46,045 bases of DNA from Chromobacterium piscinae (GTDB taxonomy: Bacteria; Pseudomonadota; Gammaproteobacteria; Burkholderiales; Chromobacteriaceae). The translations under genes and the position numbers were made by a program. Positions 1 to 46,045 of the stretch are shown here, in pieces; positions within the stretch are counted from its first letter, which is position 1, and each line of letters starts with the position of its first letter. The stretch lies in NCBI RefSeq assembly GCF_021129175.1, contig NZ_JAJOHV010000098.1, positions 1-46,045 on the forward strand, read 5' to 3'. The notes below the pieces were generated by a model that searched no databases, had not been told where the DNA came from, and saw only the letters and a list, made by a program, of their open reading frames with translations.

Positions 1-131
1 CGCTGGCCGCGCTGGACCCGTCGCTGGAGTTCGCCGGCCTGCCGCAAGCCGACGCGCTGCGCGAGGCGCTGCGCCAGGGCGCGCTGGTGATGGAAGAAAT
101 GAAGCGCATCAAGGCGGGGAAAGCTGGCTGA
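1..131 (+). CDS. C-terminal end of an unidentified protein (partial)
   Basis: Only the last 42 codons are in the window. The frame is open from base 3 and ends at a TGA. The peptide is rich in Ala, Leu, Arg and Glu, looks helical, and ends in a basic tail (MKRIKAGKAG). The codon use is the GC-rich third-position pattern seen in the rest of the window, which supports real coding. No family can be named from so short a tail. Confidence 0.5.
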   Translation, partial: LAALDPSLEFAGLPQADALREALRQGALVMEEMKRIKAGKAG

Positions 132-186
132 GCGTCCGCCCTCATGCCATGATGAAAGCATCTCCAAACCACCCGCCTCCATCGCC

Positions 187-585
187 ATGTACAAGCACAC
201 GCCCCAGTTGCGCATCGCCCGCCCGGTCGGCAACCTCAACCTCAGCAAGGCGATGTATTGCGAAGGCCTGAATCTGCAGCAGCTGGGCAGCTTCAAGGAT
301 CATGAAGGTTTCGACGGCGTGATGCTGGGCCTGCCCGGCGCCGGCTACCATCTGGAATTCGTCGTCAGCCATCGCCACCCGGCGCACCCCAGCCCGACAG
401 TTGAAGACCTGCTGGTGCTCTACCTTCCCGACCACGCCGAATGGGAGGCCGCCTGCGCCTGCATGCGCGCAGCCGGCTTTGCCCAGCAGCCCTCGGCCAA
501 TCCTTACTGGAATGTCCACGGCGCCACATTCGTCGATCACGACGGCTACCGCACCGTGCTGCAAAATACCGCCAGCCCCGTTTAA
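187..585 (+). CDS. VOC (glyoxalase/bleomycin resistance) superfamily protein, YycE-like
   Basis: A 132-residue protein of the vicinal oxygen chelate fold. The start (QLRIARPVGNLNLSKAMYCE) has the RxARPxxNL opening typical of the YycE-like subgroup, which suggests a single-module protein that works as a dimer. The end (NPYWNVHGATFVDHDGYRTV) is the usual final beta strand, where a metal-binding Glu or Asp often lies. The residue pattern suggests a small cytoplasmic protein. Substrate cannot be told from sequence: members of this subgroup are mostly uncharacterised and include both enzymes and small-molecule binders. No strong Shine-Dalgarno sequence is visible before the ATG. It is a single gene, convergent with the solute-binding protein gene that follows. 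Confidence 0.8.
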   Translation: MYKHTPQLRIARPVGNLNLSKAMYCEGLNLQQLGSFKDHEGFDGVMLGLPGAGYHLEFVVSHRHPAHPSPTVEDLLVLYLPDHAEWEAACACMRAAGFAQQPSANPYWNVHGATFVDHDGYRTVLQNTASPV

Positions 586-630
586 GCCAGCGACGCGGTC
601 GGCGCCGATGCGCCCCGACTGCGCCCTGCC

Positions 631-1386
631 TTATTTCTGTGCCTGAGTCTCAATTCTTTCCAACAGGCCCGCCTTGCGCATTCTCTCAATGACCTTGTTG
701 AATTCGGCGACCCACTTGTCCGCTCCCGACGCCTTGGAAAATCCAAACGCGGCGTAGGACAGCTTGCCGATCGGCACATCGGAAACGCCTATCGTTTCAG
801 CGACGCCCTGCTGATTGACCAGATACTTCCCGACGTTGGAGTCTATGGTGGCGAGATCGATGCGGCCTGAGTCCATCATTTTCATCAAGGTGATGGAATC
901 CGCCGCCCGTTCGATCGGATGGGCGGACTCGAATATCGCTTCCATTTCCTTGTCGACCACCGAGCCGATTTCCATTCCCAGGTGATGATCTTTCAGCGCC
1001 TGATAATCGGTCCAATCCACACGGCCGCGGAATGCGCTTTTTTTATAAAGGAAACAGTTGTACTGCCGCATGACGGGCAGGGAAAACGCCATGAACTGCT
1101 CCCGCTCAGGCGTCTTATATAGGGGAAGAATGCCATCCACCAGGCCATCCTTGGCCGCGCTCAGGCAACGCTTCCAAGGCAGTATCTTGACCGCGACCAG
1201 GATATCGAGTTGCTTGCCGATATCCTGCAGCAGCTTCACCTTGATGCCGCCGCTGGCCGCCTCGCCAAACTCGCCTATCGCATATGGCGGATATTTGTCG
1301 TAGCACAGCGTCAGCTTGCGGCTTTCCGCGTGCGCAAACCCAGCAATCAGCATAAAAACCGATAGCAGTACGCATTTGTACGCCAT
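631..1386 (-). CDS. Periplasmic solute-binding protein, SBP_bac_3 family
   Basis: A 251-residue secreted protein. The start was placed at the ATG that begins MAYKCVLLSVFMLIAGFAHA, a signal peptide ending in AHA, with GGAGG just upstream. A longer reading would put 24 non-signal residues in front. The mature part begins with KLTLCYDKYPPYAIGE, the typical first strand of family 3 binding domains, and has the two-lobe pattern of amino-acid-binding proteins. No permease or ATPase gene of an amino-acid importer is adjacent. The protein may therefore be an orphan binding protein or one of the redox- or signal-linked members of this family. The ligand is unknown. Confidence 0.8.
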   Translation of the reverse strand: MAYKCVLLSVFMLIAGFAHAESRKLTLCYDKYPPYAIGEFGEAASGGIKVKLLQDIGKQLDILVAVKILPWKRCLSAAKDGLVDGILPLYKTPEREQFMAFSLPVMRQYNCFLYKKSAFRGRVDWTDYQALKDHHLGMEIGSVVDKEMEAIFESAHPIERAADSITLMKMMDSGRIDLATIDSNVGKYLVNQQGVAETIGVSDVPIGKLSYAAFGFSKASGADKWVAEFNKVIERMRKAGLLERIETQAQK

Positions 1387-1575
1387 ACACCTCCCGCCCA
1401 TTCCACTGGGATGCCGGTGGCGGCTGACTAGAAAATCGTCGCCGCCAGCAAAAGCCATCCATTACAGGCAAGCCAGCCAATGCACTCGCTCACTGGCGCG
1501 CCATCTCATCCAGGCAGATCAAGCGCCTTAGCATCAAATCCAGTTCGCGCTGAGGCGCAGGATCGCCGCGAGCCC

Positions 1576-3363
1576 TTACTCCGCCACCGCCTCGCTCTCC
1601 TGCTGCAACCGCCACATTTCGGCGTAGCGGCCGCCCAAGTCCAGCAGCTCGCGATGGCTGCCCTGCTCCACCACCCGGCCGGCGTCGAGCACCAGGATGC
1701 GGTCGGCGTCGACGATGGTGGACAGCCGGTGGGCGATGATCAGCGTAGTGCGGTCGGCGGAGATGGCGGTCAGTTCGCGCTGGATCGCCTTCTCGGTGCG
1801 CGAATCGAGCGCGCTGGTGGCCTCGTCGAAGATCAAGATCGGCGGGTTCTTCAAGATAGTGCGCGCGATGGCGACGCGCTGCTTCTCGCCGCCGGACAAT
1901 TTCAGCCCGCGCTCGCCGACCATGGTGTCGTAGCCGTCCGGCAGACTGCTGACAAAGTCGTGGATGTGGGCGGAGCGCGCCGCCTCGATCACTTCCTCGC
2001 GGGTGGCGCCGGGTTTGCCGTAGGCGATATTGTAGTAGACGGTGTCGTTGAACAGCACCGTATCCTGCGGCACGATGCCGATATGGGCGCGCAGCGAATC
2101 CTGCGTCAGCGCGCGGATGTCCTCGCCGTTGATCCTCACCGCGCCCGACGTGGCGTCGTAGAAGCGGAACATCAGCCGCGACAGCGTGGACTTGCCGGCG
2201 CCGCTGGCGCCGACCACCGCCAGCGTCTGGCCGGCGGGGATGGCGAAGTCCACATCATGCAGGATCTGCCGCTTGGATTCGTAGGCGAAGCCGACGCGCT
2301 CGAAACGTATCGTCGCGTTGCGTGCCGCCAGCGTCTTGGCGTCCGGCGCGTCCGCCACTTCCAGATTGACGCCCAGCAGCTTGAACATCCGTTCGATATC
2401 GGCCAGCGAATGCTTGATCTCGCGGTAGACGAAACCCAGGAAGTTCAGCGGCGCGTACAGCTGGGTGATGAAGGTGGCCACCAGCACCACGTCGCCCACC
2501 GTCATCCGGTGCGCCACCACGTCGCGCGCCGCCAGCACCATCACCAGCGTGACGCCGATGGCGATGATGGCGGCCTGGCCTGCGTTCAGCAGCGACAGCG
2601 ATACCTGATTCTTGATCGCCGACGCCTCCCAGGCCTCCAGATTGCGGTCATAACGCTTGGACTCGTATTCCTCGTTATTGAAGTATTTGACCGTTTCGTA
2701 ATTCAGCAGCGCGTCTATCGCCTTGGAATTGGCCTTGGAATCCAGGTCATTCATCGTGCGGCGGTAGACGGTGCGCCATTCGGTCACCAACAGCGTGAAT
2801 GCGATGTATAGCCCGATGGTGCCCAGCGTCACCACCGCGAACTCCCACGAGTAGCGGTGCAGCAGGATGGCCGACACCATGCCGATTTCCAGCAGCGTGG
2901 GCAGGATGTTGAACACGGTGAAATTCAGCAGAAAGCCTATGCCCTTGGTGCCGCGCTCGATGTCGCGGCTCATGCCGCCGGTGTGCCGCTCCAGGTGGAA
3001 GCGCAGCGACAGTTTGAACAGGTGGCGGAACACATTGCGCGCCACGCTGCGCACCGCTCCCTGGATCACGCGGGCGAACACGGCGTCGCGCAGCTCGCCC
3101 AGCACGCCGGACAGCAGCCGCGCCACGCCGTAGCCGGTCAGCGCCAGCACCGGGATGGCCAGCAGCGTGGCCGGCACCGACAGCTGGTCGACGATGTCCT
3201 TCAAGTACAGCGGCACCGTCACCGCCCCTACTTTGGCCAGCACCATGCAGGCCAGAGCCAGGAAAACTCGCCACTTGAACGCCCACAGATAGGGCAGCAG
3301 GGTCTGGATGGTTTGCCAATCGTTGCGGCCGGACGGCGCCGGGCCGCTATGGGTGATACGCAT
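1576..3363 (-). CDS. ABC transporter, fused permease and ATPase (Atm1/HMT-type exporter)
   Basis: A 595-residue half-transporter with an N-terminal six-helix membrane domain (about residues 15-310) and a C-terminal ATPase. Walker A (GASGAGKST), the signature LSGGEKQRVAIARTIL and Walker B (ILIFDEATSALD) are intact, and an H-loop His follows (LIIAHRLST). The membrane domain contains the NxEYES-like stretch (FNNEEYESKRYD) characteristic of Atm1/ABCB7-type exporters, which in bacteria move glutathione-linked or metal-linked compounds out of the cytoplasm. It would act as a homodimer in the inner membrane. The ATG at 3361-3363 was chosen. A GTG 16 codons upstream is also open but lies inside an inverted repeat. 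Cargo is inferred from the family only. Confidence 0.88.
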   Translation of the reverse strand: MRITHSGPAPSGRNDWQTIQTLLPYLWAFKWRVFLALACMVLAKVGAVTVPLYLKDIVDQLSVPATLLAIPVLALTGYGVARLLSGVLGELRDAVFARVIQGAVRSVARNVFRHLFKLSLRFHLERHTGGMSRDIERGTKGIGFLLNFTVFNILPTLLEIGMVSAILLHRYSWEFAVVTLGTIGLYIAFTLLVTEWRTVYRRTMNDLDSKANSKAIDALLNYETVKYFNNEEYESKRYDRNLEAWEASAIKNQVSLSLLNAGQAAIIAIGVTLVMVLAARDVVAHRMTVGDVVLVATFITQLYAPLNFLGFVYREIKHSLADIERMFKLLGVNLEVADAPDAKTLAARNATIRFERVGFAYESKRQILHDVDFAIPAGQTLAVVGASGAGKSTLSRLMFRFYDATSGAVRINGEDIRALTQDSLRAHIGIVPQDTVLFNDTVYYNIAYGKPGATREEVIEAARSAHIHDFVSSLPDGYDTMVGERGLKLSGGEKQRVAIARTILKNPPILIFDEATSALDSRTEKAIQRELTAISADRTTLIIAHRLSTIVDADRILVLDAGRVVEQGSHRELLDLGGRYAEMWRLQQESEAVAE

Positions 3364-3397
3364 AAATAAGGTTTGCCTGTGACTAAGACCTATCCCA

Positions 3398-3418
3398 AAG
3401 TGAAATAGCACTTCACTT
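3398..3418. promoter_or_regulatory. Inverted repeat between divergent genes, possible operator
   Basis: Two perfect 7-base arms, AAGTGAA and TTCACTT, are separated by seven bases. The repeat lies about 35 bases upstream of the ABC exporter start on one side and 18 bases before the small membrane protein ORF on the other. Position and symmetry fit a repressor or activator site serving one or both genes. No cognate regulator is recognisable nearby. Confidence 0.4.
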
Positions 3419-3436
3419 CATAAAGGGGCGGACATC

Positions 3437-3544
3437 ATGTGGATTCTGTTGCTGGAAGCGCTGGGAGCCGGCGGGCTCGCCACTTTCATCGTCTGGTGGA
3501 CCTGGCCGCGCGACGACAAGGACCCTTCCTGTAAAAGCGATTAG
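3437..3544 (+). CDS. Small single-pass membrane protein, 35 residues
   Basis: A 35-codon ORF that starts with ATG after a purine-rich AAGGGG about 10 bases upstream. The peptide begins MWILLLEALGAGGLATFIVW, a clear hydrophobic helix, followed by WTWPRDDKDPSCKSD, a polar tail with a single Cys. This is the architecture of bacterial small membrane proteins. Its last four bases overlap the end of the convergent apaG gene. Its function is unknown. The divergent ABC exporter shares its upstream region, so the small protein could modulate that transporter, but this is only a guess from position. Confidence 0.5.
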   Translation: MWILLLEALGAGGLATFIVWWTWPRDDKDPSCKSD

Positions 3545-3921
3545 TGCAGCACCCGCGGCGCCACCAGCGTCATTTCGGGAATGGACGCCTCGAAACGCTG
3601 GCCGTCGTCCGCCATCATCTGGTAGACACCCTTCATGCTGCCGTACGGCGTGGTGATGTGGGCCGCGCTGGAGTACTCGAACACCTGGCCGGGATCGAGA
3701 TGCGGCTGCTCGCCCACCACGCCCATGCCGCGCACTTCCTGCACCTGCTGGTTGGCGTCGGTGATGATCCAGTGGCGGCTGATCAGTTGCGCCGGCTCGC
3801 TGCCGGTATTGGTGATGCGGACGCGATAGGCGAACACGTAAATATCATTGGCGACGCTGGACTGGTCCGCCACGTATTGCGGCTCCGCCCGCACCTCCAT
3901 CTGGTAAAGTTTGTCAGCCAT
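3541..3921 (-). CDS. apaG: ApaG protein
   Basis: A 126-residue protein covering the entire ApaG (FN3-like beta sandwich) domain. Conserved stretches are visible: VFAYRVRITNTG, LISRHWIITDANQQVQEVRG, GVVGEQPHLDPGQVFEYSS and the region TPYGSMKGVYQM. The length matches the family. ApaG was linked to diadenosine tetraphosphate and cobalt resistance phenotypes in enterobacteria, but its biochemical role remains unsettled. An AGGAG ribosome-binding site lies at good distance from the ATG. It is divergent from rpe, an arrangement often seen in betaproteobacteria, so the 106-base gap must hold promoters for both. Confidence 0.93.
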   Translation of the reverse strand: MADKLYQMEVRAEPQYVADQSSVANDIYVFAYRVRITNTGSEPAQLISRHWIITDANQQVQEVRGMGVVGEQPHLDPGQVFEYSSAAHITTPYGSMKGVYQMMADDGQRFEASIPEMTLVAPRVLH

Positions 3922-4027
3922 TTCGGCTTCTCCTGATTGATCTTGGTTTTCATTTTATCCGGCCAAACCGCTTTTGGCGCGGTAGAATGCCGGGCATTCC
4001 TCGTTTATCGATGTCAGAGCAATCGCC

Positions 4028-4711
4028 ATGCGCACTTTCCGTATCGCCCCCAGCATTCTGTCCGCCGATTTCGCCCGCCTGGGCCAGGAAGTCAGCGATG
4101 TCATCGCCGCCGGCGCCGACATCATCCACTTCGATGTGATGGACAACCACTACGTCCCCAATCTGACCATGGGCCCGATGTTCTGCGAGGCCATCCGCCC
4201 CCACAGCAGCGCCCCGATCGACGTCCACCTGATGGTCAAACCGGTCGACGCGCTGGCCGCCGCCTTCGCCAAGGCCGGCGCGGACATCATCACCTTCCAC
4301 CCGGAAGGCTCAGAACACATCGACCGCACGCTGGGCCTGATCAAGGATGCCGGCTGTAAGGCCGGCTTGGTGTTCAACCCGGCCACGCCGCTCTCTTACC
4401 TGGACCACGTGATGGACAAGCTGGACATGATCCTGATCATGTCGGTGAACCCCGGCTTCGGCGGACAATCGTTCATTCCGCACGCACTGGAAAAGATCCG
4501 GCAGGTTCGCCTGCGCATCGACGAATACACCGCCAAGCACGGCGGCGAAATCTGGCTGGAAGTGGACGGCGGCGTCAAGGTGGACAATATCGCCCAGGTG
4601 GCGGCCGCCGGCGCAGACACCTTCGTGGCCGGCTCCGCCATCTACGGCCAAAAAGACTACAAAGCCGTCATCGACGCGATGCGCGCCGAGCTGGCCCGCG
4701 TCCAAGTATAA
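4028..4711 (+). CDS. rpe: Ribulose-phosphate 3-epimerase
   Basis: A 227-residue TIM-barrel enzyme that interconverts ribulose 5-phosphate and xylulose 5-phosphate in the pentose phosphate pathway. It opens with [17 protein letters not shown], which carries the catalytic Ser/Asp-containing first strand. The metal-binding [14 protein letters not shown] follows, then [18 protein letters not shown] and the C-terminal phosphate grip VDGGVK and VAGSAIYG. All family landmarks are present and the length is normal. It starts a plus-strand run (rpe, SDR, gph, trpE) in which rpe and gph supply and clear sugar phosphates next to a chorismate-using enzyme. Confidence 0.97.
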
Positions 4712-4750
4712 GAGCGCAGCCTCCACCACCACTCTCCAAAGGGTAAAGCA

Positions 4751-5503
4751 ATGCATGCATTCATCGTCACCGGCGCCTCGCGCGGCCTGGGTTACGCCAT
4801 CTGCGAAACACTGCTGAGCGACGGCTACTTTGCCGTCGGCATCGCCCGCAACGCCGGTCCTGCGCTGGAAGGGCTGGCCGCCCGCCATCCCGAGAGGCTG
4901 CTGGCCGTCAACGCCGACCTAGCCGACGCCGCGCAAGCCGCCGCCTCGATTCACACCGCCTTGCAGCAGCTGCCGCTGCCGGAATGCGCGACGATCACGC
5001 TGATCAACAACGCCGGCTTGGTCACTCCCATCGCCCAGGCCGGCCATTATCCGACCGACGAGGTGGTCAAGGCTGTCGCCGTCAACGTCACCGCGCCGCT
5101 ACTCACGACCGATGCGCTGCTGTCCGCCACCGATCACCTGCCGGCGCGCCGCCGCATCCTGAACATCTCGTCCGGCGCCGCCGCCAAGGCCTATCCGGGC
5201 TGGAGCGTGTACTGCGCCACCAAGGCCAGTCTGGACCACTTCAGCCGCAGCGTGGCCGTGGAGCAGGAAGGCAAGGCCAATCCGGCGCGCATCGTCGCGC
5301 TGTACCCTGGCGTGGTGGACACCGACATGCAGAGCAATATCCGCGCCAGCGACGAGGGTCAGTTTCCGCAGAAGGCCCGCTTCGACGCGCTGAAGTCCGA
5401 CGGCGCGTTGAGCAGCCCGGGCGACGCCGCGCGCAAGATCGTCGACTATCTGGTTTCGCCGGCCTTCGGCCAGTTGCAAGTCGTAGACATCCGCGAGCTC
5501 TAG
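4751..5503 (+). CDS. Short-chain dehydrogenase/reductase, benzil/sepiapterin reductase-like
   Basis: A 250-residue classical SDR. The nucleotide-binding motif TGASRGLG is at residues 7-14, NNAG at 86-89, and the catalytic set is Ser140, Tyr154 and Lys158 in SSGAAAKAYPGWSVYCATKA. The sequence ASRGLG with a following LYPGVVDTDMQ resembles the YueD / (S)-benzoin-forming benzil reductase and sepiapterin reductase subgroup, which use NADPH. The natural substrate is not predictable. It is placed 39 bases after rpe and 57 before gph. In many betaproteobacteria rpe and gph are direct neighbours, so this looks like an insertion in that pair. Confidence 0.85.
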   Translation: MHAFIVTGASRGLGYAICETLLSDGYFAVGIARNAGPALEGLAARHPERLLAVNADLADAAQAAASIHTALQQLPLPECATITLINNAGLVTPIAQAGHYPTDEVVKAVAVNVTAPLLTTDALLSATDHLPARRRILNISSGAAAKAYPGWSVYCATKASLDHFSRSVAVEQEGKANPARIVALYPGVVDTDMQSNIRASDEGQFPQKARFDALKSDGALSSPGDAARKIVDYLVSPAFGQLQVVDIREL

Positions 5504-5560
5504 GCACTCCGCATCACCCATTCCGCCGCGGCCCGCCGGCCGCGGCAGCAAAGCAGGCAC

Positions 5561-6229
5561 ATGAATCTCAAGCACATCAAAGCCGTCGCCTTCGATCTGG
5601 ACGGCACTCTGGTCGACTCCATTCCCGATCTAGCCGACGCCGCCAACGCGATGCGCGAGCATCTGGGGCTGCCTCCGCTTGATCCCGAGCGGATCAAGAG
5701 CCACGTCGGCGACGGCATCGCCAGCCTGGTGCACCGCGCCATCACCGACGAGCACCACGCCGAGGCCGACGGCCCGCTGTGGGAGCGCGGCTACCGTTTC
5801 TTCGTCCAGCGCTACAGCGAGCGCCTGGCGGTCCGCACCACGGTCTATCCCGGCGTGCTAGACGGACTCGCCCTGCTGCGCGCCCTCAAGCTGCCGCTGG
5901 TCATGGTCACCAACAAATCCGAACGCCTGGCCGTGCCATTAGCCGAGCAACTGGGCCTGCGCGACCTGTTCAGCCTGATCCTCGGCGGCGACACGCTGCC
6001 GGAGAAGAAACCATCGGCGCTGCCGCTCTTGCATTGCTGCCAGGTGCTGGGGATCCAGCCGCAGGAACTGGCGATGGTGGGCGACTCCGCCAACGACGTG
6101 GCCGCCGCCCGCGCAGCCGGCAGCGCGGCCATCGCCGTCAGCTACGGCTACGCCGACGCGTCCACTCTGGGCGCGGACCTGACGGTAAACAGTGTTGCCG
6201 AGCTCTACGATTTGATGAAGAATGACTGA
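5561..6229 (+). CDS. gph: Phosphoglycolate phosphatase
   Basis: A 222-residue HAD-family phosphatase. Motif I FDLDGTLVDSIPDL gives the nucleophile Asp12 and the acid Asp14. Motif II lies in LVMVTNKSERLA, motif III is the Lys in LPEKKPSALP, and motif IV is MVGDSANDVAAARAAG. The alpha-helical cap is of the Gph type. The enzyme removes the phosphate from 2-phosphoglycolate, a product of oxidative DNA end repair and of rubisco-like side reactions. Its place between rpe and trpE matches the common rpe-gph-trpE order in beta- and gammaproteobacteria. Confidence 0.95.
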   Translation: MNLKHIKAVAFDLDGTLVDSIPDLADAANAMREHLGLPPLDPERIKSHVGDGIASLVHRAITDEHHAEADGPLWERGYRFFVQRYSERLAVRTTVYPGVLDGLALLRALKLPLVMVTNKSERLAVPLAEQLGLRDLFSLILGGDTLPEKKPSALPLLHCCQVLGIQPQELAMVGDSANDVAAARAAGSAAIAVSYGYADASTLGADLTVNSVAELYDLMKND

Positions 6230-6358
6230 ATCCCGTCAACCCTGAAGGAACTCAAACGCCCATGGCCTTTCTTCCCTGCCCCGCCAGCTGGCGATGGCGT
6301 CGCCCGGCCCACGCCCCGCACGACCCCGCCCAAACTGACAAGACACAGGAAGAACCGC

Positions 6359-7825
6359 ATGCAAGCGCAAGAGTTTGACCAGCTGGCCGCTGCCGGCTAC
6401 AACCGCATCCCAGTCACCCAGGAACTGCTGGCCGATCTGGACAGCCCGCTGTCCATCTACCTGAAGCTCGCCAACCAGCCGTACAGCTACCTGCTGGAAT
6501 CGGTGGTGGGCGGCGAGCGCCACGGCCGCTATTCCATCATCGGCTTGCCGGCCGATACCCGCTTGCGCGTCAATGGCCAGCGGGTGCAGGTGGAGTGCGG
6601 CGACAAGGTGATAGAGCGCCACGACGGCGACCCGCTGGCCTTCATCGAAGCCTTCCAGCACCGTTTCCGCATCCCCGAGCTGCCCGGTCTGCCGCGCTAT
6701 TCCGGCGGCCTGGTCGGCTACTTCGGCTACGACACCATACGCTATGTGGAGCGCCGCCTGGCCGACGTCCAGAAGCCGGACCCGGTGGGCACGCCGGACA
6801 TCCTGCTGATGCTGTCGGAAGAAATCGCTGTGGTGGACAATCTGTCCGGCAAGCTCTACTTGGTGGTCTACGCCGACCCCGAAGTGCCCAACGCGCTGCA
6901 GAAAGCCAAGGCGCGGCTGGCCCAGCTGCGCGCCAAGCTGCGCGAGCCGCTGGCCATCCCGCTGTCGCTACCCCAGCCCCATGAAGGCGAGGCGGTGTCG
7001 GAATACGGCGAGGACGCGTTCAAAGAAGCCGTGGCGTCCTGTCAGCGCTATATCCACGACGGCGACATCATGCAGGTAGTGCTGGCCCAGCGCATGCAGC
7101 AGCCCTACCACGGCTCGCCGATCGCGCTGTACCGCGCGCTGCGCAACCTCAACCCGTCGCCATACATGTTCTTCTATCATTTCGACGACTTCCACGTGGT
7201 GGGCGCATCGCCGGAAATCCTGGTGCGCCGCGAAGGCGAAACCGTGACCGTGCGCCCGATCGCCGGCACCCGCCCCCGCGGCCATAGCCGCGAGCAGGAC
7301 GAGGCGCTAGCCGCCGAGCTGCTGGCCGATCCCAAGGAAATCGCCGAACACGTGATGCTGATGGACCTGGGCCGCAACGACGTCGGCCGCGTCGCCGACA
7401 TCGGCACCGTGAAGATCACCGACAATATGGCGATCGAGCGCTATTCCCACGTGATGCACATCGTGTCCAACGTGGAGGGCCAGGTGGACCGCAAGATCAG
7501 CAATATCGACGTGATCAAAGCCACCTTCCCGGCCGGCACGCTGTCCGGCGCGCCCAAGGTGCGGGCGATGCAGATCATCGACGAATTCGAGCCGACCAAA
7601 CGCGGCGTCTACGGCGGCGCGGTGGGCTACCTGGGCTTCAACGGCGATATGGACCTGGCCATCGCCATCCGCACCGCGGTGCTGAAGAACGGCATGCTCT
7701 ACGTGCAGTCCGGCGCCGGCATCGTCGCCGATTCGGTGCCGCAATCGGAATGGCAGGAAACACAGAACAAGGCGCGCGCGGTGCTGCGCGCCGCCCAGAT
7801 GGTGCGGGACGGGCTGGACGCCTGA
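6359..7825 (+). CDS. trpE: Anthranilate synthase component I
   Basis: A 488-residue chorismate-binding enzyme that makes anthranilate, the first step of tryptophan synthesis, with ammonia from TrpG. The N-terminal LLES (residues 45-48) is the element that binds tryptophan for feedback inhibition. The C-terminal catalytic domain carries [61 protein letters not shown] and GAVGYLGF, all expected. TrpE rather than PabB is favoured by these features and by trpG and trpD downstream. It is separated from trpG by 2.2 kb containing genes of unrelated type. A hairpin terminator follows directly. Confidence 0.96.
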
Positions 7826-7837
7826 CCTTTCCAACAC

Positions 7838-7863
7838 AAAACGCCGGCTCATGCCGGCGTTTT
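7838..7863. terminator. Bidirectional intrinsic terminator between trpE and MFS gene
   Basis: A perfect 11-bp stem (AAAACGCCGGC with GCCGGCGTTTT) encloses a four-base loop TCAT. The A-run on one side and T-run on the other let it stop transcription from both strands. It lies in the 39-base gap between two converging genes and touches the stop codon of the MFS gene. Confidence 0.9.
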
Positions 7864-7864
7864 C

Positions 7865-9067
7865 TTATGCATCCAGATCCCTGCCCACCCGCCAAGACAA
7901 AGGCAGCGTCAACAACAGAAAGGCCGCCAGCGCCAGCATCGCCACCGGCACGCCGGCGAGATCGCCCAGACGGCCGAACAGCACCGGCGACAATGCGCCG
8001 CCACCTATCGTGCCGGTGTAGAACAAGGCGAACGCATGTTCCCGCCCAGTGGCATCGGCCAGCTCCGGCACGGTGCCGTACAGCACCGATGAAGTGCCAT
8101 TCAGCGCCAAGCCCAGCAAGGGCAGCATCGCCATGGTTCCAAACAGCGGCAGCGCCAGGCTCATCGCAATCAGCAATGCGGTCATCCCCTCGGTCAGCCA
8201 TACCGTTTTGACCATGCCGACGCGCGCGCCCAGATAGCCGCAGAACAGCTTGCCGAACGCGCCGCCGACGAACAACAGCGACAGCGCCAAACCAATGCCC
8301 GCAGTACCCGCCCCCTTGCTCTGCAGCAGGAAGGGGAGAAAAGTCAGAAAGCCCATCCGCGCCGCGCTGTCTATCGCCCCGGTGGCCAGCAAGGCGCGCA
8401 AGCCGCCCCTCGAGCCCTTGCCCGCCGCCCGCGCCGCCGACTTTGCCGCGGCGCTTGGCAAACGGTCCGGAATCAGCCGCCACAGCACCCCGGCCGCCGC
8501 CAAGCCCAGCAGACCCATCAGGCTGACGCTGAGCCGCCAGCTCGCCATCGTCAGCAGCAAGCCTGTCAACGCCGGGATCAGCGTCTTGCCGATATCGCCG
8601 GCGAAATTGTATTGCGCCAACGCCTGCCGCGAGCCGCCGCCGGCCTCATGGCTATCCGCCACCAGCGAAGACGCCAGCGGATGCTGGACGCTGGCGCCCA
8701 GGCCGCCCAGCGCCAAGGCCAGCAGCAGGACCGCCAGGCCACCCGCCTGGCCGGCCAACAGATAGGCCATGCCCGCCAGCGCGGTGCCGCCAACCAGCAT
8801 GCGCTTGCGCCCCCAGCGCCTGGCCAAGCGGCTGGCCAACAGCTGGAAGCCGGCCATCGCGCCGGAATACGCGCCGCGCAGCAAGCCCACCATCGCGTAG
8901 CCGATGCCGAATTGCGCCTGCCAGATGGGCAGCAGCACGTAGACCAGGTCGGTCAGGCCGTCGTGGACCGCATGGGCGCCGCTTGCGGCCAGCAGCGCGC
9001 GACGACGCGAGCGCATGTCTTCGCTTGCCGCCTCGGCGCCCAGAACGGCGGGTTTGGGATCATTCAT
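7865..9067 (-). CDS. Major facilitator superfamily transporter
   Basis: A 400-residue inner-membrane protein with about twelve hydrophobic helices. The first helix contains HAVHDGLTDLVYVLLPIWQ, a pattern close to fosmidomycin-resistance-type (Fsr) and related MFS pumps. The loop between helices 2 and 3 reads ASRLARRWGRKRML, the usual MFS signature. The final helices are complete. The family moves small molecules in symport or antiport with protons; substrate is not predictable. It is transcribed alone, facing away from a decayed SDR gene and the HxlR regulator. Codon use matches the neighbours. It interrupts the trpE-trpG continuity. Confidence 0.85.
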   Translation of the reverse strand: MNDPKPAVLGAEAASEDMRSRRRALLAASGAHAVHDGLTDLVYVLLPIWQAQFGIGYAMVGLLRGAYSGAMAGFQLLASRLARRWGRKRMLVGGTALAGMAYLLAGQAGGLAVLLLALALGGLGASVQHPLASSLVADSHEAGGGSRQALAQYNFAGDIGKTLIPALTGLLLTMASWRLSVSLMGLLGLAAAGVLWRLIPDRLPSAAAKSAARAAGKGSRGGLRALLATGAIDSAARMGFLTFLPFLLQSKGAGTAGIGLALSLLFVGGAFGKLFCGYLGARVGMVKTVWLTEGMTALLIAMSLALPLFGTMAMLPLLGLALNGTSSVLYGTVPELADATGREHAFALFYTGTIGGGALSPVLFGRLGDLAGVPVAMLALAAFLLLTLPLSWRVGRDLDA

Positions 9068-9129
9068 TGAGATGACGCTTCGATTTCCATGCGGACCATT
9101 CTAGCGTCACGAAACACAAACGTCATACT

Positions 9130-9370
9130 CAAGAAGAACGTCGTCTGCAGATTGCCCACGCCGCCATCCACTCGCGGCTAGCCGCCCAGCATGTAGCTGG
9201 ACTCGTCGAAAGCCAGGAACACCGCCGCCATGGCCAGTTCCTCCTGCTACTCCAGGCCAGCGGCGCCAGCTTGCGCATCTGCTCCTGCAGCGCCGGCAAT
9301 TCGTCATCCGGCATGCCCAGCTTGCGAAAGCCGGCGTTTGGGCCAGCCCCGGCGACAAGCCATTGACGCA
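9130..9370 (-). pseudogene. Remnant of an SDR-family oxidoreductase
   Basis: Two pieces of a classical SDR C-terminus are readable in different minus-strand frames. One reads FRKLGMPDDELPALQEQMRK then LAPLA, the usual segment after the SDR substrate loop. The next, in another frame, reads EELAMAAVFLAFDESSYML, GG, a TAG stop, then PRVDGGVGNL, which is the canonical end of bacterial SDRs (AxFLASDxSSYxTG...VDGG). A further TAG precedes EELAM. The N-terminal cofactor domain is absent. So the gene has lost its 5' part and carries a frameshift and two stops. It is divergent from an HxlR gene, an arrangement common for HxlR-controlled SDRs. Confidence 0.75.
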
Positions 9371-9414
9371 ACCCACGCAGCCTCTTTATGGCCATTAGTA
9401 TGCAATGTATAGTA

Positions 9415-9431
9415 GGTATTGAATTGATACC
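9415..9431. promoter_or_regulatory. Inverted repeat upstream of HxlR gene, possible operator
   Basis: Arms GGTAT and ATACC flank a seven-base centre that is itself almost symmetric around GAATT. The site lies 11 bases before the HxlR start codon. HxlR regulators usually bind palindromes in the gap to a divergent target gene, so this may be the autoregulatory site left after the SDR target decayed. Confidence 0.4.
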
Positions 9432-9442
9432 CATGATCCATC

Positions 9443-9802
9443 ATGACTTTGAAAAATCAGCAGGAAACCGCCTCAGCCAGCACCTGTCCGATGCTGCAAT
9501 TCATCGACCTGATCGCCGGAAAATGGGCGATTCCCATTCTTTACCGCCTGATCGTGATGGACCGCCCAGTACGCTTCGGCGAACTGCAGCGCGCGGTCGG
9601 CACCATCACCCAGAAGGAACTCACCCGCCAGCTGCGCGCTTTCGAACAGCGCGGCCTAGTGCGGCGCACGGTTTACGCCGAGGTTCCGCCCCGCGTCGAA
9701 TACCAGATCACCACGCTGGGCAGCACGCTGCAGCAACCGCTGCAGCAACTAGCGGGGTGGATGGAGCGCTATGGCGACCAGCTGAACCGCAGCGCCTCAT
9801 GA
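9443..9802 (+). CDS. HxlR family transcriptional regulator
   Basis: A 119-residue winged-helix protein. It has the HxlR layout: an early Cys (STCPMLQFIDLIAGKWAIPI), the KWxxxIL motif, RPVRFGELQRAV, the recognition helix region ITQKELTRQLRAFEQRGLV, and the wing RTVYAEVPPRVEYQIT. Such proteins bind as dimers near their own promoter, and the conserved N-terminal Cys often senses electrophiles or oxidants. The likely ancestral target is the adjacent divergent SDR gene, which is now a remnant. The regulator itself looks intact, so it may be a functional orphan or may now act elsewhere. Confidence 0.88.
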   Translation: MTLKNQQETASASTCPMLQFIDLIAGKWAIPILYRLIVMDRPVRFGELQRAVGTITQKELTRQLRAFEQRGLVRRTVYAEVPPRVEYQITTLGSTLQQPLQQLAGWMERYGDQLNRSAS

Positions 9803-9986
9803 ACAGGCGCGACACGACAGGGCAAAGCCGAATTCCGGGGGTGACGGCGACCGCGGACTATGGGGTATAGTGTTGGCAACCCGCAATCATGCATGCCGTC
9901 TGTCCTGCGCAGAAAAGCCGGGCAAGATATCTGGTGCCGCAGCAAAATTTAAAATTCAACAATGAATTCAAAAGGTTAATCATTCA

Positions 9987-10556
9987 ATGCTATTGATGAT
10001 CGACAATTATGATTCCTTCACCTACAACCTGGTGCAGTACTTCGGCGAGCTGGGCCAGGACGTGAAGGTGTTCCGCAACGACGAAATCACCCTGCAGCAG
10101 ATCGAAGAACTGAAGCCAAAATACCTGGTGGTCTCTCCCGGCCCCTGCACGCCCAACGAAGCCGGCGTGTCGGTGCCCGCCATCCTGCACTTCGCCGGCA
10201 AGCTGCCCATCATGGGCGTGTGCCTGGGCCACCAGGGCATTGGCCAGGCTTTCGGCGGCAAGGTCGTCCACGCCAAGCAACTGATGCACGGCAAGGTGTC
10301 GCCGGTCAGCCATCTGGATAAGGGCATGTTCCATGGCCTGCCCAATCCCGTCACCTGCACCCGCTATCATTCGCTGGTGATCGAACGCGAAACGCTGCCG
10401 GACTGCCTGGAAGTCACCGCCTGGACCGACGATGGAGAAATCATGGGCGTGCGCCACAAGACGCTGCCGATCGAAGGCGTGCAGTTCCACCCGGAATCCA
10501 TCCTCACCGAGCATGGCCACCGCATGCTGGACAACTTCCTGAAGGAATTCGCCTGA
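9987..10556 (+). CDS. trpG: Anthranilate synthase component II (glutamine amidotransferase)
   Basis: A 189-residue class I glutamine amidotransferase that supplies ammonia to TrpE. The catalytic Cys79 lies in [16 protein letters not shown], and His168/Glu170 in VQFHPESI complete the triad. The N-terminus [20 protein letters not shown] is standard for TrpG/PabA. Like many such proteins it may serve both anthranilate and aminodeoxychorismate synthases. The 184-base gap before it holds its own AT-rich leader. The TGA overlaps the ATG of the next gene by one base, so the LprI-like gene is probably translationally coupled. Confidence 0.95.
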
Positions 10557-10942
10557 TGCGATTGACGCCGCTGCTGTTCGGCGTCTTGCTGGCCTCCCCC
10601 GCCTGGTCCGGCGCGCTGGACGACTGCGAGCAAAGCAAGGCCGACACTCCGGCCGTCGCCGCCTGCCTGCAGCAACGCCACAGCGAGACGGGCCGCCAGC
10701 TGACCGCCCAAGAAGACAGGGCGCTGGATGCGATGCGCAAGCTTGACGCCGCCACCGACGGCCGCTTCCACGCCGCGCGCGAACTGCGCCGCGCCCGCCA
10801 GTCTTACCGCGACTACCGCCGCCAGCACTGCGACTGGGTGGAAGCCAGCTACGCCAGCGGCAACGGCGCGGCCCGCGCCCGGCTGGCCTGCGAAATCGAC
10901 CTCGACACGCAAAGGCTGGCCGACCTCGCCCGCCACAGCTGA
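10556..10942 (+). CDS. LprI-like periplasmic protein (DUF1311-type domain)
   Basis: A 128-residue secreted protein. A signal peptide ([20 protein letters not shown]) precedes a helical domain with four Cys residues (DDCEQSK, AACLQQRH, QHCDWVE, ARLACEIDL). The spacing of these Cys residues and the pattern LTAQEDRALDAMRKLD resemble the lysozyme inhibitor LprI N-terminal domain family (DUF1311). Members are periplasmic, and a few inhibit lysozyme, but most are untested. Its start overlaps the trpG stop and its end is 12 bases before trpD, so it sits inside the tryptophan operon although nothing ties it to that pathway. Family assignment is moderately sure; role is unknown. Confidence 0.7.
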   Translation: MRLTPLLFGVLLASPAWSGALDDCEQSKADTPAVAACLQQRHSETGRQLTAQEDRALDAMRKLDAATDGRFHAARELRRARQSYRDYRRQHCDWVEASYASGNGAARARLACEIDLDTQRLADLARHS

Positions 10943-10954
10943 TAGGAAATCCAG

Positions 10955-11983
10955 ATGATCACCCCGCAAGCGGCGCTAAATCGCCTGATCGACGGCAACG
11001 AACTGTTCTACGAAGAAATGCTGGCGTTGATGCGCCAGATCATGCGCGGCGAACTGACGCCGGCGCAAACTTCGGCCATCCTCATCGGCCTCAGGGTCAA
11101 GGTGGAGTCCGTATCGGAAATCGCCGCGGCCGCCACCGTGATGCGCGAATTCTCCACCCACGTGCCGGTGTCCAACCGCAACCATCTGGTGGACACCTGC
11201 GGCACCGGCGGCGACAAGTCCCACACTTTCAACATCTCCACCACCGCGGCCTTCGTCGCCTCGGCCGCCGGCGCGCGCGTGGCCAAGCATGGCGGCCGTT
11301 CGGTATCGTCCAGCTCGGGCAGCGCCGACGTGCTGGAGCTGCTCGGCGTCAACCTGCAGCTGACGGCGGAACAGGTCGGACAATGCCTGGATGAAATCGG
11401 CCTGGGCTTCATGTTCGCCCCCAACCACAACAGCGCGATGAAACACGTGGCGCCGATCCGCAAGGAGCTTGGCGCGCGCACCATCTTCAACATCCTGGGG
11501 CCGCTGACCAATCCGGCCGGCGCCGACAACCAGCTGATGGGCGTGTTCCACCCCGACCTGGTGGGCATCCAGTCCCGCGTGCTCAAGCAGCTGGGCAGCA
11601 AGCACGTGATGGTCGTCCACGGCAGCGACGGCCTGGACGAATTGACACTGTCCGGTCCCAGCATGGTGGCGGAACTCAAGAATGGCGAGATACTGGAATA
11701 CCAGCTGGAGCCAGGCGAGTTCGGCCTCGCCGCCTGCGAGCTGAAAGACCTGCGCGCCAACACCGCCGAACAGTCCCGCGACCGCCTGCTATCCGTATTG
11801 GACGGCCAGCCGGGACCCGCCCGCGACATCGTGCTGTTCAACGCCGGCGCGGCGATTTACACCGCCGATATCGCCCCAAGCCTGGCCGACGGTGTTAACA
11901 TTGCGCGCGAAGCCTTGGACAGCGGCAAAGCCAAGCAGAAATTACAGCAGCTGGTCGCCTTGAGCCGGAAGCTCGGCGGCTGA
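10955..11983 (+). CDS. trpD: Anthranilate phosphoribosyltransferase
   Basis: A 342-residue enzyme of the second tryptophan step, joining anthranilate with PRPP. The pyrophosphate loop [17 protein letters not shown] (GTGGD at residues 83-87) and the Mg-binding region after [18 protein letters not shown] are intact. [20 protein letters not shown] and [10 protein letters not shown] match the anthranilate-binding site. Length is normal. It follows trpG and the LprI-like gene in one transcription unit. trpC, the usual next gene, is absent; a phosphomannomutase gene follows after 57 bases, so indole-glycerol-phosphate synthase must be encoded elsewhere. Confidence 0.97.
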
Positions 11984-12040
11984 CTCCCCAGCGGGGCGGC
12001 GCACCTCCGCCCTCCAACCTCATATCGCGTCAAAGCCATC

Positions 12041-13417
12041 ATGAACAAAATATCCAAAGATATCTTCAAAGCGTATGACATCCGCGGCATCGTCGGCAAA
12101 ACCCTGACCGCCGCCGTCGCGCGGCAAATCGGCCAGGCCGTGGCTTCGGAAGCCATCGCCCGCAAGGTCAAGGCCATTGTGATCGGCCGCGACGGCCGCC
12201 TGTCCGGCCCCGAGCTGAGCGAGGCGCTGGCCGACGGCATCCGCGCCGCCGGCGTGGACGTGATCGACGTCGGCCGCGTCGCCACCCCGATGCTGTACTT
12301 CGCCGCCCACCAGCTGGGCACCCTGTCCGGCGTGATGGTGACCGGCAGCCATAACCCTCCCGACTACAACGGCTTCAAGATGATGCTGGCCGGCGATACC
12401 CTGGCCGGCGAGGACATCCAGAAACTCTACCAGCGCATCGTCGACAGCAACTTGGCCGAAGGCGAAGGCGGCTACCGCACCGAAGACATCGCGGAAGCCT
12501 ATCTGGAACGCATCACCTCCGACATCAAGCTGGAACGCCCGCTGAACATTGTGGTGGACAGCGGCAACGGCGTCGCCGGCGCGTTCGGCCCGCTGCTGTA
12601 CCGCCGCCTGGGCTGCAAGGTGCGCGAGCTATTCTGCGACGTGGACGGCAATTTCCCGAACCACCACCCGGACCCAGCCAAGCCGGAAAACCTGAAGGAC
12701 CTGATCGAGGCGCTGCAGAAGACCGACGCCGAGATCGGCCTGGCCTTCGATGGCGACGGCGACCGCCTGGGCGTGGTCACCAAGGACGGCAACATCATCT
12801 GGCCGGACCGCCAGCTGATGCTGTACGCGGCCGACGTGCTGGACCGCAATCCCAAGGCCAAGGTGATCTTCGACGTCAAGTCCACCCGCCTGCTGAAGCC
12901 CTGGATCAAGAAAAACGGCGGCGTGCCGGTAATGGCGCGCACCGGCCACAGCTTCATCAAAGCCAAGATCAAGGAAACCGGCGCGCTGCTGGCCGGCGAG
13001 ATGAGCGGCCACGTGTTCTTCAAGGAGCGCTGGTATGGCTTCGACGACGGCATCTACACCGGCGCCCGCCTGCTGGAAGTGCTGTCCCGCGTCGAAGACC
13101 CGAGCGAACTCCTGAACGCACTGCCCAATGCCGTCTCCACGCCCGAGCTGAACCTGAAAATGGCCAAGGAAGGCGAGAACCACGCGCTGATCTCCAAACT
13201 GCAGGAATCCGCCAAGTTCGACGGCGCCGAAGAGGTGAACACGCTGGACGGCCTGCGCGTCGAGTACAAGGATGGCTTCGGCCTGGCCCGCGCATCCAAC
13301 ACCACGCCGGTGATCGTGCTGCGCTTCGAAGCCGACACCGAAGAGGCGCTGGAGCGCATCAAGGGCGACTTCCGCCGCGTGCTGGCCACCGCCACCGACG
13401 CCAAGCTGCCGTTCTAA
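12041..13417 (+). CDS. algC: Phosphomannomutase/phosphoglucomutase
   Basis: A 458-residue alpha-D-phosphohexomutase. FKAYDIRGIVGKTL opens domain 1. The phosphoserine loop is GVMVTGSHNPPDYNGFKM (Ser in TGSHNP). The metal loop is LAFDGDGDRLGVV (DGDGDR), and the sugar loop is GALLAGEMSGHVFFKERW (GEMSGH). The phosphate-binding end has RVEYKDGFGLARASNTTP. Enzymes of this AlgC/ManB group make mannose 1-phosphate or glucose 1-phosphate for LPS and exopolysaccharide. The symbol follows the dual-specificity Pseudomonas enzyme and is tentative. It is likely co-transcribed with trpD or from a promoter in the short gap. Confidence 0.9.
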   Translation: MNKISKDIFKAYDIRGIVGKTLTAAVARQIGQAVASEAIARKVKAIVIGRDGRLSGPELSEALADGIRAAGVDVIDVGRVATPMLYFAAHQLGTLSGVMVTGSHNPPDYNGFKMMLAGDTLAGEDIQKLYQRIVDSNLAEGEGGYRTEDIAEAYLERITSDIKLERPLNIVVDSGNGVAGAFGPLLYRRLGCKVRELFCDVDGNFPNHHPDPAKPENLKDLIEALQKTDAEIGLAFDGDGDRLGVVTKDGNIIWPDRQLMLYAADVLDRNPKAKVIFDVKSTRLLKPWIKKNGGVPVMARTGHSFIKAKIKETGALLAGEMSGHVFFKERWYGFDDGIYTGARLLEVLSRVEDPSELLNALPNAVSTPELNLKMAKEGENHALISKLQESAKFDGAEEVNTLDGLRVEYKDGFGLARASNTTPVIVLRFEADTEEALERIKGDFRRVLATATDAKLPF

Positions 13418-13425
13418 GCCTGCCG

Positions 13426-13486
13426 CGACCGCGACTGGCGGTCGTGTGGAAATAGCTGTCAGGGGACATGGTGCATCCATGTCCCC
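13426..13486 (+). other. Two consecutive hairpins between the phosphomannomutase gene and prmB
   Basis: The first hairpin pairs CGACCGC with GCGGTCG around a five-base loop. The second is a perfect 10-bp stem, GGGGACATGG with CCATGTCCCC, around TGCAT, ending 20 bases before the prmB ATG. Neither is followed by a T-run, so they are not classical intrinsic terminators. They could stabilise mRNA, mark processing, or affect prmB translation. Confidence 0.45.
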
Positions 13487-13506
13487 GTTGCATTGAAAGG
13501 AAATCC

Positions 13507-14409
13507 ATGTACCAACTGGCCGCCAGCCACTTCACCACCGCGCGCGACCTGCTGCGCTTCGCCGTGTCGCGCTTCAACGAGGCCGAGCTCACCTACGGCC
13601 ACGGCACCCACAACGCGCACGACGAAGCGGCCTACCTGATCCTGTCGGCGCTGCAACTGCCGATCGATACGCTGGAGCCCTATCTGGACGCCCGGCTGCT
13701 ACCCGAGGAAGTGGAACGCGTGGTGGAGCTGATCCGCCGCCGTGCCGAGGACAAGGTGCCGGTCGCCTACCTGACCAACGAGGCCTGGCAGGGCGAGTTC
13801 AACTTCTATGTCGACGAGCGCGTGCTGGTGCCGCGCTCCTTCATCTACGAACTGCTGGGCGAGCCGCTGGCGCCGTGGATCGAACATCCGGAACTGGTGC
13901 ACCGCGCGCTGGACCTGTGCACCGGCTCCGGCTGCCTGGCCATCCAACTGGCCAGCCACTATCCGGACGCCGAGGTCGACGCCGTCGACATCTCGCTGGA
14001 CGCGCTGGAAGTGGCGGCGATCAACGTCGAGCACTACGGCCTGCAGGACCGCGTCAACCTGATCCACACCGACATGTTCGAGGGGATTGAGGAAAAGTAC
14101 GATCTGATCATCTCCAACCCACCCTACGTCGACGCCGAATCGGTGGAGGAGCTGCCGGAAGAATATTTGCACGAGCCGGAAATCGCGCTCGGCTCCGGCG
14201 AGGACGGCCTGGACGCCACCCGCGAAATCCTGCGCCGCGCACCGGAATTCCTGAACGAGCGCGGCGTGCTGCTGGTGGAAATCGGCCACAACCGCGACAT
14301 GCTGGAAGAGTGCTTCCCCTCCCTGCCCTTCATGTGGATGGAAACGCAGAGCGGCGATGGCTTCGTCTTCCTGCTGACGCGCGAAGACATAGTAAACGCT
14401 GCGATCTAA
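13507..14409 (+). CDS. prmB: Ribosomal protein L3 N5-glutamine methyltransferase
   Basis: A 300-residue SAM-dependent methyltransferase of the HemK/PrmB family that modifies a glutamine of ribosomal protein L3. The start was set at MYQLAASHFTTARDLLRF, which has an AAGGA site in front; a longer reading would add 13 unlike residues. The SAM-binding segment is LDLCTGSGCLAIQLA and the catalytic motif is IISNPPYVDAESV. The PrmB-type N-terminal helical domain ends in VAYLTNEAWQGEFNFYVDER, a variant of the family's YLTxEAWFxGxxFYVDER. A strong terminator follows. Confidence 0.95.
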   Translation: MYQLAASHFTTARDLLRFAVSRFNEAELTYGHGTHNAHDEAAYLILSALQLPIDTLEPYLDARLLPEEVERVVELIRRRAEDKVPVAYLTNEAWQGEFNFYVDERVLVPRSFIYELLGEPLAPWIEHPELVHRALDLCTGSGCLAIQLASHYPDAEVDAVDISLDALEVAAINVEHYGLQDRVNLIHTDMFEGIEEKYDLIISNPPYVDAESVEELPEEYLHEPEIALGSGEDGLDATREILRRAPEFLNERGVLLVEIGHNRDMLEECFPSLPFMWMETQSGDGFVFLLTREDIVNAAI

Positions 14410-14417
14410 TCAGATCG

Positions 14418-14451
14418 AAAAGCCGCCAATCCAAAGGGTTTGGCGGCTTTT
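14418..14451 (+). terminator. Intrinsic terminator after prmB
   Basis: A 12-bp perfect stem (AAAAGCCGCCAA with TTGGCGGCTTTT) has a 10-base loop and a trailing T-run. It begins 8 bases after the prmB stop codon, as expected for a strong rho-independent terminator. Confidence 0.92.
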
Positions 14452-14500
14452 TCACGCCCCTCCATTTCGCACCTCTTGCCAAGAGCAAAAGACCCACGAA

Positions 14501-14525
14501 AAAAAGCCCCACTAAGGGGCTTTTT
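14501..14525 (-). terminator. Intrinsic terminator after cspA
   Basis: Stem AAAAAGCCCC with GGGGCTTTTT and loop ACTAA lies 14 bases past the cspA stop on the minus strand. Because both flanks carry A/T runs it may also back up the prmB terminator on the other strand. Confidence 0.88.
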
Positions 14526-14539
14526 GCTAGCAGCAATAC

Positions 14540-14743
14540 TTAGAGCGGCTGAATGCCAGATGCTGCCGGACCCTTTTGGCCCATCGCTCTGGTGTAGCTC
14601 ACTTTTTGGCCTTCATGCAGCGACTTGAATCCATCGGCGCGAATTTCAGAAAAATGAGCGAACAGATCATCACCACCATTATCAGGGGTAATGAAACCAA
14701 AACCTTTTGCGTCATTGAAGAATTTAACGGTACCAGTTTCCAT
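14540..14743 (-). CDS. cspA: Cold shock protein
   Basis: A 67-residue single cold-shock domain. [20 protein letters not shown] contains RNP1 (KGFGFI), and [10 protein letters not shown] holds RNP2 (usual form VFVHF). The end [10 protein letters not shown] is the normal CspA-type last strand. The protein binds single-stranded RNA and acts as an RNA chaperone. The start at METG is supported by AAGGAG eight bases upstream and by family length. An upstream-extended frame is part of the leader and not protein. One residue stretch ([10 protein letters not shown]) differs from the usual FEVTQGPKG. Confidence 0.95.
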
Positions 14744-14880
14744 AATGCACTCCTTGTGTCGGTAAGGGCATAAAATTGCCAAAGGCATGATAATCAAGGA
14801 ATAGATAAGGAAACAATGAAGACCAATTGGGTGGGCAACGAGGTATCGATAGATATGACGCTTGAAAATCTTGCATCTCA

Positions 14881-14910
14881 ATTTTGCACAGATTACTTTT
14901 CAATTGTCAA
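14881..14910 (-). promoter_or_regulatory. Promoter of cspA with long leader
   Basis: On the minus strand a perfect TTGACA (14905-14910) is followed after 18 bases by CAAAAT (14881-14886, four of six matches to the -10 consensus). Transcription would start near 14874 and give a leader of about 130 bases before the ATG. Long leaders of this kind act as cold-sensing structures in other cspA genes. The leader is AT-richer than its surroundings. Confidence 0.6.
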
Positions 14911-15310
14911 CAAAATTTGTGATCTTGAAAAATGTAGGCTTACCGCACTCACGACGAATTGCATAAATAGCTTTACAATCCATTGAAACAGAGTAGGCCT
15001 ATTTCCTTACCTACCAAGCTCGTACTCGAGCCTTTTTATTTATTTATGGCGTTTACCAACCCCTCCATGATGTCGCCTTGCTTATTCCATGGCCACGGAT
15101 AGCGCTATGTTGGGGCAGTAGCCTCCTAGTGATGTCTACGATGGTAGATCCAAGCTAACTTGTGGTGCGTGTTGATGTGCTCAAGAAACAAGCAAGCACC
15201 TGTTGTGGAGCGGCATTTACATGCCAAAACAGTGGCATGTTTGTGGAAATAATCATAAATAGAAAAGAAAATTCATTTCTTATAAATATTTAAAAAATCA
15301 ACCGCTTTTA
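14911..15310. other. AT-richer intergenic region without a recognisable gene
   Basis: About 400 bases carry no supported coding region and are clearly less GC-rich than the rest. Three things are visible. GCTCG and CGAGC around a four-base loop, followed by CTTTTT (15018-15037), resembles a weak plus-strand terminator. An inverted repeat, ACATGCCA and TGGCATGT with a six-base spacer, lies at 15219-15240. A minus-strand stretch near 15049-15105 reads NKQGDIMEGLVNAINK before a stop and may be the tail of a lost gene. The AT-rich end near the LysR gene probably has no coding role. Confidence 0.4.
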
Positions 15311-15314
15311 GAAG

Positions 15315-16235
15315 CTACCAGCCGCTCTTACCATCCCCCCTGGGCCGATATGGATCAAAGTGCTTATCCAGATGACTGACGAAGGCCCGGACTTTCGCCG
15401 ACAGGTTGTTCTTCATCGGATAGACCGCGTGAATGTCGGCTGCCGGAAACCGCCAATCACCTAGCACTTCGCGCAGCCGTCCCGAGCGAAGATAAGGCGC
15501 GACATTCCATTCCGAGCGCAGCAATATCCCCAGCCCCCGCAGCGCCCAGTTGACCGCCGCTTCTCCATCGTTGGTCGAGACCGTCCCGCGAACCTTCACA
15601 TTGGCTTGCGCGGCCCCTGAATGCAGGTGCCAGGCGCCGTAGGTCTCATCACTCTCCCGGATCACGATACAGCGGTGGCGCTGCAGATCCATCGGGGAAA
15701 CCGGGACGCCGAAACATTCCAGATAAGCGGGCGATGCGCATAGCAGACGGCGATTGCTGGCAATTTTCCTGGACGTGACGCGAGCGTCGGGCATTTCGCC
15801 GAAGCGGATGCAGACATCGAACCCTTCTTCGATCAGATTGGCAGGGCGGTCGGACAGGGATAACTGGACGTCGACATCCGGATAAATCTCCACGAAATCC
15901 GCGATGGCCGGGGCGATGAATTGCCGGCCAAAACCGAAAGTCGCATTGACGCGCAGCAACCCTTTCGGGATGGATTGGGCGCTGGCAAGCCTTTGCTCCA
16001 GCTCCTCCAGATCCCCCAGAATCTTTTTCCCCTCAGCCAGATACAACTCGCCTTCATACGTGATTGCCGTCCGTCTCGTCGTGCGGTTCAGCAACCGGAT
16101 GCCGAGCCTCGCCTCAAGATTGGCCAAGCGCCGGCTGACGGCGGCGGTGGATACGCCAAGCTCTTGCGCCGCGCCGGACAAGGTGCCCGCCTTCACCACT
16201 TCCAGGAAAAAAGCGACGTCGGATACAGAGTTCAT
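15315..16235 (-). CDS. LysR family transcriptional regulator
   Basis: A 306-residue LTTR. The start was placed at MNSVSDVAFFLEVVKAGTLS, the standard first helix; 12 upstream residues are unlikely. The winged helix spans residues 1-60 (SGAAQELGVSTAAVSRRLAN, LEARLGIRLLNRTTRRT) and the type 2 periplasmic-like co-inducer domain follows from about residue 88. It belongs to the CrgA/DsdC-like group with RLLNRTTR. It is divergent from leuCD across 115 bases, so it most likely controls them in response to a pathway metabolite, and may also repress itself. Confidence 0.93.
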   Translation of the reverse strand: MNSVSDVAFFLEVVKAGTLSGAAQELGVSTAAVSRRLANLEARLGIRLLNRTTRRTAITYEGELYLAEGKKILGDLEELEQRLASAQSIPKGLLRVNATFGFGRQFIAPAIADFVEIYPDVDVQLSLSDRPANLIEEGFDVCIRFGEMPDARVTSRKIASNRRLLCASPAYLECFGVPVSPMDLQRHRCIVIRESDETYGAWHLHSGAAQANVKVRGTVSTNDGEAAVNWALRGLGILLRSEWNVAPYLRSGRLREVLGDWRFPAADIHAVYPMKNNLSAKVRAFVSHLDKHFDPYRPRGDGKSGW

Positions 16236-16350
16236 TTTTGCGTTTAAGTTAAAAAAAGTTTGATATTTCAATTATTGTACAGAAATTTGCAATCCACTAA
16301 CTTGCCTTCCAAGGAAGCCGCCTCGCTTTCAGACTCACCGGGAGACACGC
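16236..16350. promoter_or_regulatory. Divergent control region of LysR gene and leuCD
   Basis: This AT-rich 115-base gap separates the two divergent genes. TTGA and TCAA flank a four-base centre at 16260-16271, close to the short dyad with an AT-rich core that LysR proteins bind. GGGAGA lies at a suitable distance before the leuC start. No unambiguous -35/-10 pair could be fixed. Confidence 0.4.
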
Positions 16351-17781
16351 ATGGCCGCATTGCAAACCCCACCCCAAACGCTTTATCAGAAGCTGGTCGA
16401 AACCCACACGGTGGCGCAGTTGGATCCGCAGAACGTGCTGCTCTACGCCGATCTGCACATCGTGAACGAATACACCAGCCCGCAAGCGTTCGCTGGCTTG
16501 ACCGAGGCCGGCCGCGGCGTCTTGCGGCCCAGCCAGAACGTGGCGGTGGTCGACCACATCATTCCCACTCACCCGGTGGCGATTCGCATCATCGAGGAGC
16601 CGGACCCTGCCCTTCAGGCCTCGAATCTGAAGAAGAATTGCGACTTCCACGACATCCCGCTGTTCGATGCCAACGACCGCTTCCAGGGCATCGAGCATGT
16701 GATCGCGCCGGAACTGGGCATGATTCGCCCCGGCATGGTCGTCCTCTGCGGCGACAGCCACACGACGACCTATGGCGCGCTGGGGGCGCTGGGCTTCGGG
16801 ATCGGTACCTCGGAGGTCGGGCATGTGCTGGCGACCCAGACCCTGGTGTATCGCCTCGCGCAAACCATGCGCATTCATGTAACCGGCCGCTTGCCGCCTG
16901 GGACGACCGCCAAGGATTTGATTCTGCTGATCATCAACCGGATAGGCGCCCACGGCGCGCGCGGCTACGTGGTCGAGTTCTGCGGCGAGGCCATTGAGTC
17001 GATGACAGTCGAGGCGCGGATGACGCTGTGCAATATGGCCGTCGAGGCCGGCGCGCGCGGCGCGCTGATCGCGCCGGACGAGCGCGCGCTTGAATACGTC
17101 ACGAACCGTTGTCCGGATCTGGCCGGTGCGACACTGGAAGCCGCGAAGGCCGACTGGCGCGCCCTGCGCAGCGACGTCGGCGCCCCATTCGACCTTGAGC
17201 TCGAATTCCAGGCCGGCGACGTCGAGCCCTATGTGACATGGGGCACCAGCCCCGACCAATCCATTCCGATCAGCGGCCGCGTCCCCTCTGCCGCGTCGGC
17301 GCCGGAGGGGTCTGAGCGGCTCACCATGCAGCGGGCGCTGCGCTATACCGGCCTGGCCGAAGGCGCCCAACTGGAAGGCTTGCCCGTCCAGCGCGTCTTC
17401 ATCGGCTCTTGCACCAATGCCCGCATCGAGGACTTGCGCGCTGTCGCGGAGATCGTGCGCGGACGCAGCGTGGCCCCTTCGGTGCGCGCCATGATCGTGC
17501 CGGGCTCAGGCGAAGTGCGCCGCCAGGCCGAACAGGAAGGGTTGGCGCAGCTCTTCATCGAGGCCGGCTTTGAATGGCGCCAACCCGGCTGCTCCCTATG
17601 CCTGGCCATGAACGACGACATCCTCAACCCCGGCGAACGCTGCGCCTCCACCACCAACCGCAATTTCGAAGGCCGCCAAGGCCGGGACGCGATCACCCAC
17701 CTGATGAGTCCGGCCATGGCCGCCGCCGCCGCCGTGACCGGATACATCACCGACGTCCGCAAATTGGGAGTCCGAGCATGA
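16351..17781 (+). CDS. leuC: 3-isopropylmalate dehydratase large subunit family protein (aconitase-type)
   Basis: A 476-residue iron-sulfur hydro-lyase. The substrate segment DHIIPTHP and the loop CGDSHTTTYGALGALGFGIG are intact. The 4Fe-4S ligands are the Cys in FIGSCTNARIEDL and the two in QPGCSLCLAMNDD; ASTTNRNFEGRQG closes the active site. Family members act on isopropylmalate, citramalate, dimethylmalate or related acids. Here it is paired with a small subunit and a LysR regulator and no leuB is nearby. It may therefore be the biosynthetic leucine enzyme or a paralogue for another dicarboxylate. The N-terminus (residues 1-15) differs from typical LeuC, which starts MxxTLYDKLWD. Confidence 0.88.
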   Translation: MAALQTPPQTLYQKLVETHTVAQLDPQNVLLYADLHIVNEYTSPQAFAGLTEAGRGVLRPSQNVAVVDHIIPTHPVAIRIIEEPDPALQASNLKKNCDFHDIPLFDANDRFQGIEHVIAPELGMIRPGMVVLCGDSHTTTYGALGALGFGIGTSEVGHVLATQTLVYRLAQTMRIHVTGRLPPGTTAKDLILLIINRIGAHGARGYVVEFCGEAIESMTVEARMTLCNMAVEAGARGALIAPDERALEYVTNRCPDLAGATLEAAKADWRALRSDVGAPFDLELEFQAGDVEPYVTWGTSPDQSIPISGRVPSAASAPEGSERLTMQRALRYTGLAEGAQLEGLPVQRVFIGSCTNARIEDLRAVAEIVRGRSVAPSVRAMIVPGSGEVRRQAEQEGLAQLFIEAGFEWRQPGCSLCLAMNDDILNPGERCASTTNRNFEGRQGRDAITHLMSPAMAAAAAVTGYITDVRKLGVRA

Positions 17782-18416
17782 CCGTTCACACCCGAATCGA
17801 AGGCATAGCCGCGCCATTGCCGATTGCCAATCTGGATACCGACCAGATCATGCCCAAGCAATTCCTGCGCCGCATCGACAAGGCGGGCCTGGCCGAAGGC
17901 CTGCTATACGACATGCGCTTCGGCTCGGATGGAACTCCCCGGCCCGAGTTCGTTCTCAATCGGCCGGAATACGCCGCGGCCAGGATACTGGTCTCCGGCC
18001 CCAATTTCGGCTGCGGATCCAGCCGCGAGCACGCGGTCTGGGGCCTGCGGCAATACGGCATCCAGGCGGTGATCGCGCCAAGCTTCGGCGAGATTTTCTA
18101 TTCGAACGCGATGAACAACAGCCTGATGCTGGTGGCGCTGGCCGAAGCCGATGTCGAGGCCATTCTGGCCGACGTCTCCGCGCCGGAAAACAGCCTGGTC
18201 GCGATCGATATCGCATCCATGACGGTGCGAAGCAAGAGTTTGACGGCGCCTTTCTCGCTGTCCGAGCGCCATCGCCGGATGTTCCTCGAAGGCCTGGACA
18301 TGATAGGCGCGACCTTGGCCATGCAAGACCAGATCCACGCATTCGTCGCCAAGCATTGGCGACAACGGCCCTGGCTGAAAGACATCGCCTCCATGACAAA
18401 AAACCGTTTGGCGTAA
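17778..18416 (+). CDS. leuD: 3-isopropylmalate dehydratase small subunit family protein
   Basis: A 212-residue swivelling domain of the aconitase type. It starts at MTVHTRIEGIAAPLPIANLD, and the ATG overlaps the leuC stop (ATGA), which indicates coupled translation. DTDQIMPKQFLRRIDKAG and the active-site loop GPNFGCGSSREHAVWGLRQY are standard LeuD elements, followed by APSFGEIFYSNAMNNSLM. It forms the heterodimer with the large subunit. No leuB or leuA follows; the next 560 bases hold a damaged gene. This supports a stand-alone dehydratase cassette under the adjacent LysR regulator. Confidence 0.9.
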   Translation: MTVHTRIEGIAAPLPIANLDTDQIMPKQFLRRIDKAGLAEGLLYDMRFGSDGTPRPEFVLNRPEYAAARILVSGPNFGCGSSREHAVWGLRQYGIQAVIAPSFGEIFYSNAMNNSLMLVALAEADVEAILADVSAPENSLVAIDIASMTVRSKSLTAPFSLSERHRRMFLEGLDMIGATLAMQDQIHAFVAKHWRQRPWLKDIASMTKNRLA

Positions 18417-18477
18417 GCGGGGCGCCTGCCAGGGCACCAATAACAAGCGGGCCATCCACAAGTAGGAAGCCAGCGCG

Positions 18478-18769
18478 CTAAGTGCCAGCCTTGATATGCC
18501 AACGGTTGAAGTACCTTTTCAGCTTGACGCCAATGAACGCCAGCAGAGAAGGCCAATTGCGCAAGAACCGTTTCGATGGACTCACTGATCACAGGGTTAG
18601 CGGATAGATAGTCGGCCAAGTCGGATTGAAAAGTCAGATCAACGATGAGCTGGCGGCACTCTATCTCAAGGGCTGCTCGAAGCGAATCGACCAGCCAAGC
18701 GGCTGCCAGCCCACGCGAAGCAAGTAGCTCAAATAACTGTTTGTCAAAATCGTTCTCAGATTGCGCCAC
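18478..18769 (-). pseudogene. Damaged gene of unknown family
   Basis: A protein-like minus-strand reading starts MAQSENDFDKQLFELLASRG and continues with natural composition through VISESIETVLAQLAF. A second frame carries RFLRNWPSLLAFIGVKLKRY followed by FNRWHIKAGT and a TAG at 18478, so the natural end of the gene seems to lie in another frame. The first frame instead runs on as nonsense into the antisense of leuD. This pattern suggests a frameshift near residue 70. The GC content is lower than that of the neighbours. No family was recognised. The 209 bases up to the DUF2269 gene (18770-18978) show nothing I can support. Confidence 0.4.
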
Positions 18770-18978
18770 GGCTTCACTTACGCGAATTGGGACCTGCGGC
18801 TGTCAGAGGTGGAATACACCGGCCTACATGGCCTTTCAAACAGGCCCAAACCTTGCGCCCCTCGGATGAGACGTTGAACTATAGCCCTAACTTCTGTCCT
18901 CCATACCTTCATCGATTTTTCTTGAAGTTCTGCCTTCAGCCTCATACACGTCGACAGCGGAACAGCCGCGCCCCGCAC

Positions 18979-19452
18979 TCACGACCAGTCCGGCTTCAAC
19001 ACCATCAGGAAATACACAACCAGCATCGCGCAGAAGGCCGGATAGCCCAGACACTCCCAGATCCGGGCGAAACGCCAGTAGCGCGTCGGCAACGCCTGGC
19101 CGGCCTCCTCCGCGTCGCGCGCCATGCCCGCCATCCGGATCTGCAGCCACACCACCGGCAGCCAGCACGCGCCGGCGAACAGAAACAAGCCGATCGCCCA
19201 AGCCAGCCAGGACATGGATAACGGCCAGCCGGCCTGATGCGCCAGCCACAGCCCTGACAAGGACTGGAAAACCACCGCCGGCGTGGTGAGCCACCAATCG
19301 GCCCGCACCACCAGCCTCGCCACTTCGGCCTGCGCCGCCACCTTGCCGCCGCGATTGGCGAAGAACATGTAGAAAGCCGAACCAAAACCGGCGCCCACCA
19401 TCAGCGTGGCGGACAGAATGTGCAGGGTCTTGACGATCAAATAGGCATTCAT
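18979..19452 (-). CDS. DUF2269 family membrane protein
   Basis: A 157-residue integral membrane protein with four helices. MNAYLIVKTLHILSATLMVG is helix 1 with an in-membrane His; RADWWLTTPAVVFQSLSGLW and then WLAWAIGLFLFAGACWLPVV follow, and YPAFCAMLVVYFLMV is the last. This matches the DUF2269 predicted membrane protein family, whose function is unknown. The helix-1 His and the general size recall small haem- or redox-linked membrane proteins, but no ligand pair can be asserted. The start was fixed at the ATG overlapping the DoxX-like stop by four bases. It is the last gene of the minus-strand operon. Confidence 0.82.
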   Translation of the reverse strand: MNAYLIVKTLHILSATLMVGAGFGSAFYMFFANRGGKVAAQAEVARLVVRADWWLTTPAVVFQSLSGLWLAHQAGWPLSMSWLAWAIGLFLFAGACWLPVVWLQIRMAGMARDAEEAGQALPTRYWRFARIWECLGYPAFCAMLVVYFLMVLKPDWS

Positions 19453-19817
19453 GATTTTTCCTCCCGATTGGTGCCCAGCCACAGCAGCATCGCCAAGATG
19501 GGCAAGTTCTTCACCAGCGGCGCGAACGGATGCAGCCAGTTCTCCGGCAAGGCCACCACCACCACCACGCTGTAAAACAGCACGACCAGGGCCTGTGACC
19601 TCCACGCCCAGATGCTGGGCCGCCAGGCTATCCATGCCGCGAACGACACGTCCAGCGCGCAGGACGCAAGAAACAGCGGTCCCAGCGCAGCCTGCGGCAG
19701 GCCCAGCCGCGCCAGCATGGCGAGCGACTCATCCCAGGCCGTCAGCGGCGGCTGCACGCCGCTCCACAGCCACAAAGCGGCCAACGACAGCTCCACCATC
19801 CGTCGCGAGACTTTCAT
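19449..19817 (-). CDS. DoxX-like family membrane protein
   Basis: A 122-residue protein with four hydrophobic segments: LSLAALWLWSGVQPPLT, ALGPLFLASCALDVSFAAW, QALVVLFYSVVVVVALPENW and LPILAMLLWLGT. The pattern PENWLHPFAPLVKNLPILA is typical of the DoxX-like group found beside SDR proteins. DoxX relatives take part in thiosulfate oxidation or in thiol/redox stress responses. Start and stop overlap the neighbouring genes by four bases each (ATGA), so translation is likely coupled with the SDR and DUF2269 genes. Confidence 0.82.
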   Translation of the reverse strand: MKVSRRMVELSLAALWLWSGVQPPLTAWDESLAMLARLGLPQAALGPLFLASCALDVSFAAWIAWRPSIWAWRSQALVVLFYSVVVVVALPENWLHPFAPLVKNLPILAMLLWLGTNREEKS

Positions 19818-20647
19818 ATCGCCTCCCCGAATTGTCTGAACGACAGCGGCGAACGGCCTAGCAGCGCGGCAAAGGCGGCCGGGTCCGCGGTCGAGCCTTG
19901 GCGCAGCATGCGCAGGCTATCGCGGTCCAGCAGACTGCCCGGGATGCGGCCGCAGCAAGAGGCCAGGCCATCCGCCAACCAGCCGGGCAAGGCCTGGACC
20001 CGCTCTATCGGCCCCAGGCCCTGCAAGCTGCGCAGCCGCCGCAGATAATCGGCCAGCGTCGCCTCCTCCGCGCCGACAAAATCCACCGCGCCGCGAACCC
20101 TGCCTTCGATCAGCCGATGCAAACCGTCGACCACGTCAACCGCCGCCACCGGCTGGATCGGCTGCCGGCCGCCATCGGGCAAAAACCATAACGGCAGCCG
20201 CGCCAAGCGCATCAGCAGGCGGCTGCTGGCGCCGTCAATGCCATACACCAGCGAAGGCCGCGCGACAGCGACATCCAGTCCGCCACCCAGCAGCGCCGCA
20301 TCACCCCTGCCCTTGCTGGCCAGGAACAGCGTGGCAGCATCCGGCGCGGCGCCCAAGGCCGACAATTGCACCCAACGCCGGACACCGTATTTTTTCGCCA
20401 CCCCGGCCAGACACAACGGACCATGATGGTGAACAGCCTCCAATCCGCCGGACCGTCCTTGACGAAATACCCCGGCCAGATTGGCGACCGCCTCCGTCCT
20501 GTCAAGCCAGGCCGCCCAATCCTGATCCGGGCGCGCCAGGTCCAATTCGGCGCGAGACGGCGCCAACAGCTCATGTCCCGCCTCGATCAGCCTGGTCGCC
20601 AGGCTCCGGCCAATAAACCCGTTGCAGCCCAACAGCAGTATCTTCAT
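19814..20647 (-). CDS. Atypical SDR, NAD(P)-binding epimerase/NDUFA9-like protein
   Basis: A 277-residue protein that starts MKILLLGCNGFIGRSLATRL, an extended/atypical SDR nucleotide site (GxxGFIG). VANLAGVF, the stretch RRWVQLSALGA and VAVARPSLVYGIDGASSRLL follow. The classical YxxxK appears changed: the Lys is in LASKGRGDAAL, where the Tyr position is Leu. The protein may therefore bind the cofactor without SDR catalysis, as in NDUFA9-type subunits and NmrA-like sensors. It is in a four-gene operon with three membrane proteins, which suggests a role at the membrane surface. Substrate or partner is unknown. Confidence 0.8.
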   Translation of the reverse strand: MKILLLGCNGFIGRSLATRLIEAGHELLAPSRAELDLARPDQDWAAWLDRTEAVANLAGVFRQGRSGGLEAVHHHGPLCLAGVAKKYGVRRWVQLSALGAAPDAATLFLASKGRGDAALLGGGLDVAVARPSLVYGIDGASSRLLMRLARLPLWFLPDGGRQPIQPVAAVDVVDGLHRLIEGRVRGAVDFVGAEEATLADYLRRLRSLQGLGPIERVQALPGWLADGLASCCGRIPGSLLDRDSLRMLRQGSTADPAAFAALLGRSPLSFRQFGEAI

Positions 20648-21021
20648 TGCGACGCTCCGGCATGATCGGCGATAGCTGTCGGCGCCGATTCAGCAGCCTT
20701 AGGCCGGCTGAAGGCCACCTGGCGCCACACCAGCCGCACCAGCACCAATAACTGCGCCACCACGCCGATCAACGCCCACTTCAAGATTTCGCGAATATCC
20801 AGCCACAGAGACGCCGACGCCTGCTCAGGCGCCAGCAACAACACCGTCAGCAATGGCGTGGCCAATACCAGCAACAGAAAGGTCCGGCTCCAGAACGGCG
20901 CGCCCTCGCCGCTCTCGCACAGGGCTAGCGTGACCTGCCGTAAAGGATCGGCCAGCAAAAACCAGCACAACATGCTGCAAAGCGCCGGCACCAAAATCAT
21001 GACGATGACGAATCCGCTCAT
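20644..21021 (-). CDS. Small membrane protein, first gene of the SDR-DoxX-DUF2269 operon
   Basis: A 125-residue protein with three strongly hydrophobic segments: GFVIVMILVPALCSMLCWFL, RTFLLLVLATPLLTVLLLA and LKWALIGVVAQLLVLVRLVW. A short polar C-terminus follows. An excellent AAGGAG lies seven bases before the ATG chosen here; a longer reading from 21054 would translate the operator itself. I recognise no family. The gene overlaps the SDR gene by four bases. A palindromic operator shared with the GbsR gene lies 22 bases upstream, so this gene is probably the entry point of the regulated operon. Confidence 0.7.
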   Translation of the reverse strand: MSGFVIVMILVPALCSMLCWFLLADPLRQVTLALCESGEGAPFWSRTFLLLVLATPLLTVLLLAPEQASASLWLDIREILKWALIGVVAQLLVLVRLVWRQVAFSRPKAAESAPTAIADHAGASQ

Positions 21022-21042
21022 GGCAATCTCCTTTATTTCTGA

Positions 21043-21064
21043 AATTTCTGTCAAAACAGAAATT
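21043..21064. promoter_or_regulatory. Palindromic operator in front of the membrane-redox operon (site 1)
   Basis: Perfect 9-base arms AATTTCTGT and ACAGAAATT enclose four bases (CAAA). Together with the flank at 21032-21042, a 23-base stretch is identical to one before the GbsR gene (21704-21726). The site is 22 bases upstream of the first operon gene, within the likely promoter or leader. Confidence 0.7.
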
Positions 21065-21147
21065 AATGGTTAAAATTTTTTGCTTCTTCTACCCCAGCCG
21101 GCTGGCCATCGTTCGCATCCGAGCCGGCGCCTTCCCGGCTCGGGGAC

Positions 21148-21690
21148 TCAATCGTCTGTTCCCGGCTTGCCTCGGCCCAGCAGCTTCTGGATACCCGCCC
21201 CCATCTTGAGCACCTTGCTCAGCGTGGAAGTGGACAGCCTCAACATCTCGCGCGTCCAGGCGGTCAAGGTATCCATGAACTGCCAGGTATTTTTGATCCG
21301 CTGCTGAGCCAGCGCGCTTTCCAGGGAAAAGTCCGGGCTATCCATGCATTCGCGCAGCACCTGCAAGGTCGGTTCGATCTCGCGCCGCTGGCGCTCGGCG
21401 ACGATGATGCGGAACAATTCCCAAACATCGCCGGAGGTTTCAAAGTGGTCGCGCCGATCCCCCAACACATGGGCGTTGCGGATCAGTTTCCAGCCTTGCA
21501 GCTCCTTCAGGCTGTTGCTGACATTGGAGCGGGCGACGTTCAGCGTCTCCGCCAGCTCCTCCGCGCACATCGCGCGGCCGCTGATGTACAGCAGCGCGTG
21601 AATCTGGGCGACAGTTCGATTGACGCCCCAGCGGGTGCCCATCTCGCCCCAGTGAAGCACGAATCTTTGGCTTACAGGTGTCAGTTCCAT
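21148..21690 (-). CDS. GbsR/MarR family transcriptional regulator
   Basis: A 180-residue winged-helix protein. The start MELTPVSQRFVLHWGEMGTR and the following WGVNRTVAQIHALLYISGRA are the signature of the GbsR branch of MarR-type regulators. The DNA-reading region is AEELAETLNVARSNVSNSLK, then ELQGWKLIRNAHVLGDRRDH and a long dimer helix. GbsR itself is a repressor that senses choline, but members of this branch control varied operons. The start at 21690 was preferred over an upstream in-frame ATG at 21726, because the extra 12 residues would lie in the operator. The gene precedes, on the same strand, the operon it probably regulates. Confidence 0.88.
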   Translation of the reverse strand: MELTPVSQRFVLHWGEMGTRWGVNRTVAQIHALLYISGRAMCAEELAETLNVARSNVSNSLKELQGWKLIRNAHVLGDRRDHFETSGDVWELFRIIVAERQRREIEPTLQVLRECMDSPDFSLESALAQQRIKNTWQFMDTLTAWTREMLRLSTSTLSKVLKMGAGIQKLLGRGKPGTDD

Positions 21691-21714
21691 GCCTGATAAG
21701 ATATTTATTTCTGA

Positions 21715-21736
21715 AATTTCTGTCAATAGAGAAATT
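21715..21736. promoter_or_regulatory. Palindromic operator in front of the GbsR gene (site 2)
   Basis: Arms AATTTCTGT and AGAGAAATT enclose CAAT, with one mismatch compared with site 1. The site is 25 bases upstream of the GbsR start codon. The shared sequence and spacing relative to both genes suggest autoregulation together with control of the operon. Confidence 0.68.
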
Positions 21737-21778
21737 TATTGAATGTAAAAAGGCATGGCTACCGCCATGCCCTGTCCG

Positions 21779-22855
21779 CTAGCTGGCCAGCGCCTCCGGT
21801 TTTGACGGTGTGGCAAGTGGCTCTCTCAATAAACGCAGTTTCAGGTTGGCCAGGTAATCCGCCCTGCATTGCCGCAAGATGTAATCGCGGTAGTTTTTCT
21901 GCTTCAGATCCTCCCAGGCTTGCTGGCGCCCTTGCCGCGAACGCTCCTCCGCTTCGAGCGCCATGTTCTCGTCCACCGGCAAGTTGGCGTCCGTCAACAA
22001 TGTGTAGCCGTAACGCTCCATATAGGGACGGCAGGCGGTTTCGATGATCTCGATTTCGCGCATCGACAGCTGCTGCTTGAACTTGTCGGCGTGGGCGATG
22101 ATGGGCGGGAAGTGGTTGGACGACCACAGCGCCGAGCGCTGCGCGATCTGTGCCGCTTCGGCCGAGCCGCGGATGTCCAGCATCTGCGGCATGAAGGCAA
22201 TGCCGAAGAAATCGCACACCTGGCGCAGCGCCATCTGCTGATCGGTCAGGAAATCCTCGTAGCGTATGGTCAATACCTTGTCCGGATGTTCGGCCAGCAG
22301 CCTGTCGGCTGCCTGGTAGGCCGCGAGCCAAGTCCGCACATTGAGAATGGTGTCGAAGTCATGGATGATGGCACGATTGATTGACGCCACCTGGGCGCGC
22401 GGATCGCGCACGACATTGAGGAAGCGCATCTGCGGCAGTAGCTCCAGCAACTCGGCGGCGTAATGGACATTGTCCAGCGACTTGTCCATCACCACGCGGG
22501 CTTGATGGCGCTCTCCCACCCGCAGCAGCAGCTCCCAGGCCACCTTGTGCACGCTGCGCGTCTGTCCGGCCAGCACTTCGAAGATCTCCACCGGATCGAA
22601 CACCACGTCCGGCCACTTCACCATGCTGACCGCTTGCAGACCCACCACGTCGACCACCAACTGAAAGTAATTGCGGTCCTCGGACAAATCGCCGTACAGA
22701 GGCAGCAGCGGCATGAAATCGACGATGTGCAGCGGATAGGGCGAATAGAAATCCGAGTTGAAATTTAGCCTCAGCCTCAAGGCGTGGCTGCCGCAACGCC
22801 TCAACGGGATCATCAGCACCGGCAGCGGCCGGTCCCCGTCAGATATGATATTCAT
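21779..22855 (-). CDS. Sulfotransferase family protein
   Basis: A 358-residue PAPS-dependent sulfotransferase. The phosphosulfate-binding loop is at residues 17-30 (PLRRCGSHALRLRLN), a variant with CGSHALR in place of the more common RSGTTLL. The 3'-phosphate motif is at 147-158 (NVVRDPRAQVAS). RYEDFL near residue 200 is another family element. The protein would transfer sulfate to a hydroxyl or amine of a small molecule or glycan. It overlaps the upstream APS kinase gene by 17 bases, so donor synthesis and use are coupled. The acceptor cannot be predicted. No signal peptide or membrane helix is visible, so it is probably cytoplasmic. Confidence 0.85.
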   Translation of the reverse strand: MNIISDGDRPLPVLMIPLRRCGSHALRLRLNFNSDFYSPYPLHIVDFMPLLPLYGDLSEDRNYFQLVVDVVGLQAVSMVKWPDVVFDPVEIFEVLAGQTRSVHKVAWELLLRVGERHQARVVMDKSLDNVHYAAELLELLPQMRFLNVVRDPRAQVASINRAIIHDFDTILNVRTWLAAYQAADRLLAEHPDKVLTIRYEDFLTDQQMALRQVCDFFGIAFMPQMLDIRGSAEAAQIAQRSALWSSNHFPPIIAHADKFKQQLSMREIEIIETACRPYMERYGYTLLTDANLPVDENMALEAEERSRQGRQQAWEDLKQKNYRDYILRQCRADYLANLKLRLLREPLATPSKPEALAS

Positions 22856-23495
22856 GGCTGACCTCCTCCATCGCCGCCGGGCTGCAACAGTGCAACACCA
22901 TCCCGAACAATTGGCTCACGCACTCGTCGACGCTCAGCGCGCTGGTGTCCAACGCCAGCGCGGCCTGCTCCGGCGCTTCGTATGGCGCGGAGACGCCGGT
23001 GAAATGCGCGATCTGCCCGGAACGCGCCTTCGCATACAGGCCCTTGCAATCGCGCCCCTCGCACACCGCCAGCGGCGTGCTGATGTAAACCTCGGCGAAA
23101 CGGCGCTCGCCGACGATGTCCCGCGCCATTTCTCGGTCGCTGCGCAGCGGAGAGATGCAGGAACAGATCACGATCAGGCCGGCGTCGTTCATCAGTCGCG
23201 CCACCTCGGCCGCCCGGCGCAGGTTTTCCCGGCGGTCCTCCTCGGTAAAACCCAGGTTGCGGTTGATGCCATGGCGCAGATTGTCCCCGTCCAGCACCAC
23301 CGCGGAAAAGCCGCCGCCCACCAGCCTCGCCTCCAGGTCGTAGGCGATGGTGGATTTGCCCGCGCCGCTCAGCCCGGTCAGCCAGATAGTCATCGACGCA
23401 TGGCCGAACAAGCGCTGCCGGTCCACCAGGCGGATCCGGCCGCCGGTACGAAAAACATTGGCGGGCACGCCCGCCTGAATGGAAACCTCTCCCAT
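22839..23495 (-). CDS. cysC: Adenylyl-sulfate kinase
   Basis: A 218-residue APS kinase that makes PAPS from adenosine 5'-phosphosulfate and ATP. The P-loop GLSGAGKST is at residues 41-49, and LDGDNLRHGINRNLGF is the APS-binding part. CISPLRSDRE replaces the usual FISPxRxDR. GLYAKARSGQIAHFTGVSAPYE is the lid region. The N-terminal VDRQRLFGHASMTIW is standard. GGGAGG sits before the ATG. The usual neighbours cysD and cysN are absent, so this copy probably serves the adjacent sulfotransferase and not general sulfate assimilation, for which another route must exist. Confidence 0.93.
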   Translation of the reverse strand: MGEVSIQAGVPANVFRTGGRIRLVDRQRLFGHASMTIWLTGLSGAGKSTIAYDLEARLVGGGFSAVVLDGDNLRHGINRNLGFTEEDRRENLRRAAEVARLMNDAGLIVICSCISPLRSDREMARDIVGERRFAEVYISTPLAVCEGRDCKGLYAKARSGQIAHFTGVSAPYEAPEQAALALDTSALSVDECVSQLFGMVLHCCSPAAMEEVSHEYHI

Positions 23496-23742
23496 CTGCC
23501 GCCTCCCTCGGTGATCGCGTACGCTCCACGAGAGGACTCGATCCCACGATAATCACATATCGGATAATCTGGTCATAGCGCCTAACCGAGGTGGGAATCC
23601 AGTACAAAACACTGGCCTAGTATTTGCACGGATAATTCAGTGCATATTCAAGATCAGCCAGTCATTCCATTTAATTAGCTTGCAGATTCCTGCAGCCATC
23701 CTGCCCAATAGCCGGCTTGCCCTCTCACTGGCCAAGGCGAGG
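23496..23742. other. Intergenic region upstream of cysC
   Basis: About 250 bases with no coding region. An AT-richer stretch around 23560-23690 should hold the cysC promoter. An inverted repeat TGCAC/GTGCA with a 10-base spacer lies in 23625-23645. No clear -35/-10 pair could be fixed. Confidence 0.35.
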
Positions 23743-23810
23743 CAAAAACTGGAAACAGCTCCAGAAGCGGAATGCGCATACGGCCCCCAAACATTCTGAA
23801 GCTGTTTTCA
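23743..23810 (-). terminator. Terminator-like hairpin after the DUF1302 gene
   Basis: Two 17-base arms (23750-23766 and 23794-23810) pair with two mismatches around a 27-base loop. On the minus strand the hairpin is followed by GTTTTTG. It is 20 bases after the stop codon of the outer-membrane protein gene, so it is a probable rho-independent terminator with an unusually long loop. Confidence 0.55.
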
Positions 23811-23830
23811 TCGCCGCCCCTCAGCGACGA

Positions 23831-25648
23831 TTAGAATTTGATGCCCGCGCTGATCATCGCCAGGCTGCGGTCCTGCAGCGTGTTGTAATCGCCGCCCGCC
23901 GTCTTCAGATACAACAACTCGAACTGATAGCGCTTCCGGTATTCCGCCTGCACCCGCCATAGCGCGCTGCGCCTGCCTTCCATGAACTGGCCATCGTGCG
24001 AATAGCCTTTGACGTCATAGGCCAGCGCCAGCGACGGCATCAGATCCAGGCCGGGCAGCGCGCCGTAATAGCGCTCCTCCAGCTTGGCGCGCCATCCCCA
24101 GGCGTTGGCGGTAACGAAACCATCCAGCGCACAGCTTGGCGCCGTGCCGTTACAGGAAGGCGTGGCCGCGCTGGGCGCCTGGCCAAAACCCACGCGGCCA
24201 TAACGCATTACATAGGCGTCCGGCAAACCGGACAGATGCTTGATGCCGGCTTCGGCCGACAATTTGGCGTCTCCGCCCAGCAACCGTCCCAGCGCTTTGG
24301 ACGCGCCCAGCGTGAGCTGGCTGCTGCCGAAGGTATCGTAACCACGCGCCAGGTAGCCGGCTGGGGTGGCCGCCAGATAGCCCAGCGGCCCGCTTCCGGC
24401 CAGCACGCCATACAGGAAATCGGAACCGTTCCACGCCACCGGCTGGTTGGGACGATAAGTGAGCTCGCTGTACACCCCGGTGCCATCCGGCAAGCGGGTG
24501 CGGAAATTGACGCCGTACATGTGGATGTTGTCCGGATAGGCGCGCAGGAACTGGCCGGCGATTCCGGTGGGAACCGCCCGCCCCTGATTCGCCGCCGCCG
24601 GCAGAAAGACGCCGGGGCCGGTGCGTATCATCTGGTTGAAGCTCATCATGCTGGCCTGGTTGGAGTAGAACAGCCCCAGCAAGCCGATATTGTCGAACAG
24701 GTAGCTGAGGCTGAAACCGAACTGGCCGCCATACGGCTTGTCGTCCGGCGCCCGCTGGATATAGTCCAGCGGGTTGGCCAGCGACTGCTGGTCGCTGGTG
24801 ACGACATTGCGCCGGAGCAGCTTGCTAAGCAGCGTGCCGTTCAAGGTCAGTGCATTGCAGCCCGGCTGGGCGTAATCGCTGCCGGAGTAGAAAGTGCCGC
24901 AAGCGGGATAAGCGTTGGGCTCGAACTTGAACTGGTAATAGCCATCCACGGTCAGTTTGGACGTGGCCTTCAGCTTGGCGTAAAACGCCGGCGCGGGGAT
25001 GTTGACCATTTCCGGAATGGTACCGGAGCGGCCCAGTGCGTTGAAATCCATCGCATTCACCTGCTGGATGCCGCCCAGAATGGTCGTGGGCGTGATCCAC
25101 GGGATCACCTGCTGTCCCAGCCTCAACAACAGGGAAGCATCGCCCAAGCGGTAATCGCCATACACGTAGGCGTCATCCAGCGCCACGCCGCTGAAGCGGC
25201 CCAGCTGGGTGAACTTGTCGTCGTTCAGCGCCGCGCCGGGCGCATAGCCGTTGGGCGAGTGCCCATGCGGCACCCCGTGGTGGATCAGGCCGTAGTCATA
25301 CCAGGCCTTGGCGCTGACGAACGCTCCGCCATCGCCCTTGCGCAGATCGCCTTGGGCGTACCCCTGCCAGGATTCGGATATCAGATCGCCGCGCCGGTAG
25401 TTGAGATCGCCATCGTTCAGAGTGTCCATCGCGTTGGCGTGGTTGGTGAAAACATCGTTGGGATTCTCCGTCCGGTAGACGCTTCCTATCGCCATCGCGC
25501 CCTTGGTTTCCAGCGTCCAGCCGTCCAGATCGAAACGGTATCCCTCTCCCAAGCCTGAAGGCAGCGTGCTGACCGTGATCTCGCCAGCATGGCCAGCCCC
25601 GGCCAGCAGCATCAACAACAGCGACTCGCATCCGTGCATCCGCTTCAT
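23831..25648 (-). CDS. DUF1302 family outer-membrane protein
   Basis: A 605-residue secreted beta-barrel protein. The N-terminal part (MKRMHGCESLLLMLLAGAGHAG) is a signal peptide. The mature protein is made of amphipathic strands (LGRFSGVALDDAYVYGDYRL, QFGFSLSYLFDNIGLLGLFY) and ends in IKF with a C-terminal Phe, as barrel proteins do. The segments WLTPTTILGG-like (WITPTTILGGIQQVN) and YSNQASMMSF support the DUF1302 family, whose members are often encoded with lipid- or steroid-handling genes. It is 61 bases downstream of the M20 amidohydrolase gene and probably co-transcribed. It may import or export the amidohydrolase substrate, but this is inferred from position. Confidence 0.82.
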   Translation of the reverse strand: MKRMHGCESLLLMLLAGAGHAGEITVSTLPSGLGEGYRFDLDGWTLETKGAMAIGSVYRTENPNDVFTNHANAMDTLNDGDLNYRRGDLISESWQGYAQGDLRKGDGGAFVSAKAWYDYGLIHHGVPHGHSPNGYAPGAALNDDKFTQLGRFSGVALDDAYVYGDYRLGDASLLLRLGQQVIPWITPTTILGGIQQVNAMDFNALGRSGTIPEMVNIPAPAFYAKLKATSKLTVDGYYQFKFEPNAYPACGTFYSGSDYAQPGCNALTLNGTLLSKLLRRNVVTSDQQSLANPLDYIQRAPDDKPYGGQFGFSLSYLFDNIGLLGLFYSNQASMMSFNQMIRTGPGVFLPAAANQGRAVPTGIAGQFLRAYPDNIHMYGVNFRTRLPDGTGVYSELTYRPNQPVAWNGSDFLYGVLAGSGPLGYLAATPAGYLARGYDTFGSSQLTLGASKALGRLLGGDAKLSAEAGIKHLSGLPDAYVMRYGRVGFGQAPSAATPSCNGTAPSCALDGFVTANAWGWRAKLEERYYGALPGLDLMPSLALAYDVKGYSHDGQFMEGRRSALWRVQAEYRKRYQFELLYLKTAGGDYNTLQDRSLAMISAGIKF

Positions 25649-25709
25649 CTTATTGTCTCCTCGCGCTTATTGTCTCCGCGGCGTCGCCCCCCGGCGCCGC
25701 GTAGTCCCG

Positions 25710-26888
25710 CTAACGCAGATACGTTTCAGCAAGCCGCGCCCAGTAACTGGCGCCAAGGCTGAGAATCTCGTCGTTGAAGTCATAGCCGGGGTTGTGGATC
25801 ATGCAGCCGCCCTTGCTACCCACTCCATTGCCCAGCACCACATAGCAGCCGGGCACTTTCTCCAGCATCCAGGAGAAGTCGTCTCCCCCCATCGCGCCGG
25901 CCGGCAGCGGCACGATGGCCTGCGGCCCGACCATCGCCTCCGCCACTTCGCGCGCGATGCGCGTTTCCTCCGGCGTGTTGACCAGCACCCGGGTCACCGG
26001 TGTCCACTCGATCTCGGCCGTCACGCCGAAGCTTTGCGCCTGCAGGCTGACCAGTTCCCGCAGCCGGCTTTCTATCTGCTGCTGGATGGCCGGGTTGTAA
26101 GTGCGCACCGTCAGCTCCAGCCGGGCGCAATCGGGAATCACATTGCTGGCGCTGCCGGCCTGTACCGAGCCGATGGACACCACCGCCGGCTGATCCGGCG
26201 GCAAGTTGCGGGAGACGATGGTTTGCAGCGACAAAATGATGGAGGCCATCGCCACGATGGGATCGACGCAGGTGTGGGGCATGCCGCCATGGCCGCCCTT
26301 GCCGGTCAGCTTGATGCTGACGATGTCGGCGGATGCCGCCAGAACGCCGGGCTGGACGATGAAGCTGCCCACCGGCAGCGTGGGGCCATTGTGCAATGCG
26401 AACACCGCGTCGCAGGGGAAGCGTTCGAACAAGCCTTCAGCCATCATCCGCGCCGCGCCGCCCTGCCCCTCCTCCGCCGGCTGGAAAATGAGGTTCAGCG
26501 TGCCGTCGAACTCGCGAGTATCGGCCAGATGGCGCGCCGCCGCCAGCAGGATGGCGGTATGGCCGTCGTGGCCGCAGGCATGCATCTTGCCGGGCAGCTT
26601 GCTGGCGTACGGCAGGCCGGTGTCCTCGTGTATCGGCAACGCATCCATGTCGGCACGTATGCCCAGCCGGCGCGCGCCCGCGCCGCAGCGCAGCTGGCCG
26701 ACAACGCCGGTGCCGCCGATGCCGGCAGTCACCTCGTAACCCCAGGCGCGCAGCGACTCCGCCACCAGCTTGCTGGTGGCCACCTCTTCGAAACCCAGTT
26801 CCGGATGCGCGTGGATGCTGTGCCGGACGGCGATGAACTGCTCTTCGCGCTGTTTGATCGCGGGGATGACCCCTGGCAGATTGGACAT
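25710..26888 (-). CDS. M20 family amidohydrolase (hippurate hydrolase-like)
   Basis: A 392-residue metallo-amidohydrolase. The first metal site is MHACGHDGHTAILLA (Cys and His ligands), the catalytic Glu pair is in FQPAEEGQGGA, and the dimerisation domain starts near VSIKLTGKGGHGGMPH. GAMGGDDFSWM and the ending MIHNPGYDFND complete the M20D pattern. Such enzymes split N-acyl or N-aroyl amino acids. The start at MSNLPGVIPAIKQREEQFIA was chosen because a GGAG lies eight bases before it. The gene is divergent from a GlxA-type regulator, which may sense an amino acid or amine related to the substrate. Confidence 0.9.
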   Translation of the reverse strand: MSNLPGVIPAIKQREEQFIAVRHSIHAHPELGFEEVATSKLVAESLRAWGYEVTAGIGGTGVVGQLRCGAGARRLGIRADMDALPIHEDTGLPYASKLPGKMHACGHDGHTAILLAAARHLADTREFDGTLNLIFQPAEEGQGGAARMMAEGLFERFPCDAVFALHNGPTLPVGSFIVQPGVLAASADIVSIKLTGKGGHGGMPHTCVDPIVAMASIILSLQTIVSRNLPPDQPAVVSIGSVQAGSASNVIPDCARLELTVRTYNPAIQQQIESRLRELVSLQAQSFGVTAEIEWTPVTRVLVNTPEETRIAREVAEAMVGPQAIVPLPAGAMGGDDFSWMLEKVPGCYVVLGNGVGSKGGCMIHNPGYDFNDEILSLGASYWARLAETYLR

Positions 26889-27017
26889 GTGTCGACTCCG
26901 TTTCCTTGAGGTGGGAAAAACGGCGTCGAGCGAGGACAATCCAGGCGGGGCGCCGCTTTGACCTCAGTCTATGAAGGACGCGCCAAGGGATAAGGAGCTA
27001 GAACGGCTAATAAACAG

Positions 27018-27165
27018 GCGGATATCGCCAGCCCTTGAAAAGAGCCGCCTTGACGAATATCAAGGCGCCAGAAAAGCAAATCGCATAGAAATGAAAAGCA
27101 TGACATGCATTTGAACTTGATTTTACGAGCCGGTTTCGCCAAGGTTAAAGCGGATATCGCCAAGG
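27018..27165. promoter_or_regulatory. Repeated sites in the amidohydrolase/GlxA-regulator gap
   Basis: The 13-base GCGGATATCGCCA occurs twice (27018-27030 and 27150-27162). In addition TCGCCAAGG occurs at 27136-27144 and 27157-27165, a 21-base period, that is two helical turns. Paired direct repeats of this spacing are typical AraC-family binding sites. The second copy touches the region just before the regulator ATG, which fits autorepression. One copy is near the amidohydrolase promoter side. Confidence 0.55.
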
Positions 27166-27174
27166 CTGACCGAC

Positions 27175-28233
27175 ATGAACGCCTGCATAGACCTGCTTTG
27201 CCTGCCGAATTGCCTCAGCGGGACGCTGTTTTCCGCCATAGACGTGCTGCATGCGGCCAATAAACTGTGGCATCTTCACCACCCCAGGCGGAAAATGCCG
27301 CCGTTCAGCTGGCGGCTGCTCGACAGCGATGGCGCGGAGCAGCCTCTGCCCGCGTGGCTGCCCGCCTCTCCCGCCCGTCCGGCCGCCGCGCGCTGCGCGC
27401 TGCTGGTGCCCGGGCTGGACATGGACAGCGTGCCGCAACTGAAGCAGCAGCTGGATCGGGCCGACAAGGCGCTGCGGCTGATCGCCCTGCGCCATGCCGC
27501 TGGCGATGTCATCGCCACCAATTACAACGGCGCCGCGCTGCTGGCCCGCGCCGGCATCCTGGACGGCCGCAACGCCACCATCACCTGGCTGATCGCCGGC
27601 TGGTTCTCCAGCAGCCACCCAAGGGTGAAGCTGCTGATGGACCGGCCGGTCACTCAGGACGGCGGCGTGTTCTGCAGCGGCGCGCCGGCCGCGGCTACCG
27701 AGCTGGTGCTGGAACTGGTCCGCCATTTTGCCGGAGACGAACTGGCGCAGCGCTGTACCAACGGACTGTTGTACCTGCCGGCACGGTTCGAGCAATCGGC
27801 GCAGACGCTGTCCGCGTTGAGCACGCCCACCCGGGACAGCGTGGTGTTCAAGGCGCGGCGCTGGCTGGAACAACACGTGGCCGAGCCCTATAGCCTGGGC
27901 AGGGTGGCCGCCGCCGCCGCGGTCAGCAGCCGCACCTTGTTGCGCCATTTCCGCGAAGTGGCCGACATGACGCCGCTGGACTACCTGCAACAACTGCGGG
28001 TGGAGCGCGCCAAGCTGCTGCTGGAAGTCACCATGCTGGATCTGCCCGGCATCGTCGAGCAATGCGGCTACGACGACCCCTGCGCTTTTCGCCGCCTGTT
28101 CCGCCGCCAGACCGGGCTGACTCCCGCCGCCTATCGCCGCGCCTACGCGCTGCGGGCCTCGCGGCGCAGATGGCGTGCCGACGACGCGATGCCGCAGCCC
28201 GAGATCGGCCAACCCAGCCAGGTCCGCGCCTGA
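27175..28233 (+). CDS. GlxA family transcriptional regulator (DJ-1/PfpI-like plus AraC domain)
   Basis: A 352-residue regulator. The N-terminal half (about 1-190) is a class I amidotransferase/DJ-1-like fold: IDLLCLPNCLSGTLFSAIDV, ATNYNGAALLARAGILDGRN, and TQDGGVFCSGAPAAATELVL. The C-terminal half is an AraC/XylS pair of helix-turn-helix motifs: VAAAAAVSSRTLLRHFREVA, DMTPLDYLQQLRVERAKLLL and GYDDPCAFRRLFRRQTGLTP. GlxA-type proteins such as ArgR, GbdR and CdhR activate catabolism of amines or amino acids. It faces the amidohydrolase and outer-membrane genes, which it probably controls. No strong ribosome-binding site is visible. Confidence 0.9.
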   Translation: MNACIDLLCLPNCLSGTLFSAIDVLHAANKLWHLHHPRRKMPPFSWRLLDSDGAEQPLPAWLPASPARPAAARCALLVPGLDMDSVPQLKQQLDRADKALRLIALRHAAGDVIATNYNGAALLARAGILDGRNATITWLIAGWFSSSHPRVKLLMDRPVTQDGGVFCSGAPAAATELVLELVRHFAGDELAQRCTNGLLYLPARFEQSAQTLSALSTPTRDSVVFKARRWLEQHVAEPYSLGRVAAAAAVSSRTLLRHFREVADMTPLDYLQQLRVERAKLLLEVTMLDLPGIVEQCGYDDPCAFRRLFRRQTGLTPAAYRRAYALRASRRRWRADDAMPQPEIGQPSQVRA

Positions 28234-28279
28234 TCCATCGGAAAGCCCTGTGCCTATGGCTTCCCATGCCAGCCCATGA

Positions 28280-28795
28280 TCAAGGCGTCACGTGCATATA
28301 GGGCGTGGTGGTCAGCGTGGCCGAAATTGCGCAGCCGCCAGCCAAGGGCGCGGCCGACAGCGAAATCGCGGTCTCGCTGCCGCTATCGCCTATCTGCCCG
28401 CCGACCAGGCTCGGACCGCACTGTCCGCCCAGGATGGGGGTGTTGACGTTGACCATCACCTGGTCGATCGTCAGTTGGTTGAACGAGGTCACCTTGCCCA
28501 CCCATGGCGCGGCCGCCGTGGCGCTGGCCTTGATCATCCTGCACACCGGAATGCCCTTGAACGCGGCGCTGGTGATCAGGATGTTGCCGGCGCCGTCCAC
28601 CGTGCCGCTGAACACAGCGGTGCAGTCGACATCTACGCCCGACTTGCTGACCACCGCCGGTCCCACCGCGGAAAACGGGATCGCCGCCCCTCCCGCCCCC
28701 GGCGGCGTAATGGTCGCCGCGCCGGCGGAGGAACACACGCCCAAGGCCAGCGCGCACGCGCCAGCCGCCAGAATCCTGTTATGCATCTTGCTCAT
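28280..28795 (-). CDS. PraB-like secreted protein
   Basis: A 171-residue exported protein with an Ala-rich signal peptide (MSKMHNRILAAGACALALGV ending near SSAGAA). The mature part is rich in Ala, Gly, Thr and Val and lacks charge. VDCTAVFSGTVDGAG, FKGIPVCRMIKASA and GGQCGPSLVGGQ carry Cys residues and resemble the PraB/PraA group known in Pseudomonas as alkane oxidation activators. That group is a set of secreted, possibly surface-associated proteins. It is a single gene, convergent with the GlxA regulator. The start ATG is preferred to a TTG four codons earlier. Homology is recalled from pattern and not tested. Confidence 0.65.
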   Translation of the reverse strand: MSKMHNRILAAGACALALGVCSSAGAATITPPGAGGAAIPFSAVGPAVVSKSGVDVDCTAVFSGTVDGAGNILITSAAFKGIPVCRMIKASATAAAPWVGKVTSFNQLTIDQVMVNVNTPILGGQCGPSLVGGQIGDSGSETAISLSAAPLAGGCAISATLTTTPYMHVTP

Positions 28796-28952
28796 CGCGT
28801 AATCCAATCTTGTTTTGGTTTAAGACGCTGCCCGCCTCTGCGAACCGCCGCAACAGAATAAAATGACAAAAGCATTACACCCATTGATCAAGATCAGCCG
28901 CGCCGCGCCTCCGCCCGCGAGCCTGGTTCTAAGAATGGAAGCGGCGAATGGC

Positions 28953-28982
28953 TTGACATCCGGGCTGGACAATCGCCATGCT
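28953..28982 (+). promoter_or_regulatory. Possible promoter of the histidine-leader transcript
   Basis: A perfect TTGACA at 28953-28958 is followed after 18 bases by CATGCT (28977-28982, three of six -10 matches). The predicted start would be at or next to the leader ATG, giving an almost leaderless message. The same frame is open upstream to an ATG at 28863, so an earlier promoter is equally possible. Confidence 0.35.
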
Positions 28983-28988
28983 GCAGAC

Positions 28989-29078
28989 ATGAAAACCTTC
29001 CAATGCCATCGCCACCACCACGTTCTTACCAAGAGCGCGGTGCCGGTGCGCGCAGGCCTGGAGGGAAACGGAAGCTGA
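28989..29078 (+). CDS. Histidine-rich leader peptide of an attenuator
   Basis: A 29-codon ORF that begins MKTFQCHRHHHVLTKSAVPV. Four His codons occur among codons 7-11 (CAT CGC CAC CAC CAC). The peptide resembles his-operon leader peptides, though shorter in His. It lies upstream of competing hairpins, a rho-independent terminator and a HisRS-like gene, so it probably measures histidyl-tRNA supply by ribosome stalling. An 11-base segment at 29037-29047, 15 bases past the last His codon, can pair with the terminator. The ATG lacks a clear Shine-Dalgarno sequence and the same frame extends upstream to 28863, so the exact start is unsure. Confidence 0.65.
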   Translation: MKTFQCHRHHHVLTKSAVPVRAGLEGNGS

Positions 29079-29106
29079 TCCGCTCCACCCAATCAGCCCC
29101 GCACAG

Positions 29107-29130
29107 ACCGGCGCCGCAAGGCGCTTTTTT
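29107..29130 (+). terminator. Attenuator terminator with competing antiterminator
   Basis: The hairpin GCGCC-GCAA-GGCGC (29111-29124) is followed by six T residues, a good intrinsic terminator 42 bases before the HisRS-like ATG. Its 5' arm and flank (ACCGGCGCCGC, 29107-29117) can instead pair over 11 positions, one a G-U, with GCGGTGCCGGT at 29037-29047. A further hairpin at 29059-29087 (TGGAG/CTCCA plus CGGA/TCCG) contains the leader stop codon. Confidence 0.75.
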
Positions 29131-29171
29131 ATTTGCCGCGCGCTCCGCGCGAATTTTGAAAGGAAAGCATC

Positions 29172-29817
29172 ATGACCATGATCCGAGGCACCCGCATCGT
29201 CAGCGGCCGCGAGGCCACCGCTCTTCGCCAACTGGAGAGCCGTTTCCGGAGCTGGCTTCATTGACGCTGGCGCGGAAGAAACCATCCTGCCCGCCTTATG
29301 GGGGCAGGACACTTTCGTCGCCAAGGCCGGCGGCAGCGAAATACTCGGGCAGATGTGGGCTTTTCCGGACCGCAAAGGCCGCGCTTGCTGCCTGATACCG
29401 GAAGCCACCGCGCTGTTTCAGGAAAGAAACCAGATGTTTTTGAACGGCAGGCGCGAGGCCGGATTTTTCTATGCCGCGCGCTGCTATCGCTACGAGCGGC
29501 CGCAAGCCGGCCGCTATCGGGAATTCACCCAACTGGGCTATGAGTATCTGGGGCCTGATCCCGCCGCTGCGCGTGAGCGCAGCCTGGCGCTGTGCCGCGG
29601 CTTTCTGGACAGCCTGGGTCTGCGCTACGAGCTGGGCGGCATGGCCAGGCGCGGGCTCAGCTACTATCTGGGCGGGGAAGGCTTCGAGATGCGCGCGCCG
29701 GAGCTGGGCGCGCAGAAACAGCTAGCAGGCGGCGGCGCCTATCGGGAAGGTGCCGGTTTCGGCATTGGACTGGAAAGGCTGGCGCTCGCGCTGGAAGCGC
29801 AAGGCATACAGCCCTAA
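29172..29817 (+). CDS. Compact histidyl-tRNA synthetase-like protein, reading frame interrupted
   Basis: Two joined frames give about 214 residues. The first starts at ATG 29172 after GAAAGGA and reads MTMIRGTRIVSG through LRQLESRFRSWLH to a TGA at 29262-29264. The second, +1, continues IDAGAEETILPALWGQDTF and keeps all class II landmarks: motif 1 region, MWAFPDRKGRACCLIPEATA, motif 2 YRYERPQAGRYREFTQLGYE, the HisA-like RRGLSYYLGGEGFE and motif 3 GAGFGIGLERLALAL. No insertion domain and no anticodon-binding domain are present, so it is roughly half of normal HisRS. It may be a HisZ-like regulator or a free aminoacylating core. The frame break could be mutation, error or programmed shift. A strong terminator follows. 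Confidence 0.72.
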
Positions 29818-29827
29818 TGGCATGAAA

Positions 29828-29851
29828 AAGGCCGGGCGCATGCCCGGCCTT
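29828..29851. terminator. Bidirectional terminator between HisRS-like gene and tldD
   Basis: A perfect 10-bp stem, AAGGCCGGGC with GCCCGGCCTT, has the four-base loop GCAT. It lies between two convergent genes, 11 bases from each stop codon, with A-rich sequence on its left side. Confidence 0.85.
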
Positions 29852-29862
29852 GGCAAGCATGA

Positions 29863-31305
29863 TCAGCCGCCGGTGCCGCCCACGGTCAGGCCGCCGTCTA
29901 TGCGCAGCGTGGGTTGGCCGACGCCCACCGGCACGCTCTGGCCTTCCTTGCCGCACACGCCCACCCCCTGGTCCAGCGCCAGATCGTTGCCTATCATCGA
30001 CACGTAGTTCAATACCTCGGGGCCGCTGCCGATCAGCGTGGCGCCCTTGACCGGGTAGGTCAGCTTGCCGCTCTCGATGCGCCAAGCCTCCGACGCCGAG
30101 AACACGAACTTGCCGCTGGTAATGTCCACCTGTCCGCCGCCGAAATTCACCGCGTACAGGCCATCCTTGACCGAAGCGATGATTTCCTGCGGATCGCGCT
30201 CTCCGGCCAGCATATAGGTGTTGGTCATCCGCGGCATCGGGATGCTGGCGTACGACTCGCGGCGGCCGTTGCCGGTGGGCGCCACCTGCATCAGCCGCGA
30301 GTTCATCGCATCCTGCATATAGCCCTTGAGAATGCCATCCTCGATCAGCACGGTGCGCTGAGTGGCGTTGCCCTCGTCGTCGATGGCCAGCGCGCCGCGG
30401 CGGCCGCCCATCACGCCGTCGTCCACCACCGTCACGCCCGGCGCGGCCACGCGTTCGCCCATCTTGCCGGAGAACGCCGAAGTGCCCTTGCGATTGAAAT
30501 CGCCCTCCAACCCGTGGCCGATCGCCTCGTGCAGCAGCACGCCCGGCCAGCCCGGCCCCAGCACCACGGTCATCTGGCCGGCCGGCGCCGGGCGGGAATC
30601 CAGGTTCACCAGCGCCTGCTTGACCGCCTCGCGCACGTAGCGCTCCACCACGGCGTCGTCGAAATAGGCCAGATCGAAGCGTCCGCCGCCGCCGGCCGAG
30701 CCCTGCTCGCGGCGGCCGTTCTGTTCGGCGATCACCGACACCGACATCCGCACCAGCGGCCGCACGTCGGCGGCCCTCACGCCGTCATGGCGCGCGACGT
30801 AGACCACGTCGTACTCCATCGCCAGGCCGGCCATCACCTGGATCACGCGCGGGTCGATCGCCTTGGCCAGCTTTTCCACTTTTTCCAGCAGCGCCACCTT
30901 GGCGGCTGCCTCCAGGCTGTGACAGGGGTCGATGGACGGATACAGCGACTTCGGCTTGCGCTTTTCCACCGCGCCGGCGCTGCCGTCGCCGCCGGCGTTG
31001 CCGATCGCGCGCACCGCCTCGGCCGCGCGGGTGAGCGCGTCCTGGTTGATCGCGTCGGAATAGGCGAAGGCGGTCTTGTCCCCGGCGACGGCGCGCACGC
31101 CGACGCCCTGGTCGATGCTGAAGCTGCCGGACTTGACGATGCCCTCCTCCAGGTGCCAGCCCTCGTTGCGGGTGTACTGAAAGTAAAGATCGGCGTAGTC
31201 GATGGCATGGTGGCGCATGTGCGCCAGCGTGCGCTCCAGCGCGGCCTCGTCCAGGCCATAGGGTTTGAGCAGCAGTTCGTCTGCGGCGGTGAAGGCGTCT
31301 TGCAT
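29863..31305 (-). CDS. tldD: Metalloprotease TldD
   Basis: A 480-residue subunit of the TldD/TldE (PmbA) protease, which works on unfolded small peptides and helps mature microcin B17 and control CcdA in enterobacteria. The zinc motif HEAIGHGLEGD is visible (His259, Glu260, His264), and GKMGERVAAPGVTVVDDGVM and YMQDAMNSRLMQVAPTGNGR follow. The third ligand is in the C-terminal part. Its partner PmbA/TldE is not in the window. The gene lies 9 bases after the nit gene, in the common betaproteobacterial order yhdP-nit-tldD. Confidence 0.96.
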   Translation of the reverse strand: MQDAFTAADELLLKPYGLDEAALERTLAHMRHHAIDYADLYFQYTRNEGWHLEEGIVKSGSFSIDQGVGVRAVAGDKTAFAYSDAINQDALTRAAEAVRAIGNAGGDGSAGAVEKRKPKSLYPSIDPCHSLEAAAKVALLEKVEKLAKAIDPRVIQVMAGLAMEYDVVYVARHDGVRAADVRPLVRMSVSVIAEQNGRREQGSAGGGGRFDLAYFDDAVVERYVREAVKQALVNLDSRPAPAGQMTVVLGPGWPGVLLHEAIGHGLEGDFNRKGTSAFSGKMGERVAAPGVTVVDDGVMGGRRGALAIDDEGNATQRTVLIEDGILKGYMQDAMNSRLMQVAPTGNGRRESYASIPMPRMTNTYMLAGERDPQEIIASVKDGLYAVNFGGGQVDITSGKFVFSASEAWRIESGKLTYPVKGATLIGSGPEVLNYVSMIGNDLALDQGVGVCGKEGQSVPVGVGQPTLRIDGGLTVGGTGG

Positions 31306-31314
31306 ATCGTTCTT

Positions 31315-32124
31315 TCAGCGTATGGCCCGGTGCGCCAGAGCCGGCAGGCGGCCCCGCACCGAGTGTATCAATTCGGGATCGATCTCGGCGGTGACTACGC
31401 CCTCGCCGTCCGGCAGCTCGGCGAGGATGCGCCCCCACGGGTCGATGATCATCGAGTGGCCGTGCGTCCGCCGGCCGTTTTCATGCGTTCCGCCCTGGGC
31501 GGAGGCGATCAGGTAACACTGGTTTTCTATCGCGCGGGCCCGCAGCAGCGGCTCCCAGTGCGCTTCGCCGGTGGTGGCGGTGAACGCCGCCGGCAGGATC
31601 AGCAGGTCGAACGGCGCCAGCATCCTGAACAGCTCCGGGAAGCGCAGGTCGTAACAGATGCCGAAGGCGATGTCCGCCAGCGGCGTCTCCGCCTTGATCG
31701 GCGTCGCGCCCGGACGTATGGTGTTGGACTCGCAGTAGCTCTCGCCCTGGCCGGTGAAGCCGAACAGGTGGATCTTGTCGTAGCGCGCCGCCGCCTCTCC
31801 CTGCGGATTGTAGAGCAGGCTGCTGTTGAGCACCTTGCCCTCTTCCTCGCAAAGCAGCGGCACGGTGCCGCCCAGCAGCCACAAACCGTGGCGGCGCGCC
31901 ATTTCCGACAGCGCCTGCTGGATGGGACCGTTGCCGAACGCTTCGCGCACAGCCACCTTGTCGGTTTCCTTGGCGCCCATCAGGCAAAAATACTCAGGCA
32001 GCACCGCCAGGCTGGCGCCGCGGGCGGCGGCTTCGGCCAGCAATTGGTCGGCGCGCGCCAGATTGGCTTCCAGGCCGCAGCCGGACACCATCTGCACGGC
32101 GGCGGCGACGAACTTCTGCTTCAT
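31315..32124 (-). CDS. Carbon-nitrogen hydrolase, Nit1/Nit2-type (deaminated glutathione amidase-like)
   Basis: A 269-residue nitrilase-superfamily amidase. The catalytic triad is visible as Glu44 (LPEYF), Lys117 (YDKIHLFGF) and Cys157 (GICYDLRFPELFR). The lengths and the motif CYDLRFPELFR are typical of the Nit1/YafV branch, which hydrolyses deaminated glutathione or omega-amides. The start overlaps the yhdP stop by four bases. It is cytoplasmic, with no signal peptide. The function as a metabolite-repair amidase is inferred from family. Confidence 0.9.
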   Translation of the reverse strand: MKQKFVAAAVQMVSGCGLEANLARADQLLAEAAARGASLAVLPEYFCLMGAKETDKVAVREAFGNGPIQQALSEMARRHGLWLLGGTVPLLCEEEGKVLNSSLLYNPQGEAAARYDKIHLFGFTGQGESYCESNTIRPGATPIKAETPLADIAFGICYDLRFPELFRMLAPFDLLILPAAFTATTGEAHWEPLLRARAIENQCYLIASAQGGTHENGRRTHGHSMIIDPWGRILAELPDGEGVVTAEIDPELIHSVRGRLPALAHRAIR

Positions 32125-35100
32125 GGTTTCTTCCCCTTGATCTGGACCGGATCGCCGACGTTCACCCGCTTCACCTGCGGATCCTTCAACGAACCGCTCA
32201 CCTCGTATTCAAGCGACAGTATCTTGCCCACCGGGTCCTGCAAAACCTTCTGCGCGGCCAGGGTGGCGATGCCCACCACCGGGTTCAGCAGGGCAGCGCC
32301 GGCCGCCAGCGCCACGCTCTCGGCCACGTGCGGCACCACCTTCACTTTCAGCGCCTGCGTTTCGTTGGCCAGATCCACGCTGCCGGCGATATTGACCTCG
32401 GCCGACGGACTCTTCATCTCTACCTTGTCCGAGCGGAACACGCCGTCGCGCACGCTGGCCTTCCCTTGCAGAGTATCAAAGGCGAAGCCGTCGCTGAAGA
32501 CATCGGTGAAATCCAGCCGTATCCGCCGCGGCAGCGATTGCAGGCTCAGCGCGCCCAAGAGCCGCGCCGCGCCCGGGTCCACCTTGGCGAAGCGGCCGTT
32601 CTTGAAGTCCAGCTCCATCTGTCCGGACAGGTGGGCAGCGTCCAGATCGCTCAAGCCGCCCGGCCAGCTCAGTTGCCCCGCCAGCCGGCCCTGGCCATTG
32701 CGGAACACATCGCCCTGGCCAAAGCGGGCCAGCAGCTTGCCGGCATTGCTCACATCCAGAGCAAAACGGCTGTCGACCCGCCCCGCGCCCTGCTCGTCCA
32801 CCTGCATGCTACCGGTCAGCGTGCCCTCGGGAGAAACCAGCTTCAACGGGTCCATCCTCCACACGCTGCCGTCGCGGCGCGCCGTCATGTCCAACTGGCC
32901 GATGCTGCGGTTCTGCAGCAGCAGCTCCCCGATGTGCACCTTCATCGCCGGCAACTGCTGCTTCAGCGACGACGGCGCGGCCCCGCTTTCGGCGCGCAGC
33001 GGCCAATTCAACGCCAGCCGGCTCAGGTCGGCATGCAGCTGCCCGCCGCCGTCGGCCAGGTAATCCACCTCGCCCACCGCTTCGCGCGAGCGCAATTGCG
33101 CGCTCCATTGCCCGCCCTGTCCGCGATGGGACACCCGGGCGCTGACCTGATGCAAGGTGAAACCGGCGGCGGACAGCACCGGCGTGTCCACATCCACCGT
33201 CAACGGCGCGCCGGACTGCGCGCCGCCCTTGCCGCCCGCGTCCAGCTTGGCGGCCCACGGCAGCCAGTCGTCCAGATCGATGCGCGGCTGCTGCAGCCTC
33301 AGCGCCAATCCGCTGGCGGGAAACTCTCCGGGCTGGCGCCCTATGCCCAACGCGCCGGCCTGCAGCTCCCCATCCCCGCCCAGGCGCAAGCGCCCGGCCA
33401 GCAAATCAGCCAGCTGGAATTCCAGCCGCATGGCGCCGGCGAAGCGCGCCGGCGCAGGCTTCAGTTGCAGCTGCAATGGCAGCGCCGCCGCCGCCGTCTT
33501 GCCGAACGGTTTGGGCGCGTCCAGCGACAATCCCTGCAGGCTGGATGTCAATTGCAGGCTCTCCAACCCATCGCGGACCACGAACTGCCCGTCGAAGTGG
33601 GAGCGGCCGCCGGCCAGCGGCGCGAGAGACGGCAGATACTGCTGCAGCACCGCTCGATTGTCGGCGTCGCCGGCAATCTCGAAACGCATGCGCTTGTCGG
33701 CGCCGGTATGGGCCGCCAACCGGAACGGGCCGCCGAAAGCCTTCAGCTGCAATCCCTTGCTGTCCACGCCGCGCTCGGTGAAAGTCAGCCGCCCCTGCGC
33801 CGCGTCAAGCTCCGGCAGCGGCAAGCCGCCCAGCTTCAGCGAATTGCGCTGGAAATCCAGATCGCCGCGCACGCGAGTGGAGTCGCTGCCGGCCAGAGGC
33901 ACATCCAGTTTCAGTCTCAGCGCCGCCGGACCGCTGGCGCGGATGCGGCCGGTAAAGCCGCCCAGCCAACTGTCCACCGGACTCTTGGTGGTGAAGGCCA
34001 GCATGCGGTCCAGCCTATCCTCAACCTTGCCGTCTATCTTCAGCCACGGCACATCCGCGCCCAGCTGGTCTATCTCCGCCGTCACCTCGCGCAGCGGCAC
34101 GCCCACCGTGGTCGCCCGCTGCGCCAGCACCTGCATGCCCTCGTTGTGGAAGCGCAGCTTGGCGTCGATATCGTCTATCGCCGGCCAGCCTTGCTGGTAC
34201 AGCAGTCTGGCCTTCTCGATATCCGCTTCGACCAGGAATTCTCCGCCCTTGCCGCCGGCGAAGGGAAACTTGTCCAGATCGCCAGACAGCTTCATCTTCA
34301 GATTGCGCGCCACGCCATCCTGCAGGCCTTGATGCAGCCAGCGGGTCGTATGCTCTCCGACGTGATGCGGCAGATAGGCCGCGATCCGGGCCGCCTTGAC
34401 CTGTTCGATGCCGGCGCTCAGGTCCACGCTGCCCGAGCCTTCGCCCGCGTGGCGGTAGCTGCCGCTCAGTTCGCCGCTCAGATCCGCGTTGGCGAAGGCC
34501 ACCTTGTGGAAATCGATGTCCAGCCGGCCTTGCTTCTGCTTCCACTCCACATCGGCGGACAGGCGGTCGAAAGGCAGAACCTGGGCGAATACCGCCGGAT
34601 AATTGACTTCGGCCTTGCCGGTATTCAGCGCCAGCCGGCCGCCGGCTTCGCTGAACTCGATGCGCCCGGACACGCCGGACACGCCCGGCAGATCGGCGAA
34701 CGGTTGCCAGCCCAACGCCTCGAAACGGGTCTTCACCTTGAAACTGGAAGGCGCTTCCGCCGCGCCTTGCCAGGCCAGCGTCACATCATGCAGCGCTCCG
34801 CGCGGCGAGAAGCGCGCGAACAGCGGATTGGCGTCCACGCCCAAGGCGTGGATGAGGGGCGTCAGATGGCCGACGTCGACATTGTCCAGCGTCAATTCGC
34901 CGCCGCCTTTCGCGCCAGGCTGCCACCGCCCCTTGATCGAGGACTTGTCGAAAGCGAGCCCGGTGGCGCTGGCCAGGGTCAGGTCGCTGGCGACGATCTT
35001 GTAGCTGCCGCCGGACTGTCGGTCCAGCTGCAGCTTGCCCTGCAATTGCGGCAACACCAACTCGCGCGCGCTGGGCGGCGTGTAGGCGGCATTGCGCACG

Positions 35101-35972
35101 CTGACGTCGGCCAGCAAGCTGCTGACGCTGCCATCGGAGAACGACATCTCCAGCGTGCCGTCGCCTTCGCCCCGGTGCAGCACGCCCAGCTCCCGCATAT
35201 AGCGCGACCAGACATCGGCGCGGGCGCCGTTGAGCGCCACTTTGATCGAACCCGACCATCGATCCCAGCCATTGATATCGTCGCCGCGCCAGCTGGCGCT
35301 CAGTTGGAAGCCCTTGCCCAGCGTGGCCGCCGGCACGCCGGACAATTGCAGCCGATGCCCCAGCAAATGGCGGTCCAGCGTCAGCTGGCCGCGTTGCAGG
35401 TCCAGCCGCGGCAGGCCCAGCCTTTCATCCTGCCAGCTCAGCCGGGCGTTCAGGATTTCCAGCGATGGCTGGCGCAGCAGCCAGTTGCCCAGCGCGTTGT
35501 CGCTGGACGGGCCGCTGGTGAGATCAAAGCCATTTAGATAGATGACGCCGTCGGCGCCTCGCCGCAACTCCACCGATGGGCCGTCCACCCGCATCGCCAG
35601 CCTCGGCTCCCAGGTCCACAGCGAGGTCCAGGACGGCTGCACCGTCACGCGGCTCAGCGTCAGCGCCTGGCCGGACACCGGATTGGCGATGGACACGCCG
35701 GACAATTCGAATTGGGGAGCCACGTCCTGCCAATGGCCGCTCAAGCGGCCGATGCTGACATGGTGCCCAAGCGCGCCGGACAGGGTCTGCTCCAGCCGGG
35801 GCCGGTATTGGTCCAGATTGGGCAACAGCCAGTACGTGAAAGCCGCGAACGCGGCGGACACCAGCGCGCAGGCCGTGAACAGCGACACGGCCAGCACCAG
35901 CAGGCTGCGTTTGACGACGCGCAGGACGTGGATATGGGACAACGGCGACGAGGGCTTTTTCAACAATGGCAA
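32121..35972 (-). CDS. yhdP: YhdP family AsmA-like protein
   Basis: A 1283-residue inner-membrane-anchored protein that reaches across the periplasm. One transmembrane helix (residues about 22-48: SLLVLAVSLFTACALVSAAF) is followed by DUF3971 and long repeated beta groove segments ending in an AsmA-like C-terminal region. In Escherichia coli YhdP is one of the bridge-like proteins that carry phospholipids to the outer membrane. The frame has no ATG at its expected N-terminus: initiation seems to be at TTG (35970-35972 or the next TTG codons), because a stop lies six codons upstream. It is the first gene of yhdP-nit-tldD and is divergent from glnE. Confidence 0.9.
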   Translation of the reverse strand: MPLLKKPSSPLSHIHVLRVVKRSLLVLAVSLFTACALVSAAFAAFTYWLLPNLDQYRPRLEQTLSGALGHHVSIGRLSGHWQDVAPQFELSGVSIANPVSGQALTLSRVTVQPSWTSLWTWEPRLAMRVDGPSVELRRGADGVIYLNGFDLTSGPSSDNALGNWLLRQPSLEILNARLSWQDERLGLPRLDLQRGQLTLDRHLLGHRLQLSGVPAATLGKGFQLSASWRGDDINGWDRWSGSIKVALNGARADVWSRYMRELGVLHRGEGDGTLEMSFSDGSVSSLLADVSVRNAAYTPPSARELVLPQLQGKLQLDRQSGGSYKIVASDLTLASATGLAFDKSSIKGRWQPGAKGGGELTLDNVDVGHLTPLIHALGVDANPLFARFSPRGALHDVTLAWQGAAEAPSSFKVKTRFEALGWQPFADLPGVSGVSGRIEFSEAGGRLALNTGKAEVNYPAVFAQVLPFDRLSADVEWKQKQGRLDIDFHKVAFANADLSGELSGSYRHAGEGSGSVDLSAGIEQVKAARIAAYLPHHVGEHTTRWLHQGLQDGVARNLKMKLSGDLDKFPFAGGKGGEFLVEADIEKARLLYQQGWPAIDDIDAKLRFHNEGMQVLAQRATTVGVPLREVTAEIDQLGADVPWLKIDGKVEDRLDRMLAFTTKSPVDSWLGGFTGRIRASGPAALRLKLDVPLAGSDSTRVRGDLDFQRNSLKLGGLPLPELDAAQGRLTFTERGVDSKGLQLKAFGGPFRLAAHTGADKRMRFEIAGDADNRAVLQQYLPSLAPLAGGRSHFDGQFVVRDGLESLQLTSSLQGLSLDAPKPFGKTAAAALPLQLQLKPAPARFAGAMRLEFQLADLLAGRLRLGGDGELQAGALGIGRQPGEFPASGLALRLQQPRIDLDDWLPWAAKLDAGGKGGAQSGAPLTVDVDTPVLSAAGFTLHQVSARVSHRGQGGQWSAQLRSREAVGEVDYLADGGGQLHADLSRLALNWPLRAESGAAPSSLKQQLPAMKVHIGELLLQNRSIGQLDMTARRDGSVWRMDPLKLVSPEGTLTGSMQVDEQGAGRVDSRFALDVSNAGKLLARFGQGDVFRNGQGRLAGQLSWPGGLSDLDAAHLSGQMELDFKNGRFAKVDPGAARLLGALSLQSLPRRIRLDFTDVFSDGFAFDTLQGKASVRDGVFRSDKVEMKSPSAEVNIAGSVDLANETQALKVKVVPHVAESVALAAGAALLNPVVGIATLAAQKVLQDPVGKILSLEYEVSGSLKDPQVKRVNVGDPVQIKGKKP

Positions 35973-36063
35973 ACCGTTACAATGGCGTTAGGAAAAACAC
36001 GGCGCGAAACCGGCCGCAGCCGCCCCCGGCGCGGTGAGCCGCGCCAAGCCGTCCGGAGCTATT

Positions 36064-38748
36064 ATGCCAGCAAACACGAGCGCTGCCATTGCCCGCAGTT
36101 GCGAGTTTTCCCAATATTTGCACCGCCTTCTTGCCGCGCGGCCTGAGGAGCGGAGCCGACTGGAGCAATGCCTTCATCATCCCTTTGCCATTGAGGATAT
36201 GCAGGCATTCGCCGACTGGCCAGCGCTGGATGCGCCCGAAGCGCTGGCGCCAGCCCTGCGCCGCCTGCGGCAAGCGGTGATGGCGCGACTGATCTGCCGC
36301 GACCTGGAAGGCCTGGCCTCGCTAGACGAAGTGGTGTCCACCGTCAGCCTGCTGGCCGAATTCGCTGTCCGCCAAGCGTTGGCCTGCGCCGCTGCGTCGC
36401 TGCCGCAATACGGCCAGCCCATCGGCGAGGACAGCGGCGAGCCGCAGCAGTTGATCGTGGTCGGCATGGGCAAATTGGGCGGCGGCGAGCTCAACGCCAG
36501 CTCCGACATCGACCTGATCTTCATCTACCCGGAAGGCGGCGAAACCGACGGCGCCCGCAAGATCAGCAACCACGAGTACTTCACCCAGGTGGGCAAGCGG
36601 CTGATCGCGCTGCTCAACGACGCCACCGCCGACGGCCAAGTATTCCGCGTCGACATGCGGCTGCGCCCCTATGGCGACTCCGGTCCGCTGGTGATGAGTT
36701 TCGCCGCGCTGGAAAACTACCTGCTCTCCCAGGGCCGCGAATGGGAGCGCTACGCCTGGATCAAGGCCAAGGCCATCACCGGCGACGCCGAAGGATTGGC
36801 GCAGCTGGTCCGCCCCTTCGTCTACCGCAAATACCTGGACTACAACGCTTACGGCGCGATGCGCGAGCTGCACGCGCAGATCCGCCGCGAAGTGGCGCGG
36901 CGCGACATGGCGGACAACATCAAGCTGGGGCCCGGCGGCATCCGCGAAGCCGAGTTCATCGCCCAGGTGTTCCAGCTGATACGCGGCGGCCGCGACCGCA
37001 CGCTGCAGCTGCGCGGCACCCGCGTCACGCTGGACAGGCTGGCGGCGCTGCGGCTGCTGGAGCCGGCCGCGGTGGCAGAGCTGCAGGAAGCCTACGCCTT
37101 CCTGCGCAATCTGGAGCACCGGCTGCAATACCTGGACGACCAGCAGACCCAGACCCTGCCGGAGGCGCCGGAAACGCGCCAAAAGATCGCCGCCAGCATG
37201 GGCCACGCCGACTGGCCCGCCTTTATGGCCGCGCTGGACGAGATCAGGCGCAAGGTCAGCCGCCACTTCGAGCAGGTCTTCATCCTGCCGAGCGAAGACA
37301 GCGCCGACCATCCGCTGTCCGAACTGTGGCTGGACGTGGCCGAGCAGAATCCCGAAGCCCGGCTGGCCGGCCTCGGCTACGCCGATCCCGCATCCGCCGC
37401 CCGCCAGCTCACGGGACTGGCCCAGAGCCAGCGTTACCTGCAGATGCCGCTGGCCGGCCGCAAGAAGCTGGACGCTCTGATGCCGGCGTTGATCGAGGTG
37501 GCCGCGCGTTTTCCCAACGCCGACGACACGCTGTCGCGCATCATCGGCCTGATGGAGGCGATCAGCCGCCGCGCCTCCTATTTGGCGCTGCTGACCGAAT
37601 ACCCGCAGACGCTGCAGCGGCTGGCTTCGCTGTACTCGTCCAGCGCCTGGGTGTCCGCCTACCTCAGCCGCCACCCCATCCTGCTGGACGAACTGCTGGA
37701 CGCGCGCGTGCTCTACGCCGCGCCGGAGTGGCCGCAGCTCTCCGCGCAACTGGAGGCGCAACTGGCCCATGCCGACGGCGATGTCGAAGCCAAGATGGAC
37801 GCGCTGCGCCACTTCCAGCATGCGCAGACCTTCCGGTTGGTGGCCCAGGATCTGGCCGGCATGTGGACGCTGGAGGCGCTGTCGGACGAATTGTCGCGGC
37901 TGGCCGACCTGGTCCTCGACGCCGCCCTGCGCCACGCCTGGCGCGACATCCCCTCTCGCCACTGCGAAACGCCGCGCTTCGCGGTGATAGGCTACGGCAA
38001 GCTGGGCGGCAAGGAGCTGGGCTACGCGTCCGATCTCGACATCATCTTCCTGTACGACGACGAGCACCCCGACGCCCCCGAACTGTACTCGCGGCTGGCG
38101 CGCAAGCTGTCCACCTGGCTGACCAGCGCCACCGCCGCCGGCGTGCTGTACGACATTGATCTCAGACTACGGCCCAACGGCGCCAGCGGCCTGCTGGTCA
38201 GCTCGATCTCCGCCTTCCGCCAATACCAGGAAAACCAAGCCTGGGCGTGGGAGCACCAGGCGCTGACCCGCGCCCGCTTCGTCGCCGGCGACGCCGGCAT
38301 CGGCGCGCAGTTCGAAGCCGAGCGCCACGCCATCCTCACCCTGGAACGCGACCTGGCCAAGCTGCGCGGCGAGGTGCTGGCGATGCGCCAGCGCATGCTG
38401 GACTCACACCCGGCCCACGACGGCGACGTGAAAAATGCCCGCGGCGGCATCATCGATATCGAGTTCATCGTCCAGTATCTGATCCTGGCCCACGCCAAGA
38501 GCTTGCCCGCCCTCACCGGCAACACCGGCAACATCGCGCTGCTGGCGGTGGCCGCCGACGCCGGACTGATAGACCCGCAACTAGCGGAAGACGCGCGCGC
38601 CGCCTACCGGCTGTATCGCCGGCTGCAGCACGCCGCGCGCCTCAACGACAAGAAAACAGTGGATGTCGACGAACCGCTGCGGGTGGCTTATGCGCGGGGC
38701 CGGGAGCTCTGGAGACAGGTTTTCGAGCAAGCGCTCGATTTTTCCTGA
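36064..38748 (+). CDS. glnE: Bifunctional glutamine synthetase adenylyltransferase/deadenylase
   Basis: An 894-residue enzyme that adenylylates and deadenylylates glutamine synthetase under control of PII. Two nucleotidyltransferase domains are visible: the deadenylase site [20 protein letters not shown] from residue 134 and the adenylylase site [20 protein letters not shown] from residue 643. Each is followed by a regulatory helical domain. The ATG at 36064 was preferred to the GTG at 36034 because GGAG lies five bases upstream. Length is a little below the E. coli enzyme. It is divergent from yhdP, with 91 bases between the two starts, and ilvE follows. Confidence 0.95.
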
Positions 38749-38858
38749 TCCCGGGTTCACAAGTCCGCGGGCCGCGGTATACACTGGTCCATCAACACAG
38801 CGCGGGCGCCTTGGGGCGACCCGCCGCCACACCAAGCACAACACAGGAGAAGACTGAG

Positions 38859-39782
38859 ATGTCGATGGCTGATCGCGACGGATATATCTGGTATGACGGC
38901 AAACTGGTGGACTGGCGCGACGCCACCACCCACGTGCTGACCCACACCCTGCACTACGGCATGGGCGTGTTCGAAGGCGTGCGCGCCTATGAAACCCCGA
39001 AAGGCCCGGCGATCTTCCGTCTGCAGGACCATACCGAACGCCTGTTCCGCTCCGCCAAGATCCTGGGCATGGCCCTGCCGTTCAGCCCGGAACAAATCAG
39101 CCAGGCCCATCTGGACGTGGTCAAGGCCAATGATCTGAAGTCCTGCTATTTCCGTCCTATGGCCTTCTACGGCTCCGGCAAGCTGGGCGTGGCGCCGATG
39201 AAGAACGACGTGCAGGTGATCGTCGCCGCCTGGCCGTGGGGCGCCTACCTGGGCGAGGAAGGCCTGGAAAAAGGCATCCGCGTGAAGACCAGCTCCTTCA
39301 CTCGCCACCACGTCAACATCACCATGTGCAAAGCCAAGGCCAACGGCAACTACATGAACTCCATCCTGGCCAACAACGAAGCCACCGCCGACGGCTACGA
39401 CGAGGCGCTGCTACTGGACGTTGACGGCTTCGTCGCCGAAGGCTCCGGCGAAAACATCTTCATCGTACGCAAGGGCAAGCTTTATACTCCGGACCTGACC
39501 AGCGCGCTGGAAGGCATCACCCGCGACACCGTGGTGCAGATCGCCAAGGAAATGGGCCTGGAGCTGATCGAGAAGCGCATCACCCGCGACGAAGTCTACA
39601 GCGCCGACGAAGCCTTCTTCACCGGCACCGCCGCCGAAGTGACCCCGATCCGCGAACTAGACCGCCGCCCCATCGGCGCCGGCAGCCGCGGCCCGATCAC
39701 CGCCGAAATCCAGAAGCGCTACTTCAACATCGTCAAGGGCCTGGACGCCGAACACGAACACTGGCTCACATACGTGAAATAA
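38859..39782 (+). CDS. ilvE: Branched-chain amino acid aminotransferase
   Basis: A 307-residue class IV PLP transaminase that makes leucine, isoleucine and valine from their 2-oxo acids. The start [20 protein letters not shown] is backed by AGGAGA; the frame is open far upstream but that part is antisense-like. [11 protein letters not shown], the region [20 protein letters not shown] (PLP lysine in KAKANGNY), [10 protein letters not shown] and [16 protein letters not shown] are the expected elements. A 110-base gap separates it from glnE, so it probably has its own promoter. Confidence 0.96.
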
Positions 39783-39881
39783 AACGGGTAATATCCGCAC
39801 TGCGCGCCAGCAGCGACCGGTCACAGCCGGCCTGCTGGCACATGCATTTCGGATACCCGCTTGCCGCAACAAGGAATGACC

Positions 39882-40082
39882 ATGGCAGAACAGAAAGAAA
39901 ATACCGAACGCTATATCGAAGTCACCCAGCACGACCTGCCGCTGCACTGCCCGATGCCGGACATGAAGGCGTGGAACTCGCATCCGCGCGTCTACCTGCC
40001 GGTGCACAAGACCGGCGAAGCCCTCTGTCCGTACTGCGGCACCAAGTACAAGCTGGTCGGCCCCGTCGGCCACCATCACTGA
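39882..40082 (+). CDS. Small CHCC zinc-finger protein
   Basis: A 66-residue protein that starts MAEQKENTERYIEVTQHDLP, with an AAGGA site eight bases before the ATG. It ends with LCPYCGTKYKLVGPVGHHH. Ligands are the Cys in PLHCPMP, a His (NSHPRVYLPVHK) and the CPYC pair, which match the zinc-finger (zf-CHCC, PF10276) family related to the NDUFS6 subunit of complex I. In proteobacteria this gene is very often found next to ilvE. Its role is not defined; a link with LPS or envelope genes such as waaF, which follows, is common. Confidence 0.88.
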   Translation: MAEQKENTERYIEVTQHDLPLHCPMPDMKAWNSHPRVYLPVHKTGEALCPYCGTKYKLVGPVGHHH

Positions 40083-40106
40083 GCCCGCAGCTGGCCTCGA
40101 TGGCAA

Positions 40107-40132
40107 AGGGTGTGGCCAGGGCCACACCTTTT
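40107..40132 (+). terminator. Intrinsic terminator after the zinc-finger gene
   Basis: GGTGTGGC pairs with GCCACACC around a four-base loop CAGG and is followed by TTTTTT. It is 26 bases after the stop codon, so ilvE and the zinc-finger gene probably form one unit, separate from waaF. Confidence 0.9.
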
Positions 40133-40204
40133 TTGCTTGCCGCCGCCAAACCCAAGCCGCGCTGAACCGAGCAGCCGGCTTGGGTTTGGAACCGGAAATA
40201 CCGC

Positions 40205-41242
40205 ATGAAGAAGAAAATCCTGGTCATCGGCCCCTCCTGGGTCGGTGACAGCGTGATGGCCCAGCCGCTGTACCGCCGCCTGCATCAGCGCCACCCCGGG
40301 CTGGAGCTGCATGTGTTCGCGCCTGCCTGGACCCTGCCGCTGCTGGCGCGGATGCCGGAAGTGGCCCAGTCCCACCTCAACCCCTTCGGCCACGGCGCGC
40401 TGCGGCTGGTCGAACGCTGGAAGGTGGCCCGCCACTTGGCGCGCGAGCGCTTCGATCAGGTGATCGTGCTGCCCAATTCGCTGAAATCGGCGTTGATTCC
40501 GCTGTTCGCCGGCATCCCGCTGCGCACCGGCTTTCTCGGCGAGTCGCGCTACGGCCTGCTCAACGACGCCCGCGAACTGGACGAGCAAGAACTGCCGATG
40601 ATGGTGGAGCGCTTCTGCGCGCTGGCCGAAGACCGCAATCAGCCGCTGCCGCGCCCCATTCCCAATCCGCAGCTGATCGCCACCCCATCCGTCCAACGCC
40701 AGGCCGCGGCCAAGCTGGGCCTGGATGTTTCGCGCCCCATCGCCGCCTTCTGTCCCGGCGCGGAATATGGCCCTGCCAAGCGTTGGCCCGCACGCCACTT
40801 CGCCGAATTGGCCAAGCGCTTCCAGGCCGCAGGCTACGCGGTGTGGCTGTTCGGCTCCGCCAAGGACAAACAGATCGGCGACGACATCGCTCGGCTGGCC
40901 GGCGACGCCGCCGTCAACCTGTGCGGCGCCACTGGCCTGGACGAAGCGATAGATCTGATGGGGCTGGCCAAGCTGGCCGTGTGCAACGACTCCGGCCTGA
41001 TGCATGTGGCCGCCGCGCTGGACAAGCCACTGGTGGCGTTGTACGGCTCCTCCAGCCCCGACTTCACCCCGCCGCTGTCGCAGCGGGCGGAGATCGTGTC
41101 GCTGAATCTGGACTGTAGCCCTTGTTTCGAGCGCAGTTGCCCGTACGGCCATACCGACTGCCTGGAGAAAATGCAGCCGGAACTGGTGTGGCAGGCTGCG
41201 CAGAGACTGCTCCCTTCCCTCGCCCCCCTCGCACAGGACTGA
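40205..41242 (+). CDS. waaF: ADP-heptose:LPS heptosyltransferase II
   Basis: A 345-residue GT9-family enzyme that adds the second heptose of the LPS inner core at the inner membrane. It opens KKILVIGPSWVGDSVMAQPL with the GxSWVGD acceptor/catalytic loop. IVLPNSLKSALIPLFAGIPL, FCPGAEYGPAKRWPARHFAE and VCNDSGLMHVAAALDKPLVA are standard heptosyltransferase II elements (the PGAEYGPAKRWP segment is diagnostic). CFERSCPYGHTDCLEKM near the C-terminus is typical. The TetR gene starts one base after its stop, so the two may be co-transcribed. Confidence 0.95.
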   Translation: MKKKILVIGPSWVGDSVMAQPLYRRLHQRHPGLELHVFAPAWTLPLLARMPEVAQSHLNPFGHGALRLVERWKVARHLARERFDQVIVLPNSLKSALIPLFAGIPLRTGFLGESRYGLLNDARELDEQELPMMVERFCALAEDRNQPLPRPIPNPQLIATPSVQRQAAAKLGLDVSRPIAAFCPGAEYGPAKRWPARHFAELAKRFQAAGYAVWLFGSAKDKQIGDDIARLAGDAAVNLCGATGLDEAIDLMGLAKLAVCNDSGLMHVAAALDKPLVALYGSSSPDFTPPLSQRAEIVSLNLDCSPCFERSCPYGHTDCLEKMQPELVWQAAQRLLPSLAPLAQD

Positions 41243-41243
41243 C

Positions 41244-41834
41244 ATGAGCGCCGTGGAATCCACCCGCCCTCCCGAGGAAAACAGCCGGCGCATGGAGCTG
41301 ATCCGCGCCGCCGCCATCCTGTTCCGCGACCAGGGCTACGAACGCACGACAGTGCGCGATCTGGGCAGCGCCGTCGGCATGCAGTCCGGCAGCCTGTTCT
41401 ACCATTTCCGCACCAAGGAGGAGATCCTGGTGGCGGTGATGGCGCTGGGCATCGCCAGCACCACCGAACAACTGGCCGCCGCCCTCGCCGCCGCAACCGA
41501 CACCCGCGACAAGCTGGCCGCGCTGTTCCGCGTCCACCTCCATTCGCTGCTGGGCGACAACCAGGCGGCGCTGGAGGTCATGCTGTACGAATGGCGCAGC
41601 GTCTCGGAATCGGCCAAGCCCGGCCTGGTGGTGTTGCGCGACCGCTACGAAGCGCTATGGCAGCAGGTGCTGGACGAAGCGGCCGACGCCGGTCTGGTCA
41701 AGCAAGACACCCGGCTGCTGCGCCGCACGCTGCTCGGCAGCCTGCACTGGACCGTTCAATGGTATAGGCGGGATGGCGAGCTGGACGTGGATGCCCTGGC
41801 CCAGCGCATGTTGCAATTGGTACTGTTCGACTAG
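41244..41834 (+). CDS. TetR/AcrR family transcriptional regulator
   Basis: A 196-residue regulator. The N-terminal helix-turn-helix is RRMELIRAAAILFRDQGYER, TTVRDLGSAVGMQSGSLFYH and FRTKEEILVAVMA, a standard TetR form. The ligand-binding half has the KstR2/FadR-like length and a C-terminal TetR domain (VMLYEWRSVSESAKPGLVVL). Such regulators often control fatty-acid or multidrug genes. It follows waaF after one base. An imperfect 31-base palindrome is placed just beyond its end, before the Ala/Gln-rich gene, and could be its binding site. Confidence 0.9.
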   Translation: MSAVESTRPPEENSRRMELIRAAAILFRDQGYERTTVRDLGSAVGMQSGSLFYHFRTKEEILVAVMALGIASTTEQLAAALAAATDTRDKLAALFRVHLHSLLGDNQAALEVMLYEWRSVSESAKPGLVVLRDRYEALWQQVLDEAADAGLVKQDTRLLRRTLLGSLHWTVQWYRRDGELDVDALAQRMLQLVLFD

Positions 41835-41863
41835 ACAGGAAAAAACCTTATCAAAATAAGAAA

Positions 41864-41894
41864 AATGTTCTAATATCAGCGATATAGGAACATT
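41864..41894. promoter_or_regulatory. 31-base near-palindrome upstream of the Ala/Gln-rich gene
   Basis: Arms of 14 bases (starting AATGTTC and ending GAACATT) match with two mismatches around a three-base centre, AGC. A second repeat, CTTAT/ATAAG with CAAA between, lies at 41847-41860. The AT-rich palindrome lies 12 bases before the ATG, where a repressor would block transcription or translation start. The adjacent TetR regulator is the obvious candidate binder. Confidence 0.5.
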
Positions 41895-41906
41895 GGGACC
41901 CTAGCC

Positions 41907-42551
41907 ATGGCAAATATCGCGAGCGTAGGCTACCCCGCCCCGCAAACGCTCTATGCCGGGCAAAACACCCGGCAAGTGCAGGCATCGCTGGAAAACGGCC
42001 AGGCCGCCGTTCAGAAAGCCACCAGCGAACCTCAAACCCAGACCGCGGTCCGGCAGAATCCAGACTCCGCCCGGGTTGAGCAACAACTGCAGCAGCAGCT
42101 GACCAATAGCCGAGCACAGCAGGTCGCTCAACAGGCTTCCGTTCAGCAAACGACCGCGCAAACCGCCACCGCGCCTGCGAGCAAGGCCACGCTGGCCACC
42201 GCGCCGCAACCTGCGGCCGCGGCCGCGGCTGCTCCTGCAGTAAACGGCAATCCGCCTTCCGCCGCGGCCGCAGGCGCCGGCAACAACGCCGCCGCCAATA
42301 ACAACGTGACAACCCAGGCTCCGGCCGCAACGCGAAACACGGCCCAGGCATCCGCCGCGAAACAGCAAGCAACGCCCCCGGCATCGACGCCCGCCCAAAC
42401 GGCGACCGAACCCGCGGCCCAAGCCACCCGCCCGGTAGAGCAGGCTCAACGGCGCAACGGCAGCGGCCAGTTGGCGGTATCGCAATACCAGACCAACCAA
42501 TCCTTGCTGCAACCCAGCGTATCCAGCACCAATATCTCCACAACGGCCTGA
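41907..42551 (+). CDS. Low-complexity Ala/Gln/Thr-rich protein of unknown function
   Basis: A 214-residue protein made mostly of Ala, Gln, Thr, Asn, Pro and Ser. It starts MANIASVGYPAPQTLYAGQN and ends near LAVSQYQTNQSLLQ plus PSVSSTNISTTA. There is no signal peptide, membrane helix or cysteine. The two ends are more diverse than the middle, which suggests short conserved ends joined by a disordered linker. I do not recognise a family. GC content and codon use match the neighbours, and a good terminator follows, so it seems to be a real gene. A TetR gene and a palindrome precede it. Confidence 0.65.
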   Translation: MANIASVGYPAPQTLYAGQNTRQVQASLENGQAAVQKATSEPQTQTAVRQNPDSARVEQQLQQQLTNSRAQQVAQQASVQQTTAQTATAPASKATLATAPQPAAAAAAAPAVNGNPPSAAAAGAGNNAAANNNVTTQAPAATRNTAQASAAKQQATPPASTPAQTATEPAAQATRPVEQAQRRNGSGQLAVSQYQTNQSLLQPSVSSTNISTTA

Positions 42552-42578
42552 CTGCCCGCCGCCGGAAACGCAAACAGC

Positions 42579-42602
42579 AAAGCCCCGCGACAGCGGGGCT
42601 TT
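42579..42602 (+). terminator. Intrinsic terminator after the Ala/Gln-rich gene
   Basis: AAAGCCCCGC pairs with GCGGGGCTTT around GACA, 28 bases after the stop codon. The stem is perfect; the T-run is short (TTT then GACTTT). Confidence 0.85.
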
Positions 42603-42930
42603 GACTTTCCAGCGGCGCCCACGCAGGAGCGGGCTGGTAACGCATCTATGCCCTTTCCGGCCTTGCTCCTAACGGATCCGCTAAATCTTCTTGTGATTGC
42701 TCAGCCGACCATTGCTCCGCAGGCGCGCCGAGCGCCATCTAGAATGAGCGGCGGTTCGCTGACACGCAGCGCGATCATCGCGCGGCCTTTGTGCGCACTC
42801 CAAATTCTGGCCGAGCTGGCGCGCGCGACCGCCGGCAAGCCGTCCCATTGTGATTCGCTTGCGCCGCCCGCCTCGGCCTGGCTCCGAGCAAAGCCTTGCC
42901 GGACATTCGTCAAGACTCGCCCCCGTCGAT
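42603..42930. other. Intergenic region with no recognised gene
   Basis: About 330 bases between the terminator and the helicase gene. Readings in all frames are either antisense-like or have no family features. No IS end, tRNA or repeat was seen. It may be the untranslated end of the helicase mRNA or a remnant. Confidence 0.4.
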
Positions 42931-44880
<1,950 letters not shown>

Positions 44881-45000
44881 GTCGGCTTTCGTTACGGTGC
44901 TAAAGGCGGGCGATGATAAAGCAGCCGGCGGCGGCACGCCAGCATGATGCGACTCTATCAAAATCCGCCATCGCCGACGACAAGGCAAGTTACAAAACAA

Positions 45001-45029
45001 ACGAGCCGCAGGAATGTCCTGCGGCTCGT
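45001..45029 (-). terminator. Intrinsic terminator after the thiolase gene
   Basis: A 13-bp perfect stem (ACGAGCCGCAGGA with TCCTGCGGCTCGT) and a three-base loop lies 19 bases after the thiolase stop. On the minus strand it is followed by TTGTTTTG, a broken T-run. Confidence 0.82.
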
Positions 45030-45048
45030 CGGCTGGCGCGACAAGCGC

Positions 45049-46045
45049 TTAGATCAGCTCGACCGCCAGCGCAGTGGCCTCGCCGCCGCCAATGCACAGG
45101 CTGGCCACGCCGCGCTTGCCGCCGCGCTGCTTCAGCGCCGACAACAGCGAGATCACGATGCGGGCGCCGGACGCGCCGATCGGGTGGCCCAGCGCGCAGG
45201 CGCCGCCATGCACGTTCACCTTGTCGTGCGGCAGCTTCAGATCGTGCATCGCCGCCATCGTCACCACGGCGAAGGCTTCGTTGATTTCGTACAGATCCAC
45301 TTCGCCTGCCTTCCAGCCGGTCTTGACCAACAGCTTTTCAATGGCGTGCACCGGGGCGGTGGTGAACCAGCCCGGCTCGTGGGCGTAGCTGCTGTGGCCG
45401 ACGATGCGGGCGATGGGCGTGAGGCCGCGCTTGGCCGCCTCGGACGCCGTCATCAGCACCAGCGCGGCGCCGCCGTCGGAGATGGAGCTGGAGTTGGCCG
45501 GGGTGACGGTGCCGTCCTTCTTGAACGCCGGCTTCAGTGTCGGGATCTTGTCCAGATTCGCCTTCAGCGGCTGCTCGTCGGTATCCACCACCGTGTCGCC
45601 GCCTCGGCCCGGCACCGTCACCGCTGCGATTTCATCCTTGAACAAGCCGCCCTTGATCGCCTGCTGCGCGCGGGTCAGCGAGGCGATGGCGAATTCATCC
45701 TGATCCTGGCGGCTGAAACCGTATTTCTCGGCGCACTGCTCGGCGAACACACCCATCAGCGTGCCCTTCTGGTAGGCGTCTTCCAGGCCGTCGAGGAACA
45801 TGTGATCCTTGATCTCGCCGTGCCCCAGGCGCAGGCCGCCGCGTGCCTTCGGCATCAGGTAGGGCGCGTTGCTCATGCTCTCCATGCCGCCGGCCACCAC
45901 CACGCCGCCATTCCCGGCCAAGAGCTGGTCATGCGCCAGCATCAGCGCCTTCATGCCGGAGCCGCACATCTTGTTGATGGTGGTGCACGGCGTGGCCTGC
46001 GGCAGGCCGCCGCCCAACGCCGCCTGGCGCGCCGGCGCCTGGCCC
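45049..46045 (-). CDS. Acetyl-CoA acetyltransferase (thiolase), 5' part outside the window
   Basis: The C-terminal 331 residues of a thiolase; the start is beyond the edge. The nucleophile Cys is in INKMCGSGMKALMLAHDQLL. The second active site has NEAFAVVTMAA, the general base His is in GGACALGHPIGASGARI, and the final Cys is in CIGGGEATALAVEL. Such enzymes join two acetyl-CoA to acetoacetyl-CoA for polyhydroxyalkanoate or ketone pathways, or degrade acyl-CoA. The sequence type (biosynthetic AtoB/PhaA-like) suggests the former, but no phaB or phaC is in view. Confidence 0.93.
   Translation of the reverse strand, partial: GQAPARQAALGGGLPQATPCTTINKMCGSGMKALMLAHDQLLAGNGGVVVAGGMESMSNAPYLMPKARGGLRLGHGEIKDHMFLDGLEDAYQKGTLMGVFAEQCAEKYGFSRQDQDEFAIASLTRAQQAIKGGLFKDEIAAVTVPGRGGDTVVDTDEQPLKANLDKIPTLKPAFKKDGTVTPANSSSISDGGAALVLMTASEAAKRGLTPIARIVGHSSYAHEPGWFTTAPVHAIEKLLVKTGWKAGEVDLYEINEAFAVVTMAAMHDLKLPHDKVNVHGGACALGHPIGASGARIVISLLSALKQRGGKRGVASLCIGGGEATALAVELI

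Follow-up and report, generated by a model that had tools for sequence, protein, structure and literature searches.

A gene for a compact protein similar to histidyl-tRNA synthetase (HisRS) in Chromobacterium piscinae begins in one reading frame and continues in another, and the change of frame coincides with a CTT codon that is followed by a histidine codon in every relative of its subfamily that we compared. We think it probable that this gene carries a histidine-starvation switch, in which a transcription attenuator and a programmed +1 frameshift would act in series on the HisRS-like enzyme. The original prediction, made on the window (the whole stretch of DNA analysed, 46,045 nucleotides), concerned the attenuator and had missed that the start and the body of the gene lie in different frames. 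We regard the conserved +1 frameshift with a histidine codon in the A site as the stronger novelty of the two.

The frame break and its conservation

The ATG at 29172 reads 30 codons to the TGA at 29264, and the protein goes on in the +1 frame from 29257, in a frame that is closed upstream by a stop. The features of this part of the window are as follows.

29160..29164, + strand: Shine-Dalgarno (SD) sequence AAGGA of the HisRS-like gene (by eye)
29172..29264, + strand: zero-frame ORF, the N-terminus of the enzyme, reading MTMIRGTRIVSGREATALRQLESRFRSWLH and then a stop (ORF; conserved frame-0 coding signal)
29247..29252, + strand: SD-like candidate frameshift stimulator CGGAGC (relatives, codon entropy, prfB spacing)
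29256..29258, + strand: putative slip codon CTT (Leu, P site), with +1 re-pairing on TTC (84 of 84 loci)
29259..29261, + strand: A-site His codon CAT (CAT in 79 and CAC in 5 of the 84 loci)
29262..29264, + strand: zero-frame stop TGA (stop at once or after four codons in 83 of 84 loci)
29257..29817, + strand: +1-frame body of the HisRS-like enzyme (protein comparisons; fused product of 214 aa)

The same frame break is found in the window copy and in the first ten relatives aligned. For the wider comparison, 84,980 species, each represented by a single genome, were scanned (132 stretches, from which the best 80 of 88 relatives were taken); two peptides of the frameshifted subfamily served as anchors, and it is that subfamily which a count of 84 of 84 describes. 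This peptide-anchored scan supplied 80 of the 85 loci first collected. The other five are L001, L004, L005, L008 and L011, and six more (L002, L003, L006, L007, L009 and L010) were taken as duplicates of L031-L036. One locus (L104) was dropped, being cut at a contig end with the slip site lost, for a total of 84. The loci are related, and counts over them are not independent.

An SD-like motif, three bases of any kind, CTT and CAY are common to all 84 loci, which span Chromobacterium, Pseudomonas, Burkholderiales and two MAGs labelled Myxococcota. The hexamer before the three bases is CGGAGC in 70 loci, CGGAGT in 5, AGGAGC in 4, CGGAGG in 2, and CGGGGC, CGGGGT and CGGGAC in 1 each. CAY is followed by CGA in 36 loci, TGA in 35, TAA in 7, CAA in 2, and CGC, CGG, GGA and CGT in 1 each, and because a sense codon thus follows CAY in 42 of the 84 loci, the constant feature is the histidine codon and not a stop. 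The Y of CAY is partly explained by the protein, since the same base is the second of the +1 Ile/Thr codon.

The zero-frame stop is immediate in 42 loci and comes after exactly four codons in 41, the sole exception being L109, where the zero frame runs for 25 codons. The later stop is carried by 41 of the 42 loci that have no immediate stop, versus 3 of the 42 that have one (Fisher p 6e-19, a value inflated by shared ancestry). Because all loci except one keep a stop in one or the other of these two ways, zero-frame termination seems to be kept as an off state.

The prfB site of the same genome reads ATTCGGGGGTATCTTTGAC and the site of the HisRS-like gene reads TTCCGGAGCTGGCTTCATTGAC, and in each the distance between the first G and CTT is eight bases. 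Two other places in this genome where CGGAGCNNNCTTCAY occurs (C28 and C94) showed, by eye, no similar gene in their translations. A decayed copy with an early stop (L012, in genome G015) still shows CTTCATTGA.

Coding signal is present on both sides of the junction, in different frames. Up to the slip site, third-position variation tracks frame 0, and beyond the site it tracks the +1 frame; in 12 sampled loci the likeness of the upstream peptide between groups is 62-64% in frame 0 versus 37-43% in the +1 reading. Codon entropy was calculated over 81 full-length loci (L106, L107 and L109 were dropped as short) for the 61 columns in which the residue is at least 95% conserved and the codons are at least fourfold degenerate. 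CTT is the only column of the 61 with zero entropy (81 of 81 loci), the Arg codon of the SD-like motif has the second-lowest value (0.28; CGG in 77, AGG in 4), and the remaining columns have entropies of at least 0.997, with a median of 1.69. Over the 84 loci, the invariant bases are the GG of the SD-like motif and CTTCA. A pseudogene or a sequencing error was considered as the source of the break and rejected, given that all of the loci show the same break in separate records, that the protein is highly conserved and that the wobble positions follow both frames.

A compact HisRS-like product

With CTTC read as one residue, the fused product is 214 aa long (P0003). The body from 29257 is HisRS-like by itself (Pfam PF13393, 1e-10; hisS TIGR00442, 3.6e-27; solved HisRS chains matched), and fusing it to the zero-frame N-terminus raises the hisS score from 95.4 to 108.4 bits (+13 bits). 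This best match to hisS lies below the cut-off of 286.75, and the next, to HisZ (TIGR00443), has 51.1 bits against a cut-off of 271.65. The fused protein aligns with solved HisRS with no gap at the junction (1adj, 1qe0 and 1kmm among the matches listed). Four relatives (L112, L113, L119 and L122) are naturally in frame and encode the same N-terminus and the body as a single reading frame; L113 is 41% identical to the fused protein of the window, and L122 sits on a Pseudomonas silesiensis plasmid. Because of the frame-specific conservation and the gap-free collinearity with HisRS, we take a functional protein to span both frames, judging by sequence only.

The product shares the class II catalytic core with HisRS and HisZ. 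Across 17 aligned sequences there is no variation at E77, R106, Q120, E124, R160, Y164/Y165 and R202 (numbering of P0003), and we take these residues to be the HisRS histidine and ATP ligands. The protein differs from HisRS and HisZ in its small size, in its near lack of histidine and in the parts that are missing, which are presumably the anticodon-binding domain and the insertion domain of HisRS; the loop before motif 3 is short in the alignment. Because the prfB product decodes its own waiting codon, we propose by analogy that the product here supplies charged tRNA-His, most likely by raising the histidylation of tRNA-His, although this is a guess. HisRS charges minihelices with G-1:C73, and the anticodon also matters in vivo (PMC9976931). 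Since such minihelices are charged, activity of a core alone on tRNA-His is conceivable, and we would guess that a catalytic core could work on it without the anticodon domain.

The fused protein is free of histidine in 74 of 81 loci, and its first 205 residues are so in 76 of 81. Over these 205 residues the histidine content is 0.04%, versus 2.78% in 178 long neighbour ORFs of the same loci, and of 236 control windows with the same length only 4 are without histidine. The full HisRS of the same genome has 7 histidines in its first 325 residues, two other HisRS have 7 and 8, and the in-frame relatives have 0 to 2 each. Enzymes needed in starvation tend to avoid the limiting amino acid. Amino-acid bias of such a starvation-related kind is the subject of an earlier paper (PMC4209129).

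In a tree of 41 rows (35 of the 84 frameshifted loci, the 4 in-frame relatives and 2 HisRS), the frameshifted rows group together (96/97), as do the in-frame rows (93/82), and HisRS lies outside these groups. The two MAGs labelled Myxococcota fall inside the frameshifted group, which is a single clade and may have arisen once. Within the genus, 11 of 19 genomes match at E 1e-20, one of these (G015) in decayed pieces, and 8 of 19 have no match; G009 has kept fragments of the gene. Among 369 genomes of the class, only the genome of the window, G299 and G361 match at 1e-30, and the last two are in-frame. Relatives are carried by four of 72,556 plasmid records. By eye, no gene neighbour is shared among 17 of the 84 loci, and for this reason the neighbourhood gives no clue to function. 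Patchy spread, copies on plasmids and the lack of a shared neighbour would fit horizontal movement.

Some further observations concern annotation and the surrounding sequence. The public annotation of two plasmid copies (L120:2447-3058 and L121:2447-3058) starts in the +1 frame, omits the conserved frame-0 N-terminus and gives the product the name ATP phosphoribosyltransferase regulatory subunit. In the window, 28280-28807 on the - strand matches the PraB and PraA alkane-oxidation activator models at 67.5 and 65 bits, below their cut-offs. A GC-rich inverted repeat at 29829-29851 (by eye) separates the HisRS-like gene from the convergent tldD, and is perhaps a shared terminator.

The histidine leader and its proposed attenuator

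The original prediction had read the region upstream of the gene as a histidine attenuator, and its parts were recovered at the following positions.

28989..29078, + strand: leader peptide ORF, reading MKTFQCHRHHHVLTKSAVPVRAGLEGNGS and then a stop
29007..29021, + strand: element 1, His codons, four of five codons (sequence reading, fold of 28989-29062)
29037..29047, + strand: element 2, antiterminator 5' strand (sequence reading, folding)
29107..29117, + strand: element 3, antiterminator 3' strand, overlapping the terminator 5' arm (sequence reading, folding)
29110..29130, + strand: intrinsic terminator hairpin and T run (terminator scan; relatives)

The predicted run of four His codons in five is present as CAT at 29007 and CAC at 29013, 29016 and 29019. 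The pairing that had been described also holds, in that GCGGTGCCGGT (29037-29047), which begins 15 bases past the last leader His codon, is complementary to ACCGGCGCCGC (29107-29117) at 11 positions, one of them a G-U. A terminator was said to overlap this element, and both the scan and folding agree, with the scan placing the stem at 29110-29125 and a T run reaching 29130. Folding of the window sequence is also in keeping with the predicted choice between structures. The region that a ribosome stalled on the His codons would leave exposed (29034-29135), folded alone, forms the 11-bp antiterminator and no terminator, at -44.2 kcal/mol, and of the two structures only the terminator forms in the downstream regions 29079-29135 and 29091-29135. 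The proposed pairing of the His codons with element 2 is seen in the fold of 28989-29062, where 29010-29027, a segment with most of the His codons in it, pairs with 29031-29052 as the 1:2 pairing.

Within the window alone these structures are not statistically striking. The terminator scan of 28000-31500 gives 2 terminator-like sites versus a shuffle mean of 2.2, and because shuffles give equally many sites the hairpin alone is not significant; compared with dinucleotide shuffles, 29034-29135 has a fold energy that stands out only weakly (z -1.76). Rfam gives zero matches at the gathering threshold across the window, and in 28930-29280, up to E 10, five chance-level matches with no His leader among them. 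The attenuator of the window is more than chance because it is conserved among relatives. A His-rich leader (at least 3 His in 7 codons) is found in 80 of the 84 loci, a terminator before the gene likewise in 80, and the two in order, leader and then terminator, in 77, which include Chromobacterium, Pseudomonas, Paraburkholderia/Burkholderia and Andreprevotia. The same ordered arrangement occurs at 2 of 4133 random points in these loci and at 1 of 277 ATGs of their other ORFs of at least 200 aa. The His codons and paired segments have therefore mostly not been lost from relatives that keep the gene.

The seven exceptions are varied. L107 has a run of N, L058 and L092 have a terminator and not enough His codons, L091 combines five His with the lack of a terminator, L108 and L110 (the MAGs) have His leaders and no T-run terminator, and L008 has a transposase-like ORF (by eye) in place of the leader. 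This ORF comes to an end roughly 130 bases before the slip site, no His leader is left, and the attenuator of this locus has probably been severed by an insertion. The leaders in the two MAGs labelled Myxococcota are tiny (MTRSVMHHHL and MHSLHHHD, each followed by a stop), and they may act via another route. Among the more distant in-frame relatives, a His leader and terminator are present in L113 and L122 (2 of 4) and are not visible in L112 and L119. The terminator arms in the former two are GCCCTCC..GGAGGGC or GCCCTC..GAGGGC, and neither locus has a frameshift. Because these in-frame relatives also have a His leader and terminator, the attenuator may predate the frameshift.

Covariation of the paired segments had been suggested as a further check. 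We compared native 2:3 duplexes with duplexes swapped between groups, the groups being a rough nearest-protein assignment, for 77 loci (the 7 of 84 without an ordered leader and terminator were excluded). The native duplex is better than the swapped one in Chromobacterium (-25.3 vs -20.2, 10 loci), in the Burkholderiales group (-22.7 vs -18.2, 24 loci) and in the Andreprevotia group (-22.4 vs -18.1, 4 loci), and worse in Pseudomonas (-19.9 vs -21.5, 39 loci). Overall, native is better in 43 of 77 loci, which is no signal of coevolution in this test. When element 2 is compared with its mononucleotide shuffles for binding to element 3, the mean z is -2.38, with z < -2 in 50 of the 77. Taken together, the reading of the region upstream of the HisRS-like gene as a putative histidine attenuator is supported. 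The original prediction knew of no described attenuator on a compact synthetase paralogue in this group. His leaders on paralogues of the HisRS family are not wholly new, as Naville and Gautheret in 2010 reported one in bacilli that precedes hisZ and a hisS paralogue (PMC2965389).

The scan of 28000-31500 found no full promoter. TTGACA stands at 28953-28958, about 30 bases before the leader ATG, and is kept in most of 11 aligned loci; there is no clear SD before the leader ATG. Given these observations, leader translation may begin at or adjoining the transcript start. In six relatives searched against Rfam, the sole match is a C4 antisense RNA (RF01695) at L043:4413-4499 on the - strand (82.9 bits).

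A proposed histidine switch, its alternatives and its precedents

In the switch that we propose, a scarcity of charged tRNA-His would stall the ribosome in the His-rich leader, and this stall would let element 2 pair with element 3, so that the terminator would be blocked and transcription would continue. A ribosome translating the resulting message would come to GGAG..CTT-CAT with CTT in the P site and CAT waiting in the A site. If His-tRNA were scarce, the empty A site together with the upstream SD-like pairing would cause peptidyl-tRNA-Leu to slip from CTT to TTC, and this +1 slip would give the full 214-aa protein. With His-tRNA plentiful, CAT would be read and translation would stop immediately (in other species, often four codons later), leaving a zero-frame peptide of about 30-34 aa. 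Both sensors would respond in the same direction to a shortage of charged tRNA-His, and a product that raised tRNA-His histidylation would close the loop as in prfB. We expect tRNA-His scarcity to promote the shift because the waiting codon is CAU, in parallel with the slow termination at UGA in prfB. Re-pairing from CUU to UUC needs a first-position G-U pair, as in prfB, +1 shifts are favoured by slow A-site decoding, and of the shift codons at the prfB site CUU works most efficiently (PMC5009743). The frameshift rate without starvation might be high. That slippage occurs, that it depends on His-tRNA and what the enzyme does are inferred from sequence comparison.

Other explanations would dispense with some part of this switch. 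Were the attenuator the only control, the enzyme would start at a non-ATG codon in the +1 frame as annotated, with no frameshift; the annotation of the two plasmid copies puts this start 54 nt before the slip site, and 40 of the 84 loci have a GTG, a TTG or (in one locus) an ATG in the open +1 frame. However, the other 44 loci, including that of the window, have none of these codons in that frame upstream of the site. The upstream coding signal lies in frame 0, the CTT and SD-like codons are frozen, and it is through frame 0 that the N-terminus matches HisRS and the in-frame relatives, all of which makes +1 initiation very improbable. We give almost no credence to the idea of two chains, with a short frame-0 ORF and reinitiation at ATT or ATC by the stop. 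GGAG could serve there as the SD, ending 8 nt before the ATT at 29260, but the would-be start varies (ATT 39, ATC 38, ACT 2 and ACC 2 among 81), the frozen CTT is left unexplained, and HisRS and the in-frame relatives have one continuous chain across this stretch.

A constitutive +1 frameshift, in which the His codon would just be slow and the attenuator alone would sense histidine, is an unlikely reading, even though CUU sites shift well with a slow A-site codon, as in the Ty1 site CUU_AGG_C at about 40% (PMC5009743). It sits poorly with the constant A-site His codon in a gene that is nearly His-free and mostly stands behind a His leader, and also with the zero-frame stop kept by two routes, which suggests termination as the off state. 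It is scarcely credible that the site senses release factor 2 (RF2) like prfB, through the TGA after CAT: TGA directly follows CAY in the locus of the window and in 34 others, and TAA in 7, but a sense codon stands there in half of the loci, and re-pairing of tRNA-His from CAU to AUU is poor under established pairing rules. We therefore retain the attenuator and the histidine-sensing frameshift in series as the preferred reading.

The proposed frameshift resembles that of prfB in the SD-like element at the same spacing and the CUU slip codon (PMC5009743, PMC3711429), and further in the short N-terminal frame-0 ORF, the +1-frame body and an autoregulatory logic, which here is proposed. It differs in that CAU or CAC stands in the A site instead of a stop in all loci, in that the product is HisRS-like and not RF2, and in that the stop follows at once or after four codons. 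The prfB site was reportedly used by Curran and Yarus to clock aminoacyl-tRNA selection at sense codons. Attenuators of the hisL type likewise have a His-rich leader ORF, a terminator before the gene and alternative 1:2, 2:3 and 3:4 pairing, which is predicted here, whereas in the present case a compact HisRS-like gene lies downstream and a second, His-codon checkpoint would follow. Hungry-codon +1 frameshifting (Gallant; in the laboratory) and the Ty1, ABP140 and EST3 sites likewise combine a P-site CUU with a slow A-site codon (PMC5009743); in contrast, the present site is conserved and lies in a bacterial gene for which the enzyme family and the leader both correspond to the amino acid that the waiting codon encodes.

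A 2016 review states that hungry-codon frameshifting could yield starvation-specific trans-frame proteins and that no example is known (PMC5009743). In a table of a 2022 review only HisZ appears beside HisRS, and the word frameshift does not occur in that review (PMC9437257). According to the PRFect paper, every CUU-stop site in RECODE belongs to prfB (PMC10885494). The GeneTack table includes, under the mark PV, 215 genes in a +1 'tRNA synthetase' cluster that may contain this family (PMC3711429). Searches of an open-access library gave no report of this HisRS-like frameshift gene among the titles and abstract openings listed. We lean towards regarding it as the first natural programmed frameshift that senses an aminoacyl-tRNA, that is, a prfB device with histidine in place of the stop, serving a His-free emergency HisRS through a gate that requires both attenuator and frameshift.

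Many species in Pseudomonas, Burkholderiales and Chromobacterium carry the family, and the frameshift site occurs in Pseudomonadota and in the two MAGs labelled Myxococcota. If the proposal is true, this gene family would be an example of hungry-codon frameshifting used for a starvation-specific protein, and it would account for the +1-frame start and the HisZ name of the copies in public annotation. It would also point to an unrecognised compact and nearly histidine-free HisRS-like enzyme, whose attenuator and frameshift would form an AND gate on one metabolite, and it would imply that frameshifting can serve as a metabolite sensor in bacteria.
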